This document shows, piece after piece, positions 1-64,000 of a stretch of DNA of 64,000 bases. The DNA comes from Verrucomicrobiota bacterium (GTDB lineage: Bacteria; Verrucomicrobiota; Verrucomicrobiia; JABWAM01), in the NCBI GenBank assembly GCA_023269615.1, contig JAHFSY010000008.1:1-64000 (forward strand), given 5' to 3'. How positions within the stretch are numbered: position 1 is the stretch's first letter; each line of letters starts with the position of its first letter. The notes beneath the pieces are model-generated. The model did not search any database and was not told the origin of the DNA. It saw only the letters and a program-made list of their open reading frames with translations. The position numbers and the translations under genes were made by a program.

Positions 1-686
1 GGCCATTCGTCGCAGGTCGAGTGAAACCGGTCCATGCACTGCTGGGTCCCCGCAGACTTTCCTTCTTTCATGATGAAACTGATTTTTGAAAAACCGCGGC
101 GCAGCAGGGCATGCGTGGAATGGCGGATGGCGCCCAGGACATCCGCGCTCAGAAACGACATGGAGATGCCGGGGGCGGGTGCTCCAAGGAGAATGGCCCG
201 GTGCTTCAGAGGCGTGACCAACCGTTGCTGGGCCGCGGTGAGGGACCCAAAAAAAAGCAGGTCGCCGGAACGGGCGTTGTCCTGGCTCATGGCCTGATAA
301 GTGGCGTTCGTGCCCCTTTCCAGGGTGAGATGGATGTCATATCGTTGCAAACGCTGGGACAGGGCCGCAAACCAGTCGTCGTTGCCGTGATAGTCTTTGG
401 GAAACTCGTTCCCATTGTAAATCACGCGCGCCACTTTCGGACGGAGGGGAAATTCCCCGCGCCGGATTTTCCGGGCACGCCGCAGGCGGACACCTTTTCG
501 CGGCTCGATGGAGATGAGCCCCCTGTGCTCCACGATCTTGAGGGCGGATTCAAGGGTCATGTAACTGACGCCCAGTTTGACAGCCCAATCCCGCATGCCC
601 GGCAAAGGCTCGACGATCCCGCCCCGTGCAATGGAATCAGAAAGGTGATCCGCCAGTTGCTCGGGCCGGGAACGAAGAAAATTCAT
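1..686 (-). CDS. GntR/LacI-type transcriptional regulator, 3' end cut by window edge
   Basis: The reading frame opens at an ATG (minus strand, 686-684) and runs without a stop to the window edge, giving about 228 residues of an unfinished protein. The first about 75 residues look like a GntR-type winged helix (LADHLSDSIARGGIVEPLPG, then a recognition-helix segment LGVSYMTLESALKIVEHRG). The rest resembles the start of a LacI-type periplasmic-binding-protein sensor. Regulators of this build are common next to sugar-use genes in Verrucomicrobiota and Lentisphaerota. The ligand cannot be told from sequence. It is divergent from the pseudopilin-like gene, and a 19-bp palindrome lies 2 bp from its start codon, suggesting self-repression. 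Confidence 0.8.
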   Translation of the reverse strand, partial: MNFLRSRPEQLADHLSDSIARGGIVEPLPGMRDWAVKLGVSYMTLESALKIVEHRGLISIEPRKGVRLRRARKIRRGEFPLRPKVARVIYNGNEFPKDYHGNDDWFAALSQRLQRYDIHLTLERGTNATYQAMSQDNARSGDLLFFGSLTAAQQRLVTPLKHRAILLGAPAPGISMSFLSADVLGAIRHSTHALLRRGFSKISFIMKEGKSAGTQQCMDRFHSTCDEW

Positions 687-687
687 C

Positions 688-706
688 TGACCTAAACATT
701 AGATCA
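688..706. promoter_or_regulatory. Putative regulator operator (19-bp palindrome)
   Basis: The site TGAcCTAAacaTTAGaTCA is an interrupted inverted repeat with arms TGA.CTAA and TTAG.TCA. It lies directly upstream of the GntR/LacI-type regulator start codon, inside the 104-bp region shared with the divergent pseudopilin-like gene. Position and symmetry fit an autoregulatory operator. Binding is inferred. Confidence 0.5.
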
Positions 707-790
707 CAAGTTTCGGGTCGTAAAGGAAAAGAAAATGGTTGATATTCACGGGGCCAGGCAGCCGCCCCGAAGTGGTTGCCGTGTGCCCAC

Positions 791-1600
791 ATGAACACGA
801 ATCGAAAAGCCGGCAGGGCATTCACCCTGATCGAATTGCTCGTTGTGATCGCGATCATTTCCATCCTGATGGCGCTGTTGCTGCCCGCGTTGGGTCGGAC
901 CAAGGCAACGGCCAAACGCATAGCCTGCATGTCGAACATGAGACAGGTTTCCCTGGCGCTCCAATTGCTTGCCAACGACAACGATGGATGGATCAACGGC
1001 GTCAACGCGCCCAAGGATTCGGGCGGGGGATCATCGAACGCCAGCAATTGGACCGAACAGGTGAGTCGCTACCTCTCGGGCGCCACCAACTCTGCGGGAA
1101 TCAACGTCATGGTGGGAATCAACGGGACGGGATGCCCTGGGAGAACAAGGTACCATTACGATTCCGACGCGTCCCTGTGGGTGGACAACACGACCCCATT
1201 TGGAGCGAACACCATGTTTGTAGGCCACTATCCCAGCACCATGCACTCGCTCAATGAAGTGACCCACCCTTCCAGGATTTATCTCCTGTCGGACTGTTAC
1301 ACCATCTACCCCGATTGCAACAGCTGTCTTGGCAGCCAGTCATTGGCTACGATTGATGGCGCCTGGGGTTCAGGGCTTAACCACCATCCCTACCATCCCG
1401 TGCGCGGGAGTGCCCCTTTTGGCGGCTGGTACGGCGGAGGTGTTTATGTCGTCGGCAATGGATTGAATTTTGTCTTTGTGGATGGACATGGCGAATTTTT
1501 GAAAAGATATGGAGGCGCATGGTATGAGGTGGACTGGTATAAATTCGGGCAGTCCACCCTTTGGCCGGAAACGGGCACCTACGATATTTCCGGGGAATGA
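791..1600 (+). CDS. Prepilin-like protein with N-terminal cleavage/methylation motif
   Basis: The N terminus carries a type IV prepilin signal: basic residues, then [13 protein letters not shown], a hydrophobic helix with the conserved Glu. The mature part is about 250 residues and ends near a FVDGH motif, the H-X9-DG type signature of the large pseudopilin-like families in Planctomycetes and Verrucomicrobia. Such proteins are processed by prepilin peptidase and sit in the envelope; their individual roles are mostly unknown. The ATG at 791 is preferred over an upstream in-frame TTG (776) because it gives the normal short basic leader. Several Cys residues (around DCNSCLG) may form disulfides. 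Confidence 0.85.
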
Positions 1601-1656
1601 ATGCCAGGGCTTGCGCATTTGGGTTTGGCAATGCAGGACGGCTCATCATTCTTGCG

Positions 1657-1727
1657 CTTCTTGTGCCTCTTCGCGGCCATATTCCCATGCACCGAATGCA
1701 GAAATTGGCCGCAAAGAGGCACAAAAG
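1657..1727. repeat. Inverted repeat, GCAAAGAGGCACAA family
   Basis: Two arms of about 19 bases (TTGTGCCTCTTCGCGGCCA near 1661 and TGGCCGCAAAGAGGCACAA near 1707) pair with one mismatch around a loop of about 28 bases. The rest of the 1601-1824 gap shows no gene. A related nested palindrome lies at 61182-61339. Confidence 0.6.
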
Positions 1728-1824
1728 GCACAGGTGGCCAACAAGCAGCTCCATAGTCACTCCAAATGCGTAAGCCCTGTGCCTTGGTTGACATCCCGTT
1801 GACAACTTGTTATCGGGGTGACGG

Positions 1825-3036
1825 ATGACTGAACTGATCGCATGCACCGCAGACATCGGGGAGCCTGTCGTTTCGTCGTTTGAGGGAGCCGACATCGGAA
1901 CTGATCCCGACAGCGGAGCAATTGTTCGACGCCTCACCAGCGGGCCGATGATGAACCACCTCATCTATTGCGAGCAGCCCTACACTTCGCCCGACGGCAA
2001 ACGGGTCGCTCTCATCCGCGGCAGGGATTTCACCTTCGAGAATGACTTCAGCCTGCTGGTCGCCGAGCCCGACACGCTGTCGGTTGCGCGAGTCGAACGT
2101 TCCATCCCAAGAAAGATTGCCCACAACGCCTGGAGTGAATGGCTCTATTACATGACCCATGAAGGCGGGCTGCGGCGCGTCTCGCTTCTGACACTGAAAA
2201 GGGAAAACGTCCTGGACGACGGTGCGCTCCCCCTTGATGCCTGGACGGAATCCGTCACCCCGGGCGACCAATGCCTGATTTGCTCCGAACGTCCCAAGGG
2301 ACAGGATCCGCAGATCGTTTCTTACGACACACGAAGCGGCAAGCGGCGCATGCTCTATTCGCATCTCGACGACCATAACGGCGGTCACCTCCAAATCGAG
2401 CCCGTGCGAGGCAAACTGATTCTATTGCAACTGCTCACGGGAACCCGGCGGCAACCCGACGGCGGCGCGGGAAAGGGGACCGGCGTTTCCGTCCTGATGA
2501 TGGACATTGAAGGCGGCAATGTGAAAGAGCTTTGCATCGGAGGAAAACATACCGCGGAGTCATCCGGCCACCTCGCGTGGATTCCGGGCACGGACCGCGT
2601 CGCCTGCGCCGTGAATTGGGACCGTGCCGCCGGAAAACACGACGCCCGTCACCCGCAGGGCAATCTCGTCATCGCCGGCCCGGAGGACAAAGCTCCCCGT
2701 ATCTTCGCCGCGCCCGAGCACGCGTTCTATCACGTGTCCGTCTCCCGGTGCGGGAAGTATTTTGTCTGCGACGAGTTCATGGATTTTCAAATGGATGTGT
2801 TTCGACGCGGGGCGTTTGGCCCAGCGCGCATCGTGGTTGGAAATTTTGAGACCGGCAAATACCGCGTCCTGGTCCGCGATTGCATGGTCCATGGCCTTGC
2901 AGGCACCTCGAATTGGGAACCCGACCCGTATTTCACCGCGGATAATCGTTACGTGATCTACAACGCCTCGCCATTCGGCACCAACCAGGTGCATGCTGCA
3001 AAAGTGCCGCCGGATTTCCTGGAGAGCCTGGGTTAA
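1825..3036 (+). CDS. Beta-propeller protein, oligogalacturonate lyase-like (PL22-type)
   Basis: The 403-residue protein has no clear signal peptide and is made of repeated blade-like segments such as YTSPDGKRVALIRG, SRCGKYFVCDEF and FTADNRYVIYNASPFG, the pattern of TolB/WD40-like propellers. Overall length and the His-rich middle and end resemble oligogalacturonate lyases of family PL22, which split unsaturated pectin oligomers in the cytoplasm using a bound metal. The metal-ligand His set was not verified, so a non-catalytic propeller is possible. A GGGGTGA ribosome site precedes the ATG. A sugar-type regulator upstream would fit a carbohydrate role. The next gene starts 20 bases downstream. 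Confidence 0.6.
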   Translation: MTELIACTADIGEPVVSSFEGADIGTDPDSGAIVRRLTSGPMMNHLIYCEQPYTSPDGKRVALIRGRDFTFENDFSLLVAEPDTLSVARVERSIPRKIAHNAWSEWLYYMTHEGGLRRVSLLTLKRENVLDDGALPLDAWTESVTPGDQCLICSERPKGQDPQIVSYDTRSGKRRMLYSHLDDHNGGHLQIEPVRGKLILLQLLTGTRRQPDGGAGKGTGVSVLMMDIEGGNVKELCIGGKHTAESSGHLAWIPGTDRVACAVNWDRAAGKHDARHPQGNLVIAGPEDKAPRIFAAPEHAFYHVSVSRCGKYFVCDEFMDFQMDVFRRGAFGPARIVVGNFETGKYRVLVRDCMVHGLAGTSNWEPDPYFTADNRYVIYNASPFGTNQVHAAKVPPDFLESLG

Positions 3037-3055
3037 GGGAACGAGATCAAGCCGC

Positions 3056-4807
3056 ATGAGAGCGACGACGCCATCGCCCGTCCGACCCGGCGGTTCATCC
3101 ACACTCGCGGGATGGCTGGCGCTTGGAGCATTGATCCTGGCCGGGCTGGCGCTCCGCCTGCATGGGATCTCCGGCCAGATCCTGTTGGATGATGAATGGC
3201 ACAGCTTGTTTTATGTGGCGGATTTTCCTCTGAAGGACCTGCTCACCCACATGGGGAGCGGGGCGACCTGCATCCCCCTCAACATCTTCCAGAAGTTCAT
3301 GCTGCAATCCATCGGGTGGAGCGAGATGATCCTGAGGCTGCCGGGCATCGTGGCCGGAATTCTTTGCCTGTGCGTGTTTCCGTTGCTGGTCGGGAAACTG
3401 TTCAGCAGACGCGCGACGATCATCTTCACCATCCTCATGGCCATCTCGCCGCATCTGATTTTTGCAGGCAGCTTTACGCGCCCCTACGCCATCTATCTGC
3501 TGTTGTCGTTCGTGGCGATCCACGCCTTTTACATGTGGACCATTTCCGGACAAGGCCGATACCGCATGGCCTACGTGTTGGGCGGAGCGATGGCCATTTA
3601 TGTCCATCTTTTTGCGGTGATTGCCGTGATCCTGCCACCGCTCTACGTCCTCCTCAGCCGTGGCTCTCCATGGCTCAAGGGGACGGATGGACAGAATCAA
3701 ATGACATCAAAAAAAATCATCGGGGCCCTCGCACTGTGCCTTGGGATTGCCGGCGTCCTGTTGCTGCCGGCGCTCGTCCATTCATCCGCGGAATTTTTTG
3801 CGAAACGTCCGCGGTCGAATCCACCCACCGTGTTCACTTTCGCCGGCTTCGCGAGCCTGGTCGCCGGCAGTTCGAACTGGCTGGCGGTCATTCCCTTCTG
3901 TCTTCTCTGGCTGGGAGGACAGGCGTGGTTGATCCGGACCAACCGTCTCCTGGGAGGGATGTTTGCCGCGATCACCCTGTCTTATGCAGCTGCAGTCGTC
4001 CTCGCGGCGCCGCCCAAGATGGATGTTTCCATCCAGATGGCCCGATACTGCATCCCCATCTTCCCCATCGCTTTTATTTGTGTGGCAGTCGCCGCGGACC
4101 AAAGCCTTGCAGCCCTCGCGCAAAGACCAGGCAGTCGCTCCAGGGGATTCGCCACGGGGATCATCCTTTGCGCCGGCGTGACGCTGTTCATGGCCGGCCC
4201 ATTGCCGCGGCTTCACGGAAGCATCAATAATTTCATGAACCACGCGGCTTACCAGGAATCCTACGAGCCTCTCCAGTGGGACCATCCGTATCACAGCCAG
4301 ATGTTCGATTATCACATGACGGTGCAGGAGCCCACGATGTCTGAATTCTATCGCAGGCTGGTCAGGGAAAAGGAGGATGTGATCGTTGTGGAATATCCGA
4401 TGATCATCGGCTTTCACCTGAACCCTTTTTACTTCTACCAGCATTTTCATCACAAGCGCGTCATCGCGGGATATGTGTCCAATCTCGATTGCTTCACCCT
4501 CCGTTCCCCGGGAGATGCCGCCCACCCCAACATGCCCTTTGATGTCCCCCTCTCCAACGTCAAGGACAAGGGCAACCTGAGATTCAGGAACATGGTGGAC
4601 CTCACGCGAAAGGAAGACCTCCTGAAATCAGGCGCACGCTATCTCATCATCCACAAGAATATCTTTTCGGAGGAGATGGGACAGAAAACGTTCGATCACG
4701 CCTGGCTGCCGGCGATGGATCTGGAAAAAACCTATCGCAAGGAATTTGGAGAACCCGTTTTCAAGGATCAATGGCTCACAGTTTTTAGGATTCCAGACAG
4801 CCCATGA
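3056..4807 (+). CDS. Multi-pass membrane glycosyltransferase (GT39/ArnT-like)
   Basis: About 583 residues with about ten hydrophobic helices in the first 400 residues and a soluble C-terminal part. Early in the first loop comes LLDDEWHSLFYV, matching the acidic catalytic loop of GT-C enzymes that use polyprenyl-phosphate sugars. Members transfer sugars to lipids or proteins on the outer face of the inner membrane. The ATG at 3056 is chosen because AAGGGAACGAG stands about 10 bases upstream; a longer frame from 2993 overlaps the previous gene. Substrate is unknown. A second protein of the same general kind lies at 22298-23902. Confidence 0.7.
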   Translation: MRATTPSPVRPGGSSTLAGWLALGALILAGLALRLHGISGQILLDDEWHSLFYVADFPLKDLLTHMGSGATCIPLNIFQKFMLQSIGWSEMILRLPGIVAGILCLCVFPLLVGKLFSRRATIIFTILMAISPHLIFAGSFTRPYAIYLLLSFVAIHAFYMWTISGQGRYRMAYVLGGAMAIYVHLFAVIAVILPPLYVLLSRGSPWLKGTDGQNQMTSKKIIGALALCLGIAGVLLLPALVHSSAEFFAKRPRSNPPTVFTFAGFASLVAGSSNWLAVIPFCLLWLGGQAWLIRTNRLLGGMFAAITLSYAAAVVLAAPPKMDVSIQMARYCIPIFPIAFICVAVAADQSLAALAQRPGSRSRGFATGIILCAGVTLFMAGPLPRLHGSINNFMNHAAYQESYEPLQWDHPYHSQMFDYHMTVQEPTMSEFYRRLVREKEDVIVVEYPMIIGFHLNPFYFYQHFHHKRVIAGYVSNLDCFTLRSPGDAAHPNMPFDVPLSNVKDKGNLRFRNMVDLTRKEDLLKSGARYLIIHKNIFSEEMGQKTFDHAWLPAMDLEKTYRKEFGEPVFKDQWLTVFRIPDSP

Positions 4808-4826
4808 TGCGGGTAAAATCCTCACC

Positions 4827-6851
4827 ATGATCGGGTTTGGACGCTACAACTTGTTGCTGAAGCTCGGGGAGGGCGGCATGGGCGATGTGTTTCTCGCCCG
4901 GCAAAAATCGTTGAAACGTTACTGTGCCGTCAAAATGATCAGCCCCAAGCTGTCGGATGACAAGAAAATGACCGCGCGTTTCCTCCGCGAAGCACGGGCC
5001 GCCGCCACCCTTTCGCATCCAAACCTGATCCACATTTTCGATTGCGACCGTCACAACGACCAGCCCTTCATCTCGATGGAATACGTGGAAGGCCTGAGCC
5101 TCGGCCAGATTTCGGAGGTAAACGGGCCGCTCCCGCTGTCCCTCATATTCCATTGGATCAACCAGGCATTGGCGGGACTCGACTACATCCACGGGAAGAA
5201 AATCATCCATCGCGACATCAAGCCGGATAACATGATGATTGACCCGTCGGGCGGACTCAAGATCATGGACCTGGGCATGGCCAAAGCCCAGTTTGGGGAA
5301 GAGCATGGAGGGACGTCCACGGGAATCGTGATGGGTTCGCCGTACTACATGAGCCCCGAGCATGTGCGCGGCTTGAAGACCGTGGACCACCGCTCGGACT
5401 TGTATTCACTCGGGATCAGCATGTTCCAGATGGTGACAGGGCATGTGCCGTTCCGCCATCGCACCACCACGGCGATCTGCCGGGCCCACCTGGATGAACC
5501 CGTGCCGTCCGTTCGATTGTCCGACCAGAAACTTACTGAAAACCTTGACCAGTTCATCGCCCGGGCGACGGCAAAGAAACCCGAGGAACGCTTCCAGTCT
5601 GCGTCGGAAATGATGCAGGCGATGAAACCCTGGCTGTCCCGTTTTCCCATGGACGACTCGTCCCAGCGGGCTCTCAAACGATTCGGTTTCAACGAACGCA
5701 CGGTCATGCACCTGCTCAACAAGGAGGGCGTTGTCGCGACCGACGTGGATCGTGACATCAAGCCGGACCAACCGGCGCCCGGGGCAAAGTCCATGGCGCC
5801 CCTCCCCGCACCTTCCGTCTGGCAGCGTTACGGGAAATGGATGACCGCCGCTGCAACCGTCGCGATCCTTCTGGTGCTTGCCTGGGGATGGAACTTCCTG
5901 AGGAATCTACCGCCTCCTGCAGTCACGGTGATCGTGCCATACGAACCATCGCCATCCTCTCCCGTCATGGTGTCCATTCCTCCTCCCGACCCCATCCCCC
6001 AGCCCAAGACCGGAAGCCTGATCGTGCGGACAAAACCTGACAAGGCAATCGTGATGTTCGACAACAAGACGCTCCCATCGCCCGCGTCGTTTTATGATGT
6101 CAAAGTGGGAGGGTACAAGGTGAAGATCATGAAGGACGGCTATCGCGATGCGAATCCGGAAGTGGAGATCAAGGCGGGCGAGATGACGGAGTTGCCGCTT
6201 GTGACCCTCGTGCGCAAACCCGGCAGGATCACGATTGAGAGCGAGCCGACGGGCGCTGAAGTTCTGGTGAATGGTGAGTTGAAAGGGAAAACCCCCTGCC
6301 CTCTCGATGGTGGCGATGAAGAGTCGGTGGACTGCGTGGTGCGTATGGATGGCTATCTGGAAGTGACACTCACCACCGAGCTCAAGGAGGATGGCGGATC
6401 GCGACTGGTGAGGCTTGCAGCGGTTCCAAAGACGGTGGAGGCGACCCAGCAAGCTCCTACAGCAACAACGGAGGGGCCGCCAAAAACTGAGACCTCTCCG
6501 ACCGTGCAGAACGGGGGCAACACGAATTCGTCCGACCCACAATTAAAGGAGGCCGCCAGGCATTTTGCAGACGCGCTGATGAAAGCGCGTGCAGCCTCCC
6601 TCCGTGACTGGCTGAACGTCAAAAAGATCATCATCTCCGAAATGAAAAACGGCGCCCGAGACCACGGCGCACGTGATGCCAGGGTCCTCGAGCAGGCGAT
6701 GGAGGAGAACGCCAAGGTGATGGAGGATGCGCGAAAACTTTCAGACAGTGAGTTTGAAAAACAGAAGTCCGCCCTGCTGCAGCGGATCCTGGACAACATG
6801 GCGCCCGTCATGGGAAAAGCAACCCCGACCGGGCCAACGTTCACGCGATGA
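4827..6851 (+). CDS. Membrane Ser/Thr protein kinase with PEGA repeats
   Basis: The N-terminal kinase domain has a glycine-rich loop GEGGMGDV (residues 14-21), the catalytic Lys in AVKM (36), HRDIKPDN near 128, DLG in place of DFG and GSPYYMSPE in the activation segment. A single membrane helix follows near 337-357 (TAAATVAILLVLAW). Outside it lie two PEGA-type units (GSLIVRTKPDKAIVMFDN; GRITIESEPTGAEVLVNG) and a charged helical tail. This suggests a cytoplasmic kinase with an envelope-side sensing part, probably surface-layer or wall related. The ATG at 4827 was chosen over 4746 because the latter overlaps the previous gene. Target proteins are not evident from the neighbours. Confidence 0.92.
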   Translation: MIGFGRYNLLLKLGEGGMGDVFLARQKSLKRYCAVKMISPKLSDDKKMTARFLREARAAATLSHPNLIHIFDCDRHNDQPFISMEYVEGLSLGQISEVNGPLPLSLIFHWINQALAGLDYIHGKKIIHRDIKPDNMMIDPSGGLKIMDLGMAKAQFGEEHGGTSTGIVMGSPYYMSPEHVRGLKTVDHRSDLYSLGISMFQMVTGHVPFRHRTTTAICRAHLDEPVPSVRLSDQKLTENLDQFIARATAKKPEERFQSASEMMQAMKPWLSRFPMDDSSQRALKRFGFNERTVMHLLNKEGVVATDVDRDIKPDQPAPGAKSMAPLPAPSVWQRYGKWMTAAATVAILLVLAWGWNFLRNLPPPAVTVIVPYEPSPSSPVMVSIPPPDPIPQPKTGSLIVRTKPDKAIVMFDNKTLPSPASFYDVKVGGYKVKIMKDGYRDANPEVEIKAGEMTELPLVTLVRKPGRITIESEPTGAEVLVNGELKGKTPCPLDGGDEESVDCVVRMDGYLEVTLTTELKEDGGSRLVRLAAVPKTVEATQQAPTATTEGPPKTETSPTVQNGGNTNSSDPQLKEAARHFADALMKARAASLRDWLNVKKIIISEMKNGARDHGARDARVLEQAMEENAKVMEDARKLSDSEFEKQKSALLQRILDNMAPVMGKATPTGPTFTR

Positions 6852-6879
6852 TGGCGGATCGCTTCATCCTCAACCCTCC

Positions 6880-6980
6880 AAGCGGCTGTCCACCGCCTCC
6901 GCCGCTTATGTTGCGCGGCCAGGTGCAGGCCTGCACCTGGCGCGACGCAACAGGGCGGCTACGGCGCTGGACAACCGCTT
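6880..6980. repeat. Large palindromic element with about 50-base arms
   Basis: The left arm (AAGCGGCTGTCCACCGCC onward) and right arm (ending GGCGCTGGACAACCGCTT) are imperfect inverted copies meeting at a perfect 22-bp palindrome at 6919-6940 (CCAGGTGCAG, GC, CTGCACCTGG). It fills most of the gap between the kinase gene and thiG. There is no T run, so it is not a typical intrinsic terminator. Confidence 0.75.
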
Positions 6981-7025
6981 GCTTCATCCTTGCTCCCCGC
7001 TCCCGCATCATGCAGAGAATGGGAA

Positions 7026-7808
7026 ATGCCTTCATCGCTGGTCATCGCCGGAAGAACCATCCGCTCCCGTCTCTTCATGGGCACCGGAAAATTTTCCTCC
7101 AATGAACAGATGCGGGACGCCCTCGACGCCTCGGGAGCGGAACTCGTCACAGTCGCCCTCCGCCGCGCGGACCTCTCCGGCAAGCACGACCCTTTTGCCA
7201 ACATCCTCGAATTCATTGACCCCAAGCGTTACCTCCTCATGCCCAACACCTCAGGCGCGATGAACGCCGAGGAGGCCGTCCGCCTCTGCCGCATCTCCGC
7301 CGGCGCCGGGCTCCCGAAATGGGTGAAGCTCGAAATTCATCCCGACCCGCGCTACCTGCTCCCCGACGCCGTGGAAACGCTCAAGGCCGCGGAAATCCTC
7401 GTGAAGGAAGGCTTCACCGTGCTCCCCTACATCAACGCCGACCCCGTCCTGGCGTTGCGATTGCAGGACGCCGGTTGCGCCACCGTGATGCCGCTCGGCT
7501 CTCCCATCGGTTCGCATCGTGGAATCGAAACGCGAGCGCAAATCGAAATCATCATCGAGCAAGCCCGCGTCCCGGTGGTGGTGGACGCCGGCCTCGGCGC
7601 GCCATCGCAAGCCGCCGAAGCCATGGAGATGGGCGCCGACGCCGTGCTGGTGAACACCGCCATCGCCGTGGCGGGCGACCCGTCAAGAATGGCGCGCGCC
7701 TTCAAGTCAGCAGTGGAAGCGGGACGCGAAGCATACGAAGTGGGCATCGCCTCCCCGGGAAAAACCGCCCAAGCCACCAGTCCGCTGACAGGATTTCTAA
7801 AGTCCTGA
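7026..7808 (+). CDS. thiG: Thiazole synthase ThiG
   Basis: ThiG forms the thiazole phosphate of thiamine from deoxyxylulose 5-phosphate, dehydroglycine and ThiS thiocarboxylate. The 260-residue protein has the family length and start ([19 protein letters not shown]), the Schiff-base Lys in WVKLEIHPD (about residue 101), and phosphate-binding turns such as [13 protein letters not shown] and [20 protein letters not shown] ending with [12 protein letters not shown]. No thiS, thiF or thiH lies nearby, so the pathway genes are scattered. The start at 7026 gives the usual N terminus; a longer frame from 6990 runs into the repeat region. Confidence 0.95.
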
Positions 7809-7936
7809 GCCACCTTCGCCAGTCGCTGCCTTTGTTTCGCCATGCTTGACCGTCTCTTTGCCTCTTGCTACGGTGCCGACCCCATGAGCAACCCGTTTTT
7901 CCCAGCAGTATTTTTCAAGGAAGGGTGGTGATTTGA

Positions 7937-8116
7937 TTGTCAGAAATCCGACTTAAAAAAGGCGAATCCGTGGACAAGGCTTTGCGCCGTCTCAAGCGCA
8001 AGCTCGACCGCGAAGGAACGCTGCGCGAAGCCCGCGTCAAGAAACGTTACGAGAAGCCCAGCGTCCGCAAGAAACGCAAGGCCAAGGAAGCCCGCCAGAA
8101 CCGCAAGAGGTATTGA
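7937..8116 (+). CDS. rpsU: 30S ribosomal protein S21
   Basis: A 59-residue, very basic protein (SEIRLKKGESVDKALRRLKR onward, ending in a Lys/Arg-rich tail) matches S21, which sits on the 30S platform near the anti-Shine-Dalgarno end. An in-frame TGA lies directly before the TTG at 7937, so TTG must be the start; AAGGAAGGG at 7918-7926 is a strong ribosome site for it. A 15-codon reading frame (ATG 7884 to TGA 7931) ends 5 bases upstream and covers that ribosome site, so translational coupling is possible. It lies 128 bases after thiG. Confidence 0.9.
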   Translation: MSEIRLKKGESVDKALRRLKRKLDREGTLREARVKKRYEKPSVRKKRKAKEARQNRKRY

Positions 8117-8252
8117 GCTGCGCGCGGGCTGCTGGCTGCTGGCTTCTAGCCACTGGGTCGGAAGCACGAAGGCACAAGTACACTCACGCGATCTCACGGC
8201 TGGAGTGGCTTGTTGCTTCTGGTCTTGTGGCCAGTAGCTCGTAGCTAGTAGC
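8117..8252. repeat. GCTGCTGGCTTCTAGC-type repeats
   Basis: The gap after rpsU holds two diverged copies (8128-8158 and 8200-8252) of an element related to CAGCAGCTAGAAGCCAG seen again at 13846-13874, 20634-20664 and 20762-20789. No gene is visible in this gap. Confidence 0.6.
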
Positions 8253-8260
8253 TTAGCGGG

Positions 8261-9181
8261 ATGTTCTCCTTTTCCACCTGCTGGAATTCAGGCTCGCACA
8301 CGGATGGCGAGGCCATGATGAATGAAATCCGCGCGCTCGGCTTTTCCACCGTCGAGCTCAGCCACGGCATCCGCCTGAGCCTCGTCGAGGGAATCGAGCG
8401 GGCGATCAGCAAGGATCCTCAATTCCGCGTCTCGAGCCTGCACAATTTCTGCCCGCTTCCGGTCGGCTTCCTCCATGCCGCGCCCAACGCGTACCTGTTG
8501 TCGGCCACCACCGAGAACGAGCGTCAGAAGGCGATCCGACACACCATGACCACCCTGGATTTCGCGGCGAAAATGAAGGCTCGGTTCGTGGTCCTGCATT
8601 TTGGTTCCGTTCCCATGGGCGATTATACCGGCGATCTCGTGAAGCTGATCTGCGAAGGGCAACGTGACACCCCGAAATACAAAAAACTCCTCGAAAAATC
8701 GCTCGCCAAACGCAAGGCCAAGGGTGCAAAGCCGTTTGCCCAAAGCATGAAAAGTCTGGAAGTACTCGCAAAGGCCGCGGGCGAGCGCGGCATCCGGCTC
8801 GGCATCGAGAGCCGCTATCGCCTTGAGGAAATTCCAACCGAGGATGAGTTCGACGAAATCTTCCGCACGTTTCCCGCCGCGCAGGTCGGCTACTGGCATG
8901 ACACCGGGCACTCGCAAACCTGGCACAACCTGGGAATCACCGACCACGTCCAATGGCTGAAAAAATTCGAGCCCCGCATCATCGGTTGCCACCTGCACGA
9001 CCTCACCCATCCAAACCACGACCATCAGATTCCCGGCGATGGCATGGTTCCATTCGACCAGCTCACCGCGCTGCACCGCCCCGACGTCCTGAAGGTGTTT
9101 GAATTTGAACCCGGCATGCCAGCCGATGCGTTAAAAACACGCCTCCCTCCTTTCATGTCCTCATTTGAAACCACGCGTTGA
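8261..9181 (+). CDS. Sugar phosphate isomerase/epimerase family TIM-barrel protein
   Basis: The 306-residue protein fits the AP-endonuclease-2/xylose-isomerase-like TIM barrel. It opens with FSFSTCWNSG, has LHNFCPLPVG, then RFVVLHFGS, IRLGIESRYRLEEIP, GYWHDTGHSQTW, IIGCHLHDLTHPNHDHQIPG and VFEFEPG. Glu, Asp and His residues at the strand ends would bind the divalent metal. The family includes epimerases, isomerases and dehydratases of sugars and polyols; the exact substrate cannot be read from sequence. It ends 2 bases before the next start, so the two are probably co-transcribed. Confidence 0.8.
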   Translation: MFSFSTCWNSGSHTDGEAMMNEIRALGFSTVELSHGIRLSLVEGIERAISKDPQFRVSSLHNFCPLPVGFLHAAPNAYLLSATTENERQKAIRHTMTTLDFAAKMKARFVVLHFGSVPMGDYTGDLVKLICEGQRDTPKYKKLLEKSLAKRKAKGAKPFAQSMKSLEVLAKAAGERGIRLGIESRYRLEEIPTEDEFDEIFRTFPAAQVGYWHDTGHSQTWHNLGITDHVQWLKKFEPRIIGCHLHDLTHPNHDHQIPGDGMVPFDQLTALHRPDVLKVFEFEPGMPADALKTRLPPFMSSFETTR

Positions 9182-9183
9182 CG

Positions 9184-10188
9184 ATGAAAAAAAAACACGT
9201 TTTTGTCCTCGTCAAATTTTGCGTCACCGTCGCAGTCGTCTGGTATGTCTTTCACACCCTGGGTGAAAATGGGCGCGCGAGTCTCTGGAACAATCTGCGT
9301 TCGGCGAAGCCTTCGGGGCTCGCCCTGGCTTTCCTTGCATGCCTTGGTGGAATGACGCTCGGCATTCTGCGCTGGCGGATGCTCCTGCGCGTGCAGGGGA
9401 TTCTGCTCAGCGGTTACCAGGTCACGTGGATCACGGCCACGGGGTCATTCTTCAACACCTTCCTTCCGGGCGGGACGGGTGGCGACGTGATGAAGGCGTG
9501 GTATGCCGCCGAGGCCGCGCCCGACCGCAAGCCACAGGCGGTGTTGAGCATCGTGGTGGACCGCATCATCGGCCTGATGGGGCTGATCATTCTCGTCTTC
9601 GTGGTGATGTTGATGAACCTGAAACTGGTGATGGATCAGGAGCGCACACGACATCTGGCGGCCTCGCTCGGATTCATGCTCGTTTCCGTCGTCGTTGCCG
9701 CCATGCTGGGCACTCAGCGGCGACGTTTCACTGCTTTCCCCTGGTGGGGCAGGGTCTGGCGCTTTGTTCCCGGCAAGAACATCCTCGTCCGCCTCGGCGA
9801 ATCTTTCGACATGTACCAGCACCACCCCCGCGTTCTCATGATGGCACTGCTTCTTTCCGTCGGGGTTCATGCCTTGATGTGCATACTTGCATGGCAGGTT
9901 GGCGGCGCAATCGGGATCCAGGGCGTGGACATCCGTCATTACTTCGCCTATTTCCCGTTGATCAACACCATTTCAGCCGGTTCCCCGACCCCGATGGGGG
10001 TGGGCGTGCGCGAGTGGGCGTGCATGTTTTTCTTTGATGTGCATCACGTTCCAAAGCCCCAGTCGGTGGCCCTCGCGTGGCTCTACCTCGCCACGCTCAT
10101 CGCGGTCAACATTCTCTCAGGCGTGTTGTTCTTCCTCGGGAAACCGAGGTCATGGTCCAGCCCGCCCAAGGATGGGCAAATGGTCTGA
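9184..10188 (+). CDS. Lysylphosphatidylglycerol synthase TM-like/UPF0104 membrane protein
   Basis: A 334-residue polytopic membrane protein with about eight helices and the family motifs FLPGGTGGDVMKAWY and PTPMGVGVREW. Relatives include AglD/YbhN and the membrane half of MprF, linked to lipid or polyprenyl-glycan flipping. The ATG at 9184 lies 2 bases after the stop of the preceding gene; a TTG at 9178 would overlap it. Cargo is unknown. Confidence 0.8.
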   Translation: MKKKHVFVLVKFCVTVAVVWYVFHTLGENGRASLWNNLRSAKPSGLALAFLACLGGMTLGILRWRMLLRVQGILLSGYQVTWITATGSFFNTFLPGGTGGDVMKAWYAAEAAPDRKPQAVLSIVVDRIIGLMGLIILVFVVMLMNLKLVMDQERTRHLAASLGFMLVSVVVAAMLGTQRRRFTAFPWWGRVWRFVPGKNILVRLGESFDMYQHHPRVLMMALLLSVGVHALMCILAWQVGGAIGIQGVDIRHYFAYFPLINTISAGSPTPMGVGVREWACMFFFDVHHVPKPQSVALAWLYLATLIAVNILSGVLFFLGKPRSWSSPPKDGQMV

Positions 10189-10218
10189 GGGTGTCCGGAA
10201 AGTAAGTTGACTGCTTGT

Positions 10219-10280
10219 GGTAGGGCGTGACCGCCGGGCGCGCCGCTGCGCAACGGACGGCCCGGCGGTCCGTCCCTACC
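10219..10280. repeat. Palindromic repeat, family A (GGTAGGG...CCCTACC)
   Basis: This 62-bp element has inverted ends (GGTAGGGCGTGACCGCCGGG and CCCGGCGGTCCGTCCCTACC). It lies between the convergent flippase-like gene and the phosphate permease. Near-identical copies lie at 15382-15443 (opposite orientation) and 42756-42817. Confidence 0.85.
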
Positions 10281-10312
10281 TCGACGCGGTTATTTTCCGG
10301 GCATGCTCTGAA

Positions 10313-11311
10313 TCAACGCGGCGATACATAGTGGATGATGACCTGCGAAAGCATCGCGATCGCGGCCGATGCCGGAATGGTGATCACCCAGGCCCACACA
10401 ACGCGCGTGGCGACGCGCCAGCGAACCGCCGAATAACGGACCGTCGTCCCCACCCCCACAATCGCCCCGGTGATCGTGTGCGTGGTGCTCACCGGCACAC
10501 CCATCAGGGAGGAGCCGAATAACGCGATCGCGCCGGCTGTCTCGGCGCAAAAACCTCCGCACGGGTTGAGGCGCGTGATGCGCGAACCCATGGTCCGCAC
10601 GATCCTCCATCCCCCGAAGGCTGTTCCCATCGCGATCGCCAGGCTGCAAAGGACAATGACCCAGCCGGGGATTGCGGAGCCGGCAGCAATAAAATTCCCA
10701 CTCACCAGCAGCATGAAGATGATTCCCATCGTCTTCTGCGCATCATTTGTTCCGTGCCCAATGCTGTAAAGTGCGGACGAGAGCAGCTGAAGTTTGCGGA
10801 AGCCCTGGTCCACCTTGTACGGCGCCCGCCGCCGGCAGATCCACGCCACAATCACCATGATGACTCCCGCCAGAAGAAAACCGACGAGCGGTGACACAAA
10901 AATAAACAGCACCACCTTCCCGATGCCCTGCATTTTCATGGCGGCCAACCCGCCGTCATACAATCCCGCGCCCACCAACCCGCCGATCAATGCATGCGAA
11001 GAACTGCTGGGAAGCCCGTAGTACCATGTCACGATGTTCCAGACGATCGCCCCGCTCAGCGCGGCCAGCACCAGGTGCGGCGTCACGATGGATACATCAA
11101 TGATCCCCTTGCCGATGGTGGAGGCAACATGCGTTCCAAAACAGAAGGGCCCGACCAGGTTGAAAAACGCAGCCCAGAAGACGGCAAACTGGGGCGAAAG
11201 AACGCGCGTCGCCACGACGGTGGCAATCGAATTGGCGGCGTCATGAAATCCGTTGAGGAAATCAAAAAACAACGCCACCAGGATCAGGGGAATCAGCCAG
11301 TGCAGTTCCAT
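10313..11311 (-). CDS. pit: Low-affinity inorganic phosphate transporter, PiT family
   Basis: The 332-residue protein carries both inverted PiT signatures: FLNGFHDAANSIATVVATRV near residue 18 and GHGTNDAQKTMG in the second half, plus GLPSSSSHALIGG and GVPVSTTHTITGA. These proteins import metal-phosphate with protons or sodium across the inner membrane. The partner DUF47 gene lies 10 bases upstream on the same strand, the usual operon. A second, high-affinity Pst system lies at 37.2-45.4 kb. Confidence 0.95.
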   Translation of the reverse strand: MELHWLIPLILVALFFDFLNGFHDAANSIATVVATRVLSPQFAVFWAAFFNLVGPFCFGTHVASTIGKGIIDVSIVTPHLVLAALSGAIVWNIVTWYYGLPSSSSHALIGGLVGAGLYDGGLAAMKMQGIGKVVLFIFVSPLVGFLLAGVIMVIVAWICRRRAPYKVDQGFRKLQLLSSALYSIGHGTNDAQKTMGIIFMLLVSGNFIAAGSAIPGWVIVLCSLAIAMGTAFGGWRIVRTMGSRITRLNPCGGFCAETAGAIALFGSSLMGVPVSTTHTITGAIVGVGTTVRYSAVRWRVATRVVWAWVITIPASAAIAMLSQVIIHYVSPR

Positions 11312-11321
11312 GTGGGATGGG

Positions 11322-11948
11322 TCAGCTCATCTTCACCGAAATGCCCTGGATCATGTTCGCCACTGCCTCGGCACGGTCGGAGACGATTTCGAGATTCTCA
11401 TAAACCTCCTTCAGCTTCATGATCTCCACCGCGTCCTTCTCCTCGTCAAACAGCTTCATGATCGCGCGCTTCATGATGATGTCCGACTCGTTCTCCAGGC
11501 GGTGAATCTCCACGCACTCGTCCACAATCACATTGTAGTTCCTGGTGTCGCGCAACGCGTTGATTGCGCGATGAATCCTCACCGCCTGCTCCAGGATGAT
11601 GCGGCTCATTTTCTGGGCATCTTCCGTCGGCTTCTTGATGCGGCACATCTGCATGCGTTGCGCCGCCGCTTCCGTCATGTCCAGCACATCGTCCACCGTG
11701 ATCACCAGCTTGTGGATGTCCTCCCGATCAAATGGCGTGATGAATGTCTCGTTCAGGCGGCTGATCGTCAGGTGCGTCACCCGGTCGCATGCATGCTCCA
11801 GGTTTTCCATCGCCTGCAGCTTGAGGTCCACGTTCGTGTAGTCCTCCAGCAGTTGCTTGAGCTGCTCGGCACCCTCAATGCAAAAGTTGGCGACTTGTTC
11901 GAGAAGACCGTAATAGTCCTCTTCCTTGGGCATGAATCGGTTAAACAT
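11322..11948 (-). CDS. DUF47 family PhoU-like phosphate transport regulator
   Basis: A 208-residue, all-helical protein starting MFNRFMPKEEDYYGLLEQ, with acidic PhoU-like patches such as LETAC-like NLEHACDRVTHL and VITVDDVLDMTE. DUF47 proteins are companions of PiT transporters and are thought to modulate them. It is encoded directly upstream of pit in one transcription unit. An in-frame extension to 12104 exists, but it is low-complexity translation of a palindromic repeat, so the ATG at 11948 is preferred. Confidence 0.9.
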   Translation of the reverse strand: MFNRFMPKEEDYYGLLEQVANFCIEGAEQLKQLLEDYTNVDLKLQAMENLEHACDRVTHLTISRLNETFITPFDREDIHKLVITVDDVLDMTEAAAQRMQMCRIKKPTEDAQKMSRIILEQAVRIHRAINALRDTRNYNVIVDECVEIHRLENESDIIMKRAIMKLFDEEKDAVEIMKLKEVYENLEIVSDRAEAVANMIQGISVKMS

Positions 11949-12054
11949 GGGAATGATCTGTGGTTTGAAAAAAATGTGACGCCTGCATAACCGAAAACAC
12001 GGCTCATGACAACCGAAAGGTGGGGTTCCGTGTCGTGGTCCCATGTTTTGCATG

Positions 12055-12103
12055 GAGGGCGGGCCTCCGTGCCCGCCTGGCGCTGACGGAGCAGCGCCCT
12101 CCA
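12055..12103. repeat. Palindromic repeat GGAGGGCG...CGCCCTCC
   Basis: The element has inverted ends GGAGGGCGGGC and GCGCCCTCC and lies between the HNH gene and the DUF47 gene. A related shorter copy is at 18651-18687. Confidence 0.65.
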
Positions 12104-12108
12104 AGCCA

Positions 12109-12699
12109 TTACTTCCGCTTGAAAAGAAATGGCTCCCAATCCGGGATGCCGTGCGTGTTGCGAATGGAAAGCGTCACGGGAACCTCCGGCGGGGTCTTTG
12201 GCAACGCCAGCAGCTTGAGCCCGGCCTCCTGCGGCAGGCGGTTCCCCTTCTTGCTATTGATCTCCTTGCTGGCCCAGACGCAGTTGTCCCACGTCGTCTT
12301 TCCACCGCGCGAGCGGGGAACGACGTGGTCCACATTCCCTTCATCCGGGCGGAGCACCCGCCCCGTGTACTGGCAGCGGCTTCCATCGCGCTCGCGGAGC
12401 GTGCGCGCCGAGAGCTTGGGCCGTGTGCGCGGGACCTTGGCAAAATTGGCGAGCACGATCACCGTGGGCACGCGCACCGGGCCCCGCGTGGTCATGACAA
12501 CATTATCCTGCTCGCGGATGGGGAGGATGAGCCAGTCTTTCCAGCGGACGGGCGACATCACGTCCTCCGACTCGATGTCGAGGGCGGTGGCCACATCGGT
12601 CGCCATCTGGCAAAAGGCATCGGCAGGCGTTCGAACATGGATCGCCTGCCAGTTGCGGTTGAGCACCAGCACGGTGGCTTTGTTGAGCACATCATTCAT
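12109..12699 (-). CDS. HNH endonuclease
   Basis: This 196-residue protein has an HNH nuclease core in its second half: GSRCQYTG, then NVDHVVPRSRGGKTTWDNCV, then ASKEINSKKGNR, giving the expected Asp-His, Asn and Lys/Asn positions. The N-terminal half (LVLNRNWQAIHVRTPADAF) is typical of a widespread HNH subfamily of unknown cellular role. Only one zinc-type Cys pair is evident. It is the first protein gene downstream of the tRNA array on the same strand, 258 bases after the tRNA-Gln gene, so read-through from the array is possible. Confidence 0.85.
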   Translation of the reverse strand: MNDVLNKATVLVLNRNWQAIHVRTPADAFCQMATDVATALDIESEDVMSPVRWKDWLILPIREQDNVVMTTRGPVRVPTVIVLANFAKVPRTRPKLSARTLRERDGSRCQYTGRVLRPDEGNVDHVVPRSRGGKTTWDNCVWASKEINSKKGNRLPQEAGLKLLALPKTPPEVPVTLSIRNTHGIPDWEPFLFKRK

Positions 12700-12702
12700 G
12701 GG

Positions 12703-12896
12703 TCATGTAACATTTATCATGGAGCATGGAACGTCGGCATGTAAACCCTACCAGCTTTGTGTTTCTTGTTAAATGCCAAATGTTAAATGTTCCGGGTGTT
12801 TGTCCTTTCGCCCCAAACGGTTCGAGTTGTTGTGTGTGTTTGTGGAATCTCCCATATCCCCCATGTTCCATGCGCCATGTTCAATGATAAATGAAA
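12703..12896. repeat. Inverted repeat with CATGGAGCATGGAAC-type arms
   Basis: Arms near 12710-12736 (ATTTATCATGGAGCATGGAA) and 12864-12893 (TTCCATGCGCCATGTTCAAT) are imperfect inverted copies with about 125 bases between them. No gene is seen here; the stretch separates the HNH gene from the tRNA array. A hairpin at 12906-12930 lies just beyond. Confidence 0.5.
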
Positions 12897-12957
12897 TTGG
12901 CTGGCAGATACAATTCTGCATCTGCCTCATGGCATTAGCCAGGTGCCGACTGGTACA

Positions 12958-13032
12958 TGGCTGCCGAGCATGGATTCGCACCATGATCTTCCCGTTCAAA
13001 GCGGGATGTCCTGCTGGTTGGACGACTCGGCA
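12958..13032 (-). tRNA. tRNA-Gln (anticodon TTG), variant elbow
   Basis: The 75-nt cloverleaf has acceptor TGCCGAG/CTCGGCA, discriminator G and encoded CCA. Its D arm is GTCC-AACCAGCA-GGAC, the anticodon loop CTTTGAA sits on TCCCG/CGGGA, and the T arm is CATGG-TGCGAAT-CCATG. The D loop has A18-G19 and the T loop G55-C56, instead of G18-G19 and U55-C56. It is the last gene of the minus-strand array. Confidence 0.85.
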
Positions 13033-13080
13033 GAAGGGATCAATCTCAAATTTCAAATTTGAAATCTCAAATCTGCAAAA

Positions 13081-13172
13081 TGGCGGAGCGCCGTGGACTT
13101 GCGCCACATCCCGCAACAGCGGGACGATCGGTTTAGCAAACCGTCCCGGCACGCTGGTCCGGTTGACGCTCC
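13081..13172 (-). tRNA. tRNA-Ser (anticodon GCT), variant elbow
   Basis: The 92-nt gene has the long variable arm expected of serine (CGTCCCG/CGGGAT), acceptor GGAGCGT/GCGCTCC, discriminator G, encoded CCA and loop TTGCTAA. Its D loop is ACCAGCGTG (A18-G19) and its T loop CGCAAGT (G55-C56). Position 8 is C rather than U. Confidence 0.85.
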
Positions 13173-13195
13173 GGGGAACATTTCAAATCTCGAAG

Positions 13196-13271
13196 TGGAT
13201 CCGGCGACAGGATTTGCACCCGCATGCTCCTTATTACAAGTAAGGCGCCTTTCTAGTTCGGCCACACCGGA
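13196..13271 (-). tRNA. tRNA-Thr (anticodon TGT), variant elbow
   Basis: The 76-nt cloverleaf has acceptor TCCGGTG/CGCCGGA, discriminator T, encoded CCA, D arm GCCG-AACTAGAA-AGGC, anticodon loop CTTGTAA on CCTTA/TAAGG, and T arm GCGGG-TGCAAAT-CCTGT. It shows A18-G19 and G55-C56. Confidence 0.87.
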
Positions 13272-13277
13272 GAAAAA

Positions 13278-13368
13278 TGGCGGAAGCCGGAGGTCATGCT
13301 CCCCATCCCCTCAAAGGGGACATTCCGCTTTCGAGGCGGTTCGGGCGCGCTTGTCCCGTTCAACTTTC
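13278..13368 (-). tRNA. tRNA-Ser (anticodon CGA), degenerate variant elbow
   Basis: This 91-nt gene has a long variable arm (TCCCC/GGGGA), anticodon loop CTCGAAA on CCGC/GCGG and encoded GCCA end. The acceptor (GAAAGTT/GGCTTCC) has one A-C mismatch and two G-U pairs, and the outer T-stem pair is mismatched. The D loop is ACAAGCGCG and the T loop AGCATGA (G55-C56). It is the weakest fold of the array. Confidence 0.65.
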
Positions 13369-13376
13369 ATGAAAAT

Positions 13377-13452
13377 TGGTCGCTCCGGCCTGATTTGCAC
13401 AGGCATCTCGCGGCTTATGAAGCCGGCGCACGGCTCGTTGTGCTACGGAGCG
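13377..13452 (-). tRNA. tRNA-Met-type (anticodon CAT), variant elbow
   Basis: The 76-nt cloverleaf has acceptor CGCTCCG/CGGAGCG, discriminator A, encoded CCA, D arm GCAC-AACGAGCC-GTGC, loop TTCATAA, and T arm GCCTG-TGCAAAT-CAGGC. A paired C1-G72 and no GGG/CCC anticodon stem argue against the initiator. Elongator Met or lysidine-modified Ile cannot be separated here. It shows A18-G19 and G55-C56. Confidence 0.83.
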
Positions 13453-13460
13453 CACTATAT

Positions 13461-13557
13461 AACGCGGAACGTGGAACGCGGAGCGCGGAATAAGTTCGGA
13501 AGAAAGAAATTCTCCTTCTCGGAAATTCCGCGTTCCGCGTTCCATACTCCGCGTTTG
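13461..13557. repeat. Inverted repeat of AACGCGGAACGCGG units
   Basis: Left copies (AACGCGGAACGTGGAACGCG) and right copies (ATTCCGCGTTCCGCGTTCCA) form an imperfect long hairpin between the Met and Ala tRNA genes. A related copy lies inside the acyl-CoA reductase gene at 50355-50388. Confidence 0.65.
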
Positions 13558-13560
13558 AAA

Positions 13561-13639
13561 TGGTGGACCGTGTCGGTAATGCTCCGACCTGTGATCCTCA
13601 TTGCAAGTGAGGCGACCACTCTATGCAGTCGCACGGCCC
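13561..13639 (-). tRNA. tRNA-Ala (anticodon TGC), variant elbow
   Basis: The 79-nt cloverleaf has acceptor GGGCCGT/ACGGTCC, which contains the G3-U70 wobble that marks alanine tRNAs, discriminator A and encoded CCA. Anticodon loop CTTGCAA sits on CCTCA/TGAGG. Its D loop GCATAGAGT holds A18-G19 and its T loop AGCATTA holds G55-C56. Position 8 is G. Confidence 0.85.
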
Positions 13640-13644
13640 GAAAT

Positions 13645-13719
13645 TGGTGCGGCACGAGGGAGTTGCACCCTCACGATCTGTTTGGAAGACAGGGATGCTG
13701 GCTGTTACATCAGTGCCGC
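13645..13719 (-). tRNA. tRNA-Gly (anticodon TCC), variant elbow
   Basis: The 75-nt cloverleaf has acceptor GCGGCAC/GTGCCGC, discriminator A, encoded CCA, D arm ATGT-AACAGCCA-GCAT, loop CTTCCAA, and T arm GAGGG-TGCAACT-CCCTC. The GTGC T-loop start equals that known from staphylococcal peptidoglycan tRNA-Gly. Confidence 0.87.
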
Positions 13720-13727
13720 AATAGAAA

Positions 13728-13803
13728 TGGACGCGCACCCGGGACTCGCACCCGGTAAAGCGGCTTTGCAGACCGCCGGTTCGACGACTTTGCCTTGTGC
13801 GCG
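13728..13803 (-). tRNA. tRNA-Cys (anticodon GCA), variant elbow
   Basis: The 76-nt gene has acceptor CGCGCAC/GTGCGCG, discriminator U73 (the cysteine identity base), encoded CCA, loop CTGCAAA on GCGGT/GCCGC, and T arm CCGGG-TGCGAGT-CCCGG with G55-C56. The D arm is poorly paired, and position 8 is A. Confidence 0.82.
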
Positions 13804-13845
13804 GGAAAATACCTCCAAAGAAGCGATCCGCCGTTTGGGTTGTAA

Positions 13846-13874
13846 CCAGCAGCTAGAAGCCAGTGGCCAGCAGC
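13846..13874. repeat. CCAGCAGCTAGAAGCCAG-type repeat
   Basis: A copy of the short element also found at 8128-8158, 20634-20664 and 20762-20789. It lies in the spacer between the His and Cys tRNA genes. Confidence 0.6.
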
Positions 13875-13886
13875 CCGTTCCCGAGA

Positions 13887-13960
13887 TGGTCAGGTGTGCG
13901 GGTTATGCTCCCGCTCCTTCCGGTTCACAGCCGAAAATGCAGCTACTACACCAACACCTG
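13887..13960 (-). tRNA. tRNA-His-like (anticodon GTG), variant elbow
   Basis: The 74-nt cloverleaf has acceptor CAGGTGT/ACACCTG, discriminator A, encoded CCA, loop CTGTGAA on TTCGG/CCGGA, and T arm GCGGG-AGCATAA-CCCGC. The usual histidine marks, an extra G at -1 and C73, are absent. The D loop AGTAGCT has A18-G19 and the T loop G55-C56. Charging by HisRS is therefore uncertain. Confidence 0.8.
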
Positions 13961-13971
13961 GTTTGAAAGAG

Positions 13972-14110
13972 TTGGTTGCGGACCAGTTCTGGCCAACCTC
14001 CTTGGAAGTCACACATTTTGTCGCTCTATCTCTGCCGAACCCGTACAGGTTCGCTGTTGTTCTCACGAATGAAACGTGTTGCACGGGTCACCCCGCGCCA
14101 CCGCAACCAA
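13972..14110 (-). ncRNA. Unassigned structured element inside tRNA array
   Basis: A 139-nt stretch is bounded by a perfect 10-bp inverted repeat (TTGGTTGCGG / CCGCAACCAA). On the minus strand it can form GCGCGGG-GTGA-CCCGTGC (a GNRA-type tetraloop), CACG-TTTCATT-CGTG and CGAACC-TGTACG-GGTTCG hairpins. The second resembles an anticodon arm whose loop would read TCA. No T arm or CCA end could be placed, so it is not called a tRNA. It may be a degenerate or interrupted tRNA or another small RNA. Confidence 0.35.
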
Positions 14111-14201
14111 AATCGTTTGAACTGCATTCCGCAATCCGACCCGCGCTACGCCGGAGGCTTCGGCGAGGCGAGAATCCGCACTCCGAAATCCGCGATTCTG
14201 A

Positions 14202-14278
14202 TGGTGCTCCCACCAGGACTTGCACCTGGAACCTCTTCCTTCGCAGGGAAGCGTGCAGATCTGTTACACCTTGGGAGC
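14202..14278 (-). tRNA. tRNA-Arg (anticodon GCG), variant elbow
   Basis: The 77-nt cloverleaf has acceptor GCTCCCA/TGGGAGC, discriminator A, encoded CCA, loop CTGCGAA on a perfect CTTCC/GGAAG stem, and T arm CCAGG-TGCAAGT-CCTGG. It shows A18-G19 and G55-C56. A GCG anticodon is unusual, because bacteria normally read CGC with an ACG anticodon edited to inosine. Confidence 0.85.
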
Positions 14279-14284
14279 GGAAAA

Positions 14285-14359
14285 TGGTGGAGGATGAAGG
14301 ATTCGCACCCTCAACAACCGAATGTAAATCGGCCATGATACATATTTCACCAATCCTCC
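14285..14359 (-). tRNA. tRNA-Val (anticodon TAC), variant elbow
   Basis: The 75-nt cloverleaf has acceptor GGAGGAT/ATCCTCC, discriminator A, encoded CCA, D arm GTGA-AATATGTA-TCAT, loop TTTACAT, and T arm GAGGG-TGCGAAT-CCTTC. The T loop has G55-C56; here position 18 reads T, not A. Confidence 0.85.
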
Positions 14360-14407
14360 TGGGAGCTGTAAGCCATAAGCTTTAAGCCGCAAGTTTACTC
14401 TTGAAAC

Positions 14408-14482
14408 TGGTCCGTCGCCCCGGTACTGCCCCAGGTGTCTCCTGGTCCCAGGCCAGGCGGATTGCTTTCTTCCTCGCAACGG
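14408..14482 (-). tRNA. tRNA-Pro-like (anticodon TGG), degenerate variant elbow
   Basis: The 75-nt gene has acceptor CCGTTGC/GCGACGG, discriminator A, encoded CCA, anticodon stem CCTGG/CCAGG and T arm CCTGG-GGCAGTA-CCGGG. Its anticodon loop is CCTGGGA, with C instead of the universal U33, and the T loop has G54-G55-C56 and G58. It is the first gene of the array on the minus strand. Confidence 0.7.
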
Positions 14483-14560
14483 GTGGCACGCCAGGAAGGT
14501 GCTGCCCCCCCCCACGACCGGGTTTGGAATCCAGTCTCCGCGCTGGCGGCTGGCGTGATG

Positions 14561-14615
14561 TAATCCTGTTCATCATGTGAATCCTGTCAAAAAATCTGTG
14601 GGAACCAGGGGCCCT
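14561..14615. repeat. AATCCTGTCAAAAAATCTG-type repeat
   Basis: This element matches a copy at 34358-34409. Read on the minus strand it contains TTGACA (14590-14585), which lies about 100 bases upstream of the first tRNA gene and could act as a -35 box; no good -10 was found. Confidence 0.55.
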
Positions 14616-14660
14616 GTCACGTGGGAGGAGCCGGATTGCCCCTCCCACGCCTTATGACCT

Positions 14661-14689
14661 GCCGCAGGATCAAGGCCCGATCCTGCGGC
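14661..14689. repeat. Perfect hairpin, 11-bp stem
   Basis: GCCGCAGGATC and GATCCTGCGGC pair perfectly around AAGGCCC. A second palindrome, GTGGGAGG/CCTCCCAC, lies at 14621-14648. Neither is followed by a T run. They separate the tRNA array from the candidate RNA to the right. Confidence 0.55.
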
Positions 14690-14690
14690 G

Positions 14691-15020
14691 ACGGCCAAAC
14701 ACAACAACCCCGAATGACTTCGGGGTGAAAGAACAAACACCTTCATGGTCCTTTCGGAACCACGGCCACGGGTTTTTCACGGTGGAGCGTTTCAGTGTTT
14801 CAGGCACACCTCCCATCAAGCCTATATTATGTGAAAATGATTCAACAGGCTTCGGGCTCCGACGCTGGGACTAACTGCAAGTCCTCCGGATAACTTGACA
14901 CCCCATCGGTGGCGAGGTACACCTTCCGAAGGTTACTCGTCATCAGGTTACTGGCTAAGTCCCTGGTCGATAGCCGAATCCGCCCTGTCGCCGGCTCTAA
15001 CCGGCGGCAGGGCTTTTTTG
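14691..15020 (+). ncRNA. Candidate structured non-coding RNA ending at an intrinsic terminator
   Basis: This stretch has no convincing reading frame but many stable hairpins: CCCCGAA-TGAC-TTCGGGG near 14715, AAGCCT/AGGCTT around 14818-14853, GGACT-AACTGCA-AGTCC near 14868, and ACCTT-CCG-AAGGT near 14920. It ends in a strong terminator. The combination suggests a stable RNA of up to about 300 nt. I could not match it to tmRNA, RNase P RNA, SRP RNA or a known riboswitch by eye. The 5' end is a guess. Confidence 0.45.
14982..15020 (+). terminator. Rho-independent terminator
   Basis: GCCCTGTCGCCGG and CCGGCGGCAGGGC form a 13-bp stem (one mismatch) with loop CTCTAA, directly followed by TTTTTT. 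It ends a rightward transcript. Confidence 0.9.
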
Positions 15021-15080
15021 TTGTTCTAACAGATTAGTTGGTTCTGTGTGTATGATCCCCCTTTGTGGATGGTTGGTCGT

Positions 15081-15121
15081 AAAAAATAAAAAACCCCGTC
15101 TGCACGAGGCAAACGGGGTTT
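15081..15121 (-). terminator. Rho-independent terminator
   Basis: On the minus strand AAACCCCGT and ACGGGGTTT form a perfect 9-bp stem followed by TTTTTATTTTTT. It ends a leftward transcript. Confidence 0.9.
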
Positions 15122-15309
15122 AGGAAAACGAGTGTTTGAGAGTGATTCCTAGGCCCGGATGCCTCCTTGGATCGTATTTTCGCTTGTGGTGCGGCCCATA
15201 AAATATGAATCGGAACAGGGCAGACCGGCCACGCAAAGCGAAGATATGATCTCCGTCGCTTTTTGCCATAACCGCGTTGGTCTGTGAATGTTCATGGGTG
15301 TAGTTGAAT
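15081..15309 (-). ncRNA. Candidate small RNA with weak 6S RNA resemblance
   Basis: A promoter-like pair and a strong terminator frame a leftward transcript of about 210-230 nt. Its centre pairs TTCGCTT with AAGCGAA and GTGG with CCAC around an open segment containing CCCTGTTCCGATTCATATTT, which by eye resembles the CCCTGAGCCGATATTTCATA stretch of E. coli 6S RNA. A 65-codon frame (TTG start 15317, stop 15120) also lies here. It has no ribosome site and its stop overlaps the terminator stem, so an RNA gene is preferred. The 6S assignment is tentative. Confidence 0.4.
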
Positions 15310-15315
15310 GGAATC

Positions 15316-15344
15316 AACCTATATCAAGTTAGTAAGAGCGTCAA
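15316..15344 (-). promoter_or_regulatory. Putative sigma-70-type promoter of the small RNA
   Basis: On the minus strand TTGACG (15344-15339) is followed after 17 bases by TAGGTT (15321-15316), preceded by an AT-rich stretch. This would start transcription near 15309. Confidence 0.45.
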
Positions 15345-15381
15345 CTGTTTTTTACAAAATTTTTAATCAGTTGGCTTTCTT

Positions 15382-15443
15382 GGTAGGGACGGACCGCCGG
15401 GCCGTCCGTTGCGCAGCGGCGCGCCCGGCGGTCGCGCCCTACC
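15382..15443. repeat. Palindromic repeat, family A, inverted orientation
   Basis: This 62-bp copy is the reverse of those at 10219-10280 and 42756-42817. It abuts the 3' end of the vWA gene. Confidence 0.85.
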
Positions 15444-15449
15444 ACGAGC

Positions 15450-17993
15450 TTACTCCCGCGCCAGCGTTCGCGCCTTCTTCACCAGCTCGATGAACTCCGC
15501 ACGGTAACCGTTCGGATCGTAACCTTCCGCGTCGGCCGCCAGTTCCAAAACCGTGTGCCAGCTTGCGCTGCCCTTGTTCGGTGAATCGCGCAGTCCCATT
15601 CCAAAACAGGCCACGGCTGCGGCGAATTTGAAATCATCGGTCGCCGACGCAATCGCGCTTCCCTTGTCGCTCACAGCAATCTCCATGAGCTTGCTCGTGT
15701 CGCCATCAGGCCTTTTGTAGCGCAGCTTCACGGTCATCATTTCCTCCTTGTTCGCAAACCAGCCGCTGTACCATGCGGGCGATGACTTTTTCGACTTCTG
15801 GTATTTCAAGTCGTCCACCTCGGGACGCTCCGCGACGACCCCGGCAGGGACGATCTCATAGAGCGCCGTCACCGTGTGGCCCGCGCCAATTTCTCCGGCG
15901 TCCTTGCGGTCATTGTTGAAATCCTGCTGCCGCAACATGCGCTTCTCGTAACCGACCAGGCGGTAGCCGCCCACCTGCGCAGGATTGAATTCCACCTGGA
16001 TCTTCACGTCCTTGGCAATCGTCATGAGCGTGCCGTTGAGCTGCTCGAGCAGGACCTTCCGCGCCTCGTCGAGCGTGTCGAGGTAGGCGTAATGGCCGTT
16101 GCCCTTGTCGGCGAGTTTTTCCATCGTAGAATCCTTAAGATTGCCCATGCCCACGCCGAGGACGCTGAGGAATACGCCGCTCTTCGCCTTGTTCTGGATC
16201 ATGCGGACAAGCTCGTCCTGGTTGGTGACTCCCACATTGAAGTCACCGTCCGTGGCGAGGATCACGCGGTTGACGCCGCCCTCGATGAAGTTCCGTGTGG
16301 CGGTCTCGTAGGCGAGCTGGATGCCTGCGCCGCCATTGGTGCCACCACCGGCCTCAAGGCTGTCGAGCGCGTTGAGAATTTTCTTCTGGTCACCCGCGGC
16401 GGTGGAGGGAAGGCGCAGGCCCGACGTACCGGCGTAGGTGACGATTGCCACGCGATCATCCTCATTGAGTTCCTTCACCATCATGCGGAGTCCCTTGCGG
16501 ATGAGCGGCAGTCGGTTCTCGGGCGCCATCGAGCCGGAGACGTCAATGAGGAAGACGATGTTGGTGGGCGGGCGTTTGCTCGGCGCGACTTCCTTGCCCT
16601 TGATGCCGATGCGCGCGAGGCGGTGGTCGCCGTTCCACGGGCATGCGCTCACCTCGACATGAACGGCGAAGGGATCGCCATTGCGCGGAGGCGAATAATC
16701 GTAAGGGAAATAATTGATCATCTCCTCGATGCGAACGGCATCACGGGGAGGCAGCGACCCTTCGTTGATGAAGCGGCGGATGTTGGCATAGGAGGCCGTG
16801 TCCACGTCGGCCGAGAAGGTGGAGAGCGGATTTTTCGCGGCGGAGAGGAACGGGTTCTCGCGAACGTGCTCGTAGGATTCGTCGCCGGGGCCGGAATTTG
16901 GCTCACTAATCGGCGGGTAACCTCCATTGTCGGATTTCCAGGTGCCGAGATCGTCCATTTGGCTAGGAGTCTTGATGACTCCATTGACGCCGTCGGCACC
17001 GCGGTCAAAAGTCTTTTTGAATGCGGCCTGTCCACCGGAATAGAAGACGCTCCCGCCATCCAAAGTATTGTGCGGGGAGGAGTTCCATCCAGATTTTTTT
17101 TCATCTGTGGATGAAGGTGAGGATTGCATGACCACGCCAGCGCTTACAGCCCGTTTCGCGGGTTTCGTTCGAACTCCCGATCCAGCAGTCACCCTGTCGT
17201 TGACATCACCGGGATCCCAGAAGGTGCCTCCACCGGTTGGGCTTGCCGGCTCTGGTTTGGGTGTTGCTGACGGAGCGTTGATGGAACTGGTGGAGCGTTC
17301 AGAGTAGTGAGAGTTTCTCCAGCCGTTTTCCCAACCTTCTTTCTTGTCCGTTGGACCACCCGCATAAGGTCCCCAGAATGTGCCGGATTCGGATGGGCTA
17401 TTGAGTGCGAGTTCGCGTTGTGTCTTTGCATTGATTTCCAATCGGCTCTGGATATCGCCAAGCACGAACTCATTCCCGAGCGAATCCTTGCCGCCGCTAT
17501 TGGCCAGCCTGCTTCCCGCTTTCAGGTATGGTGTGAGATCCTCAAAATCCGGGACCACGTCGCCCGTCTTATTGTTGTCCAAGGCGTACTGGTCCTTGGC
17601 CGCGTCGAGTTGACGGGCTTCATTGAGCACGACCGAGGACATGCGGCGTTGATATGATTTCTGGTAAGCCGGAACGACCAGCCCGACCATGACGCATGCG
17701 GCTGCGGCGAGCCCGGCAAGGGCGAAGACCCTTCTCCATGGGAACTGGATGACGTTGGAAGAAGTCTCTTCCAGTTTGTTCTCGATGACCTGTTTCTGTT
17801 CCGCTGAGAGCATGGGGCAGGCCTCGCCCCGCAGTTCGTGCGTGAGGAGCTGCGACATGCGGCGGATGTCCTCGACTTCGCGACGGGCTTCGTCGGACGT
17901 CTTGAGGAAGGCTTCGACTTCCGCGCGCTCCGCGGGATCGAGTTCGTCGAGCGCGTAGGCGGTGAGTTTGGGATCATCGGGTGTTATTTTCAT
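15450..17993 (-). CDS. von Willebrand factor A protein with anti-sigma-like N terminus
   Basis: About 847 residues. The N terminus (LTAYALDELDPAERAEVEAF) resembles the anti-sigma-type start common in vWA proteins encoded beside ECF sigma factors. A membrane helix follows (FALAGLAAAACVMVGLVV, near 90-107). Next comes a pseudopilin-like block (LDAAKDQYALDNNKTGDVVP; LTPYLKAGSRL), a low-complexity Gly/Ser/Pro linker, and a vWA domain with MIDAS residues DVSGS near 483 and a C-terminal YfbK-like region. The ATG at 17993 is chosen because GGAGG stands 5 bases upstream. It lies 19 bases after the sigma gene, as a probable sigma/anti-sigma pair. Confidence 0.85.
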   Translation of the reverse strand: MKITPDDPKLTAYALDELDPAERAEVEAFLKTSDEARREVEDIRRMSQLLTHELRGEACPMLSAEQKQVIENKLEETSSNVIQFPWRRVFALAGLAAAACVMVGLVVPAYQKSYQRRMSSVVLNEARQLDAAKDQYALDNNKTGDVVPDFEDLTPYLKAGSRLANSGGKDSLGNEFVLGDIQSRLEINAKTQRELALNSPSESGTFWGPYAGGPTDKKEGWENGWRNSHYSERSTSSINAPSATPKPEPASPTGGGTFWDPGDVNDRVTAGSGVRTKPAKRAVSAGVVMQSSPSSTDEKKSGWNSSPHNTLDGGSVFYSGGQAAFKKTFDRGADGVNGVIKTPSQMDDLGTWKSDNGGYPPISEPNSGPGDESYEHVRENPFLSAAKNPLSTFSADVDTASYANIRRFINEGSLPPRDAVRIEEMINYFPYDYSPPRNGDPFAVHVEVSACPWNGDHRLARIGIKGKEVAPSKRPPTNIVFLIDVSGSMAPENRLPLIRKGLRMMVKELNEDDRVAIVTYAGTSGLRLPSTAAGDQKKILNALDSLEAGGGTNGGAGIQLAYETATRNFIEGGVNRVILATDGDFNVGVTNQDELVRMIQNKAKSGVFLSVLGVGMGNLKDSTMEKLADKGNGHYAYLDTLDEARKVLLEQLNGTLMTIAKDVKIQVEFNPAQVGGYRLVGYEKRMLRQQDFNNDRKDAGEIGAGHTVTALYEIVPAGVVAERPEVDDLKYQKSKKSSPAWYSGWFANKEEMMTVKLRYKRPDGDTSKLMEIAVSDKGSAIASATDDFKFAAAVACFGMGLRDSPNKGSASWHTVLELAADAEGYDPNGYRAEFIELVKKARTLARE

Positions 17994-18012
17994 GGGGTCC
18001 TCCAAAATGGGT

Positions 18013-18585
18013 TCAGGGATTTTCGCGTATGAGGCCGAGCTCCGGCTGGAGCTGCTGGCGCAGGGTTTTGATGCCGGTGTGGATGAGAAAGCCGACGTTG
18101 CTGACGCTGAGGCTGGTGATGCGGCTGATTTCCTTGTAGCTGAGGCCGTTTTGAAATTTGAGGCGGATGACTTCCTGCTGGTTTTCGGGCAGCGTTTCGA
18201 TGGCGCGGACCACCTGGCTGTTGGTTTCCTCGCGCTCGCTTGCAGCGGAGGGCGATGGCTCGTCGCTCGCGCAGGTTTCCATTTGAAGGTCGGACATGGG
18301 TTTCATTCGGCTCTCCTTTCGTTGCACGTCCAGCGCGCGGTTGCGGCAGACGGTGAACAGCCACTCGGCCAGGCGGTCCCGCACCTTTGATTCATCCTCG
18401 GCACAAAGACGGATGAAGGTATCCTGCACGATATCGCGTGCGCGGTGGAGATCACCCGTGATGCGCTCCGCGTAACGGGTGAGCGGCCCCTCGAAGCGGT
18501 CGAGGGCGGATCGCACCCATTCCATGCGGGTTGCTGGTTCGTGGCTGCTCATGAGTTTGTGAAGAAGCCCAAGGCGCCCCTTCAT
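18013..18585 (-). CDS. ECF-type RNA polymerase sigma factor
   Basis: This 190-residue protein has region 2 (DIVQDTFIRLCAE, then AEWLFTVCRNRALDVQRK) and region 4 (LPENQQEVIRLKFQNGLSYK, then EISRITSLSVSNVGFLIHTG), the layout of small alternative sigma factors. The downstream vWA gene is the likely regulator. Start choice is uncertain: neither the ATG at 18585 nor that at 18552 has a clear ribosome site; the longer form is given. Target genes are not evident. Confidence 0.9.
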   Translation of the reverse strand: MKGRLGLLHKLMSSHEPATRMEWVRSALDRFEGPLTRYAERITGDLHRARDIVQDTFIRLCAEDESKVRDRLAEWLFTVCRNRALDVQRKESRMKPMSDLQMETCASDEPSPSAASEREETNSQVVRAIETLPENQQEVIRLKFQNGLSYKEISRITSLSVSNVGFLIHTGIKTLRQQLQPELGLIRENP

Positions 18586-18650
18586 AAGGAGTAACGCGCC
18601 AGGCGGGAGTTTATTAGAAAGAATCTGAAAATAACATCACGAACGAATCA

Positions 18651-18687
18651 TGGAATGGAAGGCGCGGACGGAGCCACGCCCTCCAAA
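18651..18687. repeat. Short GGAAGGCGCGG...CGCCCTCC repeat
   Basis: This is an imperfect palindrome related to the element at 12055-12103, lying in the divergent gap between the sigma gene and asnB. Confidence 0.5.
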
Positions 18688-18738
18688 TTGTCGAGGCGGC
18701 TTGCCCTGCGTTTTTAGGCGTGCCATAGTGTTATCATC

Positions 18739-20643
18739 ATGTGCGGCATCATCGGATATTTGGCCAAGGGGGAACGGACGCCGGAACGCGTGGTGTTTGA
18801 CCGTGCCGTGGACGCCCTCACGCATCGCGGGCCGGATCGCCGGGGGGCATGGGTCGAGGCAGGAGTGGGGCTTGGATTTCGGCGGCTCTCGATCATTGAC
18901 CTTGCCACGGGCGACCAGCCGATGAGCAATGAGGATGGCAACCTGCGCATCGTCTTTAATGGCGAGATTTACAACTTCGCCATGCTCCGCGATCATCTCA
19001 AGGCGAAGGGGCATCACTTCCAGACGAAGAGCGACACGGAGACGATCCTTCATTTGTACGAGGAGGAGGGCGAGCGGTGCGTGGACCAGTTGCGCGGAAT
19101 GTTCGCGTTTGCGATTTACGATCGCCGGAAAAAATCGCTCTTCCTCGCGCGTGATCGCTTCGGGAAGAAGCCGCTCGTGTACGCAGAAACGGCAACGGGC
19201 TTTTATTTTGCGTCGGAGATCGGCGCCCTGCTGCAACTGGCGGATGTGACGCGCGTCGCCGACCTGCCTGCGATCCACGCGTACCTTGCACTGCATTACA
19301 CGCCGGGCACGCGCACGGCGTGGCGCGATATCCGTCGGCTGCCCGCCGCTTCGCTCCTGAAGGTGGAGCAGGGCCGCGCGGGCGAGCCCGACTCATACTG
19401 GCGTCTCGACTGGGCGCAGAAACTTTACGAGGGAATTTCCGACGCGGAGGCCGTGGAGACATTCCGCCACCGCTTCGAGGAGAGCGTGGCGTTGCGGATG
19501 GTTTCCGACGTTCCGCTGGGCGCGTTTCTCAGCGGTGGAGTGGATTCGAGCGTCACGGTGGCTGCGATGGTGCAGTCGGGCGCCAAGGTGAAGACATTTT
19601 GCATCGGGTTTGAGGATCCGCGTTTCGACGAGTCGCTCCACGCGAAAGAAGTGGCGAGCCGTCTGGGCACCGACCATTACGACCTGCCGGTGGAAGCGGA
19701 TTCGCTGGCGTCGCTGGATCTCCTCGTTGACCGCCTGGGAGAACCATTTGCCGACCAGTCGCTGTTGCCAACCTATCGCCTTTCGCAATTTGCGCACGAG
19801 CGCGTGACGGTCGCGCTTTCGGGTGATGGAGGCGACGAGCTGTTCGGCGGGTACAAGCGTTACCAGCATCTCGCGCATGCGCAGCTCCTGGGAAGGCTCG
19901 GGTTGTCCGTGCCATGGTTGCTGGGCAGCCGCTTGTTGTTTGGCATTGAGAAGATGGTGAACCCGTCGCGCCGCAAGCTCGCATGGCCGCGTTCCGCACT
20001 GGACCGGATTTTGAGACTTCCTCCGAGGGAGCAATATCTGGGCCTCGTGGGGTGCTGGAGGGAAAACGATCTTGCGACGTTGTGGAAGCGCGGCGTGGAC
20101 CGCTCGCTGCCATCGAGGTGGATTGATTCCGCCATGGCGGATCATCCGGGCCTGAGCGGATTGAGCCGATGGCAGGCGCTGGACATGGAGACGTACCTGG
20201 TGGACGACATCATGCGCAAGGTGGACACGGCGAGCATGGCGACCTCGCTCGAATGCCGCTGCCCGTTGCTTGATCATCACGTGGCCGAGTTTGCCGCAGG
20301 GCTTCCCGACCGGTTGAAAATTGACAGCGCGGGACAGACCAAGGCGCTGTTGAGAAAAGCGTACCCCGACTTGTTGCCGCCGGAAATGTTTGACCGGAAG
20401 AAAAAGGGATTCAGCATGCCGATTGGGGACTGGATGCGCAACCAGTGGAAGGAGCCCGTTCGCGCGTCGGTGGAGGACGGCTGGGGAGGCGGCATGGGGG
20501 AATGTTTCGATCGCAATGCGGTGAGCCGTCTATGGCGGGAACACCAGGAAGGGCGGGAGGATCACGGCGAGCGCCTCTGGGCGTGGCACGTGTTAAGAAA
20601 ATGGAATGAGCAGTTCAAGCCGGAGTGGGAGGGGAGCTGCTAG
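18739..20643 (+). CDS. asnB: Asparagine synthetase (glutamine-hydrolysing)
   Basis: The 634-residue enzyme moves the amide of glutamine to aspartate with ATP. The N-terminal amidotransferase begins MCGIIGYL, with Cys2 as the catalytic nucleophile after Met removal, and includes HRGPDRRG and FNGEIYNF. The synthetase domain has the PP-loop FLSGGVDSSV near residue 264, GDGGDELFGGY, and the C-terminal KGFSMPIGDW. Length and order match class B enzymes of the exosortase- or polysaccharide-linked type as well as housekeeping AsnB. The last codons and stop fall at the edge of a dispersed repeat. Confidence 0.95.
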   Translation: MCGIIGYLAKGERTPERVVFDRAVDALTHRGPDRRGAWVEAGVGLGFRRLSIIDLATGDQPMSNEDGNLRIVFNGEIYNFAMLRDHLKAKGHHFQTKSDTETILHLYEEEGERCVDQLRGMFAFAIYDRRKKSLFLARDRFGKKPLVYAETATGFYFASEIGALLQLADVTRVADLPAIHAYLALHYTPGTRTAWRDIRRLPAASLLKVEQGRAGEPDSYWRLDWAQKLYEGISDAEAVETFRHRFEESVALRMVSDVPLGAFLSGGVDSSVTVAAMVQSGAKVKTFCIGFEDPRFDESLHAKEVASRLGTDHYDLPVEADSLASLDLLVDRLGEPFADQSLLPTYRLSQFAHERVTVALSGDGGDELFGGYKRYQHLAHAQLLGRLGLSVPWLLGSRLLFGIEKMVNPSRRKLAWPRSALDRILRLPPREQYLGLVGCWRENDLATLWKRGVDRSLPSRWIDSAMADHPGLSGLSRWQALDMETYLVDDIMRKVDTASMATSLECRCPLLDHHVAEFAAGLPDRLKIDSAGQTKALLRKAYPDLLPPEMFDRKKKGFSMPIGDWMRNQWKEPVRASVEDGWGGGMGECFDRNAVSRLWREHQEGREDHGERLWAWHVLRKWNEQFKPEWEGSC

Positions 20644-20789
20644 CTTCTGGCCTCTAGCTACTAGGATAGAGTTGTGACCCGCGAGAGATCATCTGATTGT
20701 ACGAAATCGAACGGCGAATGAGAAATAGCAATATTCTTTCTTCGAAGTAAATCATCCTTTCCAGCAGCTAGAAGCCAGTAGCCAGCAGC
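20634..20789. repeat. Two CAGCAGCTAGAAGCCAG-type copies in inverted order
   Basis: Copies at 20634-20664 (overlapping the asnB stop codon) and 20762-20789 face each other about 100 bases apart. No gene is seen between them. Confidence 0.65.
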
Positions 20790-20799
20790 TTCGTGCTCC

Positions 20800-21228
20800 T
20801 CACAGCTTCTGCCAGCCCACGACCTTGCCGTTTTCAAACTTCACCTCGAGGGCGTCTTCCACGCGGGAGAGGCGGATGGGGTCGTACCGCTGGGAGACAA
20901 TAATGCGGCCGGTGCCATCGCGTTCATGCACATCGTGCCAGGCTGGAACCTCCTCCGTCTCCGTGCGTGTGTAAACCCAGCGCTCCAGCTTTTTGCCCTT
21001 CTCGACGCCGTCCAGCACGCGCGACGGTTTTCCAAGTGCGACAAAAACTGCGTCGGAGTTCATCCCTTCACGCAACTCGCCCTTCAACGCGGCCTCCTTG
21101 AATTTTTTCGGAAGCGTATTGAACTCGGCTGATTTTTCCTCCGAACGCGTCTGGGGCGTGGAGCATCCGGTGAGACAAGCCATGAGAATGGCGCAAAGGC
21201 TGGGTAGAATGGGGTGGAAAGATTTCAT
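20800..21228 (-). CDS. Small lipoprotein, BamE/SmpA-like
   Basis: The 142-residue protein begins MKSFHPILPSLCAI and has a lipobox LTGC about 22 residues in, so it is likely anchored in the outer membrane. The motif LREGMNSDAVFVALGKPSRV matches the GM..DEV...LG.P pattern of SmpA/BamE-type folds, and the tail has strands suited to that fold. Whether it serves the Bam complex is unknown; it is not next to other envelope genes. The start at 21228 is chosen over an upstream frame to 21393, which is translated repeat. Confidence 0.75.
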   Translation of the reverse strand: MKSFHPILPSLCAILMACLTGCSTPQTRSEEKSAEFNTLPKKFKEAALKGELREGMNSDAVFVALGKPSRVLDGVEKGKKLERWVYTRTETEEVPAWHDVHERDGTGRIIVSQRYDPIRLSRVEDALEVKFENGKVVGWQKL

Positions 21229-21299
21229 GCGGAACAGCATGGCACAAAAGAAGGATTTTTTCCATTCCATTTTGGGGTGCGCCCTGAAATTGCAGGTCC

Positions 21300-21403
21300 G
21301 AGGTAGGGCGCGTTCGCCGAACGCGCCGAAGCGGTGGCCCGTGGAAGGTGACCATGTGATTCCATGAAAAACGACGGCGCGCTCGGCGAGCACGCCCTAC
21401 CTC
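21300..21403. repeat. Palindromic repeat, family B (GAGGTAGGGCG...CGCCCTACCTC)
   Basis: This 104-bp element has GTAGGGCGCGTTCGCCGAAC at one end and GCGCTCGGCGAGCACGCCCT at the other. Both ends are themselves hairpins. Copies lie at 26474-26575, 45688-45761 and 54392-54493. Confidence 0.85.
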
Positions 21404-21421
21404 AGAAAAATCGATGCATTT

Positions 21422-22189
21422 TTACAAATTCAGCACTCGCTGACGGTAATGTTCATCAGAACGGCTGGCAATGCGGTCCACATCCTCGCTGGTGAGATAT
21501 TGGGGGCCGCCGAGCGCGGCGGCGCCAAGCCAGATCGCGGCGGCTTTCTGTTCCATCAGCATGGCGGCCAGCACGGAGGGGGCGGTTTTTCCAATCGTCA
21601 CGAGCCCGTGATTTTGCAGGAGGATCACGCGGGGCTGCGTGCCGCGCTTGCGGATGAATTCCTCCACGCGTCCGCGCATCGCGATGGCGAGCGGCACTCC
21701 GGGATCCACGTAGGGAACATACACCGACACCGCACCGCAGCAGACAACCTCATCGGGGAACATGCGATGCTCCGCAAATTCCCGGGCGCGCGCCGAGCAA
21801 AGAATCTGGTTTACCTCGAGCGCATGGGTATGGCCGACAAATTCCACGCCCGGCAGCGTGAGCAGGTGCGCGTGGAAGAGCGCCTCGACAGACGGCTTCC
21901 TGGCCGAGGGATCCACGCGGCTGGCGAGCAGAGCCTCCTCGATGTCGGAATCGCGCAGGCTGGTTTTTTCAAAAAGCGCCATGAGCGTGGAGAAGCGGCA
22001 TTCGACCACGTCCTTTTCCTGGAGCGTGGCGAGGCAGGAGCCGCTGGCTTTTACAAGAAACGTTTCTGAATCAAGGCGCGTGGAGGTGTTGCCCTCGCCA
22101 AGGATGGCCATGTTGCGATCCTCGCGTCCGAGCTCGCGGGAAAGATGGACGAGGGCCTGGAGGCGTTCAGCGTGATGGGGAATGGGCAT
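21422..22189 (-). CDS. Class II aldolase/adducin family protein
   Basis: This 255-residue protein shows the class II aldolase pattern: LGEGNTSTR near the start, GHTHAL (zinc-binding His pair) in the middle and LQNHGLVTIG towards the end. Relatives are L-fuculose- or L-rhamnulose-phosphate aldolases, pentulose-phosphate epimerases and related zinc enzymes. The substrate is not clear from context. An open frame extends to 22999 but crosses a repeat and runs antisense to the next gene, so the ATG at 22189 is preferred. Confidence 0.82.
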   Translation of the reverse strand: MPIPHHAERLQALVHLSRELGREDRNMAILGEGNTSTRLDSETFLVKASGSCLATLQEKDVVECRFSTLMALFEKTSLRDSDIEEALLASRVDPSARKPSVEALFHAHLLTLPGVEFVGHTHALEVNQILCSARAREFAEHRMFPDEVVCCGAVSVYVPYVDPGVPLAIAMRGRVEEFIRKRGTQPRVILLQNHGLVTIGKTAPSVLAAMLMEQKAAAIWLGAAALGGPQYLTSEDVDRIASRSDEHYRQRVLNL

Positions 22190-22198
22190 GTGGGGAAA

Positions 22199-22229
22199 GG
22201 ATGAAGGATGAAGGATGAGGGATGAAGGA
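22199..22229. repeat. GGATGAAGGATGAGGG repeat
   Basis: This is a tract of near-tandem GGATGA units just upstream of the class II aldolase gene. The same sequence, inverted, occurs in frame inside the squalene/phytoene synthase gene at 31115-31146. Confidence 0.65.
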
Positions 22230-22297
22230 AAAAATGTGAAATTTGTACTGGCTCTTCCCGATTGCCAAAAACGCATGGGGTGGGCACATTTCGGGCG

Positions 22298-23902
22298 ATG
22301 CGCTTCAATCTGCTTGTCGCCCTGCTGGGAATTGCGTTCGCCTCGCTCTACACGGCGGAGGGATTTCTTTTCCGCGACTACAACCTCGATGAATTCCAGG
22401 TGGCGACCGGGTATTTGAAGGACCGCGAGCCAGCGCTCTATCCATCGGATTTCATCTGGGCGAAGCCGGAAATGACCCGCAACCTGCATGTGTGCGTGCG
22501 CAGGCTCATGCGCGCGACGGAGGCGGTCACCTTCGGAGCCTTGCACGAGCCCATTGATTTGTTCCTGGTGTGGCTTCCAGTTTGCATGTTGTTTTTTTAC
22601 GCGGGGATTTATCTTCTTTGCCTGCGATTCACGGGCGACCGGGTGGCAAGCCTGCTCGTGGCGTGCGCGTTCATGCTGGTGCGGCGCACGGTGTGGGACT
22701 GGTGGGGGCTCGGGCCGACGTACACGATGAGCGCGCGGGGGCTGGCGATGGCGCTGATGCCCCTGATGTTGTGGGCGTATTTCCGCTGTCGCCACAACAT
22801 GGGATGGCTCGCGCTTTGCTTTCTTGCATGGGGGCTGGTCAGCAACCTTCACCCGCTCGGCGGCTGGGGTTTGCTGGAAGTGCTGGGCATTGCCATCCTG
22901 GTCTCGGAGCGTTTCAGCCCGCGTGCGGTCGCGCAGGTGGCGGTGATGGGGATTGCAACGATGATCGGCAGCATTCCGTTCATCATGGTGTGGACCCATG
23001 TCGTGGTGATTCCGCCCGAACTGCAGGCCGACCCGGCGGTGGTAAAGTCGTTCTGGGACGGGTTCATGGGACTGGATCCCCCCCCGTCCAGGTATTTTTT
23101 CCAGTTCCTCTCGGATCTGATCATTCCATTTGTGCTAAGCGCAGCGGGCTATGCCTGGTGGTGGCGGCATGGACGCAGTGGGGATAAACATGAAGCGCGT
23201 CTTCTGGCGTTGATTCCAGCGGTGGTGTTGACGACGACGGTGCTGGTGATGGTGGGCGGAAACCTTCTGCGTCGCGCGGGGTTTTCGTTGCCCGTGATGG
23301 TGCCCGAGCATTGCCGCAACATCAAGATGGTGTACCTCACACTTCCCGTCTGGATGGCGTTCGCCCTAGCGGGATGGCGTCAACTTTTCAAAGTCGCGCC
23401 GTCGTGGTGGAGGATGGGCCCACCGGTTCTCGTGATTTTCCTTTCGATGACACTCAATTTTCCCGGCCACAAACTGGCGCGTCATCTTCTGGTAAAGGCT
23501 GGATGGCTTCCCGCGGCGGCGATCGAAGAGCACCAGAAGTCGTTGCTCAACGACGCGGCGGACTGGGATGTGGCGGAGTGGGCGCGGAAGAACACACCGG
23601 CAAATGCGCTCTTTTATTTTGATTCCTACGAGTTCCGTTATTACTCGAGGCGATCGCTTGTGTTTGGATGGTTCGACCGCCCCTGCGTGGGATTCCGTCC
23701 CACGCACGAACTGGAGGAATGGATTCGCAGGCGCGACCGGGTGACGCCACTAAAAAAAGCGAGGGACGGCGCCGGGATGCTGGAAGCCGCGGGAGAGTAT
23801 CGGGCCGACTACCTGGTGGTGGAGAACAGCTGGAAGCAACCTCCAGCAAAACCAGCCTGGTCGAATTCAAAATATTCGGTTTACGAAATCAAAAGGCAGT
23901 GA
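22298..23902 (+). CDS. Polytopic membrane protein, possible glycosyltransferase
   Basis: About 534 residues with a DYNLDEFQVATG loop after the first helix, then some ten membrane helices and a soluble tail of about 120 residues (from WDVAEWARKNTPANALFYFD). The layout resembles GT-C glycosyltransferases, with acidic residues in the first outer loop, like the protein at 3056-4807, but similarity is low. The tail beginning with ANALFY and ending YLVVEN is typical of bacterial GT-C-like proteins. The start at 22298 has no strong ribosome site. Confidence 0.6.
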   Translation: MRFNLLVALLGIAFASLYTAEGFLFRDYNLDEFQVATGYLKDREPALYPSDFIWAKPEMTRNLHVCVRRLMRATEAVTFGALHEPIDLFLVWLPVCMLFFYAGIYLLCLRFTGDRVASLLVACAFMLVRRTVWDWWGLGPTYTMSARGLAMALMPLMLWAYFRCRHNMGWLALCFLAWGLVSNLHPLGGWGLLEVLGIAILVSERFSPRAVAQVAVMGIATMIGSIPFIMVWTHVVVIPPELQADPAVVKSFWDGFMGLDPPPSRYFFQFLSDLIIPFVLSAAGYAWWWRHGRSGDKHEARLLALIPAVVLTTTVLVMVGGNLLRRAGFSLPVMVPEHCRNIKMVYLTLPVWMAFALAGWRQLFKVAPSWWRMGPPVLVIFLSMTLNFPGHKLARHLLVKAGWLPAAAIEEHQKSLLNDAADWDVAEWARKNTPANALFYFDSYEFRYYSRRSLVFGWFDRPCVGFRPTHELEEWIRRRDRVTPLKKARDGAGMLEAAGEYRADYLVVENSWKQPPAKPAWSNSKYSVYEIKRQ

Positions 23903-23911
23903 ATGGTTAAC

Positions 23912-23948
23912 TTGACAAACACACCAACCTCATGCATGGTACATGCAT
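23912..23948 (+). promoter_or_regulatory. Promoter and operator of the toxin-antitoxin genes
   Basis: TTGACA at 23912-23917 is a consensus -35 box. The expected -10 region overlaps a perfect palindrome, ATGCATG-GTA-CATGCAT (23932-23948), that runs into the antitoxin start codon. This fits the self-repression known for VapBC complexes. Confidence 0.65.
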
Positions 23949-24204
23949 GGCAACTAAAACCATTTCACTTGAGCTGGACGCTTACGAAAAGCTGAAAAAT
24001 TCGCGGCTGCATCCGAAGGAGTCATTTTCCTCCGTGGTGCGGCGGGCGGAATGGGAGAACAGATTGTACACGGGTCGTGATGTTCTGGAGCTCATGAAAC
24101 AGCGCTCTGAGGAAGGGGATTTTTTGAGCGAGGAGATTTTGAATCGGCTGGAGGCGGCTCAAAAACATCCAAGACGTTCCCCCTCCCGATGGGAGAAGCA
24201 CTGA
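23947..24204 (+). CDS. vapB: VapB-type antitoxin
   Basis: This 85-residue protein starts MATKTISLELDAYEKLKNSR followed by HPKESFSSVVRRA, the pattern of the UPF0330-type VapB antitoxins with a ribbon-helix-helix N terminus. The charged C terminus would bind and block the toxin. The ATG at 23947 is chosen over 23932 because it gives the family N terminus. The stop overlaps the toxin start (TGATG). Confidence 0.85.
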   Translation: MATKTISLELDAYEKLKNSRLHPKESFSSVVRRAEWENRLYTGRDVLELMKQRSEEGDFLSEEILNRLEAAQKHPRRSPSRWEKH

Positions 24205-24590
24205 TGCTGCTTGACACGAGTTTCATCATTCATCTCGAGAGAGAAATTTCTCGAAGTGAAATCGGGACCTCGCACGAGTTCCTGCAAGCGCATTCCAAAG
24301 CTCTTTTTTCCGTCAGCATCATTACGGTTGCTGAACTGGCAGAAGGCTACCAGCCCGGTCAGGAGCAAGCCTGCTGGCGCTCAATAAGCCGGTACGCCAT
24401 CTTGAATTTGAGCCGGGATGTGGCGTGGCAGGCCGGTCAGATTTCCCGGCATCTTCGATCCATCGGACAAGGCATTGGCGACAATGACATCTGGATTGCC
24501 GCAACGGCGCTTCATAACAACATGCCGCTCGTGACCCGAAACTTGAAACATTTTCAACGTATTCGCGGACTTGCGCTGATGGCCTATTGA
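24204..24590 (+). CDS. vapC: VapC-type PIN-domain toxin
   Basis: The 128-residue protein has the PIN acidic set: LLDTSFI at the start, a Glu in VAELAEG near 45, DNDIWIAATA near 95 and VTRN near 112. VapC toxins are magnesium-dependent RNases, often cutting initiator tRNA or rRNA. It overlaps vapB by one base, typical of coupled toxin-antitoxin pairs. Confidence 0.9.
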   Translation: MLLDTSFIIHLEREISRSEIGTSHEFLQAHSKALFSVSIITVAELAEGYQPGQEQACWRSISRYAILNLSRDVAWQAGQISRHLRSIGQGIGDNDIWIAATALHNNMPLVTRNLKHFQRIRGLALMAY

Positions 24591-25706
24591 GTGTCACGAT
24601 TGCTGCTCGCTTCAATGAACCTGCGGATTCGCGACAATCTTCTTTTTTGGTCCCATCGCGCCATGGCGGCGGCAGGCATGATTCGCGCGCCGACCTTGGA
24701 GGAAATTCGCCGCGATGGATTTCAACGGGTGCTTGTCGTGGCGACAACGGCGATCGGGGATGCATTGCTTTGTTCCCCCCTGCTTGACAGTTTGCGGGCG
24801 GCAAAACCGCAGGCGCATCTCGGCGTCTGGGTTTCTCCCGTGGCTGCGCCGCTCTTTGAAGGGCGGAGCGGGCTCGATGCGGTGCATCCTTATTTTGGAA
24901 AATATCGGCGCATGCGCGAGACGATGGGTTTGTTGCGGCGCGAACGGTATGACCTCGCGCTCGTGGCCAACGCGAACGATCCCGACGTGATCCCGATGAT
25001 CTGGTGGAGCGGGTGCCGGCGGATCATCCGACGGCCACAGCGTCACACGATCTATTCGTTCATGATCGCCAACCCGGACATGCTGAGCCGTTCGCACACG
25101 ACGGGGCACGCGATCGAGCGCAACCTGGAATTTTGCGACTTGATTGGAATTCCGCGGGGCGAGGCAAAGACGCGGCTGGATGTGAAGCCCGCCGTGGCGG
25201 AACGAGTGAAGGGAATGCTCGAGGGTTGCGCGGGGCCGTGGTGGATCATTCATCCCGGCTCTTCCCGACCGGAGAAGCAATGGAGCGCAGAAAATTTTTC
25301 GGCTGTGGCAAGGTGGTTGCTGGAAAAGAGGCCTGGCTCGGTGATTCTCACAGGGAGCGGCGATGAGAAGGGAGTGTGCGACGAGATCCAGATGCGGATC
25401 GGGATTGGCCATCGCGTACGCAACCTTGCGGGCGAATTGAAGCTCGACGAGCTGGCGGCGCTTTTTCAGCAGTCCAAATTGTTGATTTCCGGCGACACGG
25501 GGCCGTATCACATCGCGATGGCTGTGGGAACGCCGACGGTGACGCTCTTTGCGCCGTGGGATGCAGGGTCATCGCCCGAAATCAACGGGCCGTATTTTAA
25601 CAAGGAGAAACATCGCGTGGTGGCAACGGCGCGGATGGGGGACGGGATCGAAACAATTGGCGTGGAGCGAGTGATTTCAGAATGCGAACTGCTGGATGCG
25701 GGGTAA
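24591..25706 (+). CDS. Glycosyltransferase family 9 (heptosyltransferase-like)
   Basis: About 371 residues with two Rossmann halves. The first has RVLVVATTAIGDALLCSPLL; the second has WIIHPGSSRPEKQWSAENF, SVILTGSGDEKG, and LISGDTGPYHIAMAVGTPTV, the GT9 signature for ADP-heptose binding. These enzymes add heptose to the lipopolysaccharide core on the inner face of the inner membrane. GTG at 24591 follows the vapC stop directly; an ATG at 24615 is an equally possible start. It is a stand-alone gene after a toxin-antitoxin module. Confidence 0.85.
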   Translation: MSRLLLASMNLRIRDNLLFWSHRAMAAAGMIRAPTLEEIRRDGFQRVLVVATTAIGDALLCSPLLDSLRAAKPQAHLGVWVSPVAAPLFEGRSGLDAVHPYFGKYRRMRETMGLLRRERYDLALVANANDPDVIPMIWWSGCRRIIRRPQRHTIYSFMIANPDMLSRSHTTGHAIERNLEFCDLIGIPRGEAKTRLDVKPAVAERVKGMLEGCAGPWWIIHPGSSRPEKQWSAENFSAVARWLLEKRPGSVILTGSGDEKGVCDEIQMRIGIGHRVRNLAGELKLDELAALFQQSKLLISGDTGPYHIAMAVGTPTVTLFAPWDAGSSPEINGPYFNKEKHRVVATARMGDGIETIGVERVISECELLDAG

Positions 25707-25725
25707 AGAACAGGCCAGACGTTGC

Positions 25726-25754
25726 GGGGACCGCGTTCTGGCGAACGCGGCTAC
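25726..25754. repeat. GC-rich hairpin CCGCGTT...AACGCGG
   Basis: A 7-bp stem around CTGGCG sits between the convergent GT9 and psd genes and includes the psd stop codon. There is no T run. Confidence 0.5.
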
Positions 25755-26404
25755 TTGATGCGGCGGGCAACGGGCGTTGCCCCGCCGGCAACGCGGTCGC
25801 CTGCCTTCACGAGAATTTCCGCCGAACCCACGGGCAGGTACAATTCCACGCGCGAACCGTAGCGGATCATTCCCAGAAGATCTCCGCGCTGGACTTCCTC
25901 CTCCTGCAGCCTCCAGAGGATGATGCGGCGGGCGATCCACCCTGAAATCTGCTTCACAACGAGCTTCATGCCGTCGGGTGTCTCGAGCCCGAGCAACTGG
26001 CTTTCATTTTGAGAGGAGCAATTGGGATCGCGCGCGTCAAAAAATTGACCGGGCCTGTAATCCGCCATGCGGAGCGCCGCATCGCACGGGGCGGGCTGGG
26101 TGTGGACATCGAACACGGAAAGAAAAATCCCGACCCGCAGGGCCCTGCCCTTGATGAATCGCGGCTCGTCCACCTCGATCACCTCCGTAACCCTGCCATC
26201 GGCGGGAGCGACCAGGATCGAGCGATCCTCGGGCGCGGCTCGGCGGGGGTTGCGATGAAACGCGAGATGAAAAATAAAAATCGCGAGGCATGGCCAGACC
26301 GGCAGCCACCAGCGTCCGACGGCGCAGACCGCCATGATGACGAGCAACCAGCGCAGGAGCGGCACGGCCTCGGCCATGGGCGACGGTCGGAAGTTGCGTT
26401 TCAT
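25751..26404 (-). CDS. psd: Phosphatidylserine decarboxylase family proenzyme
   Basis: This 217-residue protein matches the short (type A) phosphatidylserine decarboxylases, which make phosphatidylethanolamine. It has a hydrophobic N terminus (RWLLVIMAVCAVGRWWLPVW), then ILVAPADGRVTEV, FLSVFDVHTQPAPCDA and MIRYGSRVELYLP. The Gly-Ser in RYGSR, near residue 183, is the predicted self-cleavage site giving the pyruvoyl group. No phosphatidylserine synthase gene is in the window. Confidence 0.9.
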   Translation of the reverse strand: MKRNFRPSPMAEAVPLLRWLLVIMAVCAVGRWWLPVWPCLAIFIFHLAFHRNPRRAAPEDRSILVAPADGRVTEVIEVDEPRFIKGRALRVGIFLSVFDVHTQPAPCDAALRMADYRPGQFFDARDPNCSSQNESQLLGLETPDGMKLVVKQISGWIARRIILWRLQEEEVQRGDLLGMIRYGSRVELYLPVGSAEILVKAGDRVAGGATPVARRIK

Positions 26405-26473
26405 GCGCGGGATTAAACCTGAAGCAAGCCTTCAGCCGCAAGCCTTGAGAACGTGTCCATAAATTTCAAGTCC

Positions 26474-26575
26474 GAGGTAGGGCGCGTTCGCCGAACGCGC
26501 CGCAGCGGTGGCCCGTAGAAAGTGGATGTGTGATTCGAGGGAGAACGACGGCGCGCTCGGCGATCGCGCCCTACC
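26474..26575. repeat. Palindromic repeat, family B
   Basis: This 102-bp copy matches that at 21300-21403 in both ends and in the middle (GCGGTGGCCCGT). It lies upstream of the livF-like gene. Confidence 0.85.
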
Positions 26576-26663
26576 ACCAGCAAGGAAGGATGATTGCAAA
26601 TCCTGTTTGCGGGATGGGGCGGGTTCATGCAATTTTGGGGGGCGGCCTACACGCCCGATCACC

Positions 26664-27374
26664 ATGCTGCACATTGAAGACCTGCACGTTTCGTATGGCG
26701 CCATCCACGCGCTCAAGGGTGTTTCGTTGCGCGTGGAGACGGGGGAGATCGTCACCCTGATCGGCGCCAATGGGGCTGGAAAGTCCACCCTCTTGCGCGC
26801 GATCTCGGGGTTGCTGCGGCCCTCGCGCGGCACGATCCTGTACGATGGCGGAAAGAATCTCGCCGGCATGGCGCCGCATGATGTGGTGAAGCTGGGAATT
26901 TCCCATGTGCCGGAAGGACGGGCCATCTTCTCCAACCTGACCGTGGAGGAAAATTTGCAGATCGGCGCGTTCCTGCGAAAGGACCGCCAGGGCATGGAGG
27001 AGGACCGCGAGAGGATTTTTGGGTTGTTTCCACTCCTCAAGGAGCGCCTCCGCCAGAGCGCCGCCACGCTCAGCGGCGGCGAGCAGCAGATGCTGGCGAT
27101 CAGCCGCGCGCTCATGGCGCGCCCGCGCCTGCTGCTCCTCGACGAACCGTCGCTTGGCCTTGCGCCCATCGTGGTGCAGGCAATCTTCAAGACCATCCGC
27201 GAAATCAACCAGGCCGGGACACCGATTCTGCTCGTGGAACAGAATGCCCACATGGCGTTGATGGTGGCCCATCGCGGGTATGTGATCCAGACGGGCGAGG
27301 TGGTGATGGAAGGAACGGGAAAAGAACTGCTTGCAACGGAGCGGGTTCGTCAGTTTTACTTGGGGGAAGCATGA
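26664..27374 (+). CDS. livF: Branched-chain amino acid ABC transporter ATPase (LivF-like)
   Basis: This 236-residue ATPase has Walker A GANGAGKST, Q-loop region VPEGRAIFSNLTVEENL, signature LSGGEQQM, Walker B LLLLDEPSLGLAP and an H-loop equivalent; VPEGR plus GLAP is typical of LivF. LivF powers import of branched-chain amino acids, amides or urea. The usual partners livG, livH, livM and livK are absent here, so it may serve a complex encoded elsewhere. An ATG at 26664 gives the standard N terminus; upstream frame is repeat. Confidence 0.9.
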   Translation: MLHIEDLHVSYGAIHALKGVSLRVETGEIVTLIGANGAGKSTLLRAISGLLRPSRGTILYDGGKNLAGMAPHDVVKLGISHVPEGRAIFSNLTVEENLQIGAFLRKDRQGMEEDRERIFGLFPLLKERLRQSAATLSGGEQQMLAISRALMARPRLLLLDEPSLGLAPIVVQAIFKTIREINQAGTPILLVEQNAHMALMVAHRGYVIQTGEVVMEGTGKELLATERVRQFYLGEA

Positions 27375-27407
27375 AAGTGCGCTTGTCCTGACTCCCCCCC
27401 TTGAAGC

Positions 27408-27776
27408 ATGAAAAGCATTGCGATCATCGGCGCCTCGGCGAACCCCGAAAAATTCGGCAACAAGGCGGTGCGCGCCTACGTGCAGCAGGGCTGGACCGTC
27501 TATCCCGTCAACCCCAAGGAACCGATCATCGAGGGGCTCACGGCCTACAAGTCGGTGCGCGACATTCCAGCCGTGCCCGACGAGGCAAGCATCTATCTTG
27601 CACCCCACCTTGTGCCGGCAGTGCTGCAGGAGGTCGCCCACAAGGGAATCAACCGCGTGTGGCTGAACCCCGGCACGGAAAGCGATAATGCCGTGGAACG
27701 TGCCGAGGAACTGGGCCTCGAAGCCATCGTGGCCTGCTCCATCGTGGGCGTAGGCGTGGACCCGCATTCACTGTGA
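27408..27776 (+). CDS. CoA-binding domain protein (YccU-like)
   Basis: The 122-residue single-domain protein has a Rossmann-type start IAIIGASANPEKFGNKAVRA, then VYPVNPKE and a tail with VACSIVGVG, as in the CoA_binding_2 family. Members bind CoA-type nucleotides, but the reaction is not known. It follows livF by 33 bases and may share its transcript. Confidence 0.85.
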   Translation: MKSIAIIGASANPEKFGNKAVRAYVQQGWTVYPVNPKEPIIEGLTAYKSVRDIPAVPDEASIYLAPHLVPAVLQEVAHKGINRVWLNPGTESDNAVERAEELGLEAIVACSIVGVGVDPHSL

Positions 27777-27850
27777 CCTTGTGAATGCAGGAGTCAGGTG
27801 TCAGAATCCAAAACTCCTTCCGCAATCCGACATCCGCAATCCGAAATCGA

Positions 27851-29494
27851 ATGAGCAACCCCATTCTCCAGCGCGAGTTGATCTCGACACTGCGGTCGCC
27901 GCGCGCGACGTGGGCGCTCGCTGTCGCCGTCGGCGTGCTCATCTCGCTCGTGCTGCTCCTCTGGCCCACGGGGGGGATGTATTCCCTCGGCGAGCAGGCA
28001 TCGCACACGCTGCTCAACAGCGTCTCGCTGGGGGGACTGCTGATCGCGCTCCTGATCGCGCCGTCGTTCACCGCCACCTCGCTCACCATGGAAAAGGAAA
28101 ATCGGTCGTACGATCTGCTCACGCACACGCTGCTGCGGCCGTGGGAAATCGCCTGGGGCAAAATCGTCTCCGCCCAGTTCTTCCTCCTCATGATCGTGCT
28201 CGCCACGCTCCCCGTGCTGGCCACCACCCTCTTTCTAGGTGGGACGGGGCCAAAACAGCTTGCGTTGATCTTCGCGGTGACGGTTGCCGCCACCATCACC
28301 ACCGGGCTCCTGGGATTCGCTGTCAGCGCGTGGAGCCGCGAAAGCTTCACGGCGCTGGTCATCACCTACGCGCTGGCCATGGGATGGACCACCGTGCCGC
28401 TCCTGCCGGCGCTGCTGATGCGCTCGATCGTGATTGATGTTCCCATCCTGGGCGCGCTCAACTATTCGAGCCCCCTCGCGGCGATGCTGGGATTGGTGGA
28501 GCCCGACCTTTTTCTCCGCATGGCGCTGCCCGTCAACCCAAACCTGGCCCTGCCGATTTATTTCGGGACGTGCATCGCGCTGGGGTTCTTCTTCTGGTTC
28601 ATCGGAACCATCCGCCTCATGATGCCAGGCGGCATGTTTGCCGAGCGAGTTCATGCAGTCCGGAAGAAAAAGAAATCGCAGTTTCCATTCGTCCTCATTG
28701 ATCCCGACCGTCGGAAGAGCCTCATTGGGAACTGGTCGAATCCCGTGCTTTCCAAGGAGCTGCGAAGCCGTACCTTCAGCCAGGCAACGTGGGTGATCCG
28801 CGGCATGTACGCCACGTTCACGGTGTCCCTTGTGCTGGTGGGGCTGATGCTCAAGGGCGGCGGCGGGATGCATCTCGACGTCCTGAAACTGGCGATGATT
28901 TCCTTTCAGATTCTCGTGGTGATCCTGCTCGTGCCGGCGCTTCTTGCGGGCGCGGTGACGCAGGAAGTGGAGCAGCGCCAGTTTGATTTGCTTCGGCAGA
29001 CGATGCTCCGGCCGCACACGTTCCTGCTCGGAAAAACTTTTTCTGCGTGGCTTCTCGTGATCCTGCTGCTCGTGGCCAGCGTCCCGATGTGGTGGATGAT
29101 GGCCTACCTGGAAAGCTACCAGTGGATCGGCACGCTCGTGAGCCTTGCGGTGGTGGCGGCGACCTTGTTGCTGGCGTCCTCGATCTCGCTCACCACCACG
29201 CTGCTTGCGAAGACGACCGCCGTTTCAACTGCCATGGCCTACGCGGTGATCGCATTCCTGGCGTTCGGCTCGCTCGTCCCCCTTCTCATGGGGAGCAGCC
29301 TGTCGCCGCAGTGGCGCGCGGCCATCCTTGCCTGGAACCCGTTCGCCGCGGGGCTGCAGGTCGTGAGCACGGAATTTCTCCAGGGCGAAGCCGTCCTCTG
29401 GAAAAACTATATCACGCAGACCATCGTCGCGAGCGTGGCCTGCTTTGTCATCGCATGGCTGCTTCTTTGGAATAAATTGCGGCGTGAATCCTGA
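27851..29494 (+). CDS. Fused two-unit ABC-2 type permease
   Basis: The 547-residue membrane protein contains two ABC-2 permease units, each opening with a similar amphipathic start (NPILQRELISTLRSPRATW and NPVLSKELRSRTFSQATWV) followed by six or so helices. Both hold the same motif order (MEKENRSYDLL in the first; EVEQRQFDLLRQTMLRP in the second). This looks like internal duplication and fusion, giving a whole permease in one chain. No dedicated ATPase is adjacent; livF upstream is of a different class. The preceding gap has CCGCAATCCG repeats. Confidence 0.8.
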   Translation: MSNPILQRELISTLRSPRATWALAVAVGVLISLVLLLWPTGGMYSLGEQASHTLLNSVSLGGLLIALLIAPSFTATSLTMEKENRSYDLLTHTLLRPWEIAWGKIVSAQFFLLMIVLATLPVLATTLFLGGTGPKQLALIFAVTVAATITTGLLGFAVSAWSRESFTALVITYALAMGWTTVPLLPALLMRSIVIDVPILGALNYSSPLAAMLGLVEPDLFLRMALPVNPNLALPIYFGTCIALGFFFWFIGTIRLMMPGGMFAERVHAVRKKKKSQFPFVLIDPDRRKSLIGNWSNPVLSKELRSRTFSQATWVIRGMYATFTVSLVLVGLMLKGGGGMHLDVLKLAMISFQILVVILLVPALLAGAVTQEVEQRQFDLLRQTMLRPHTFLLGKTFSAWLLVILLLVASVPMWWMMAYLESYQWIGTLVSLAVVAATLLLASSISLTTTLLAKTTAVSTAMAYAVIAFLAFGSLVPLLMGSSLSPQWRAAILAWNPFAAGLQVVSTEFLQGEAVLWKNYITQTIVASVACFVIAWLLLWNKLRRES

Positions 29495-29502
29495 TCCTTC
29501 AC

Positions 29503-30813
29503 TTGAAAACCCGCATCATCAAGGTTCTCCTGCTCTCCTGCCTCGCCTCGGCCGCGATCGCCGCCGTCAACCTGTCGTACCGGAATGACAGCACGCGCCA
29601 GCTCCTGGCCGAGACCACGAAGGACGAGGACCGCGTCCAGCGTGTCCGCGCCGTGCGCGCGCTGGCGCAGGGAAAGGACGATCGCAATGCAGCGGACCTG
29701 GCCCGGGTGGCGCAGGATCCCGTGGACGCAGTCCGGCGCGAAGCGACCGCCGGACCACCTAAACCGCAGGGCACCGCCCCCTCGGGGATTTTCCAGCCGC
29801 GCCCCCAGGTTTCCTCCGATCAGGCAAGCGAAACGCATCGCGACCCCCGCGTTCGCCAGGCCGCCCGCCTCCGCCTGCTCGAATCCGGCGGCGCCTACCA
29901 GGCCGATTTTTCAAAGCTGCTCGACGACCCGGATTATTTCGTGCGCCGCGCCGTCTCCGCACAGGCCGTAAAATCACGCGCCGCTGCATCTCTGCCCACC
30001 TGGCGCAAAATGCTCGTGTCCGACAAACTGGATGACCGCGTGGAGGCCGCATGGGCGGTGGGACAACTCGATTCAAAGGCGGACGAGGGCGCGCTCCTCG
30101 GCTTCATTCCCTCCGATTCCGAACGCCTGCGGCTGATTTCCATCGAGAGCCTGCAGGTGATGGGGGGCGATGCCACGCGCAACGCGCTTGGCGACATGCT
30201 GGGCAAACAGACCGGCAAGACACAGGAGGCGCTCCTGCGGCTGGCCGCGCACATCGAGGCCCGCCCCGCTCTTCCCACGCTGCGCGCCCTGGCAACGAAT
30301 GGCAAGGCGGCGCAAGAATCGCGGGTGCTGGCGCTTGACGCCATCCGTGCCATGGCCGATCCCGAGGCCAAGCCGCTGCTTCTCAAGATGATCCAGGATT
30401 ACGACCCGGCGAACAGCCGCCTGCGCGAACATTCGGCGCTGGCCCTTGGCGCTCTGGGCGCCACCGAGGCCATCCCGCTCCTCAAGCGGCTGATCACCGA
30501 GAAAGTGATCCCCGTGCCCATGGTCGGCCCTTCCTATGACGGCGACAACACGAGGATCGCATGCATCCAGGCTCTCGAGCAGCTCAAGTCCCATGACACG
30601 CTGAAATCGTTCCTCGACCAGATCTTTCTTACGGAGTGCTCCGAGGATCTTCGCCGTAATCTTGCCGAAACCCTCACGCGCACCACGGGAACCACCCACG
30701 ACTACCGCCGCTCCGTGACGTTTCGCAATTACTTCATTGAAAGCCTCACGCCCGAGGAGTACCCCGCCGACCTTGCCGCCAATCTCAAGAAACCCCCGGT
30801 CTTCGTGAAGTAA
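29503..30813 (+). CDS. Secreted HEAT-repeat protein
   Basis: About 436 residues with a signal peptide-like start (KTRIIKVLLLSCLASAAIAA) from a TTG codon 8 bases after the permease gene. The rest is repeated alpha-helical pairs of HEAT or PBS-lyase type, for example DRVEAAWAVGQLDSKADEGA and LREHSALALGALGATEAIPL. Such solenoids bind other proteins. Tight linkage suggests it works with the ABC-2 permease at the periplasmic side. Confidence 0.75.
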   Translation: MKTRIIKVLLLSCLASAAIAAVNLSYRNDSTRQLLAETTKDEDRVQRVRAVRALAQGKDDRNAADLARVAQDPVDAVRREATAGPPKPQGTAPSGIFQPRPQVSSDQASETHRDPRVRQAARLRLLESGGAYQADFSKLLDDPDYFVRRAVSAQAVKSRAAASLPTWRKMLVSDKLDDRVEAAWAVGQLDSKADEGALLGFIPSDSERLRLISIESLQVMGGDATRNALGDMLGKQTGKTQEALLRLAAHIEARPALPTLRALATNGKAAQESRVLALDAIRAMADPEAKPLLLKMIQDYDPANSRLREHSALALGALGATEAIPLLKRLITEKVIPVPMVGPSYDGDNTRIACIQALEQLKSHDTLKSFLDQIFLTECSEDLRRNLAETLTRTTGTTHDYRRSVTFRNYFIESLTPEEYPADLAANLKKPPVFVK

Positions 30814-30871
30814 TCCATGCGGCCACGCTTGCCCTGTAAAAAAATCAGGATAGCATCGGGCTTTCACCGTC

Positions 30872-31768
30872 GTGAGCAACGCCATTGAATCATCCTTTGA
30901 ATTCTGCCGACGCCTGACACGGCGGGAGGCGGGAAATTTTTATTTCTCATTTCTCACTCTGCCGCCCGTGAAGCGGAATGCCATGTGCGCCATCTACGCG
31001 TGGATGCGCCGCCTGGACGACCTCGCCGACGATGCGCCCTCCCCCACCCAAGCACGAACCGCCGTGGAGGAGTGGAGAAAACAGACCCATGACAGCCTGA
31101 AATCCGCGTCCAACGATTCATCCTTCCTCCCTCATCCTTCATCCTTGGCGGAGGAATCCTCCGCCCTCTGGCCCGCCTTCGCCGACACCGTCCATCGCTA
31201 CAAAATTCCCCAAGGCCATTTTGATGAAATCGCCGAGGGCGCACTCATGGACCAGGAAATTTCGCGATACGAAACATTTGATGATCTCTACCGCTACTGC
31301 TACCGCGTGGCCTCCGTGGTCGGGCTCGTCTGCCTGCGCGTGTTCGAGTATGCCGACAAGGAGGCGGAACAAACCGGCGAGTGGCTCGGCATCGCCTTCC
31401 AGCTCACCAACATCCTGCGCGACGTGCGGGAGGACGCGGGTCGGGGACGCATCTATATCCCCCAGGAGGATCTGCGGAAGCACGGGGTGGACGCGCAGGA
31501 CGTGGTCCACGGGCGCTGGAGCGAGGCGATGCATTCGCTGCTGAGATCATTTGCGGAGAGGACGGAAACCTATTACGATCGCGCGCGTCCAGTGGCCGGG
31601 CTGGTTTCCATGGAAGCACGCCCCACCCTGCGCATCATGACGGAAATCTATCACGGCATCCTCGATGAAATGAAAAAAAATGATTACCGCGTGTTCGACC
31701 ATCGCGCCCGCGTGCCAACCTGGAAAAAACTGGCCATCGTGCTGAAACATCAACTCCTGCCCGCTTGA
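30872..31768 (+). CDS. hpnD: Squalene/phytoene synthase family protein (HpnD-like)
   Basis: The 298-residue enzyme has the two Asp-rich prenyl-diphosphate sites, RRLDDLADD near 49 and ILRDVREDAGRGRIYIP near 183, plus YFSFLTLPPVKRNAMCAIYA. Length and motifs best fit presqualene diphosphate synthase HpnD, a step to squalene and hopanoids, but phytoene synthase is possible. It starts with GTG. Residues about 80-95 (around NDSSFLPHPSSL) are encoded by a dispersed repeat inserted in frame. No hpnC or hpnE lies nearby. Confidence 0.8.
   Translation: MSNAIESSFEFCRRLTRREAGNFYFSFLTLPPVKRNAMCAIYAWMRRLDDLADDAPSPTQARTAVEEWRKQTHDSLKSASNDSSFLPHPSSLAEESSALWPAFADTVHRYKIPQGHFDEIAEGALMDQEISRYETFDDLYRYCYRVASVVGLVCLRVFEYADKEAEQTGEWLGIAFQLTNILRDVREDAGRGRIYIPQEDLRKHGVDAQDVVHGRWSEAMHSLLRSFAERTETYYDRARPVAGLVSMEARPTLRIMTEIYHGILDEMKKNDYRVFDHRARVPTWKKLAIVLKHQLLPA
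31115..31146. repeat. TTCATCCTTCCTCCCTCATCC repeat inside hpnD
   Basis: This 32-bp tract is the inverted form of the repeat at 22199-22229. It lies inside the coding sequence and keeps the frame open. Confidence 0.65.
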
Positions 31769-31782
31769 TCCAATCATCACTT

Positions 31783-32517
31783 ATGAAAATCATTCCTTAT
31801 GCTTTGATTCTCCTCGGCCTTGCCGGATCAGTCCGCGCTGCGTCCACCGCCGTCAGCTTTCCCTCCGGATCCGACACCATCTCCGCCAGATGGCAGGCGC
31901 CCGAGGGAGGCGGCCCGTTTCCCGTCGTGATCCTCATCCACGAATGGTGGGGCCTCAATGAATGGATGGAGAAAAAAGGCGAGGAGCTCACCCATGAAGG
32001 ATTTGCCGTTCTCGCAGTGGATTTGTACCGCGGCAAAGCCACAGCCGACCCGGATGCCGCGCACGAGCTGATGCGCGGGCTCCCCGAGGACCGCGCCCTC
32101 CGCGATCTCTCCGCCGCGGTGGATTATTTGCAGAAGCAGTCCTCCGTGAAAGGACAGAAAATCGGCGTGGTCGGATGGTGCATGGGCGGCGGCTTTGCCT
32201 TGAAACTCGCCATCGCACGCAATGACATCGCCGCCTGCGCCTTGTTCTATGGCAGCCTCCCCACCGACAAGGAAGCGCTCGCCAAAATCAACTGCCCCGT
32301 CGCCGGCTTCTTTGGCGCGGAGGACCGGGGGATCAGCACCCAGGACATCAAGCAGTTTGAGCAAAACATGATCAGCGTGGACAAGAAGGTGACCATCAAG
32401 ATTTACGAGCGCGCGGGCCATGCCTTCATGAACAACACGCGCCCCTCCTACAACGAGGCGGCGGCGAAGGATGCCTGGAAACGGTGCACGACCTTTTTGT
32501 CGAACAATTTGAAATGA
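31783..32517 (+). CDS. Secreted dienelactone hydrolase family protein
   Basis: The 244-residue protein has a signal peptide (KIIPYALILLGLAGSVRA) and an alpha/beta-hydrolase fold of the dienelactone hydrolase type: HEWWGLNEW, nucleophile Cys in GWCMGGGF, Asp in GAEDRG and His in RAGHAF. The Cys-Asp-His triad is complete. The natural substrate is unknown. The ATG at 31783 is preferred over a TTG at 31765. It precedes an SDR gene by 6 bases. Confidence 0.87.
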   Translation: MKIIPYALILLGLAGSVRAASTAVSFPSGSDTISARWQAPEGGGPFPVVILIHEWWGLNEWMEKKGEELTHEGFAVLAVDLYRGKATADPDAAHELMRGLPEDRALRDLSAAVDYLQKQSSVKGQKIGVVGWCMGGGFALKLAIARNDIAACALFYGSLPTDKEALAKINCPVAGFFGAEDRGISTQDIKQFEQNMISVDKKVTIKIYERAGHAFMNNTRPSYNEAAAKDAWKRCTTFLSNNLK

Positions 32518-32523
32518 TCCACG

Positions 32524-33330
32524 ATGTTTCCTTTCCAGGATAAAGTGATTGTGATCACCGGCGCCTCGTCAGGAATCGGCGCGGAACTCGCGCGCGCCTG
32601 CGCGCGGCGCGGCGCAAGAGTGGTTCCAGCCGCGCGCTCGCGGGAACGGATCGAAAAACTCCAGCGTGAAATCACCGACGCGGGCGGCCAGGCCCTTGCC
32701 GTGACCGCCGACGTGACGCGCCACGGGGACATCCAGCGCCTCGCCGACCAGGCGCTGGAAAAATGGGGGCGGGTGGACGCGCTGGTGAACAACGCGGGGT
32801 TCGGCTTGTGGGGCTCGTTCGAGACCCTGCCCATGGAGGAGATCCGGAAAAATTTTGAGACGAACCTTTTTGCCGCTGTGGCCTGCTGCCAGGCGTTCAT
32901 CCCGCACATCCGCAAACAGGGCGGCGGCCTGATCGTGAACGTGGAATCCGTGGTGGGGTTGCGAGCCATGCCGCTCGCCTCGTGTTACTCGGCCACAAAA
33001 CACGCGCTGCACGCCTTCAGCGAGGCGATGCGGGTGGAGTACGCAAAGGAAAACATCCAGGTGCTTTCCGTCTGCCCCGGCCTGATCCGGACGGAGTTCC
33101 ACGAAAACCGCGTGCTGGTGGGAACGGACGAGGGCACGGGCCCGAAATGGCTCTACATGCCCGTCGAACGATGCGTGGCCAAAATCATCGGCGCCATGGA
33201 ACGGGGCAGCAGCCGGCTGGTGGTCACCGGCCACGCGAAGCTGATCGCCGCCCTCCAGCGCCTCTCGCCTGCATTTGTCGACTGGGTCCTCGCCAGCAAC
33301 TACCTCAAGGCCGTGGAACGCATGAAGTGA
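32524..33330 (+). CDS. Short-chain dehydrogenase/reductase
   Basis: The 268-residue protein has the nucleotide site TGASSGIG near residue 12, NNAG near 90 and the catalytic YSATK near 155, following a Ser-poor strand (NVESVVG). The C terminus ([19 protein letters not shown]) resembles membrane-associated SDRs. The cofactor is likely NADP(H), since Arg and Ser follow the second strand. The substrate is unknown. Confidence 0.88.
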
Positions 33331-33388
33331 AAACTGCCTTTCAAACCATGAGCTCCTCGTGTACCTTGCCGGTCTTCCAATATTCCCT

Positions 33389-34357
33389 ATGAGCAACCTC
33401 CTCAATCAACTCAAACAGCATTCCTTCATCGTGGCCGATACCGGCGATTTCGAGAGCATCCGCAAGTACCAGCCACGCGATTCCACCACCAACCCCAGCC
33501 TCCTCCTCAAGGCCGTCGAGCTTCCCGAGTACAAGGACCTCGTGGACAAGACCCTGGCCGACGCCAAAAAGGAAGCGCCCCAGGCGAACAAAACCCTCGG
33601 CGTCGCGATGGACAAGCTCGGCATCGCCTTCGGACTCGAAATCCTCAAGATCGTGCCGGGTCGCGTCTCGACTGAAGTGGACGCGCGCCTGAGCTTCGAC
33701 ACCGAAGCCACCAAGGACAAGGCCCGCTCCCTGATTTCGCGCTATGAAAAAGCCGGCATGTCACGCGATCGCATCCTCATCAAGATCGCTTCCACCTGGG
33801 AAGGCATCTGCGCCGCAAAGCAACTCACGCGCGAAGGCATCCACTGCAACCTCACGCTCCTCTTTTCGTTTCCACAGGCTGTTGCGTGCGCCGAAGCCGG
33901 CGTGCAGCTCGTCTCCCCATTCGTCGGGCGCATCTTTGACTGGTACAAGAAATCCTCCGGACGGGATTCCTATCCGTCCGCCGAGGATCCGGGTGTGCTG
34001 TCGGTCACGGAAATCTACCATTATTACAAGAAATTCGGGCATGCCACGGAGGTGATGGGCGCCAGCTTCCGTAACATTGGAGAAATCCTGGAACTCGCCG
34101 GATGCGACCTCCTCACCATCAGCCCCTCCCTCCTCGAGGAATTGCAAAAGGGAACGGGGTCCGTCCCGCGCAAGCTCTCCAAGGAAAACTCCGCCCAGTG
34201 CAAGCTGAACAAGGTTTCCTACGACGAAAAATCCTTTCGCTGGTCCTTCAATGAAAACCAGATGGCCACGGAAAAACTTTCCGAAGGCATCCGCACCTTC
34301 GCCGCCGACACCGTAAAGCTGGAAAAAATCGTCACCGACCGCCTCCAAAAATCCTAA
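33389..34357 (+). CDS. tal: Transaldolase
   Basis: The 322-residue enzyme moves a dihydroxyacetone unit between sugar phosphates in the pentose phosphate pathway. It shows [12 protein letters not shown], the Schiff-base Lys in [12 protein letters not shown] near 134, [14 protein letters not shown] and [13 protein letters not shown], the signatures of the classical TalB-type subfamily. The ATG at 33389 gives the standard start. Confidence 0.96.
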
Positions 34358-34409
34358 TCCCGTAAATCCTGTAATCCTGTCAAAAAATCTGCGGGAATCA
34401 GGGTCCCCA
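34358..34409. repeat. AATCCTGTCAAAAAATCTG-type repeat
   Basis: This copy of the element at 14561-14615 starts at the transaldolase stop codon and fills the gap to the ClpX-like gene. Confidence 0.6.
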
Positions 34410-34419
34410 TTCCGAGATC

Positions 34420-36054
34420 ATGAGCAACGACGCTCCCACGCCGGAAGAAGTCCAGCTCAAGCTCTCCGAATTCATGAAACAACAGTTCGGGGACAAGGTG
34501 GTCCTTTCCGGCGTCATGCCCCAAACCGACCACGGCTTCGGAACTGAACCCGGCGATCCGCATGAAGCCGAAACACCTCTCTCGTTCGAGTTTCATCTCA
34601 AGCCGCGTGAAATCAAGTCGTACCTCGACCGTTTTGTCATCCGACAGGACGAGGCGAAGAAAGCCCTCGCGATCGCCGTCTGCGACCACTACAACCATGT
34701 GCGCCAATGGGAACAGGAGCACGAGGGGCAGGAGGAAACCGCGAAAGCCAATGGCCGTCCCCCACCCGAGTACGCCAAGCAAAACGTGATCCTGCTCGGG
34801 CCCACAGGCGTCGGCAAAACCTATCTCATCCGCTGCATCGCCCAGCTCATAGGCGTTCCCTTCGTGAAGGCCGACGCCACCAAGTTCAGCGAGACGGGTT
34901 ACGTGGGCGGCGACGTGGATGACCTCGTGCGCGAACTCGTGCATCGCGCCGACGGCAACACCCGCCTTGCCCAATACGGCATCGTCTATATTGATGAGAT
35001 TGACAAGATCGCATCGCCGCCAAATATCACCGGGCGCGACGTCAGCGGCCGCGGCGTGCAGACCAATCTCCTCAAGCTCATGGAGGAAACCGAAGTCGCG
35101 CTGCGCAGCCCCAACGACCTCCCCTCGCAGCTCCAGGCCGCGATGGAATTTCAAAAGCGTGGCAAAATCAAGCGCGAGACCCTCAACACCCGCCATATCC
35201 TTTTCATCGTCTCGGGCGCATTCGACCGCCTCGAGGAAATCATCCAGGCACGGATGAAGCAGTCGAGAATGGGATTTCAAATGGGCGAGCCTGCGAAGGA
35301 GATCCCGCCCTCGGAATGGTTCCGCTCCGTCAGGACGCAGGACTTCATCAAGTTCGGCTTCGAGCCCGAGTTCATCGGCCGCCTCCCCGTGCGCGTGGTG
35401 TGCGATCCGTTGAGCGAGGAGGATTTATTCCACGTGCTGCAGCAGAGCGAGGGCTCCATCATCCGCCAGTACACGCGCAGCTTCCAGGCGTTCGGCATCG
35501 AGGTCGCATTCCGCCCCGACAGCCTCCGCGCCATCGCAAAGCTCGCCCACGTCGAGCAGACCGGCGCCCGGGGGCTCATGACGGTGTGCGAACGCGTCTT
35601 CCGCGACTTCAAGTTTCACCTGCCTTCCACGGGAATCCACAGCTTTGAGATCACCGGCGAACTCATCGAGAATCCAAAACCCGCGCTCGAAAAAATCCTG
35701 GCCGATGAGGCTAGGCAGGAACGCCCGGTGCTGGAAGCGGGCGTGCGCGATTTCTGCCAGCGCTTCGAAAAACGCCACGGCCTGGTCCTCCGTCCCGAGG
35801 AAGCAACCATCAACCGCATCGTGGACCGCGCCTTTCAAGAGCACCGCAACGTGCGCGACGTCTGCGCACAGATTTTTAAAGACTACGAGTTCGGCCTCAA
35901 CCTCGTGAAAAAGAACACCGGGAAAAATGATTTTCCAATCCCGCCCGAGGCGCTCAACGACCCCGATAAATTCCTGAGCGAGCTGGTGGTTGGCTCGTAC
36001 AAAAAGGAAACCGTAGAAAATGCGGGGTCGAAGGAAGATACGGCTCCTCATTGA
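34420..36054 (+). CDS. ClpX-like AAA+ ATPase without zinc-binding domain
   Basis: The 544-residue protein has a ClpX-type AAA+ core: Walker A GPTGVGKT near 127, Walker B IVYIDEIDKI near 187, then SGRGVQTNLLKLMEE and EFIGRLPVRV. It lacks the N-terminal four-Cys zinc domain of true ClpX and has about 130 extra C-terminal residues. The loop that docks on ClpP (IGF in ClpX) would be MGF within QSRMGFQ. It may be a specialised unfoldase. The following gene overlaps its stop codon. Confidence 0.85.
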   Translation: MSNDAPTPEEVQLKLSEFMKQQFGDKVVLSGVMPQTDHGFGTEPGDPHEAETPLSFEFHLKPREIKSYLDRFVIRQDEAKKALAIAVCDHYNHVRQWEQEHEGQEETAKANGRPPPEYAKQNVILLGPTGVGKTYLIRCIAQLIGVPFVKADATKFSETGYVGGDVDDLVRELVHRADGNTRLAQYGIVYIDEIDKIASPPNITGRDVSGRGVQTNLLKLMEETEVALRSPNDLPSQLQAAMEFQKRGKIKRETLNTRHILFIVSGAFDRLEEIIQARMKQSRMGFQMGEPAKEIPPSEWFRSVRTQDFIKFGFEPEFIGRLPVRVVCDPLSEEDLFHVLQQSEGSIIRQYTRSFQAFGIEVAFRPDSLRAIAKLAHVEQTGARGLMTVCERVFRDFKFHLPSTGIHSFEITGELIENPKPALEKILADEARQERPVLEAGVRDFCQRFEKRHGLVLRPEEATINRIVDRAFQEHRNVRDVCAQIFKDYEFGLNLVKKNTGKNDFPIPPEALNDPDKFLSELVVGSYKKETVENAGSKEDTAPH

Positions 36055-37235
36055 AGAAGTTCCTCTCGTTCCTGCTGAGCCTCTGCCTCGGTTTGTTTCT
36101 TGCCGATGCGGTGATCTCATTTCTTGATGACAGTCTGATTCTGCTTCTCGGCATTCATGTCCTTGCGGCACTCCGTTTCCTTGTCGCGCTCCTGGCATCC
36201 CTTGCCTCGATGCAGGTTTATCTTCTGCTGGGGATCACCCCGATGGTGCCGAAACGGTTCTTCCTTCCGGTGACGCTGTTCATGCCGCTGGCCACTCTGG
36301 CCACGATTCCATGGCTGATCCACCACCACGAACAATTCGTACAGATCACGTGGGTGCTTTCACTCGGCCAGTTGGCTCTCGGCCTGCTCATTCTCCGCTG
36401 GGCGCAGGGCGCACTGCGGTTCCGATGGCCGCTGATCCCGGTGGAGCAGCTCGGGGGACGGAAATTCAGTTGGTGGAACCTTTCCGGTTTCGTGATTGGC
36501 AACCTTTGCCTCCTCGCGCCTGCGGTTCTTTTCCATCTGATGTATTGCGCGTCGCTCGCGACGGATCATTTCAGCGCGGGCTTCCTGGCTCTGCATCCAT
36601 CGGGCCTGTCGGCGCGCGCCAAGACGTTCGTGCGGAGCGACGGCAAGACGATCCGCCTGATCCCGATGATGCACATCGGACGATCCGGATTTTACAACGA
36701 GATCGAGAAATCCTTTCCAACCAACTCGGTCGTCCTCACCGAGGGGGTGACGGACCGGCAGAAGCGACTTCAACACAAGCTCACCTACAAGAAGGCTGCC
36801 TCGGCGCTCGGGCTCGTGGAACAGAAGGAGGTGTTTCTTCCAAAGCAGGCGCGAAAACACTGGGCGGATGTGGACATCGAACAATTCTCAAAGGGCACCA
36901 TCGAACTCCTCGACCTGACCGCCGCGATCCATTCGGAGGGGCCGACCCTGGCGAACATCCTCCGGCTTCTCAACAAATCCCAGGATCCCGCCCTCGCCGA
37001 CCAGTTGATGAATGACATCCTCCTCAAGCGGAACGAACACTTGCTCGCGGAGATCGGGAAGGAAATGGGGAATTCTGATGTGATCGTGGTGCCGTGGGGT
37101 GCCGCTCACATGCCGGGCATCTCGGAGGAAATCCAGAAACTTGGTTTCAAACCCGTCGAATCCCAGGAGTTCACCGTCGTGGATTTTCACAGGAATGCCC
37201 ACCCCGCCGTTGTCGCCCAGCCTCCAAAGAAATAA
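36051..37235 (+). CDS. Membrane protein with TraB/GumN-type domain
   Basis: About 394 residues from a TTG that overlaps the preceding stop. The first about 180 residues form five to six membrane helices. The C-terminal part has the TraB/GumN/Tiki pattern: RLIPMMHIGRSGFYNEI, NSVVLTEGV, LLKRNEHLLAEIG and VVPWGAAHMPGI, with conserved His, Glu and Arg. Tiki members are metalloproteases, but bacterial function is unsettled. Overlap with the ClpX-like gene suggests a joint role in envelope protein quality control. Confidence 0.72.
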   Translation: MKKFLSFLLSLCLGLFLADAVISFLDDSLILLLGIHVLAALRFLVALLASLASMQVYLLLGITPMVPKRFFLPVTLFMPLATLATIPWLIHHHEQFVQITWVLSLGQLALGLLILRWAQGALRFRWPLIPVEQLGGRKFSWWNLSGFVIGNLCLLAPAVLFHLMYCASLATDHFSAGFLALHPSGLSARAKTFVRSDGKTIRLIPMMHIGRSGFYNEIEKSFPTNSVVLTEGVTDRQKRLQHKLTYKKAASALGLVEQKEVFLPKQARKHWADVDIEQFSKGTIELLDLTAAIHSEGPTLANILRLLNKSQDPALADQLMNDILLKRNEHLLAEIGKEMGNSDVIVVPWGAAHMPGISEEIQKLGFKPVESQEFTVVDFHRNAHPAVVAQPPKK

Positions 37236-37259
37236 ACGCGCCGTTTACCCACCATGAAT

Positions 37260-37919
37260 TCAAAGGGGGTCGCTGTGGCGGATGTCGAGGGCTTCGTAAA
37301 GATACACAATTTCCTCGGCGATGTTGGTCGCGTGGTCGGCGACCCGCTCCAGGTTGTGGGCCACGCTCATCAGGTTCAACGCACGGGTGATCGTTTGAGG
37401 GTCCTCGATCATGAAACTCGTCAGCTCGCGATGAAGCTGGCGGTTGAGGGAATCCACCTCGTTGTCGCGCACGATCACCTGGCGTGCAAGATCGGGCTTG
37501 GCATACACCAGCGAATCCATTGAATCGCGAATCATGCCGCGGGCGATGTCGGCCATGCGAGGGATGTCCACCATCGGCTTGAGGACGGCTTCCCGGTTCA
37601 ATTCCTCGGCGCATCGCGCGATGTTCACGGCCTGGTCGCCAATGCGCTCAAGCTCGGACCCAATCTTCATCGTCATGGCGATGAAACGCAGGTCCTTCGC
37701 CACGGGCTGGCGAAGGGCGAAGAGGGACATGGAGCGCTCGTCAATCTCCATCTCCATGCGGTCCAATTCCGTGTCCTCGGCCTGCAAGGCCAGCGCGATG
37801 CCGCTGTCCCTCTGCAACAAAGCCTTCAATGCACCGGCAACGCTTTCCTCCGCGAGGGCTGACATGCGGAGCAGAGTTTCCCTCAATTCGGTCAATTCCT
37901 GGTCAAAGTGAAGTTGCAT
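37260..37919 (-). CDS. phoU: Phosphate signalling protein PhoU
   Basis: The 219-residue helical protein starts MQLHFDQELTELRETLLRMS and contains two PhoU repeats with acidic metal-binding clusters (ELERIGDQAVNIARCAEEL and NLERVADHATNIAEEIVYLY). It links the Pst transporter to PhoR and keeps the Pho regulon off when phosphate is ample. The ATG at 37919 is preferred to a TTG at 37925, which overlaps the pstB stop. It is the last gene of the pst operon. Confidence 0.95.
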   Translation of the reverse strand: MQLHFDQELTELRETLLRMSALAEESVAGALKALLQRDSGIALALQAEDTELDRMEMEIDERSMSLFALRQPVAKDLRFIAMTMKIGSELERIGDQAVNIARCAEELNREAVLKPMVDIPRMADIARGMIRDSMDSLVYAKPDLARQVIVRDNEVDSLNRQLHRELTSFMIEDPQTITRALNLMSVAHNLERVADHATNIAEEIVYLYEALDIRHSDPL

Positions 37920-37921
37920 GA

Positions 37922-38767
37922 TCAACCAAACCTTCCTGTGATGTAGTCTTCTGTCTGTTTGTTGGCGGGATTGGTGAAGATCCGCTTTGTGGCGTCATAT
38001 TCCACCAGCTTCCCAAGATAAAAAAAAGCCGTGAGATCACTGACCCTCGCCGCCTGCTGCATGTTGTGGGTGACGATCACAATCGTGTAATCCTTCTTCA
38101 GCTCGCGGATCAGCTCCTCGATTTTCATCGTGGCAATCGGGTCCAGAGCCGAGCACGGCTCATCCATCAGGATGATTTCCGGCTCAAGCGCGATTGCCCG
38201 TGCGATGCAAAGGCGCTGCTGCTGGCCGCCCGACAATCCCATGCCACTGCTGTCGAGCCGGTCCTTCACCTCGTCCCATAGTGCCGCCCGCTGCAGGGAG
38301 CGTTCCGCTATCTCGTCGAGTGTTTTCCTGTCGGTAATCCCCGAAATGCGCAACCCATAAACCACGTTTTCAAAGATGGTTTTTGGAAATGGGTTTGATT
38401 TTTGGAATACCATGCCGACTTTTTTTCGAAGTGCGATCACGTCCACGCTGGAATCGTAGATGTTCTCGTCATCAATCAAAATCTCCCCACGCGCCACCAC
38501 GGATTCGATCAGGTCGTTCATCCGGTTGTAGCAGCGCAACAAGGTGGACTTGCCGCATCCGGAGGGGCCGATGAATGCCGTCACCTGGCGACGGGGGATG
38601 TCGAGCGAGATGTCAAAGAGAGCCTGCTTGACTCCGTAGAAAAACTGCAGGTTGCGTGTGCGGATATGGGCGTCACCTTCCCTTGGACGGTCATTCGACG
38701 ATCTTGCGAGCGCGGGATCCGTCGTTGGTGTTGTTTCACGCACGGGAGTTGGCAGGGTGGCATTCAT
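37922..38767 (-). CDS. pstB: Phosphate ABC transporter ATP-binding protein PstB
   Basis: The 281-residue ATPase has [20 protein letters not shown], Walker [10 protein letters not shown], signature [15 protein letters not shown], Walker [16 protein letters not shown] and a final [13 protein letters not shown], all diagnostic of PstB. It drives high-affinity phosphate uptake. The ATG at 38767 has AAGGAAAG 8 bases upstream and lies 14 bases after pstA; an upstream in-frame ATG at 38785 would overlap pstA. Confidence 0.97.
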
Positions 38768-38781
38768 GGGGGCTTTCCTTT

Positions 38782-40461
38782 TCAATGAAACGCCCCGGTT
38801 GTGTATCGCCGTCGCACATAATCACGCAACAGGATAGCACCCAGGTTCAATGCGATCACAAGCAAAATCAAGAGGAGCGCCGTGGTGAAAACCATCGGGC
38901 GCGACGCCTCGATGTTCGGCGACTGGAAACCGACATCATAAATATGAAATCCAAGGTGCATGAACTTGCGTTCCAGGTGAAGATACGGCGTCAGCCCATC
39001 CACCGGCAGCGAGGGGGCCAGCTTGACAACACCCGTGATCATGAGCGGCGCCACTTCGCCCGCACCACGCGCCATCGCCAGAATCACGCCGGTGAGAATT
39101 CCTGGCAGGGATGCCGGGAGAAGAATGTTTTTGAGGGTTTGAAACCTGGAAGCTCCCAGCGCGAGCGATCCCTCGCGCATTCCACGGGGCACCGCCATGA
39201 TGGATTCCTCCGTGGCCATGACCACCACCGGCACGGTGAGCAGCGCGAGAGTAAGTGAAGCCCATAAAATCCCGCCGGTTCCCCAAGTGGGCGTGGGCAA
39301 CGCGTCGGCGTAGAAAAAGCGGTCAATGTTTCCGCCAATGAAATACACAAAAAATCCGAGACCGAACACACCGTAAACAATCGAGGGCACGCCGGCCAGG
39401 TTGTTCAGCGCGATGCGCACCGCCCTCACAATGGGCCCCTGCCGCGCGTACTCGCAAAGATAAAATGCCGTGAGCACCCCGAACGGCACCACGGCGATGC
39501 TCATCAGGATCACCATCAGCGTCGTCCCAAATATCGCGGGGAAAACTCCTCCCTCCGTGTTCGATTCTCTCGGGTCATCCATGAGAAAATCAGCGAGGCG
39601 CGTGAAATAACTTCCGGTTTTGGCAAAGAACCCCATCTGGTTCGGCTGCCATGCCTCCATGATGGACGCCATGGGCAGTTCCTTGACCGTGCCATTCACG
39701 TCCTCCAACCCGATGCGGTCCTGTCCCATCTCGCTGCGAAGCTGCGCGATTTCCTTGACGTAAGCGTCGTATTTCTCCTTGAGCGACGCGGTCGCCTGCT
39801 CGATGGAGCGGATTTCCGAGGCCATCTTTTCTCCCTGACCAAGCCGTTCTACTTTTCGCTGGCGAAGCCTCGCGCGCTCCATTTGCAGGTTCACTGCGCC
39901 GATATCTGATTTTTCGATGCGATAAATCCGATCGAACAACTCGCGCGCCCTTTCCATGGCCTTCGGGAGAACGGCGGCCGCCTCCGCTCCTTCAAGCTTC
40001 CGATCCTTGGTTTGCAGGAAATGCAGATACCCGATGAAACGTCCGTACTCGCGACGGTCCATCACCCAGACGTCGGGCGGCCTGGACGACGACAGGATCT
40101 CCTGGTCGTTCAGCCAGACGAAATCCTGCGAATACATGTCACGGTTTCCAACCATCACCATGCGACGGTTGGGGTCGGCCTGGAGTTTCTGGTCGCGGGC
40201 CTGTGCGGGCGGGATCACCTCCTTCTGCCGCATGATCGCGAGATATTTTTTTCCGTCCTTCATCTCATACAGTCTCACATCCTTCGGCCAGAAGAAGGTC
40301 GCGCCATTCACCAGGATGATCCCCACCACGATCATGATCATGAAAAGGCAGAGCACCAGGGTGCCGCCAGTCAGCCAGACCCAGTGGTCGCCGCGCTTCC
40401 AGATGCTTTCGCTGGTGCGATGCACTCGGATGGTTTGGGAGATATTGGCGGGCGAGGTCAT
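38782..40461 (-). CDS. pstA: Phosphate ABC transporter permease PstA, long form
   Basis: At 559 residues this is about twice the length of E. coli PstA. A membrane helix near 30-52 is followed by a soluble, probably periplasmic insert of about 240 residues with a coiled coil ([20 protein letters not shown] onward). Then comes the normal permease with [20 protein letters not shown] and the ATPase-contact [20 protein letters not shown]. Long PstA forms are known in some Gram-negative bacteria. It lies 10 bases after pstC. Confidence 0.93.
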
Positions 40462-40471
40462 GTTTTTGGAA

Positions 40472-42754
40472 TCATAGCGCGCGATATTTTTCGCGCAGTC
40501 GAAGCCGGATCACCTCGGCAGCGGTGTTGATCACGAAGGTCGCGAGGAACAGGAGCGCCGCCGCGAGGAAGAGGACGCGGTAGAGCGAGCCTTCGTAGGG
40601 CGCCTCGGGAATTTCCACGGCGATGTTCGCCGAGAGCGTCCTCATGCCGTTGAAGGGGCTGAGCGACAGGATGGGCGTGTTCCCCGTGGCCATCAGCACA
40701 ATCATGGTCTCGCCCACGGCGCGGCCGAACCCGAGCATGACCGCCGAAAAAATACCGGGACTCGCCGTCGGCAGCACGACACGGACCGCCGATTGCCAGC
40801 GCGTGGCCCCAAGCGCCAGCGATCCCGAGATGTAATGCCGCGGCACGTTGGACATCGCATCCTCGCAGATCGAAAAGATGATCGGAATCACGGCGAATCC
40901 CATGGCCAGCCCGATCACCAGGCTGTTGCGCTGCTCCACCTTCTGCCCAGTGGTGTCATAAATCCACTGCTGGATGTTTCCATGAAAACAAAGTTTTTCG
41001 ACAGGACCGGCCAGGATGTGCGCCAGGAAGAGCGAAAGCGCAATCAGCGCAAACAGGATTCCCAGCTCGATGCTTTGCGGGATGCGTGACCGTTGCTTCA
41101 GGGGAAGGCGGAAAAAGAATGACGAACCTGTGAGGATCAGGGTGAGCATGAGTGGCGGCGCGAGGAGGAATGCCACCAGGTTTTTTTCCATGAACGGAGC
41201 GATCCACAGGCCCGCCAGAAATCCAATCACAACGCTGGGCAACGCCGCCATGATTTCAATCGTAGGTTTCACAAAGGAGCGGATCTGCGAGGTCATCAAC
41301 TGCGACGTATAAAGCGCCGCGAATACCGCGATGGGGATTCCGAAGATCAATCCGAAAAACGCGCCCTTAAACGTGCCGACCACCAGCGGGGTGAGGCTGA
41401 ACTTCGCCTCGAAATTATCCGAGCCGCTCGATGACTGCCATGTATAATTGGGATGCTCGTAACCTTCATACCAGATTTTGCTGAACAACGTCCCCCATGT
41501 GATCTCGGGATGCGGATTGTGCAGGTCCCACTGTCGGATCGCACCATTTGCCCCCAACACGCTGATCCCGTTCAGGTGGCTGTTGGGTGCCACTCCACGA
41601 ATCGGGCCGCCCGCGTCAAACGTGTACAGCTTGCGCGCCGAGGGATTGAAATGCATCTTCAGCCCGCCCTGCATGTCGTATGTCCAGAAGCTGCGGTTGA
41701 CGGATGAGGGTGCGATGTCCGCCACGGGCAAAGAATGCCGGTCAAATTCACGAACCTTGACGAACACCGATCCGCCCTCCCTTCGCACACCGAACCACGC
41801 CTCCACCGAGCCATCGTTGTAACCAAGGATGTAAGTGACGTTTCCAATCAAGGCCCGCATGGCGGAAACATAAGATCCTTTTCGAGACGGCTCGATGACC
41901 TGGAGGACTTGCTTTGCATTTTCCGACAAATCCCAGCGATAGATTTTGTTCGCGTCTGTGCTCAGCATCAAATAGCGGGCATCGTTGTCAATCACCAGTC
42001 CGGTCGGCTTTCCCGAAATGGTTGTCTCCACCGGCTTGAGATCAAGGGACTGCGATGCTGCGTTCCACGTTCCCGCCAGCAACAATCCATCCCGGAAATA
42101 AATCGCGAGCGCCAGCGTCTCGCCCACCGACTGATAGGATCCCGCGATGCGCTCGACGGACGCCTCCCTGTTTGGACGGCCTGCCAGGACGTTCAGCGTC
42201 GGAGATTCCTTCATGGAAGGACGAATGACCTGCTGCCCTTCCTTGCCGTACTCAAGATGAAATTCGAGGTTCAGGATTTTGATTTTGCCATGAGCCATTG
42301 CGGCGATCATCTGGTCGCCCGAGGGTGAAACCCACACCATCTCCGGATGATCCGTCAGCAACCCCTGGATCGGGATGTCATGTCGAATCCTGCCATCAGC
42401 GTTGGAAATATAATAAAGATGTCCATCGCTGGCCAGTCCGTAGCTATATTCCTGAAATTCGTCCACGCTCCATGAGAGGAGCCTGACGTCCTTTCCCAGC
42501 GCGGGCATGGTCAGTGATGATTTCTCCTTCGAGCCCGGCGCGTAAAACAAAGGCACCGCCTCCTTGCCGACAAAAAGCAGGATCAGTACGACCGTCAGGA
42601 TGACGAACAGGCCAAACCCGCTAATGATCCATTTTGCCGCGCGGTCAGCCCATCGTACCCGTGGAGACGCGGCAAAGCTCGCGAGCTTTCGTGGCACGCG
42701 AGCTTCTGTGGCTATCAACGGTGATTCCGCAACGGGCATCGGCATACGAATCAT
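40472..42754 (-). CDS. pstC: Phosphate ABC transporter permease PstC, long form
   Basis: The protein of about 760 residues has a first membrane helix near 40-62, a large beta-propeller-like periplasmic insert (units such as GLASDGHLYYISNADGRI and YLMLSTDANKIYRWDLSE), and a C-terminal permease with IMAALPSVVIGFLAGLWIAP and GSLALGATRWQSAVRVVLP. Start is uncertain: ATGs at 42754, 42745 and 42739 are in frame. The first begins right where a palindromic repeat ends, and none has a clear ribosome site. Confidence 0.92.
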   Translation of the reverse strand: MIRMPMPVAESPLIATEARVPRKLASFAASPRVRWADRAAKWIISGFGLFVILTVVLILLFVGKEAVPLFYAPGSKEKSSLTMPALGKDVRLLSWSVDEFQEYSYGLASDGHLYYISNADGRIRHDIPIQGLLTDHPEMVWVSPSGDQMIAAMAHGKIKILNLEFHLEYGKEGQQVIRPSMKESPTLNVLAGRPNREASVERIAGSYQSVGETLALAIYFRDGLLLAGTWNAASQSLDLKPVETTISGKPTGLVIDNDARYLMLSTDANKIYRWDLSENAKQVLQVIEPSRKGSYVSAMRALIGNVTYILGYNDGSVEAWFGVRREGGSVFVKVREFDRHSLPVADIAPSSVNRSFWTYDMQGGLKMHFNPSARKLYTFDAGGPIRGVAPNSHLNGISVLGANGAIRQWDLHNPHPEITWGTLFSKIWYEGYEHPNYTWQSSSGSDNFEAKFSLTPLVVGTFKGAFFGLIFGIPIAVFAALYTSQLMTSQIRSFVKPTIEIMAALPSVVIGFLAGLWIAPFMEKNLVAFLLAPPLMLTLILTGSSFFFRLPLKQRSRIPQSIELGILFALIALSLFLAHILAGPVEKLCFHGNIQQWIYDTTGQKVEQRNSLVIGLAMGFAVIPIIFSICEDAMSNVPRHYISGSLALGATRWQSAVRVVLPTASPGIFSAVMLGFGRAVGETMIVLMATGNTPILSLSPFNGMRTLSANIAVEIPEAPYEGSLYRVLFLAAALLFLATFVINTAAEVIRLRLREKYRAL

Positions 42755-42755
42755 T

Positions 42756-42817
42756 GGTAGGGCGCGACCGCCGGGCGCGCCGCTGCGCAACGGACGGCCC
42801 GGCGGTCCGTCCCTACC
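42756..42817. repeat. Palindromic repeat, family A, between pstS and pstC
   Basis: A 62-bp copy almost identical to that at 10219-10280 fills most of the gap between the pstS stop and the pstC start and touches the pstC start codon. A hairpin here could shield the pstS message or lower pstC translation. Confidence 0.85.
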
Positions 42818-42848
42818 CCGATCTTGGAATTTTCAAACACACCCTTGC

Positions 42849-43811
42849 TTACAGTGAATCACGGAAATCCCGCACCTGCGCTTCCGTCAGCGGGAAAAAC
42901 CCATCCTTCTCCACAATTTTCTGTCCATCTTTCGAGAGCACGAACGTGAGGAACTGGCGTGTCAGTGGCTCCAGACCCCCGGATTTTGGACGGTTCACAT
43001 AGATGTAGAGATAGCGTGCGATGGGATAGGTGAACGTCGTCGCGTTCTTGTAGTTCACCTCGATGGGCGCCCCCTTGTTGGCCACGGGAATGATTCGCGC
43101 GCCGGGTGTTTTGTAACCGATGCCACTGTAACCAATGCCACCCAGGTCTTTCTCAACACCCTGAACCACGGAGGCTGAACCGGGCTGCTCCTTCACGTCG
43201 CCCGCATAATCCCCGTTCATCAGGACGGTTTCCTTGAAGTATCCGTAAGTGCCCGAAGCGGAATTACGGCCATACTTTGAAATGGGCTTGCTGGCCCATT
43301 CACCGGTCAAACCGAGGTCGCCCCAGGTCGCCGCCGTCTTTCCCCCACGCTTGTTCGTGGAGGAGAACACGGAATCGAGTTGCTCGAAGGTAAGAGATTT
43401 AATGGGGTTGTCCTTGTTCACGTAGATCGCGATGCAATCGAGCGCAACAGCAACCTTCAACGGCTTGGTTCCGTACTTGTAGAAGAACTTATTGCTCTCC
43501 TCGCTCTTCATTTCACGACTCATGGGCCCGAGCTGCGCCGTGCCCTCGATCAAGGCCGGCGGCGCGGTGGACGAGCCCTTGCCTTCGATCTGGATGTTTA
43601 CATTGGGATACACCTTCTTGAAGTCCTCAGCCCAGAATGTCATGAGGTTGTTCAATGTGTCCGACCCGATGCTGTTCAGGTTGCCCGAGATGCCGCTGGC
43701 CGTGGAATAAGCCGGCAGCTTCGAGTCCACATGGGTTTCCTCGGCGCGGACCTGCGTCCACGCCATGACACCCAGCAGAGCGGTCACAAGCAGGGTTTTT
43801 TTCAGTTTCAT
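42849..43811 (-). CDS. pstS: Periplasmic phosphate-binding protein PstS
   Basis: The 320-residue protein has a signal peptide (KLKKTLLVTALLGVMAWTQV, then RAEE) and PstS-type motifs: IGSDTLNNLMTFWAEDFKK, EGKGSSTAPPALIEGTAQLG, PMSREMKSEE, and RNSASGTYGYFKETVL. It captures phosphate for the PstCAB transporter. It lies between the porin gene (37 bases upstream) and pstC. Confidence 0.96.
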   Translation of the reverse strand: MKLKKTLLVTALLGVMAWTQVRAEETHVDSKLPAYSTASGISGNLNSIGSDTLNNLMTFWAEDFKKVYPNVNIQIEGKGSSTAPPALIEGTAQLGPMSREMKSEESNKFFYKYGTKPLKVAVALDCIAIYVNKDNPIKSLTFEQLDSVFSSTNKRGGKTAATWGDLGLTGEWASKPISKYGRNSASGTYGYFKETVLMNGDYAGDVKEQPGSASVVQGVEKDLGGIGYSGIGYKTPGARIIPVANKGAPIEVNYKNATTFTYPIARYLYIYVNRPKSGGLEPLTRQFLTFVLSKDGQKIVEKDGFFPLTEAQVRDFRDSL

Positions 43812-43848
43812 ATCGTATGTCTTTCTTGTTCGTTGGTCTTTTGAGCGG

Positions 43849-45279
43849 TTAAAACTTCATCACCACATCCGCCTGGAAGCGCTGGGTGGAAGAGGCGGGG
43901 CCGGCGCCGGGCGCCGCCGCTCCGGCTGTTGGGTTTACAAACCCCGGAACCGATTCGTTGATGTACGTCTGGTTCCAGTAGGACAGATTCACCGAAATGT
44001 AATCCGTCACGTTGTAACCGAGCTTGACAAGGTGTCCCTTTTTATTGGTGCCGCCGTAGCCGAAGTCGGAATCCGTCCACTCGTCATACACGGCGTTCGC
44101 TTCCAGCCACTCATAGCCGTAGTAGGCAGTCCAGTCGCCTTTCTTCTTGAGCTCGCCCAGGCGAACCCCCGCTTCCCATGCCATGTTATATTGGGGAGCA
44201 GTAACATTGTCGGCGATTTCTCCGAAGAGGATCAGCGGATGAGCCTCGAGAAACTTGCCGAGCGTCAGGCGGTACTCACTGTTCACCGTGACAATGTTGT
44301 AATCGCTGGCACGCGGGCCCTGCACTGCGACAGCGCCGGCGGGAGCGCCGCTCAGGGAGTTCAGCGCGTTCCAGCCGGGGTTGCCGGCGGTGGTGGCGCT
44401 GGTTGCCGCATTGGGCATATCCGTGTACTGGTACAGCCCCGCCGCAGTCTTGAGGGCCATGACCTTGGGCGTGATGTCCCAATTGACTCCCAACTGCTCG
44501 GCGATGAGGTAGATGTCGGTCCCCGTGCTGTTCGGGGTTGCGACCGCCACTGCCGTCGGCGCATTTTCCTCCACCACGAACTGGCCGAGGTTCACAAAAA
44601 GCTGCAGGCTATCCGCAGGCTTGTACTTGAACGTCTCGGCAAATCCTTCCGGCGTCAGGTCGGGATCAAACACCAGGGCTGTTTCCCAGAAAGGATTTTC
44701 GATTTTCCCTCCAATGAACTTCGCATTCGCAATGCTGCCCCAGGATGGCTCCCACGCAAGGTAAGCCTGATCAATGTTGACGTTCTTCTTGCCTGCGGCG
44801 TTATCGAACGTGGTGTTGGTCGAGACGGGGTCCGAGCCGGGCCCGGTGGAATCGCCGGAAGCGAGTCTCAGTCCTGCGGTGAATTCACCCGCCTTGGCTT
44901 CGGCACCAAAACGCAGGCGATAGCGGTACCGCGCGCGGGAATCAAATCCCACCTGGCTGCCTCCGTTGGGGGTGCCAGCGCTCGTTCCGCTGGCCACAAG
45001 CTGGCGCTGGTTGAAGAAACTATCGTAGCGCAAACGCACATCGCCCGAGAGCTTCAATTCATCCAGCCATCCACCCACGCGGATCTTGGTGCCAGGCATC
45101 TGGTCGCGGATGTCGGTGAACATCTGCTCCTTCACTTCGTTGGCCTCGCGTTGCGTCAGCAGCCCTTTCTTTTGCAGCATATCCACTAGTGCATCGGCCT
45201 GCGCAAAAATATTGGCCGTTCCCATGAGGACGAGCATGGCGCCGGCCACAAGGAACATTTTCAGTCGGTCGAGTTTCAT
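43849..45279 (-). CDS. Outer-membrane porin linked to phosphate uptake
   Basis: About 476 residues with a signal peptide (RLKMFLVAGAMLVLMGTANI, then FAQ), a short helical region (VDMLQKKGLLTQREANEVKE), and a beta-barrel of alternating strands ending in a terminal Phe (FQADVVMKF), as in the putative-porin family Porin_5. AAAGGAG stands 7 bases before the ATG at 45279. As first gene of the pst operon behind a Pho box it is likely the phosphate entry channel, comparable in role but not in sequence to PhoE or OprP. Confidence 0.87.
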   Translation of the reverse strand: MKLDRLKMFLVAGAMLVLMGTANIFAQADALVDMLQKKGLLTQREANEVKEQMFTDIRDQMPGTKIRVGGWLDELKLSGDVRLRYDSFFNQRQLVASGTSAGTPNGGSQVGFDSRARYRYRLRFGAEAKAGEFTAGLRLASGDSTGPGSDPVSTNTTFDNAAGKKNVNIDQAYLAWEPSWGSIANAKFIGGKIENPFWETALVFDPDLTPEGFAETFKYKPADSLQLFVNLGQFVVEENAPTAVAVATPNSTGTDIYLIAEQLGVNWDITPKVMALKTAAGLYQYTDMPNAATSATTAGNPGWNALNSLSGAPAGAVAVQGPRASDYNIVTVNSEYRLTLGKFLEAHPLILFGEIADNVTAPQYNMAWEAGVRLGELKKKGDWTAYYGYEWLEANAVYDEWTDSDFGYGGTNKKGHLVKLGYNVTDYISVNLSYWNQTYINESVPGFVNPTAGAAAPGAGPASSTQRFQADVVMKF

Positions 45280-45417
45280 TTGTTTCTCCTTTGGGATTCT
45301 TGGGTCATATTCGTGTTCGAGAGTTTCCATCCCGCAAAACTCCCAGTGTCTGGAAACATCTGTCCCAAACATGCGGGAGAACCTAAAAGGACCGCGTTAC
45401 GAACAAAGAGCCGTATT

Positions 45418-45435
45418 GTGACAATCGGGTGACAA
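45418..45435 (-). promoter_or_regulatory. Pho box for the porin-pst operon
   Basis: On the minus strand two direct repeats TTGTCAC are separated by CCGA, an 11-base period. This matches the layout of PhoB boxes (CTGTCAT, 4 bases, CTGTCAT). The site is about 140 bases upstream of the porin start. PhoB and PhoR are encoded 3 kb away. Confidence 0.8.
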
Positions 45436-45465
45436 GCGACGGATTCGCGCTCGTGCCCGCCACCA

Positions 45466-45630
45466 ATGAAGCGAGCTGGGAAGGGCAGCGCCCGCGTGTT
45501 CATCGAAGGCTATCCGATCAAGATGCTGCCGTCGTGCGGCTCGAGACTGAGCCGTTGGATGACATTCAGGGACAGCCCGACTTGCTCACTCCACGCGAAT
45601 GTGGAGATGCCTGCCGCAGGCAAAAAATAA
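45466..45630 (+). CDS. Possible small protein of 54 residues
   Basis: A frame from ATG 45466 to TAA 45630 encodes a basic peptide with three Cys residues (for example MLPSCGSRLSRW). I recognise no family and see no clear ribosome site. It lies divergent from the porin operon, in a gap otherwise without genes, and may be chance or a gene remnant. Confidence 0.2.
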   Translation: MKRAGKGSARVFIEGYPIKMLPSCGSRLSRWMTFRDSPTCSLHANVEMPAAGKK

Positions 45631-45687
45631 GACTAGGCAGCTAGTGTAGTGCTTAATAAATGAGTGGAGCATTCCCCCAGTCCCACC

Positions 45688-45761
45688 ACGGCGCTTTCGG
45701 CGAAAGCGCCCTACCTTTGCTTGGACTACCGATGGTAGGGCGTGCTCGCCGAGCGCGCCGT
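45688..45761. repeat. Palindromic repeat, family B, short form
   Basis: Two hairpin units (GGCGCTTTCGGCGAAAGCGC and GTGCTCGCCGAGCGCGCCGT) face each other across CTACC...GGTAG. The copy lacks the middle part of the 21300 and 26474 elements. Confidence 0.8.
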
Positions 45762-45815
45762 CGGGGTGAGGACATGGAACGGGAAATGACCACTCATTTG
45801 ACGAACAGCACAACA

Positions 45816-46307
45816 CTAGTATTGGACCTTGTCCGCCTTGGCCTTGTATTTTTTCCAGACCACGACGGACTCGTCGCGGAGCATCTGCGTGAGTTTGATG
45901 GAACGTTTTTCCTTCGGCAGGGCGAGCTGCTCGTAAATGGGACGGTCGTCAAAATTTCCGTATTCAAGCGCATCTTCGACCGTGGCGCCGTAGAAGACCT
46001 GCTCAATGCCCGCCCAGTAGCAGGTGGCCATGCACATCGGACAGGGCTCGGCCGAGGTGTAGAGAATGCAGCCGGGAAGCTTGAAGCTCTTCAGCGTGAT
46101 GCATGCGAGACGGATGGCTTCCATCTCGGCGTGCCAGGTCGGGTCGTGGCTGGCGACGACGCGGTTCATGCCCTCGGAAACAATCTTGCCGTCCTTGACC
46201 AGGACCGCTCCAAAGACGCCGCCCGTGGAATATTCGAGGGATGCCCGCGCGGACATTTCAATCGCACGCCGCATGAATTTTTCGTGTCCAGGTTGTTGAG
46301 TGCTCAT
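45816..46307 (-). CDS. guaD: Guanine deaminase, cytidine-deaminase-fold type
   Basis: The 163-residue protein has the zinc motifs HAEMEAIR and PCPMCMATCYW, and a C terminus swapping over the active site ending KKYKAKADKVQY, close to Bacillus subtilis GuaD. It would convert guanine to xanthine and ammonia. A tRNA adenosine deaminase is less likely because GGVFGAVLVKDG and SHDPTWHAE fit GuaD better. It lies downstream of arsC, possibly in the phoBR transcript. Confidence 0.85.
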   Translation of the reverse strand: MSTQQPGHEKFMRRAIEMSARASLEYSTGGVFGAVLVKDGKIVSEGMNRVVASHDPTWHAEMEAIRLACITLKSFKLPGCILYTSAEPCPMCMATCYWAGIEQVFYGATVEDALEYGNFDDRPIYEQLALPKEKRSIKLTQMLRDESVVVWKKYKAKADKVQY

Positions 46308-46346
46308 TTGCTTTTGTGTTGCTGCATGGGGGATTTCAGATCTGTG

Positions 46347-46757
46347 TCACAGACTGGCTATAAGGGCGCGGACTTTTTCCTCGATGAGTTGGATCACGCT
46401 TTGAAATTCCCCGGGTTTCATCTGCTTCGGATCTGGAATCTGCCAGTCTTCACGGCGGTGCGCACGCACATTCGGGCATGCGTCACCGCACCCCATGGTA
46501 ACTGCCACGTCGAATTCGACCGCGGGGATTTCATCGAGCGATTTGGATATGTGGCTGCCGAGATCGTATCCGCGTTCCTTCATAAGCTTGATCGCCATGG
46601 GATTGACACGTCCCGACGGCCTCGAGCCGGCGCTGTGCGCCTCGATGAGTCCCGCCCCGTGAATGCGGGCGAAGGCCTCGGCGATCTGGCTGCGGCAGGA
46701 GTTCTCGACGCAGACAAAGAGGATGCGTTTGGGCGGATGATTTCCGGCGTTGCTCAT
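46347..46757 (-). CDS. arsC: Arsenate reductase, low-molecular-weight phosphatase type
   Basis: The 136-residue protein has the phosphate loop CVENSCRSQ near residue 16, the Cys pair in MGCGDACPNV near 90 and the general acid Asp in IPDPKQM. These are the parts of thioredoxin-coupled ArsC, which reduces arsenate to arsenite. Its ATG overlaps the phoR stop (ATGA), so it is translationally coupled to the phosphate sensor. Arsenate enters cells through phosphate transporters, which makes this linkage sensible. No arsB or arsR lies nearby. Confidence 0.87.
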   Translation of the reverse strand: MSNAGNHPPKRILFVCVENSCRSQIAEAFARIHGAGLIEAHSAGSRPSGRVNPMAIKLMKERGYDLGSHISKSLDEIPAVEFDVAVTMGCGDACPNVRAHRREDWQIPDPKQMKPGEFQSVIQLIEEKVRALIASL

Positions 46758-48550
46758 GCTGTTTCAGAAGGCGTGCTTCGCGGCAGACTAAAATGGAAAG
46801 AGGTGCCTTTTTCAAGCTGGCTTTCCACCCAGACACGGCCGCCATGCGCGAGCACGATGTGCTTCACAATGGAAAGACCAAGCCCGGTGCCGCCCAGCTC
46901 CCGGCTGCGCGCGCGGTCCACGCGGTAAAAGCGCTCAAAGAGATGCGGCAGATGCTCGGATGCAATGCCGGGCCCGTTGTCACACACGACGCATTCGATT
47001 TCGCGATCTGTCGAGCTGGCACGGATGGTCACGCGTCCACCCGATTGCGTATATTTCAAGGCGTTGTCGAGCAGGTTGAACAGTACCTGGTGGAGCCGTC
47101 CCGAGTCCCCGCGCACGGGCGGAAGCGTGTTCGAAATTTCACACGCCACGCTGATGGATTTATTTCGCGCCTCCGGTTCGAGTTCGCGAATCACGGCGCC
47201 CGCCATCGTGGAAAGGGAAAAAGATTCCAGCTGCAGACGGGCCTGCTGTGATTCCAGAGCAGAAATGCTCAGCAGGTCGGCGATCAATGCCTCGAGCCGG
47301 ATCGAATGTTTCTGGATGGTCTGGAGAAAACGGCTGGACTCGTCGCGACCAGGCGGTGGCTCATCCAGGAGGGTCTCGATGTATCCCTTGATGATTGCGA
47401 GGGGCGTGCGTAATTCATGGCTCACGTTGGCGACGAAATCCCGGCGATGCGTTTCAAGTTGTTGCAGGCGGGTGATGTCGTGAAAAACGATGACCGTCCC
47501 GCCACCTGCCCCATTCTGAAACAGCAACGAGGCGGCTTTCACATCAAAGACCCTCTCCTGCGGCGTGGCAAAGGTCACTTCCCGTTCGCGGATGGTTTCT
47601 CTTCCGCCCAGCGTGTCGGCGGCAAGCTCCTCCAGTGCACGATTACGAAACACCTCCAGAACCGTGCGCCCCATCGCCTCCTCGCCGATCTGGAATTGGG
47701 TGCGCAGGCTGCGGTTCGCGAGGAGAATTCGTCCCACCGCGTCCACCACGAGCACTCCCTCCGTCATGCTCGAAAGAATGGCGCCCAGGCCGGCCTTCTC
47801 GCGATCGAGCTCGCGAAGGCGCGCCTCGAGTTGTGCCGACATTGCGTTGAGCGTGGAAGCGAGGCCCGACAGTTCATTTCCGCCGTGCATGGGAACGCGC
47901 TTGGAAAAATCACCGCGTGCGATGCGCGCAGCGACGTCGGCCATTTCCAGGATCGGAAGCGTGGTTTTTTTCGCCAACCAGAAAAGCAGCGGAAGAACCA
48001 GGATCCCCACCGACAGGCTCGCAAGGGCGATCGTGCGGCGGACGCGGGAAGTCAGTTGTGTGACCTGGTCCAGCGGCAACGCGACGCGCACAAAACCATG
48101 CGCCGCGCCGGGATCTGCCGCCACGGCGACGTACATCAAATCGCGCCCGATCGTCTCACTGTGGCGCGTGGCGCTTCCCGCGCCCGATCGAAGCGCCTCC
48201 TGGATTTCGGGACGGTCAAGATGGTTTGGAATGCTTGGAAGTTCGATGAAGGACTTGTCCGATTCACCAATCACCGTCCCATGGCGCGCGATCACCGTTA
48301 CGCGCAAGCCGGTCTCCTTGGACAGTTCGTGCGCCAGCGTGTGAATTTCCTCCCGCGAGGGCGTGGTGGTAGAAAGTTTTGGGACGAAAGTGCGGCGGAC
48401 CACGGCCGCGTCACGTCCAAGGTCTGATCGGATTTTTTCGATCAGGTACGGCGGCAGCGTGTAATCGAGACAAACATTGATCACGAGAAGAAGAAGCACC
48501 AGCAGCGCGGCAAGGCCCAGGAACCATTTCTGCTGGAGGGAACCCTTCAT
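46754..48550 (-). CDS. phoR: Phosphate regulon sensor histidine kinase PhoR
   Basis: The 598-residue kinase has a membrane helix near 10-28, a periplasmic sensor of about 130 residues, a second helix near 170-190, HAMP, a PAS domain, then HisKA (DFVANVSHELRTPLAIIKGY), N box, G1 (CDNGPGIASEHLPHLFERFY) and G2 (GGTGLGLSIVKHIV). This order matches PhoR-type kinases. It lies 167 bases after phoB, with repeats in between, and overlaps arsC at its 3' end. Confidence 0.92.
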   Translation of the reverse strand: MKGSLQQKWFLGLAALLVLLLLVINVCLDYTLPPYLIEKIRSDLGRDAAVVRRTFVPKLSTTTPSREEIHTLAHELSKETGLRVTVIARHGTVIGESDKSFIELPSIPNHLDRPEIQEALRSGAGSATRHSETIGRDLMYVAVAADPGAAHGFVRVALPLDQVTQLTSRVRRTIALASLSVGILVLPLLFWLAKKTTLPILEMADVAARIARGDFSKRVPMHGGNELSGLASTLNAMSAQLEARLRELDREKAGLGAILSSMTEGVLVVDAVGRILLANRSLRTQFQIGEEAMGRTVLEVFRNRALEELAADTLGGRETIREREVTFATPQERVFDVKAASLLFQNGAGGGTVIVFHDITRLQQLETHRRDFVANVSHELRTPLAIIKGYIETLLDEPPPGRDESSRFLQTIQKHSIRLEALIADLLSISALESQQARLQLESFSLSTMAGAVIRELEPEARNKSISVACEISNTLPPVRGDSGRLHQVLFNLLDNALKYTQSGGRVTIRASSTDREIECVVCDNGPGIASEHLPHLFERFYRVDRARSRELGGTGLGLSIVKHIVLAHGGRVWVESQLEKGTSFHFSLPRSTPSETA

Positions 48551-48566
48551 TCTGCTCAGGTTGTTT

Positions 48567-48700
48567 AGGCTGTAGGCTGTAGGCTGTTAGTCCTTGCGCA
48601 TTGAACGAGTCAAGGCAACCAGAACATTCCCCCGTCTCCAGTATTTTGGGGTCACATTCAAGTTTGATTCTCCCCTACAGTCTACAGCCTACAGCCTGAT
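48567..48700. repeat. AGGCTGTAGGCTGTAGGCTG inverted repeat
   Basis: Left copies at 48567-48587 and inverted right copies at 48675-48700 could fold into a long hairpin between phoB and phoR. No gene is visible in this gap. Confidence 0.65.
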
Positions 48701-48717
48701 TGCCTGAGCAATGACCA

Positions 48718-49398
48718 TCAGCTGACGAAACGATATCCCACGCCGCGGACGGTCTCGATGTAATCGGAGCATGATGCCAGTTTTTCCCGCAACCGGCGCA
48801 CGTGCGTATCCACCGTCCGCGTGTCCATGTCGCCCTCATAACCCCAGACATCCGAGAGCAGACGGTCGCGCGTCTGGACACGCCCGCGCCGCTCCATCAG
48901 CGTGGTGAGAAGCTTGAATTCCGTGACAGTGAGGTCCACCGCCTTGCCCTTGACCCGCGCCTCGTGGCGGGCCTTGTCCACCGTGAGATCCTGGATTTTC
49001 ATCACCTCGGCGGAAGGCGTTTCGCCCTGCGTCCGGCGGAGGATGGTTTTGACGCGCAAAACGAGTTCGCGCGGGCTGAAAGGCTTGGTGACATAATCAT
49101 CCGCGCCGAGCTCGAGCCCGACGATGCGATCCACTTCGTCGGCCTTGGCGGTGAGCATGATGACGGGGATCGTCCGTGTTTTCGGATCCGCCTTGAGCTG
49201 CCGGCAGACCTCGCTGCCATCGAGCCCGGGAAGCATCCAGTCGAGCACGATGAGCGAGGGAGCTTCATCACGCGCCTTGCGAAGCGCGGCTGGGCCATCG
49301 CGTGCGGTGATTGTTTTGAACCCGGCCTTCTGGAGGTTGTACACCACCAGTTCAGCGACATCCGCTTCATCGTCCACGATCAATACAATCTCAGCCAT
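48718..49398 (-). CDS. phoB: Phosphate regulon response regulator PhoB
   Basis: The 226-residue protein has a receiver domain (IVDDEADVAELVVYNLQKAG, phospho-acceptor Asp near 54 in LIVLDWMLPGLDG, AKADEVDRIVGLELGADDYV) and an OmpR-type winged helix (LTVTEFKLLTTLMERRGRVQ onward, then DTRTVDTHVRRLREKL). With PhoR and the Pho box nearby it is most likely PhoB. The gene begins 10 bases after the acyl-CoA reductase gene, so it may share that transcript. Confidence 0.93.
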   Translation of the reverse strand: MAEIVLIVDDEADVAELVVYNLQKAGFKTITARDGPAALRKARDEAPSLIVLDWMLPGLDGSEVCRQLKADPKTRTIPVIMLTAKADEVDRIVGLELGADDYVTKPFSPRELVLRVKTILRRTQGETPSAEVMKIQDLTVDKARHEARVKGKAVDLTVTEFKLLTTLMERRGRVQTRDRLLSDVWGYEGDMDTRTVDTHVRRLREKLASCSDYIETVRGVGYRFVS

Positions 49399-49407
49399 AG
49401 GCGGAGA

Positions 49408-50598
49408 TTATAGCGGAAGGGGCGCGTTTATGCGACGATTCTGTGACGAATGCGTAACACTTAATCTTCGCAACAAACTGACTCCACCATTGCGCCACCA
49501 TGGCTCGAGCTTGTGCATCGCTCCGACTTCACACCAGCGGATGAAGAGCTGTTGAAAGATGCGTTTCATTTTTTTCTGCGTGATGGCGTCGGATGTCGCG
49601 ATGGTTGAAATTTTATTACGCCATGCCCCGACGTGGCGGTTCACATCCGATATGCGACGCCATGGGACGATGAAAATGACTCGGCGGAGGCCGCATGGCT
49701 CGAAGCTTGGTTCCTGGTGGAAAATGACGCGGCGATCGTGGATTTGCGCGCGGCCCTGCGACTCGAGGAAGCGCCAACGTTGCCAGAAGGATTCTTCCAT
49801 CATCGCCTCGTTCTGGATCTTTTTCCGGGGCAGGCGGACATCCAGATGGCGCATCGCCCGTGCGAGGGCTTTGGCGAATTGTTCTGGTGAAACCTTGCCA
49901 CCTTTTTCGACATACACGCATTGCGGGGAAAGGCAGCCCTGCGTGTCGTAGAGCGTCGTGTCCCACGCCATGCGGCGGGTCAGGTTGGGGAGATTGGTTT
50001 TCACGAGCGCATTTTTACCGACGCAGGCGAGGCTGATCATGGAGCCGAAGCCGATGATTTTTTTTGCTGCCGTGCTTCGGAGCTTTTCGATGGTTTCATC
50101 TTTTCCGTAGGCGATGATGGTTTGCGTATTGTCACGGCGCGCTCGGCGAGCGCGCCCTACCTCGATCTTAATTGGCAGCGTGGGGCCGGCGATTTTTTTG
50201 ACGCTTTGGGCGAGGAGTTTGGCGAAAGCGGGTTCGCGCCGGGAGGGCTTCAACGTCACGCTTCCGCCGGCGAGCCAGACCGCGGTGGAGGATTGCCATG
50301 CGGCGGCGAAGACGGTGGACGGGAGGAGGATGAGTGTTCCTGCGTTCTTCTTTACATTCCGCGTTCCTCGCTCCGCGTTCCGCGTTGGGCTGTCGCGTTT
50401 CAGCCATTCGCGCAGCGAAGCTTCATCGCAGCCTGCGAAGGTTGATGCGAGGCAGGCGCGGACCATTTCCGGCGAGAAGGGGGAATGGCGCGGAATTTGC
50501 GCGGCGGCCCGGCGCATCCAGGGTGAGCGCGGCTGGAGCCATGCTTTCGCAACGCGCGTGATGGCGCGGAGGCGCTCGGATTGTTGGCGACGAATCAA
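49408..50598 (-). CDS. LuxC-type acyl-CoA reductase with in-frame repeat insertions
   Basis: The 396-residue protein resembles LuxC fatty acyl reductases: TLILLPSTVFAAAWQSSTAV, then the active-site Cys in YDTQGCLSPQCVYVE near 220. It starts with TTG overlapping the stop of the preceding gene. Two segments are translated dispersed repeats: around residue 70-80 (SPTRNAERGTRNVKK) and near 146-155 (VGRARRARRD). Both keep the frame. The product would reduce an acyl-CoA or acyl-protein to aldehyde; the substrate is unknown. No aldehyde-producing or luciferase partners are present. Confidence 0.75.
   Translation of the reverse strand: MIRRQQSERLRAITRVAKAWLQPRSPWMRRAAAQIPRHSPFSPEMVRACLASTFAGCDEASLREWLKRDSPTRNAERGTRNVKKNAGTLILLPSTVFAAAWQSSTAVWLAGGSVTLKPSRREPAFAKLLAQSVKKIAGPTLPIKIEVGRARRARRDNTQTIIAYGKDETIEKLRSTAAKKIIGFGSMISLACVGKNALVKTNLPNLTRRMAWDTTLYDTQGCLSPQCVYVEKGGKVSPEQFAKALARAMRHLDVRLPRKKIQNEAMMEESFWQRWRFLESQGRAQIHDRRVIFHQEPSFEPCGLRRVIFIVPWRRISDVNRHVGAWRNKISTIATSDAITQKKMKRIFQQLFIRWCEVGAMHKLEPWWRNGGVSLLRRLSVTHSSQNRRINAPLPL
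50134..50163. repeat. Half copy of family B palindrome inside coding sequence
   Basis: ACGGCGCGCTCGGCGAGCGC followed by GCCCTACC equals one end of the 54392 element. It sits in frame inside the acyl-CoA reductase gene and encodes Gly-Arg-Ala-Arg-Arg-Ala. Confidence 0.8.
50355..50388. repeat. CCGCGTTCCGCGTT repeat inside coding sequence
   Basis: The tract matches the repeat at 13461-13557 and encodes an Asn-Ala-Glu-Arg-Gly-Thr stretch in the acyl-CoA reductase. Confidence 0.65.
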
Positions 50599-51149
50599 GT
50601 CTTTCCACCACCCGGCGGCTTGTCTTCCGGGCCCGGTTCATCCACATCGGGGTTGGGCTTCGTGGGGCCACCCTCGATGTCGCCTTCGGCTCCCTCGACG
50701 TTGAACTCGCCCTGCATGTCGTTGAGTTTTTTGAGAACCTCGGTCATGTCCTCGACCTCATCGAAAACGGCTTTCGACACGAACAGGGGAGCCTTGGCCT
50801 GCACGGCGAGGGCGATGCAGTCACTGGGGCGGGCATCCACCTCGATGATTTTCTGGCCGAGCTCGTTTTCCTGCTTGAGGATGAGGCGGGCGAAATAGGT
50901 GCCGTTCTTGAGGTCGTTGATGATGACGCGCTGGACGCTGACACCGAGCCCATGGAAGATGTGGCCGACCATGTCGTGTGTCAGGGGGCGTTCCTTCGGC
51001 GTTCCTTGCATGAACATGGCAATGGCCTGGCCGACCGTGGTTTCAACGTAGATGGTAAAGGTCTTGTCGCTGTTGCCGACAAAGACGGCGCATCCCCGGT
51101 TGGTGGGGATCACCCCGAGCACCTGGATGGGAATCACGCCGTTCTTCAT
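50595..51149 (-). CDS. Bifunctional nuclease (BFN/DUF151) domain protein
   Basis: This 184-residue protein has the DUF151 core: FTIYVETTVGQAIAMFMQG, ERPLTHDMVGHIFHGLGVSV, and VDARPSDCIALAVQAKAPLF. Plant and bacterial relatives have nuclease activity or act in stress response. The tail is Pro/Gly-rich. The start at 51149 is chosen because the upstream frame is antisense to hprK. Its stop overlaps the TTG start of the acyl-CoA reductase. Confidence 0.85.
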   Translation of the reverse strand: MKNGVIPIQVLGVIPTNRGCAVFVGNSDKTFTIYVETTVGQAIAMFMQGTPKERPLTHDMVGHIFHGLGVSVQRVIINDLKNGTYFARLILKQENELGQKIIEVDARPSDCIALAVQAKAPLFVSKAVFDEVEDMTEVLKKLNDMQGEFNVEGAEGDIEGGPTKPNPDVDEPGPEDKPPGGGKT

Positions 51150-51272
51150 ACACTTCAAGCTACCAGATTCGCCGGCTGGCGCAAGACTCAGAAAGCTGGT
51201 TGTGGGGAGGAGCCGCAAATTCGCGGGAATTTCGTTTTGCAAGTGACGCGATTCCTTGGCACGCTGTGGCGC

Positions 51273-52214
51273 ATGCCGGAAGCTTCCATCACTGTTGAGG
51301 ATTTTTTCAAACGCCACGAACAGACTCTTGATCTGCGCCTGCTGGCAGGGAAGGACGGGCTCGATCGCAAGATTGGCGAGGGGACGGTGAACCGCCCCGG
51401 CCTGGCGCTGGCGGGATTTTTCAAATATTTCGCCGACAAGCGGATCCAGGTCTTTGGGAGCGCGGAGACGAACTACATGCTTTCCCTGTCCAAGCGGCTG
51501 CAAAGGGCGCGCATCCAGAATCTTTTTCGCCGATCCATCCCCTGCATGATCTTTGGCCGCTCGCTGAATCCGTCAAAAATTTTCCTCGAGGAGGCGGAAA
51601 AGCACGGCATTCCCGTCTTCAAATGCCCGATGGTGACCATGCGCCTTGTGAACCGCATGACCATTTTTCTCGAGGCGGATTTCGCCCCCAGCGCTCAGGA
51701 GCATGGGAGCATGGTGGACATCCTGGGAATCGGCGTGCTGGTGCGCGGCAGCAGCGGGATCGGCAAGAGCGAGTGCGTGCTTTCCCTGCTGGAGCGCGGC
51801 TACAGCCTGGTGGCGGACGACCTGACACGGATTCGTCTCGTGAACAGCTGTGATCTCGTCTGCACGAGCCCTGAAATTTCCCGCAACCACATCGAGGTGC
51901 GCGGCATCGGCATCGTGAATGTGGCCTCCATGTTCGGCATCGGCGCCATCCGCAGTGAAAAGATTCTCAACATCGTCGTCACCCTCATGGACTGGGACAA
52001 GCTGGAGAATGTGGATCGCATCGGCATTGACCGCCAGTACTACGAAATCCTGGGAGTGAAGGTCCCTCATGTGACGATTCCCGTTCGACCCGGCCGCGAC
52101 CTCGCGCGCCTGGTCGAAGTCGCCGCGCTCGACCAGAAGCTCAAGGACATGGGACAGAACACAGCGCTTGAATTCAACCAGAGACTCATTCAAAACCTGC
52201 AGAAGAAGTCATGA
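51273..52214 (+). CDS. hprK: HPr kinase/phosphorylase
   Basis: The 313-residue protein has the HprK N-terminal domain (ITVEDFFKRHEQTLDLRLLA) and a catalytic domain with Walker A GSSGIGKSE near 158, LVADDLTRI and the signature EVRGIGIVNVASMFGIGAI. It phosphorylates and dephosphorylates HPr on Ser, tuning carbon control. It overlaps ptsH by 4 bases (ATGA). Confidence 0.96.
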   Translation: MPEASITVEDFFKRHEQTLDLRLLAGKDGLDRKIGEGTVNRPGLALAGFFKYFADKRIQVFGSAETNYMLSLSKRLQRARIQNLFRRSIPCMIFGRSLNPSKIFLEEAEKHGIPVFKCPMVTMRLVNRMTIFLEADFAPSAQEHGSMVDILGIGVLVRGSSGIGKSECVLSLLERGYSLVADDLTRIRLVNSCDLVCTSPEISRNHIEVRGIGIVNVASMFGIGAIRSEKILNIVVTLMDWDKLENVDRIGIDRQYYEILGVKVPHVTIPVRPGRDLARLVEVAALDQKLKDMGQNTALEFNQRLIQNLQKKS

Positions 52215-52513
52215 GCACCATCGGACGAAAAAAAGTGGAAGGACCCACGTGCAGCAAGCAGCTTGTTTTGACCAACAAGCTGGGCATGCACGCGCGTCCC
52301 GCCGCGATGATCGTCAGGGCGGCCGCCCGTTTCGAGGCCGATATCTTCGTGGAAAAGGATGGTGAGGAGGTCAACGGCAAAAGCATCATGGGGTTGATGA
52401 TGCTGGCCGCGGGTCCCGGCTCCACCTTGATCGTCACCGCCCAGGGGACCGATGCCGAGAAAGCGGTCGAGGAAATCGAGAGGATTGTCCTGCGAAAGTT
52501 TGATGAAGAATAA
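52211..52513 (+). CDS. ptsH: Phosphocarrier protein HPr
   Basis: This 100-residue protein has the phosphorylatable His27 in LGMHARPAAMIV (His15 of the usual numbering) and Ser58 in NGKSIMGLMMLAA (Ser46), the HprK target. An extra about 12 N-terminal residues precede the common start. It is translationally coupled to hprK and followed by ptsI. Confidence 0.96.
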   Translation: MSTIGRKKVEGPTCSKQLVLTNKLGMHARPAAMIVRAAARFEADIFVEKDGEEVNGKSIMGLMMLAAGPGSTLIVTAQGTDAEKAVEEIERIVLRKFDEE

Positions 52514-52587
52514 GCGGTGCGCATTCTGCATGCCGCGTTTCGTTTTCCCGTCTCGACTTCCCGACGGATGTTGATTAGCCTCGCGTC

Positions 52588-54366
52588 ATGGGAACGCCCA
52601 CCAACTCTGCTGAAAAAAGATTTGCCGGAATCGGCGTCTCTCCCGGCATCGTCACAGGCAAGATCTTCATCTACGGAAAAAATGAGCTGCCGGTCAGCCA
52701 CCGCAAGATTTCCGCCGGCGAAGCGCCGGCGGAAATCGCGCGTCTCGAGCAGGCCTTGATGGCGACGCGCCAGCAGTTGCAGGAAATCCAGCGGCGCATC
52801 GCGAGGGAACTGGGCGAGGGCGACGCCGCGGTGTTCGACGCGCACTTGCTGGTGCTCGACGATCCCTCGGTGATTGACGAGGTGGTCAAGCGCGTCCAGA
52901 AGGAGGGCCAGAACGTCGAGTTCGCGTTCGATAGCGTGGCCAACCAGTACATCAAGAGCCTCTCGGCCGAGAAGGACGAATATCTGCGCGAGCGCGCGGC
53001 AGACATCAAGGACGTGGCGCACCGCGTGGTCCGCAACCTGCAAGGACATCATTTCCAGGACCTGCGCTCGCTCACGGAACCATGCATCGTCCTCTCCTAC
53101 GACCTTGCGCCTTCCGACACGGCGGTGATTGATAAAAAGAAAGTGATCGGCTTTGGGACGGATATCGGGAGCAAAACCTCGCACACCGCAATCATGGCCC
53201 GCGCGATGGACATTCCCGCCGTCGTGGGATTGCACGACGCGAGCCAGCAGGTTGAATCCGGCGCCATGGCGTTGCTCGACGGCTACAGCGGCACGCTGAT
53301 CATCCACCCGAACGACCAGACGCTGTACGAATACGGCCAGATCGAAACCAAGCGCCACCAGATCGAGGTGAGCCTCGAGTCTCTGCGGGATGTGCCGGCC
53401 GAGACCACCGACCAATGCCGTGTGATCCTGGGCGCGAACATTGAGATGCCCGGCGACGTGCCGGAAGTGATCGCGAACGGCGCTGACGGCGTGGGCCTTT
53501 TCCGCAGCGAATACATTTTCATCAACCGCGACAGCGTCCCCACGGAGGAGGAGCAGTTCCGCGCGTATTTCGAGGTCGCTGAAAAACTGCACCCGCGCCC
53601 CGTGGTGATCCGCACACTTGACGTCGGAGGCGACAAGTTTCTATCCCACCTGCAGATCGCCGAGGAGATGAATCCCTTTCTCGGCTGGCGCGCGATCCGC
53701 TTCTGCCTGGAGCGGGTGGACATTTTCCGCACGCAACTGCGCGCCATCCTGCGCGCAAGCAAGCTGCGCAACGTGCGGCTCATGTACCCGATGATCTCGG
53801 GCGTGAACGAGCTGAAGAAAGCCAATGCCGAGCTGGAGGTGGTGCGCCGCGAACTGCGCGACCAAAAGATTGATTTCGACGAACACATGCCAGTGGGCAC
53901 GATGATCGAGGTGCCCTCCGCCGCCCTCACCGCCGACATCCTGGCGAAAGAATGCAATTTCTTCTCCATCGGCACCAATGACCTCATCGCGTATGCACTG
54001 GCCGTGGACCGCGTGAATGAAAAAGTCGCCTACCTCTATGAGCCCACGCATCCGGCCATCGTCCGCCTCATCCATCAGGTGGTGGAGGCAGCGCACCGCG
54101 CGAACATCCGCGTGAGCGTCTGTGGCGAAATGGCCGGTGATGTGGCGCTGGCACCCCTCCTGCTGGGGCTCGGCGTGGACGAGCTGAGCACCAGCCCAAG
54201 CCTCGTCCCGCAGCTCAAAAAAGTCATCCGCTCCATGAGCAAATCACAAGCCGTGGAAGTGGCACGAGATGCGTTGACTTTTGGCAGCGGAGAGGAAATC
54301 CGCCGCGTCAGCACCAAGCTCGCCATGTCCATTGCCCCCGATGTGATGGAACTTTCCGGAAGCTGA
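52588..54366 (+). CDS. ptsI: Phosphoenolpyruvate-protein phosphotransferase (PTS enzyme I)
   Basis: The 592-residue enzyme has the swivel His near 197 in GSKTSHTAIMARAMDIPAVV, the PEP-binding region with GLFRSEYIFINRD, and the C-terminal FFSIGTNDLIAYALAVDR and VSVCGEMAGD. It passes phosphate from PEP to HPr. No PTS enzyme II is in the window, so with HprK it may serve mainly regulation here. Confidence 0.96.
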   Translation: MGTPTNSAEKRFAGIGVSPGIVTGKIFIYGKNELPVSHRKISAGEAPAEIARLEQALMATRQQLQEIQRRIARELGEGDAAVFDAHLLVLDDPSVIDEVVKRVQKEGQNVEFAFDSVANQYIKSLSAEKDEYLRERAADIKDVAHRVVRNLQGHHFQDLRSLTEPCIVLSYDLAPSDTAVIDKKKVIGFGTDIGSKTSHTAIMARAMDIPAVVGLHDASQQVESGAMALLDGYSGTLIIHPNDQTLYEYGQIETKRHQIEVSLESLRDVPAETTDQCRVILGANIEMPGDVPEVIANGADGVGLFRSEYIFINRDSVPTEEEQFRAYFEVAEKLHPRPVVIRTLDVGGDKFLSHLQIAEEMNPFLGWRAIRFCLERVDIFRTQLRAILRASKLRNVRLMYPMISGVNELKKANAELEVVRRELRDQKIDFDEHMPVGTMIEVPSAALTADILAKECNFFSIGTNDLIAYALAVDRVNEKVAYLYEPTHPAIVRLIHQVVEAAHRANIRVSVCGEMAGDVALAPLLLGLGVDELSTSPSLVPQLKKVIRSMSKSQAVEVARDALTFGSGEEIRRVSTKLAMSIAPDVMELSGS

Positions 54367-54391
54367 CCAGTTTAAAAAGTCCGTACATTCC

Positions 54392-54493
54392 GAGGTAGGG
54401 CGTGCTCGCCGAGCGCGCCGTCGTACTCCATCAAGATCGCATGCTTACTTCCACGAGCCACCGCTTCGGCGCGCTCGGCGAGCGCGCCCTACC
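54392..54493. repeat. Palindromic repeat, family B
   Basis: This 102-bp copy has GAGGTAGGGCGTGCTCGCCG and GCTCGGCGAGCGCGCCCTAC ends. It lies between the convergent ptsI and bicupin genes and touches the bicupin stop codon. Confidence 0.85.
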
Positions 54494-54494
54494 T

Positions 54495-55304
54495 TCAGCA
54501 CGGCATGCAGCGTTCGCCGGTGCAATAGGCGGCATCCACAATCGTGCGCGATGCCTCGCCGCGCGCATACACCCAGATCATCGCCATCGTATCCCGCGAT
54601 TCGTTGAGGAAGCGATGAGGCTGTCCCTGCGGAACCATGGCGGTATCGCAATTCGTCAGCTCATGACGCCGACCCGCCACCATGCAAACGGCGCTTCCGC
54701 GGATGATGTTGATCGATTCGTCGAATTCGTGGGTATGGCATGGAAGGCCGGTGCCGGGTGCAAATTCGCCATAACCGCCGCAGATATCAGGGCATCCCGT
54801 CCTTGCCCCAAAGAGGTCGCAGAACTTCGTTCCCGCCGCCAACTCGTACTTCTCCGCCTTGCCAAATCGCACCAGTTGTTCCGGCGCACCGGTCGGCGGC
54901 ACCTCCAGGTCGCGATGCTGGAAAGGAGTCTCGCATTTTGCGAGCGATGGCAAGGTGGTGGTGTAGGTCCAGTGCGCAAGCAACGGAATGTCCTTGCGCG
55001 CATTCGAACCGTGGTGCGGAACACCGGGGGGCACATGCATCGTGTCGTGCCGCCGAAGGAGATAAGTCCTCCCCTCGACAATGAAACGGCATTCACCGTC
55101 GAGCACCGTGATGATTTCGCTGAAAGTGTGGGTGTGGCAGGGCAGCGCCGCCCCGGCCGCGAAGGTCGCGGTTCCCGTGCTGAATCCTTCCTTTCCACCC
55201 CGTCCCACGGCAAGCTTGCGAAGCTCGACGCCCGGAAGTTTCAACGTGGGATCGCCGCCGGCGCGCGTGATGATTTCGAGATTTTTTTCCGATGAGTCGT
55301 CCAT
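54495..55304 (-). CDS. Bicupin protein
   Basis: The 269-residue protein has two cupin barrels. The first has PCHTHTFSEIITVLDGECRF and VPPGVPHHGSN; the second has PCHTHEFDESINIIRGSAVC and VPQGQPHRFLNE. Both keep the His-His-Glu-His metal set. It ends in a Cys-containing tail (CTGERCMPC). Two-barrel cupins include dioxygenases and isomerases; none can be named. It follows the 55318-56529 gene by 13 bases and is likely co-transcribed. Confidence 0.8.
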   Translation of the reverse strand: MDDSSEKNLEIITRAGGDPTLKLPGVELRKLAVGRGGKEGFSTGTATFAAGAALPCHTHTFSEIITVLDGECRFIVEGRTYLLRRHDTMHVPPGVPHHGSNARKDIPLLAHWTYTTTLPSLAKCETPFQHRDLEVPPTGAPEQLVRFGKAEKYELAAGTKFCDLFGARTGCPDICGGYGEFAPGTGLPCHTHEFDESINIIRGSAVCMVAGRRHELTNCDTAMVPQGQPHRFLNESRDTMAMIWVYARGEASRTIVDAAYCTGERCMPC

Positions 55305-55317
55305 GGTTCACTCCAAT

Positions 55318-56529
55318 TTATTCATTCGCCCGCTTGATCACCACATCCAGGAGCACGAACGGTTCCTCCCCCTCCTGCTTCAGCGCGGCTGTGATGCCGG
55401 CGGGGATTCCCAGGTGATCGTGCAGGTTTAATGTCCTCTCCACTCCGGCCATCTTCACGACGCCTTTGCCGCGTACCACCGAGATGATTCGAAACACATC
55501 CGATGGCAGCGTGAGCCCGCGCTCATTGATGCGCGCCAGCGAGAGTTCCAACCCTCCCGTCCCATTGCGGTCAGTCACCGATGCGGGAATGACCGGATAG
55601 ATCAGCGATGGAATTTTTTTTGCGCACGCCTCGATCTCCCGCTCGAGATAAATCATCCGCCCCATGTCCCGGCTTTGGACCGACACCTTGCGCATCTGCG
55701 ACAATTCCATCGGCTGCGCCTCCACGTCGAGGAACACCCCCCACCCTCCCTGGAGCAATGACCCGAAGATGAAAGGCACATTATGCCTCATATCGCTTCC
55801 GTTCACATACCCGTGGCGCACCATCGGAGGAATCGGCATGGCGTAGCCTTCCGCGGTCTCGGCAAAACATTCGCCCAGGACGGAACTGCCTTTCATCGGG
55901 CTGTAACCGAGGTGAATCTCCACGCCCTGGTGATGGCGATGAAACGGCACGTCCGATCGCGCCCCATTCAGCCACGCGAGGTTCCACGAGTGATAATCGC
56001 CGTACGCCAGCGGCACGATGGTAATCCCGAGGTTGGGGACGATGAAGCTCGCCTGCTCGGGTGCGTGCGTGTCCTGCGTCACGTGCAGCCCGTTGCCAGC
56101 GGAGATCTCCTCCATGATTTCACGGAAGCGCGCGCTGATCTTCCGGATGCCGTCATCCTTCGACTCGCGCGCCGCGCGTTCCAGCGCCTCGATCACCCGA
56201 TGGATGTTGCAGTTGTACCGGTGAAAGGTGGAAACCAGCGCGCGGAAATTGTTTCCCACGGGATCCATGGACTGGTTGGCGAGGTCGGTGAGCAATTCCA
56301 TCGCGCGCTCGCGATGCGCCTCGGCAAGCGGCTGGGAGAGGGCGTTTTTCTGCAAGGCAACGCGCGTGGCATGAAATGCCCCGATGGCGTGGTTGCGATA
56401 CGCATAGCTGTAAAGCCGCGCCAGCGCGATATCCTCCTCCGCAATGCCGAGCGGATCCCGTCCCTTCTCATGGCTCTGCAGCGCGATCTCCACCAGCCGC
56501 GCATACGAGGAATGTGTTTTCAAACTCAT
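55318..56529 (-). CDS. Unknown protein with cupin-like C-terminal half
   Basis: The 403-residue protein has a helical N-terminal half (about residues 1-160) and a C-terminal part with sugar- or acid-binding cupin features (PFHRHHQGVEIHLGYSPMKG, IPPMVRHGYVNG, and a second barrel VFRIISVVRGKGVVKM then LHDHLGIPAGI). I cannot name a family. Adjacent to a bicupin gene, it may act on the same small molecule. Confidence 0.65.
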   Translation of the reverse strand: MSLKTHSSYARLVEIALQSHEKGRDPLGIAEEDIALARLYSYAYRNHAIGAFHATRVALQKNALSQPLAEAHRERAMELLTDLANQSMDPVGNNFRALVSTFHRYNCNIHRVIEALERAARESKDDGIRKISARFREIMEEISAGNGLHVTQDTHAPEQASFIVPNLGITIVPLAYGDYHSWNLAWLNGARSDVPFHRHHQGVEIHLGYSPMKGSSVLGECFAETAEGYAMPIPPMVRHGYVNGSDMRHNVPFIFGSLLQGGWGVFLDVEAQPMELSQMRKVSVQSRDMGRMIYLEREIEACAKKIPSLIYPVIPASVTDRNGTGGLELSLARINERGLTLPSDVFRIISVVRGKGVVKMAGVERTLNLHDHLGIPAGITAALKQEGEEPFVLLDVVIKRANE

Positions 56530-56612
56530 GGATCGCCTGTTCTAGCAGGATGGGGGGAAAATGGAAGGAAGGTCTTCCGCTGCCTTTGAAGGCTGATGCG
56601 CGGGTTGCCCGC

Positions 56613-58388
56613 TCAATCCTTCCCGTCTGCTGGTTTCAGAGGTGATTTACCTGGCGACGGAATCTTGATTTTGCATTTTATGGTCTGGGGTTGCTTGGAC
56701 GAATCGGTGCCGCTGATCTTGACGTCCAGCGTTTCCGACAGGAAGTCAAAACGGATCCCCTCCCGCATATCCTCCCAGTCGTAAGGCTGATCATTGATCG
56801 TGGCTTCCACTTGCGTGAGGTCCTTGGAGAGTCCCTTGGGAACAAACTGGATGACATAATTCTTCTCATACCGGGCGATGAGTTTCACATCCCCCGACGC
56901 GGCCGTGATTTCAAAGACATAAGTGCAATCGAGAGAGTGGACGGCGATGCGGGCCTGCCTGCCTTTGATTTCCAAGGGAAGCGGATTCTCGCACGGTTGC
57001 TTGTTGAGGAGGAGGAGAAGCTGTTTGTTGCCGGCATCGTAATGAAGGGAAGTGTTCGGCAGGTCGAGAATTCGCACCCCGAGGGGCTTGACATTGAGAT
57101 TCAGGACGCGGTCCGCCTGCTTGACCGCATCGTTCATTTCCTTGAGCTTTCCGTCCTTCACTTCGAACCGAATATTCATGTGGAGATCCGCCTTTTCATC
57201 TTTCTCATCGGGCGCGGGCTCTTTTTGTTGGGCGGCCTGTTGACGCAGCGATTGCAGTCGTTCCTGGATCGTCTTCTCGTCGGCCCCGATCATGAACAGT
57301 CTCTGGGCTTTGGAGAGGTTGATTGCCTTTTCGAGATGGTTGGCCGCCTGTTGAAACTCTTCGTTCTTGGAAAGAATGTCGCTCAATCGCAGATGGGCAT
57401 TGATGTCGTACACTTCATCGACCGGCGGAATGTTTAAAATGGTCTCCCATTCGCGGGTGGCGAGGTGCTTTCGTCCAATCTCTCCCAGCATTTCGCCGGC
57501 AGCGTAATGGGGCGCCTCTTCATCGGGATGCAGCGCAAGGGCTTTTTTGCGAAGCTTCTTTGCTTCGTTCCCCTTTCCAAGGGAGACGAGCGCTTCCGCT
57601 TCAAGATACAGGAAGCGGGCTTCCAAGGGCGCCGCGTCCGCAAGTTGCCCGGCATCCTCGCTCATCTTTTCAAACTGGGCGTCTTTCTGTAGTGCAATCA
57701 GTCCCTTGACTCCCTGTTCGTAAAGTTCGGATCGGATGTTGTCCTTGGAATCCACGCCGGCAAGTTTCTGAAGCGCTTCGGGAGTGTTTCCCATGCAGCT
57801 CAAAGCCCAGGCAAGCGTCTTTCGCTGGGTGTTCCTGGTGGGCTTTTTCAGGAGCCGCACGATCCGTTCCGCAACGGCACGATGGTCATTCATGAGTTTG
57901 CGGAGCAGTTCCAAGGCCGCCCCGGCCTCCGCTTCGTCGCTGCTCGCCGTGCAGGAGATGAGAAAGGGCGCCGCTTTTTCCTTGAGGGCCCCATCCAGGG
58001 TGCTGAGGGCTTGAATTCGCGCGCTTGAGTCCAACCCATGGTAGTCCTGGACCAATTGGACCAGCTCCGGGGGCCAATCCGGCCGGATGCCGAGCCGAAG
58101 TTGCTCGACAATTTTCCGCGCCCGGACACGGACCTCCGGATCTCCCGACTCCACGGCCTTTTCAAGAAGCGGGATCTCGGCTTCGGAAAGATTTCCCAGC
58201 TCCTCGGTGGCCCGCTCGCGGACCTGGTAGCTCTCATCACCCAGGTCATGAATCAGTGAGTCCACCTTTTTCGGAAGGGAATTGTCCTCCGTATCATGGG
58301 ACGATTGATCGGAGGCGGTTGCAAATGCCCCAAGAAATAAAAGAACCAGGCAGACTATCGCGCGACCACGAATCGAAACCGTCGGCAA
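56613..58388 (-). CDS. Secreted HEAT/TPR-repeat protein
   Basis: About 591 residues with a signal peptide (VSIRGRAIVCLVLLFLGAF, then ATAS). HEAT-type repeats follow (YQVRERATEELGNLSEAEIP; DPEVRVRARKIVEQLRLG), then TPR-like helices (ARFLYLEAEALVSLGKGNEA; LSDILSKNEEFQQAANHLEK) and a C-terminal beta-rich part. Such proteins are common in Planctomycetes and Verrucomicrobia and bind partners. Start: a TTG at 58388, 9 bases after the preceding stop, is the only fitting start codon close to the signal peptide; no clear ribosome site. Confidence 0.7.
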   Translation of the reverse strand: MPTVSIRGRAIVCLVLLFLGAFATASDQSSHDTEDNSLPKKVDSLIHDLGDESYQVRERATEELGNLSEAEIPLLEKAVESGDPEVRVRARKIVEQLRLGIRPDWPPELVQLVQDYHGLDSSARIQALSTLDGALKEKAAPFLISCTASSDEAEAGAALELLRKLMNDHRAVAERIVRLLKKPTRNTQRKTLAWALSCMGNTPEALQKLAGVDSKDNIRSELYEQGVKGLIALQKDAQFEKMSEDAGQLADAAPLEARFLYLEAEALVSLGKGNEAKKLRKKALALHPDEEAPHYAAGEMLGEIGRKHLATREWETILNIPPVDEVYDINAHLRLSDILSKNEEFQQAANHLEKAINLSKAQRLFMIGADEKTIQERLQSLRQQAAQQKEPAPDEKDEKADLHMNIRFEVKDGKLKEMNDAVKQADRVLNLNVKPLGVRILDLPNTSLHYDAGNKQLLLLLNKQPCENPLPLEIKGRQARIAVHSLDCTYVFEITAASGDVKLIARYEKNYVIQFVPKGLSKDLTQVEATINDQPYDWEDMREGIRFDFLSETLDVKISGTDSSKQPQTIKCKIKIPSPGKSPLKPADGKD

Positions 58389-58396
58389 GGGCTGGA

Positions 58397-59434
58397 TCAG
58401 TTGCGGAATTTCGCCAGCTTCTCCTTGAACCCTTTCCGCTCCAGCACTTCCTTGTTGATCACGCCGGGCGGAACTTCGCCGACGGCCAGCCTGGTCGCGA
58501 TGTGACACGCCATGCGCCCGATGTCGCGGAACAATTCGTCGGTCCACGCAATCGAATGCGGGGCGAGGATCACGTTGTCCAGTTCGGCAAAGGGATGCCC
58601 CGCCTTCACGGGCTCGGTCTCGTAAACATCCGTCGCCGCCCCCGCAATTGCCCTGGCCTTCAACACCTCGATCAAAGCCGCTTCGTTCACAATCCCGCCG
58701 CGCGCCGTGTTGATGAGATACGAGGTGGGCTTCATGAGTGCGAGCTGGTCGCGGCCGATCAGGTTGCGCGTCTTGTCAGTCAGCGGGCAATTCACCGAAA
58801 TAAAATCCGAATCCTTCAACAGCTGATCAAGCGGGACGAGCTTCACGCCGAGTTCCGTCGCGCGTTGCGGGGTCAGGAACGGATCGAATGCCAGCGGCTG
58901 CTTCATCCCAAACCCACGCAGCAATTCGACAAGCTTTCCACCGATTCCACCCACGCCCACGACGCCCAGGGTGTGATCCCGCAATTCCGTGCCCATATGG
59001 TTGCTGCGCTCCGCCCAGCGCCCCTCCCGCGTGAGGCGATCCTTGATCCTCACCTTGTGGCTCAATGCCAGCATCCACATGACGGTCGCCTCGGCAACGG
59101 GATGATTCACGGCGCCAGCGGTGATGCAAAGAAGAACATCCGCCTCGGTGCAGGACGGCACATCCACCCCATCGTAACCCACGCCGAAACGCACCACGGA
59201 AAGGAAACGTTCCGCGCCCTTGAGGGTTTCAGGCTTCCAAGCGGGCGTCAGTGAAATGATCGCGTCAAAGTCCTTGATCTGCGACGCCTGCACAACCGGT
59301 TCATGCTTGTCGAGAAAGCGGTGCTGAATGTTCGGGTGCGATTCGAGCACGCTCAACCCGATGTCCTTGTACGTGAGCTTGCCTTCGGGCGTGAGAAAGT
59401 CGCGGGTCAATCCAAGCTGAAATGGTTGTTTCAT
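58397..59434 (-). CDS. D-2-hydroxyacid dehydrogenase family protein
   Basis: The 345-residue NAD-dependent enzyme has the binding turn VVGVGGIGGKLVELLRGFG, LINTARGGIVNEAAL with the catalytic Arg in the preceding helix region, and APHSIAWTDE with the active-site His. It resembles phosphoglycerate dehydrogenase-like and related 2-hydroxyacid dehydrogenases. The substrate is not clear; the absence of an ACT domain argues against a standard SerA. Confidence 0.85.
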   Translation of the reverse strand: MKQPFQLGLTRDFLTPEGKLTYKDIGLSVLESHPNIQHRFLDKHEPVVQASQIKDFDAIISLTPAWKPETLKGAERFLSVVRFGVGYDGVDVPSCTEADVLLCITAGAVNHPVAEATVMWMLALSHKVRIKDRLTREGRWAERSNHMGTELRDHTLGVVGVGGIGGKLVELLRGFGMKQPLAFDPFLTPQRATELGVKLVPLDQLLKDSDFISVNCPLTDKTRNLIGRDQLALMKPTSYLINTARGGIVNEAALIEVLKARAIAGAATDVYETEPVKAGHPFAELDNVILAPHSIAWTDELFRDIGRMACHIATRLAVGEVPPGVINKEVLERKGFKEKLAKFRN

Positions 59435-59467
59435 GGGATGCCAAGTCTCTCATCTCCGAAAGTACAG

Positions 59468-59785
59468 TCAACCGGAAATGGTCACTTCACTGATCTGGAT
59501 CACCGGCTCAATGTCAGTGTAGTTCGGAACATCCCCCATGATCGCCGGTGCATGAGGCGTGAATGCCGCCTGAAACGCCTCCACCGAATCAAACATCAAA
59601 TGAGCCATGACAACGTAGATCGCCGGCGACCCGGGCAATCCACCCCCCACCCCGCGTTCAACACTCACCCCCTTCAACGCCCCGCCCAGCTTGCGCTCGA
59701 CCAAAGGAATGTGGGTCTTGCAGTAATACTCCATGTCAAACTTACTGCCTTTTTTATTTGGGTAAAGAACGCTGACTTTGATCAT
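59468..59785 (-). CDS. EthD family protein
   Basis: The 105-residue protein begins MIKVSVLYPNKKGSKFDMEY with the YY..HIPLVERKLG pattern of EthD-type ferredoxin-like folds. AGGAGG precedes the ATG at 59785. EthD proteins are small dimeric enzymes or helpers in ether or quinone breakdown; the role here is unknown. Confidence 0.82.
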   Translation of the reverse strand: MIKVSVLYPNKKGSKFDMEYYCKTHIPLVERKLGGALKGVSVERGVGGGLPGSPAIYVVMAHLMFDSVEAFQAAFTPHAPAIMGDVPNYTDIEPVIQISEVTISG

Positions 59786-59881
59786 TTGATTCCTCCTGAA
59801 AAACTTCTGGATTCCTTGTCCCGCCATAGCCTCCCGCGTAGCGCGGGTGGCGACGGAGGATGGCTCCTGGCTTCTGTCTCT

Positions 59882-61114
59882 TCAAAATTCCAGCTTCGCA
59901 TCCGACAAACGCCGCTCAATCTCCGCGATTACCTTTTTCTCCTCCTCAGCCCCCTTGGCGGAGAACGTGACGGAGAAACGCAGGAATGCGCCGGCATCGT
60001 CCCACGGCACGGTTGAAATCAGCTTCTCCGTGATGAGCCACTGGCTGGCGTCCTCCGCCTTCGCAAAGGTCGCAGAACCCGCTCGCTTTGGGGCGCGTAC
60101 GTAAAGGAAGAATGATCCCTTCGGCTTTACGGCCTGAAATCCAAATTTATTCAGGCAGGCCACAAGCAGGTCCATGCGGCGCGAATATTTTCCGGCGATC
60201 TGCACGGTGATCCCGTAATGGTCGAAACAATACGCGGCCGCGTGCTGGATGGCAAGGAACTGGCCCGAGTCGGTGTTGTCTTTCACGTCGCCGTAGGCGC
60301 GCACGAGCAACTCGTTGCCTGTCACAAACCCGCAGCGCCAGCCCGTCATGTTGAAGCTCTTGCTCGTGGAGTGCAGCTCGATCCCCACTTCCTTCGCCCC
60401 GGGCGTGGCGAGGAAGCTCAGCGGTTGTCCCTCGAACACAAGCGCTGCATACGCCGCGTCGGAAATCACAATCAGTTTATGCTTGAGGGCGAATTCAACC
60501 ACGCACTTGAAAAACTCGGGCGTGGCACTCGCGCCCGTCGGGTTGTTCGGATAATTCAGCACCAGCACCTTCGCGCGCTTGAGCTTGTCGGCGGGCACAG
60601 CACCGAGGTCCGGTAGAAATCCATTCGCAGGCGTGAGCGGCATGTTGTGAACTTCGCCGCCGTAATATTTTGCGTGGGTGCCAAAGACTGGGTACCCCGG
60701 CGTCGTCATGAGCACCACGTCGCCCGGGTTGATGAAGCATGCGGGCAATATCGAAAGCGCCGCCTTCGACCCGATCGAGTGAAGCACCTCTTTCGCAGGA
60801 TCAATCCCCTTCACGCCGCACACGCGGTCCATGTAACGCGCCGCCGCCCGCTTGAGGACGTCGTCGCCGTTGTCGGAATAGCCGCGGTTTTCCGGGTTCT
60901 TTGCCTCAAGGATCAGCTGGTCCACCACCACCGGAAACGCCATCTCGTCAGGCTCCCCCACCCCCATGTCAATCAGCGCCACATCCGGCTTCGCCGTCAT
61001 CGCCGCGCGCTTGGCGCGCTTGATCTTCTCGAACTTGTAAATGGCCGTGTCCTTCCCGTAACGGACTCCGCCGATGCGCTCGGCAAACAGGCTCTGTAAA
61101 AAAGTGTCACTCAT
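59882..61114 (-). CDS. dapL: LL-diaminopimelate aminotransferase
   Basis: The 410-residue PLP enzyme has YKFEKIKRAKRAAM, DMGVGEPDEMAF, LNYPNNPTGA, ISDAAYAALVF and the PLP Lys in HSTSKSFNMTGWRCGF. These match DapL, which makes LL-diaminopimelate directly from tetrahydrodipicolinate for lysine and peptidoglycan. DapL is established in Verrucomicrobium spinosum. The ATG at 61114 gives the family N terminus; the upstream frame is translated repeat. Confidence 0.9.
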   Translation of the reverse strand: MSDTFLQSLFAERIGGVRYGKDTAIYKFEKIKRAKRAAMTAKPDVALIDMGVGEPDEMAFPVVVDQLILEAKNPENRGYSDNGDDVLKRAAARYMDRVCGVKGIDPAKEVLHSIGSKAALSILPACFINPGDVVLMTTPGYPVFGTHAKYYGGEVHNMPLTPANGFLPDLGAVPADKLKRAKVLVLNYPNNPTGASATPEFFKCVVEFALKHKLIVISDAAYAALVFEGQPLSFLATPGAKEVGIELHSTSKSFNMTGWRCGFVTGNELLVRAYGDVKDNTDSGQFLAIQHAAAYCFDHYGITVQIAGKYSRRMDLLVACLNKFGFQAVKPKGSFFLYVRAPKRAGSATFAKAEDASQWLITEKLISTVPWDDAGAFLRFSVTFSAKGAEEEKKVIAEIERRLSDAKLEF

Positions 61115-61181
61115 GGCGAGGTGCAAAAATACAGGAGACCGCGAAAGTTGAAAGAGCAAAAATGGACGCCGATTTTCAGCG

Positions 61182-61339
61182 AGGAGAGTTTCACGCAAAG
61201 ACGCTAAGGCGCAAAGGTTTAGCTGCCGCTGCGGACCCATGACCCCAAGCGCGCCATTCTGATTGAAAGCCAGACTTTCAGTCAGAATGGCGCGCTTTGA
61301 TGCCTTTTCAGAACTTTGCGACTTTGCGTGAGACTCTCC
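61182..61339. repeat. Nested palindrome with TTTCACGCAAAGACGC ends
   Basis: Outer arms GGAGAGTTTCACGCAAAG (61182) and CTTTGCGTGAGACTCTCC (61322-61339) pair almost fully. Inside, 61251-61295 forms a 20-bp hairpin (CGCGCCATTCTGATTGAAAG / CTTTCAGTCAGAATGGCGCG, one mismatch). No gene is seen between dapL and the next gene. Confidence 0.75.
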
Positions 61340-61407
61340 GAAAATCCTGTTATTTCAGCCCGGTCTGCCTTATGGTCGATCACCGTTTCGCCCGGGGAAT
61401 TTCATTT

Positions 61408-61917
61408 ATGCCTGCCATTCTGGTCATTCTTGCGATGCCGGTGTTCATCATCGTGTGGATCATGCGTTATGTCACCCAGATCCGCGCCCGCCAGCGCGAA
61501 GCGCAGCTCTGGGACGATATTCGAAAAATCCGCCGGGACCAGCAGGTCGCACGCCCCCTGAGGGAATACGTCGAACAAAGGTCGCTCCGGGAGCAGTTGA
61601 AGATCCCGCTGCGTCTCCAGACCGCCAGCAAGTCGCCTCCCACGCTGGGGAACATCGGTCGTTTCGCCGCCCTGAGCATCCGCGAGCATGTGGAGGAATA
61701 TTATGTGCGCGACGACCAGGGGCAGATCTATGGCCCCGCCGACGAGGAGATCATCCACCAATGGATCCGCGAAGAGCGCATCTTCGCGGCGACGCTCCTG
61801 AGCAGCAATGCGCAGGGCCCCTGGATGCCCGCGAAAAAAATCCGCGCGCTGCAGGATGTATTCGAGACCAGGATCCAGAATGGCGCCAACCGCTTCGACA
61901 ACCTCAAGATCGGATGA
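61408..61917 (+). CDS. Membrane-anchored GYF_2-like domain protein
   Basis: The 169-residue protein starts with a membrane helix (PAILVILAMPVFIIVWIM), has a charged middle and a C-terminal domain EEYYVRDDQGQIYGPADEEI followed by IHQWIREERIF and GPWMPAKKI, the pattern of bacterial GYF_2 domains that bind proline-rich partners. The ATG at 61408 has GGGGAA upstream; 61372 is an alternative start. It lies 4 bases before an AAA ATPase gene, suggesting a joint function. Confidence 0.72.
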   Translation: MPAILVILAMPVFIIVWIMRYVTQIRARQREAQLWDDIRKIRRDQQVARPLREYVEQRSLREQLKIPLRLQTASKSPPTLGNIGRFAALSIREHVEEYYVRDDQGQIYGPADEEIIHQWIREERIFAATLLSSNAQGPWMPAKKIRALQDVFETRIQNGANRFDNLKIG

Positions 61918-61921
61918 TGGA

Positions 61922-63445
61922 ATGAACCTCGACGAAGTCAGCTTCGAAATCGAAACGTACGTGCGGGCGAAATACCCGCTGATCTACCTTCTCACACCCG
62001 AGGAGGCGCGCGCGAAGGATCTGCTCAACCGCCTCGCCCGCAAAATGGACACGCAGCTTCGTTACTGGAGCTGCACCAAGGGTTTTGTGGACCAGCGTGA
62101 GTCGGGCGGCATCCCCATGCGCGAGCAACCGGGCGCGACCAAGACCTCGGATTTGAAGAAGGTCGTCATTGAAGCGTTGGAATTCATCCAGAATTCACCC
62201 GACAACGGATTTTACGTCCTTCTCGATTTTCACGCGTGGCTGGACGAGGCGCTGATCGTGCGCAAGTTGCGTGACACGATCGAAATGACCTCCTCTTGCG
62301 CCAAGTCCCTCTTCATCCTCTCGCCGAGAAAGGTGATTCCACCCGAGTGCGAGAAGGAGTTCATCCTCGTGGACCTGCCAACGCCCGACGTCGAGGAAAT
62401 CCAGATGATCCTCAATCGCAGCCTCAAGGCCCTGCAGGGACGGGTGCGCGTGTCGCTGAGCGACCAGGATCGGATGCAGCTCGTGGACGCGTTCCGCGGC
62501 CTGCCTTCGAATGAAATCGAGAATGTGCTGAGCCGCATGGTGGTGCGCGATGGCACCCTCAACGCCGGCGACCTCAGCGACGTGGTCTGCCAGAAAGGGC
62601 GCGTCATTGCAGCGAGCGGCATCCTCCAATTTTATCCACCCCGCGAAGGGCTTGATTCCGTGGGCGGGCTCGAGCAGCTCAAGGCATGGCTGCAACGCAA
62701 GCGGTTGGGCTTCACGCAGCCGGCCCGCGACTTCGGGCTCGACATGCCGAAGGGCATCCTCCTCGTCGGCGTGCCGGGCTGCGGCAAAAGCCTCACCGCC
62801 AAAACCATCTCCACCCTCTGGAAGATGCCACTGCTTCGCCTCGACATCGGCCAGCTCTTTTCCTCCTACATCGGTTCCACCGAGGAGAACATGCGCAAGG
62901 CCATCGCCACCGCCGAGTCCATCGCCCCATGCATCCTGTGGATTGATGAAATCGAAAAAGGCCTCTCCGGCATGCAGGGAAGCGACAACGCCGATGGCGG
63001 CGTCGCGCGGCGCATCTTTGCCACGCTGCTCACGTGGATGCAGGAAAAAACAAAACCCGTCTTCCTCGTGGCGACAGCCAACGACGTCTCATCCCTCCCA
63101 CCGGAATTTCTCCGCAAGGGACGCTTCGACGACATCTTCTTCATTGACCTTCCCAACTCCTCGGAACGGCTCCAGATCCTCTCCATCCATCTCAGCAAAC
63201 GAAAACGCGACCCGGCGAAATTCGATCTCCCAGCCCTCGCCGCGCGCACCGAGGGATTTTCCGGGGCCGACATCGAGAGCGTGGTTGCCGAATCGCTCGA
63301 GACAGCCTTCCTCGCCGGCCGCGACATCACGCAGTTCGATCTCGACTCCGTGGCATCCGCCTGCGTCCCCCTGGCCTCCACCATGGCAGAAAAGATCGCC
63401 GAGGTGCGCCAATGGGCCGAAGGCCGCGCGAGAAAAGCGACGTGA
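61922..63445 (+). CDS. AAA+ ATPase, Ycf46-like
   Basis: The 507-residue protein has an N-terminal domain of about 250 residues (EIETYVRAKYPLIYLLTPEE) and an AAA+ core with Walker A GVPGCGKS near 283, Walker B CILWIDEIEKG near 337, and VATANDVSSLPPEFLRKGRF, close to the chloroplast/cyanobacterial Ycf46 type. Second-region motif FSGADIESVVAES is FtsH-like. Function of the family is poorly known; some link it to CO2 use in cyanobacteria. It may be tethered by the membrane GYF_2 protein upstream. Confidence 0.85.
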   Translation: MNLDEVSFEIETYVRAKYPLIYLLTPEEARAKDLLNRLARKMDTQLRYWSCTKGFVDQRESGGIPMREQPGATKTSDLKKVVIEALEFIQNSPDNGFYVLLDFHAWLDEALIVRKLRDTIEMTSSCAKSLFILSPRKVIPPECEKEFILVDLPTPDVEEIQMILNRSLKALQGRVRVSLSDQDRMQLVDAFRGLPSNEIENVLSRMVVRDGTLNAGDLSDVVCQKGRVIAASGILQFYPPREGLDSVGGLEQLKAWLQRKRLGFTQPARDFGLDMPKGILLVGVPGCGKSLTAKTISTLWKMPLLRLDIGQLFSSYIGSTEENMRKAIATAESIAPCILWIDEIEKGLSGMQGSDNADGGVARRIFATLLTWMQEKTKPVFLVATANDVSSLPPEFLRKGRFDDIFFIDLPNSSERLQILSIHLSKRKRDPAKFDLPALAARTEGFSGADIESVVAESLETAFLAGRDITQFDLDSVASACVPLASTMAEKIAEVRQWAEGRARKAT

Positions 63446-63461
63446 CCCATTCAGCTGCGCG

Positions 63462-64000
63462 TCACGCAACCAGCGACTTCAGATAATCGTGGTATTGTTT
63501 TGCGACCACTTTCGCGTCCATCACCGGATCGCGGGAGGGCATCACCGTCAGCCAGCCATCGAATCCATTTTTTCGCAAGATCCCGACGTACGCCTTCAAG
63601 TCCGTGGAGCCAGCCTCGCCCGGAAGGGAATGGACCCAGTTCTTTCCGCCAAGCGCAAATGTCGTGCGCCCGGCAGGCGCGGTCTCCGCCGGCGCGTAGG
63701 ACTGCACATTCGCCAGCGCAATCCACGGAGCAAGGCGCTTCACAGCTCCCGCCACATCCGGATCCGGCTTCTCAAGAAATTGCAGATGCGCGGCGTCCAT
63801 GATGATCCCGAAATTGGGATGATTCACCTCGCGCAAACATTTCTCCGCGCGGTCCACGGTGTCGCTCAGCGTGTTGACATGCAACTGGGTACAGACCCTG
63901 ATCCCGCGCCCAGCCGCGAGATCCGCCAGCTCGCGCATCGGGCTGTAGTCGTCGGTTGAAAAAATGATGCACTTGAGGAAGCGCGCCCCAAGCGTCTGCA
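63462..64000 (-). CDS. Sugar phosphate isomerase/epimerase, 5' end outside window
   Basis: The frame is open from the window edge to a stop at 63462 (about 179 residues visible). It shows VCTQLHVNTLSDTVDRAEKC, NFGIIMDAAHLQFLEK and GFDGWLTVMPSRDPV, as in TIM-barrel sugar isomerases of the xylose-isomerase-like family. Asp and His of DAAHLQF likely bind metal. It is convergent with the AAA ATPase gene. Confidence 0.8.
   Translation of the reverse strand, partial: QTLGARFLKCIIFSTDDYSPMRELADLAAGRGIRVCTQLHVNTLSDTVDRAEKCLREVNHPNFGIIMDAAHLQFLEKPDPDVAGAVKRLAPWIALANVQSYAPAETAPAGRTTFALGGKNWVHSLPGEAGSTDLKAYVGILRKNGFDGWLTVMPSRDPVMDAKVVAKQYHDYLKSLVA

What the first reader, a model, noticed from the sequence alone, without database searches (positions are those of the whole stretch)
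12958..14482. Twelve-gene tRNA array in which every T loop carries G55-C56 instead of U55-C56
All twelve genes (Pro, Val, Arg, His, Cys, Gly, Ala, Met, Ser-CGA, Thr, Ser-GCT, Gln) fold as cloverleaves with encoded CCA, yet none has the T-loop TTC. The loops read TGCGAAT, TGCAAAT, AGCATTA and similar, always G55-C56. Pseudouridine 55 is almost universal in elongator tRNAs. The same GUGC start is known from staphylococcal tRNA-Gly that feeds peptidoglycan synthesis rather than the ribosome. Twelve isotypes sharing the change in one cluster suggests a specialised tRNA set: possibly non-ribosomal donors, decoys for tRNA-cutting effectors, or a lineage-wide shift. Identity marks (Ala G3-U70, Cys U73) remain, so charging is plausible.
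Basis: partly seen in the sequence, partly recalled or inferred. Interest (0 to 1): 0.93.

Follow-up and report, generated by a model that had tools for sequence, protein, structure and literature searches.

The report
Backup tRNA set with rewired elbow
A run of 13 extra transfer-RNA genes in a bacterium of the Verrucomicrobiota, and similar runs of up to about 35 in relatives and in some viral sequences, carry a swap at the bend of the molecule, a spot that is almost the same in other tRNAs; they are likely a reserve tRNA set that would keep protein synthesis going when the normal tRNAs are damaged.

Summary
The run has 13 tRNAs, not 12 (Trp was missed), all with G55-C56; 41 of the genome's 42 other tRNAs have U55-C56. 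Relatives carry such arrays: 546 of 570 cloverleaves at the loci examined have G55, and the elbow covaries (A18 with G55, G18 with U55; also 19-56, 54-58, 8-14) while anticodons and most charging marks are kept. In 80 relatives' loci one HNH-nuclease gene lies downstream of the tRNAs on the same strand (494 G55 tRNAs upstream, 0 elsewhere), and many loci hold Ro60, RtcB or SPFH genes, an RNA-repair set. HNH-linked arrays on plasmids and phages mostly keep U55, but four metagenomic viral contigs carry sets of 29-34 G55 tRNAs. In the window's order the only tRNA-Phe found also has A18/G55, even in a relative without a known array, so this elbow very likely works on the ribosome. Best reading: a reserve tRNA set tied to RNA repair, its elbow switched set-wide, predicted to escape enzymes that read G18-Psi55. 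Use in translation and escape are inferred. The window's own locus is small, and its genome shows no Ro60 or RtcB.

The parts
   Evidence: this stretch is 92% identical in G002
14408..14482 (-). tRNA-Pro(TGG), T loop GGCAGTA, C1-G72, A73
14285..14359 (-). tRNA-Val(TAC), T loop TGCGAAT
14202..14278 (-). tRNA-Arg(GCG), T loop TGCAAGT
13972..14110 (-). Structured non-tRNA RNA, 10-bp closing stem, fold z-score -4.4; no Rfam family; faint match in the same slot of G002's array
13887..13960 (-). tRNA-His(GTG), T loop AGCATAA; A73 instead of the C73 seen in 17 of 20 array His genes
13728..13803 (-). tRNA-Cys(GCA), T loop TGCGAGT, U73
13645..13719 (-). tRNA-Gly(TCC), T loop TGCAACT, A73 (own housekeeping tRNA-Gly have U73)
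13561..13639 (-). tRNA-Ala(TGC), T loop AGCATTA, G3-U70
13377..13452 (-). tRNA-Met(CAT), T loop TGCAAAT
13278..13368 (-). tRNA-Ser(CGA), T loop AGCATGA; weakest fold of the set
   Evidence: read by hand
13196..13271 (-). tRNA-Thr(TGT), T loop TGCAAAT, U73
13081..13172 (-). tRNA-Ser(GCT), T loop CGCAAGT, long variable arm
12958..13032 (-). tRNA-Gln(TTG), T loop TGCGAAT, U1-A72, G73
12109..12699 (-). HNH endonuclease gene (196 aa, P0001), 258 bases downstream of the last tRNA; its homologues lie at the 3' end of the relatives' arrays

Best explanation
The 13 tRNA genes, all with G55-C56, and the HNH-nuclease gene downstream of them likely form a reserve tRNA cassette whose tRNAs would be charged by the cell's own synthetases and would carry translation when the normal tRNAs are cut or depleted, their changed elbow being predicted to keep them out of reach of enzymes that recognise the normal one. 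Shown here: the genes and their G55-C56; kept anticodons and most identity marks in relatives; set-wide coupling of A18 with G55 and of other tertiary pairs, so these RNAs very likely keep the L shape by another set of contacts; fixed polarity with the HNH gene at the 3' end in verrucomicrobial loci; Ro60, RtcB and SPFH genes inside or beside many of these arrays; TruB present in the genome; and A18/G55 in the only tRNA-Phe found in the window's order. Inferred: transcription under stress, charging, use on the ribosome, and the reason for the switch. The mechanism I commit to: without U55, and mostly without G18, these tRNAs cannot receive Psi55 or (mostly) Gm18, and the elbow face read by ribotoxins, by modification enzymes and possibly by a Ro60/Y-RNA clearance branch would differ, so the set can be made next to damaged housekeeping tRNAs without being processed like them. 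The HNH protein would act on DNA, most likely to spread or reshuffle the array. The window's copy is a reduced one, without the repair genes.
For: Array versus rest of genome: 13 of 13 against 1 of 42. All 13 have a closer match among other arrays' tRNAs (0.64-0.92) than among the 42 own housekeeping tRNAs (0.54-0.70) (the array pool is more than ten times larger, and Val, 0.68 against 0.65, hardly differs). Relatives: G023 has 33 cloverleaves (32 with G55), G001 25 (24), G002 14 plus 5 (all); the single-contig genome G135 has 29 of 29, followed by an HNH gene. At the loci examined 546 of 570 cloverleaves have G55. Covariation: 54-58 is U-A 356, A-U 71, G-G 54 of 546, 0 of 500 shuffles as high, also within isotypes; 8-14 is U-A 208, A-U 41, G-G 8 of 276; of the D-loop positions the one counted as 19 has the highest mutual information with 56 in 7- and in 8-base loops (0 of 200). 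The shuffles ignore kinship. Plasmid, phage and viral loci (540 tRNAs): U55 with GG 371, G55 with AG 141, G55 with GG 15, U55 without GG 9, other 4. Stems within 25 anticodon groups: 2092 compensated against 332 one-sided and 147 unpaired cells (the finder demands good stems). Identity marks: Ala G3-U70 12 of 13, Cys(GCA) U73 26 of 27, Asn U1-A72 with G73 22 of 22, Pro C1-G72 25 of 26, Lys A73 58 of 58, His C73 17 of 20, Gln U1-A72 47 of 57. RNA-repair genes in the 80 HNH loci (1,146 kb): RtcB 29 (28 on the array strand), Ro60 21 (all), SPFH 15 (all); none in 50 control loci of only 147 kb. Y-RNA-like hits at the start of the Ro60 gene in 2 of 7 loci scanned. TruB in 28 of 28 genomes. tRNA-Phe with A18/G55 in all 5 tRNA-Phe loci fetched from the window's order and in 0 of 19 from other families; in G003 all 41 tRNAs found were typed: one tRNA-Phe, A18/G55, and 40 others, all U55. 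A published parallel: the Anabaena trn operon is silent, switched on by translational stress, and shares its repressor with rtcB, slipin and HNH genes (PMC10272220, passages).
Against: No expression, charging or ribosome data exist here for any G55 array. The window's genome (94.8% complete) has no Ro60 and no RtcB by profile, and Ro60 was found in 0 of 28 near genomes, so the repair link rests on other relatives; 25 of 54 array loci have RtcB and 20 of 54 Ro60, so it is not universal. Not all identity marks hold: array tRNA-Gly has U73 in only 12 of 32, and tRNA-Phe A73 in 11 of 20. The window's set covers 12 amino acids; its tRNA-His has lost C73 and its tRNA-Ser(CGA) folds imperfectly, which may be early decay. 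26 of 80 HNH loci show no G55 tRNA by my finder: 9 of these have under 3 kb upstream, and one (L106) has two hits with the covariance model, but others have 10 kb and none. HNH-linked arrays on plasmids and phages mostly keep U55 (143 of 148 tRNAs in six arrays), so the elbow switch is not needed for whatever such arrays do. No elbow-reading enemy enzyme was identified here.
Confidence: 0.5

Rival explanations
1. A mobile, self-spreading tRNA array with an HNH homing-type nuclease. The tRNAs are ordinary and used now and then; the A18/G55 elbow is a near-neutral alternative that spread through the array by conversion or chance.
For: Patchy distribution: with a strict T-arm pattern, 12 of 387 genomes of the phylum have three or more hits on one strand, all 12 in the window's class. 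HNH genes are the commonest coding genes of mycobacterial arrays and are discussed there as drivers of repertoire change (PMC5966550, passages). The HNH domain is closest to Cas9/IscB and Geobacter nicking HNH domains. Gene order differs between relatives. A18/G55 also arose in a housekeeping tRNA-Phe, so it can arise without an array.
Against: Neutral drift does not readily explain a near set-wide switch (29 of 29, 34 of 37, 32 of 35, 29 of 30 in viral contigs), nor the switch in at least two separate HNH lineages, nor co-location with Ro60, RtcB and SPFH.
Confidence: 0.25
2. Decoys: the array RNAs soak up or jam tRNA-cutting effectors and need not work in translation.
For: Phages are proposed to use their own tRNAs against host tRNA-cutting defences (PMC10264068, abstract). 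Many arrays sit beside repair genes.
Against: Decoys for an elbow reader should keep the normal elbow, not change it. Identity marks, anticodons and encoded CCA are mostly kept across loci (CCA was required by the finder), more than a decoy needs.
Confidence: 0.1
3. Non-ribosomal aminoacyl donors, as known for staphylococcal tRNA-Gly in peptidoglycan synthesis.
For: The elbow change recalls the staphylococcal case (recalled; not confirmed in my searches). An LPG-synthase-like transmembrane gene lies at 9178-10188 in the window.
Against: All 20 amino-acid types occur in G55 form across loci with ordinary anticodons; no aminoacyl-transferase family recurs among the families shown for 87 array-internal proteins (25 of 45 families shown; GNAT twice); the only tRNA-Phe found in G003 has the same elbow.
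Confidence: 0.06
4. Decaying pseudogenes of an old array.
For: The window's tRNA-His lacks C73, its tRNA-Ser(CGA) has stem mismatches, the set is small and the repair genes are absent.
Against: 12 of 13 have every acceptor and T-stem pair and all encode CCA. Matches to the arrays of G001, G002 and G023 lie on the tRNA genes, 71-92% identical, while other spacer matches are to short dispersed repeats. Relatives show extensive compensation.
Confidence: 0.05

Closest known systems
tRNA array units (Mycobacterium chromosomes, plasmids and phages)
   Same: Dense co-directional run of many isotypes, redundant with the housekeeping set, with an HNH gene; an M. intracellulare plasmid array (L157) holds a homologue of the window's HNH protein.
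   Different: Those loops are U55 (28 of 28 in L157) and the HNH gene lies within the run. The window has 13 genes, under the 20 named in PMC5966550.
Anabaena trn operon and the TrcR regulon
   Same: Second tRNA set, silent until translational stress; rtcB, slipin and HNH genes under the same repressor (PMC10272220, passages).
   Different: The array checked here from another Nostoc (PCC 7524 plasmid, L156) is U55 in 19 of 20; I did not look at Anabaena's own loops, nor for TrcR in Verrucomicrobiota.
RNA-repair operon with RtcB, Rsr/Ro60 and Y RNA
   Same: Ro60, RtcB and Y-RNA-like genes lie together in some of the relatives' array loci.
   Different: The published operon has RtcA and RtcR (PMC7790460, start of abstract); no tRNA array is named in what I saw. 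Here tRNAs, HNH and SPFH are added. The window's locus has none of the repair genes.
Phage tRNAs that evade tRNA-cutting defences
   Same: An extra tRNA set proposed to replace tRNAs cut by the host (PMC10264068, abstract; PMC11555353, listing).
   Different: Reported changes are in the anticodon loop; here the change is in the elbow and spans the set.
Staphylococcal tRNA-Gly for peptidoglycan synthesis
   Different: One isotype there, all isotypes here; not confirmed in my literature searches.

Membership tests
tRNA array unit (usage of PMC5966550) | 20 or more tRNA genes in one dense run | tested here: not met
   13 in 1.6 kb in the window; met in relatives: 33 in L074, 29 in L243
tRNA array unit (usage of PMC5966550) | Isotypes redundant with the housekeeping set | tested here: met
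   Housekeeping tRNAs for all 12 amino acids of the array are among the 42
Canonical elongator tRNA | Cloverleaf with CCA and isotype identity marks | tested here: met
   tRNA-His, tRNA-Gly and tRNA-Ser(CGA) of the window are partial exceptions
Canonical elongator tRNA | G18-Psi55 elbow contact | tested here: not met
   G55 in 13 of 13; A18 in most D loops; Psi55 is called universally conserved (PMC4810234, passages)
Canonical elongator tRNA | 19-56 tertiary pair | tested here: met
   Mostly G19-C56, elsewhere covarying, in relatives
RNA-repair locus (Ro60, Y RNA, RtcB) | Ro60 and RtcB in or beside the locus | tested here: not met
   Own genome 0 and 0; in relatives' loci Ro60 in 21 and RtcB in 29 of 80
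Anabaena-type stress-induced tRNA operon | Silenced normally, induced by translational stress | not testable with these tools
   No expression data
Non-ribosomal donor tRNA | Does not serve the ribosome | tested here: inconclusive
   Same elbow in the only tRNA-Phe found in G000 and G003 argues against; no biochemical test
HNH endonuclease (PF01844, PF13395, PF14279) | Profile match over the cut-off | tested here: met
   all three over cut-off; fold matches listed are to HNH domains

The most novel reading that the evidence does not exclude
A second tRNA set with its own elbow code: A18-G55 replaces G18-Psi55 across all isotypes and acts as a password that separates reserve tRNAs from damaged housekeeping tRNAs, so that ribotoxins, elbow-reading modification enzymes and the Ro60/Y-RNA clearance branch act on one set and spare the other; the code arose separately in Verrucomicrobiota and in large phages.
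Probability: 0.3. Interest if true: 0.95.

Novelty: new variant of a known kind. Interest (0 to 1): 0.86.

Why it matters
Psi55 with G18 is treated as a near-universal feature of tRNA (PMC4810234, PMC7912444, passages). Here whole tRNA sets have replaced it by A18 with G55, with natural covariation at 18-55, 19-56, 54-58 and 8-14 in hundreds of genes, and in one order of bacteria a housekeeping tRNA-Phe has done the same. That gives a natural experiment on which elbow contacts the ribosome, EF-Tu, RNase P and the modification enzymes really need. It also makes an old question, what large bacterial and phage tRNA arrays are for, testable: many sit with Ro60, RtcB, SPFH and HNH genes, and their elbow predicts which enzymes should spare them.

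Tried and rejected
Genome-wide shift: rejected, 41 of 42 other tRNAs are U55. Loss of TruB as the cause: rejected, TruB in 28 of 28 genomes. Chance T loops: rejected. Recent duplication of own housekeeping tRNAs: not supported, all 13 have a nearer match in other arrays (with the pool-size caveat above; the Ser-CGA row there used slightly wrong ends). Window RNA 13972-14110 as a tRNA, tRNA-Sec or Y RNA: no Rfam match; unexplained. HNH as a known RNA-guided nuclease: only the HNH domain matches Cas9/IscB (the N-terminal part is modelled with low confidence), so no claim is made. Two named phages were checked because of Ro60 or HNH matches: Myxococcus phage Mx1 (5 of 5 U55) and Virus Rctr197k (40 of 40 U55). 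A tRNA-by-tRNA phylogeny was not made; the claim of separate switches rests on the HNH tree, whose labels come from counts in partial loci. My tRNA finder needs an encoded CCA and near-perfect stems, so counts are lower bounds (it missed, for example, the Trp gene of G002 that one search matches) and stem pairing is partly selected for.
Full report
1. The observation. On the - strand between 14556 and 12958 there are 13 tRNA genes: Trp, Pro, Val, Arg, His, Cys, Gly, Ala, Met, Ser-CGA, Thr, Ser-GCT, Gln. All 13 encode CCA and all have G55-C56. The D loops lack the usual G18-G19; most read A18-G19 (Gln AACCAGCA, Gly AACAGCCA), Val reads U18-G19. ARAGORN sees 7 of the 13 and Rfam 6 at its cut-off, which is why such sets are easily overlooked.

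2. The rest of the genome. Rfam tRNA finds 47 matches in the genome, 5 in the array and 42 elsewhere. I fetched and typed all 42: 41 have T loops starting TTC. The exception is the only tRNA-Phe(GAA) found, TGCGATT with D loop AGTAGTA, the same A18/G55 combination. 13 of 13 against 1 of 42 has p = 9.6e-12. The gene for TruB, which makes Psi55, is present in this and in all 28 genomes searched.

3. Relatives. Array DNA matches in G001 and G002 (same family) and in G023 (another family of the class) lie on the tRNA genes, 71-92% identical; other spacer matches are to short dispersed repeats. The regions hold 25, 14 plus 5 and 33 cloverleaves by my finder, 75 of 77 with G55. G023's set covers 18 amino acids. 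Three further genomes, G135 (single contig), G360 and G214, have 29 of 29, 25 of 25 and 9 of 9 G55, and the match to an HNH protein (42-43% identical) begins 95, 211 and 165 bases after the last tRNA found. A strict pattern for one T-arm type, run over 387 genomes of the phylum, gives three or more hits on one strand in 12, all in the window's class. The order of isotypes differs between genomes. All 13 window tRNAs have a closer match in some other array than among the 42 own housekeeping tRNAs (the array pool is far larger).

4. The HNH gene. A 196-aa HNH endonuclease (12109-12699, -) follows the array after 258 bases. Homologues 74% and 59% identical follow the arrays of G023 and G001; in G001 about 8 kb of other genes lie between the main run and the HNH gene, with one more tRNA beside it. 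A scan of named genomes gave 259 relatives, of which the best 80 were kept, all Verrucomicrobiota by title. In these 80 loci my finder saw 494 G55 tRNAs, all upstream of the HNH gene on its strand, none downstream and none on the other strand; 54 loci have at least one and 46 at least three. The gap from the last tRNA found to the HNH gene runs from 33 to 7529 bases. Of the 26 without, 9 have under 3 kb of upstream sequence and L106 has two covariance-model hits. More distant HNH homologues (32-44%) occur in most of 28 near genomes, including genomes in which searches show no array, so the family is wider than the arrays. The model of the protein (mean pLDDT 78, N-terminal part weaker) has, among the 50 listed matches, HNH domains of Cas9-type and nicking enzymes (by sequence also IscB).

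5. The elbow is rewired, not broken. Over the window, four stretches of relatives and 79 named loci (L076 left out as a copy of L074), the finder gave 570 cloverleaves: 477 with G55-C56, 69 with G55 and another base at 56, 20 with U55-C56 and 4 others. All 20 U55 genes have GG in the D loop. With C56, 460 of 477 have AG somewhere in the D loop (57 also have GG); in 7- and 8-base D loops, where 18-19 can be counted from the 3' end, 194 of 233 are A18-G19. Where 56 is not C, position 19 tends to change with it. 54-58 covaries (U-A 356, A-U 71, G-G 54 of 546; mutual information 0.84 against 0.013 shuffled and 0.08 shuffled within isotypes; 0 of 500), and 8-14 shows the same three types (U-A 208, A-U 41, G-G 8 of 276). 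Stems vary with compensation: 75 genes of one layout have 98.5% of pair cells paired with 606 double changes, against 184 in shuffles (the rows were chosen as good folds and are of mixed isotypes); within 25 anticodon groups there are 2092 compensated, 332 one-sided and 147 unpaired cells (same caveat). Kinship is not removed in these counts. A covariance model of the array tRNAs also matches housekeeping tRNAs; the best of those is the odd tRNA-Phe, 64.0 bits.

6. Charging marks are mostly kept. Among 546 G55 genes: Ala G3-U70 12 of 13, Cys(GCA) U73 26 of 27, Asn U1-A72 and G73 22 of 22, Gln U1-A72 47 of 57, Pro C1-G72 25 of 26, Lys A73 58 of 58, Ser G73 with a long arm 11 of 11, Asp G73 11 of 11, His C73 17 of 20. 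Against: Gly has U73 in 12 of 32, Phe A73 in 11 of 20. The link of these marks to synthetases is general knowledge. Oddities: tRNA-Leu mostly has a 5-base variable loop (45 of 51), and tRNA-Ile(UAU) has a 23-24-base variable region in 11 of 11.

7. A natural test in the housekeeping set. tRNA-Phe with A18/G55 was found in five of six genomes of the window's order (G000-G003, G005); in the sixth, G004 (76% complete), the only match fetched is a tRNA-Met. Of the other 25 loci fetched, 19 are tRNA-Phe, all U55 with GG, and 6 are tRNA-Met. The second-best matches in G001, G002, G003 and G005 are tRNA-Met. Unless another tRNA-Phe is hidden in assembly gaps, an A18/G55 tRNA decodes all Phe codons there, so this elbow is compatible with translation.

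8. RNA repair. Of 87 protein genes lying inside the arrays, 14 match TROVE (Ro60/Rsr), 8 RtcB, 7 Band_7/SPFH and 1 RlaP. In all 80 HNH loci RtcB homologues occur in 29 (28 on the array strand), Ro60 in 21 (all), SPFH in 15 (all); 50 control loci have none, but they hold only 147 kb against 1,146 kb. Y-RNA-like matches were found in 2 of 7 loci scanned, at or just before the start of the Ro60 frame: RF01656 at 39.4 and 38.4 bits (cut-off 38) in L090 and L088; in L090 also RF02553 YrlA at 36.7 and 29.8 bits, below its cut-off of 69 (E 1.3e-6 and 1.3e-4). That RF01656, a nematode sRNA family, belongs to the stem-bulge RNAs related to Y RNAs is recalled. The window's genome has neither Ro60 nor RtcB by profile, and Ro60 is absent from all 28 near genomes searched.

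9. Plasmids, phages and viral contigs. HNH homologues on plasmids and phages often lie in tRNA arrays: 6 of 10 fetched loci have 15-31 tRNAs, 143 of 148 U55; there the HNH gene is usually inside the run rather than at its end. Of 40 IMG/VR loci, four (L234, L236, L239, L240) have 29 of 29, 34 of 37, 32 of 35 and 29 of 30 G55 tRNAs with A18-G19 D loops, mostly without encoded CCA; L202, with an HNH 66% identical to the window's, has 15 of 18. L236 and L239 each have three U55 tRNAs, two of them Met. L239 also has a Ro60 homologue. These contigs are viral by the collection's label; I did not verify them as viruses. Over 52 plasmid, phage and viral loci (540 tRNAs): U55 with GG 371, G55 with AG 141, G55 with GG 15 (GG was tested first), U55 without GG 9, other 4. 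On an HNH tree of 91 rows (thinned from 129) three of the four phage-like G55 loci (L240 is not on the tree) group with two U55 loci, apart from the Verrucomicrobiota, and a clade of viral loci, five of 17 with U55 tRNAs, lies among the verrucomicrobial ones, so the set-wide switch happened more than once or arrays changed partners.

10. What is known. tRNA array units with HNH genes are described in mycobacteria (PMC5966550, passages; PMC12803027, passages, which calls them a putative antidefense system). The Anabaena trn operon is induced by translational stress, and its repressor TrcR also controls rtcB, slipin and HNH genes (PMC10272220, passages). Three systems with interspaced tRNA arrays, some with nucleases, are noted in PMC10910872 (passage). 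Phage tRNAs are proposed to evade tRNA-cutting defences by anticodon-loop changes (PMC10264068, abstract). Psi55 is called universally conserved (PMC4810234, passages). Searches that could have shown a set-wide elbow change, or Verrucomicrobia with tRNA arrays, listed none (best-ranked titles only, open-access papers only).

11. Reading. The best-supported account is a reserve tRNA set tied to RNA repair, with a switched elbow. Shown: sequence, covariation, polarity, gene company. Inferred: expression under damage, charging, translation, escape from elbow readers. The window's own locus is a small, perhaps ageing member.

Noticed in passing
L022; L166-L170; G003: The only housekeeping tRNA-Phe(GAA) found in the window's order has A18/G55; tRNA-Phe loci fetched from other families of the class have the usual G18/U55.
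   Followed up: yes
window 13972-14110 (-): A stable non-tRNA RNA inside the array (10-bp closing stem, z -4.4), no Rfam family; a faint match (E 0.14) sits in the same slot of G002's array (L071 13613-13745).
   Followed up: partly
L074, L072 and other array loci: Array tRNA-Leu mostly has a short 5-base variable loop (45 of 51), while array tRNA-Ile(UAU) has a 23-24-base variable region in 11 of 11.
   Followed up: partly
L234, L236, L239, L240: Viral contigs with large tRNA sets almost all G55; in L236 and L239 the Met tRNAs keep U55 with GG.
   Followed up: partly
window about 14136-14173: A dispersed repeat between tRNA-Arg and the structured RNA, with many copies elsewhere in this genome and its relatives.
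   Followed up: no
window 13458-13557: Long imperfect palindrome between tRNA-Met and tRNA-Ala.
   Followed up: no
L082:5028-5870, L090:4650-5480, L111:5173-5826 and homologues: Recurring array-internal proteins without any Pfam family (clusters of 4, 2 and 2 among 87).
   Followed up: no
window 9178-10188 (+): LPG-synthase-like transmembrane gene near the array; not seen as a recurring array partner.
   Followed up: no
G000:C22:3485-3508 and G000:C37:10720-10743: T-arm and acceptor ends identical to those of tRNA-Ala(CGC) and tRNA-Gly(CCC) where Rfam lists no tRNA; perhaps integration-site remnants.
   Followed up: no
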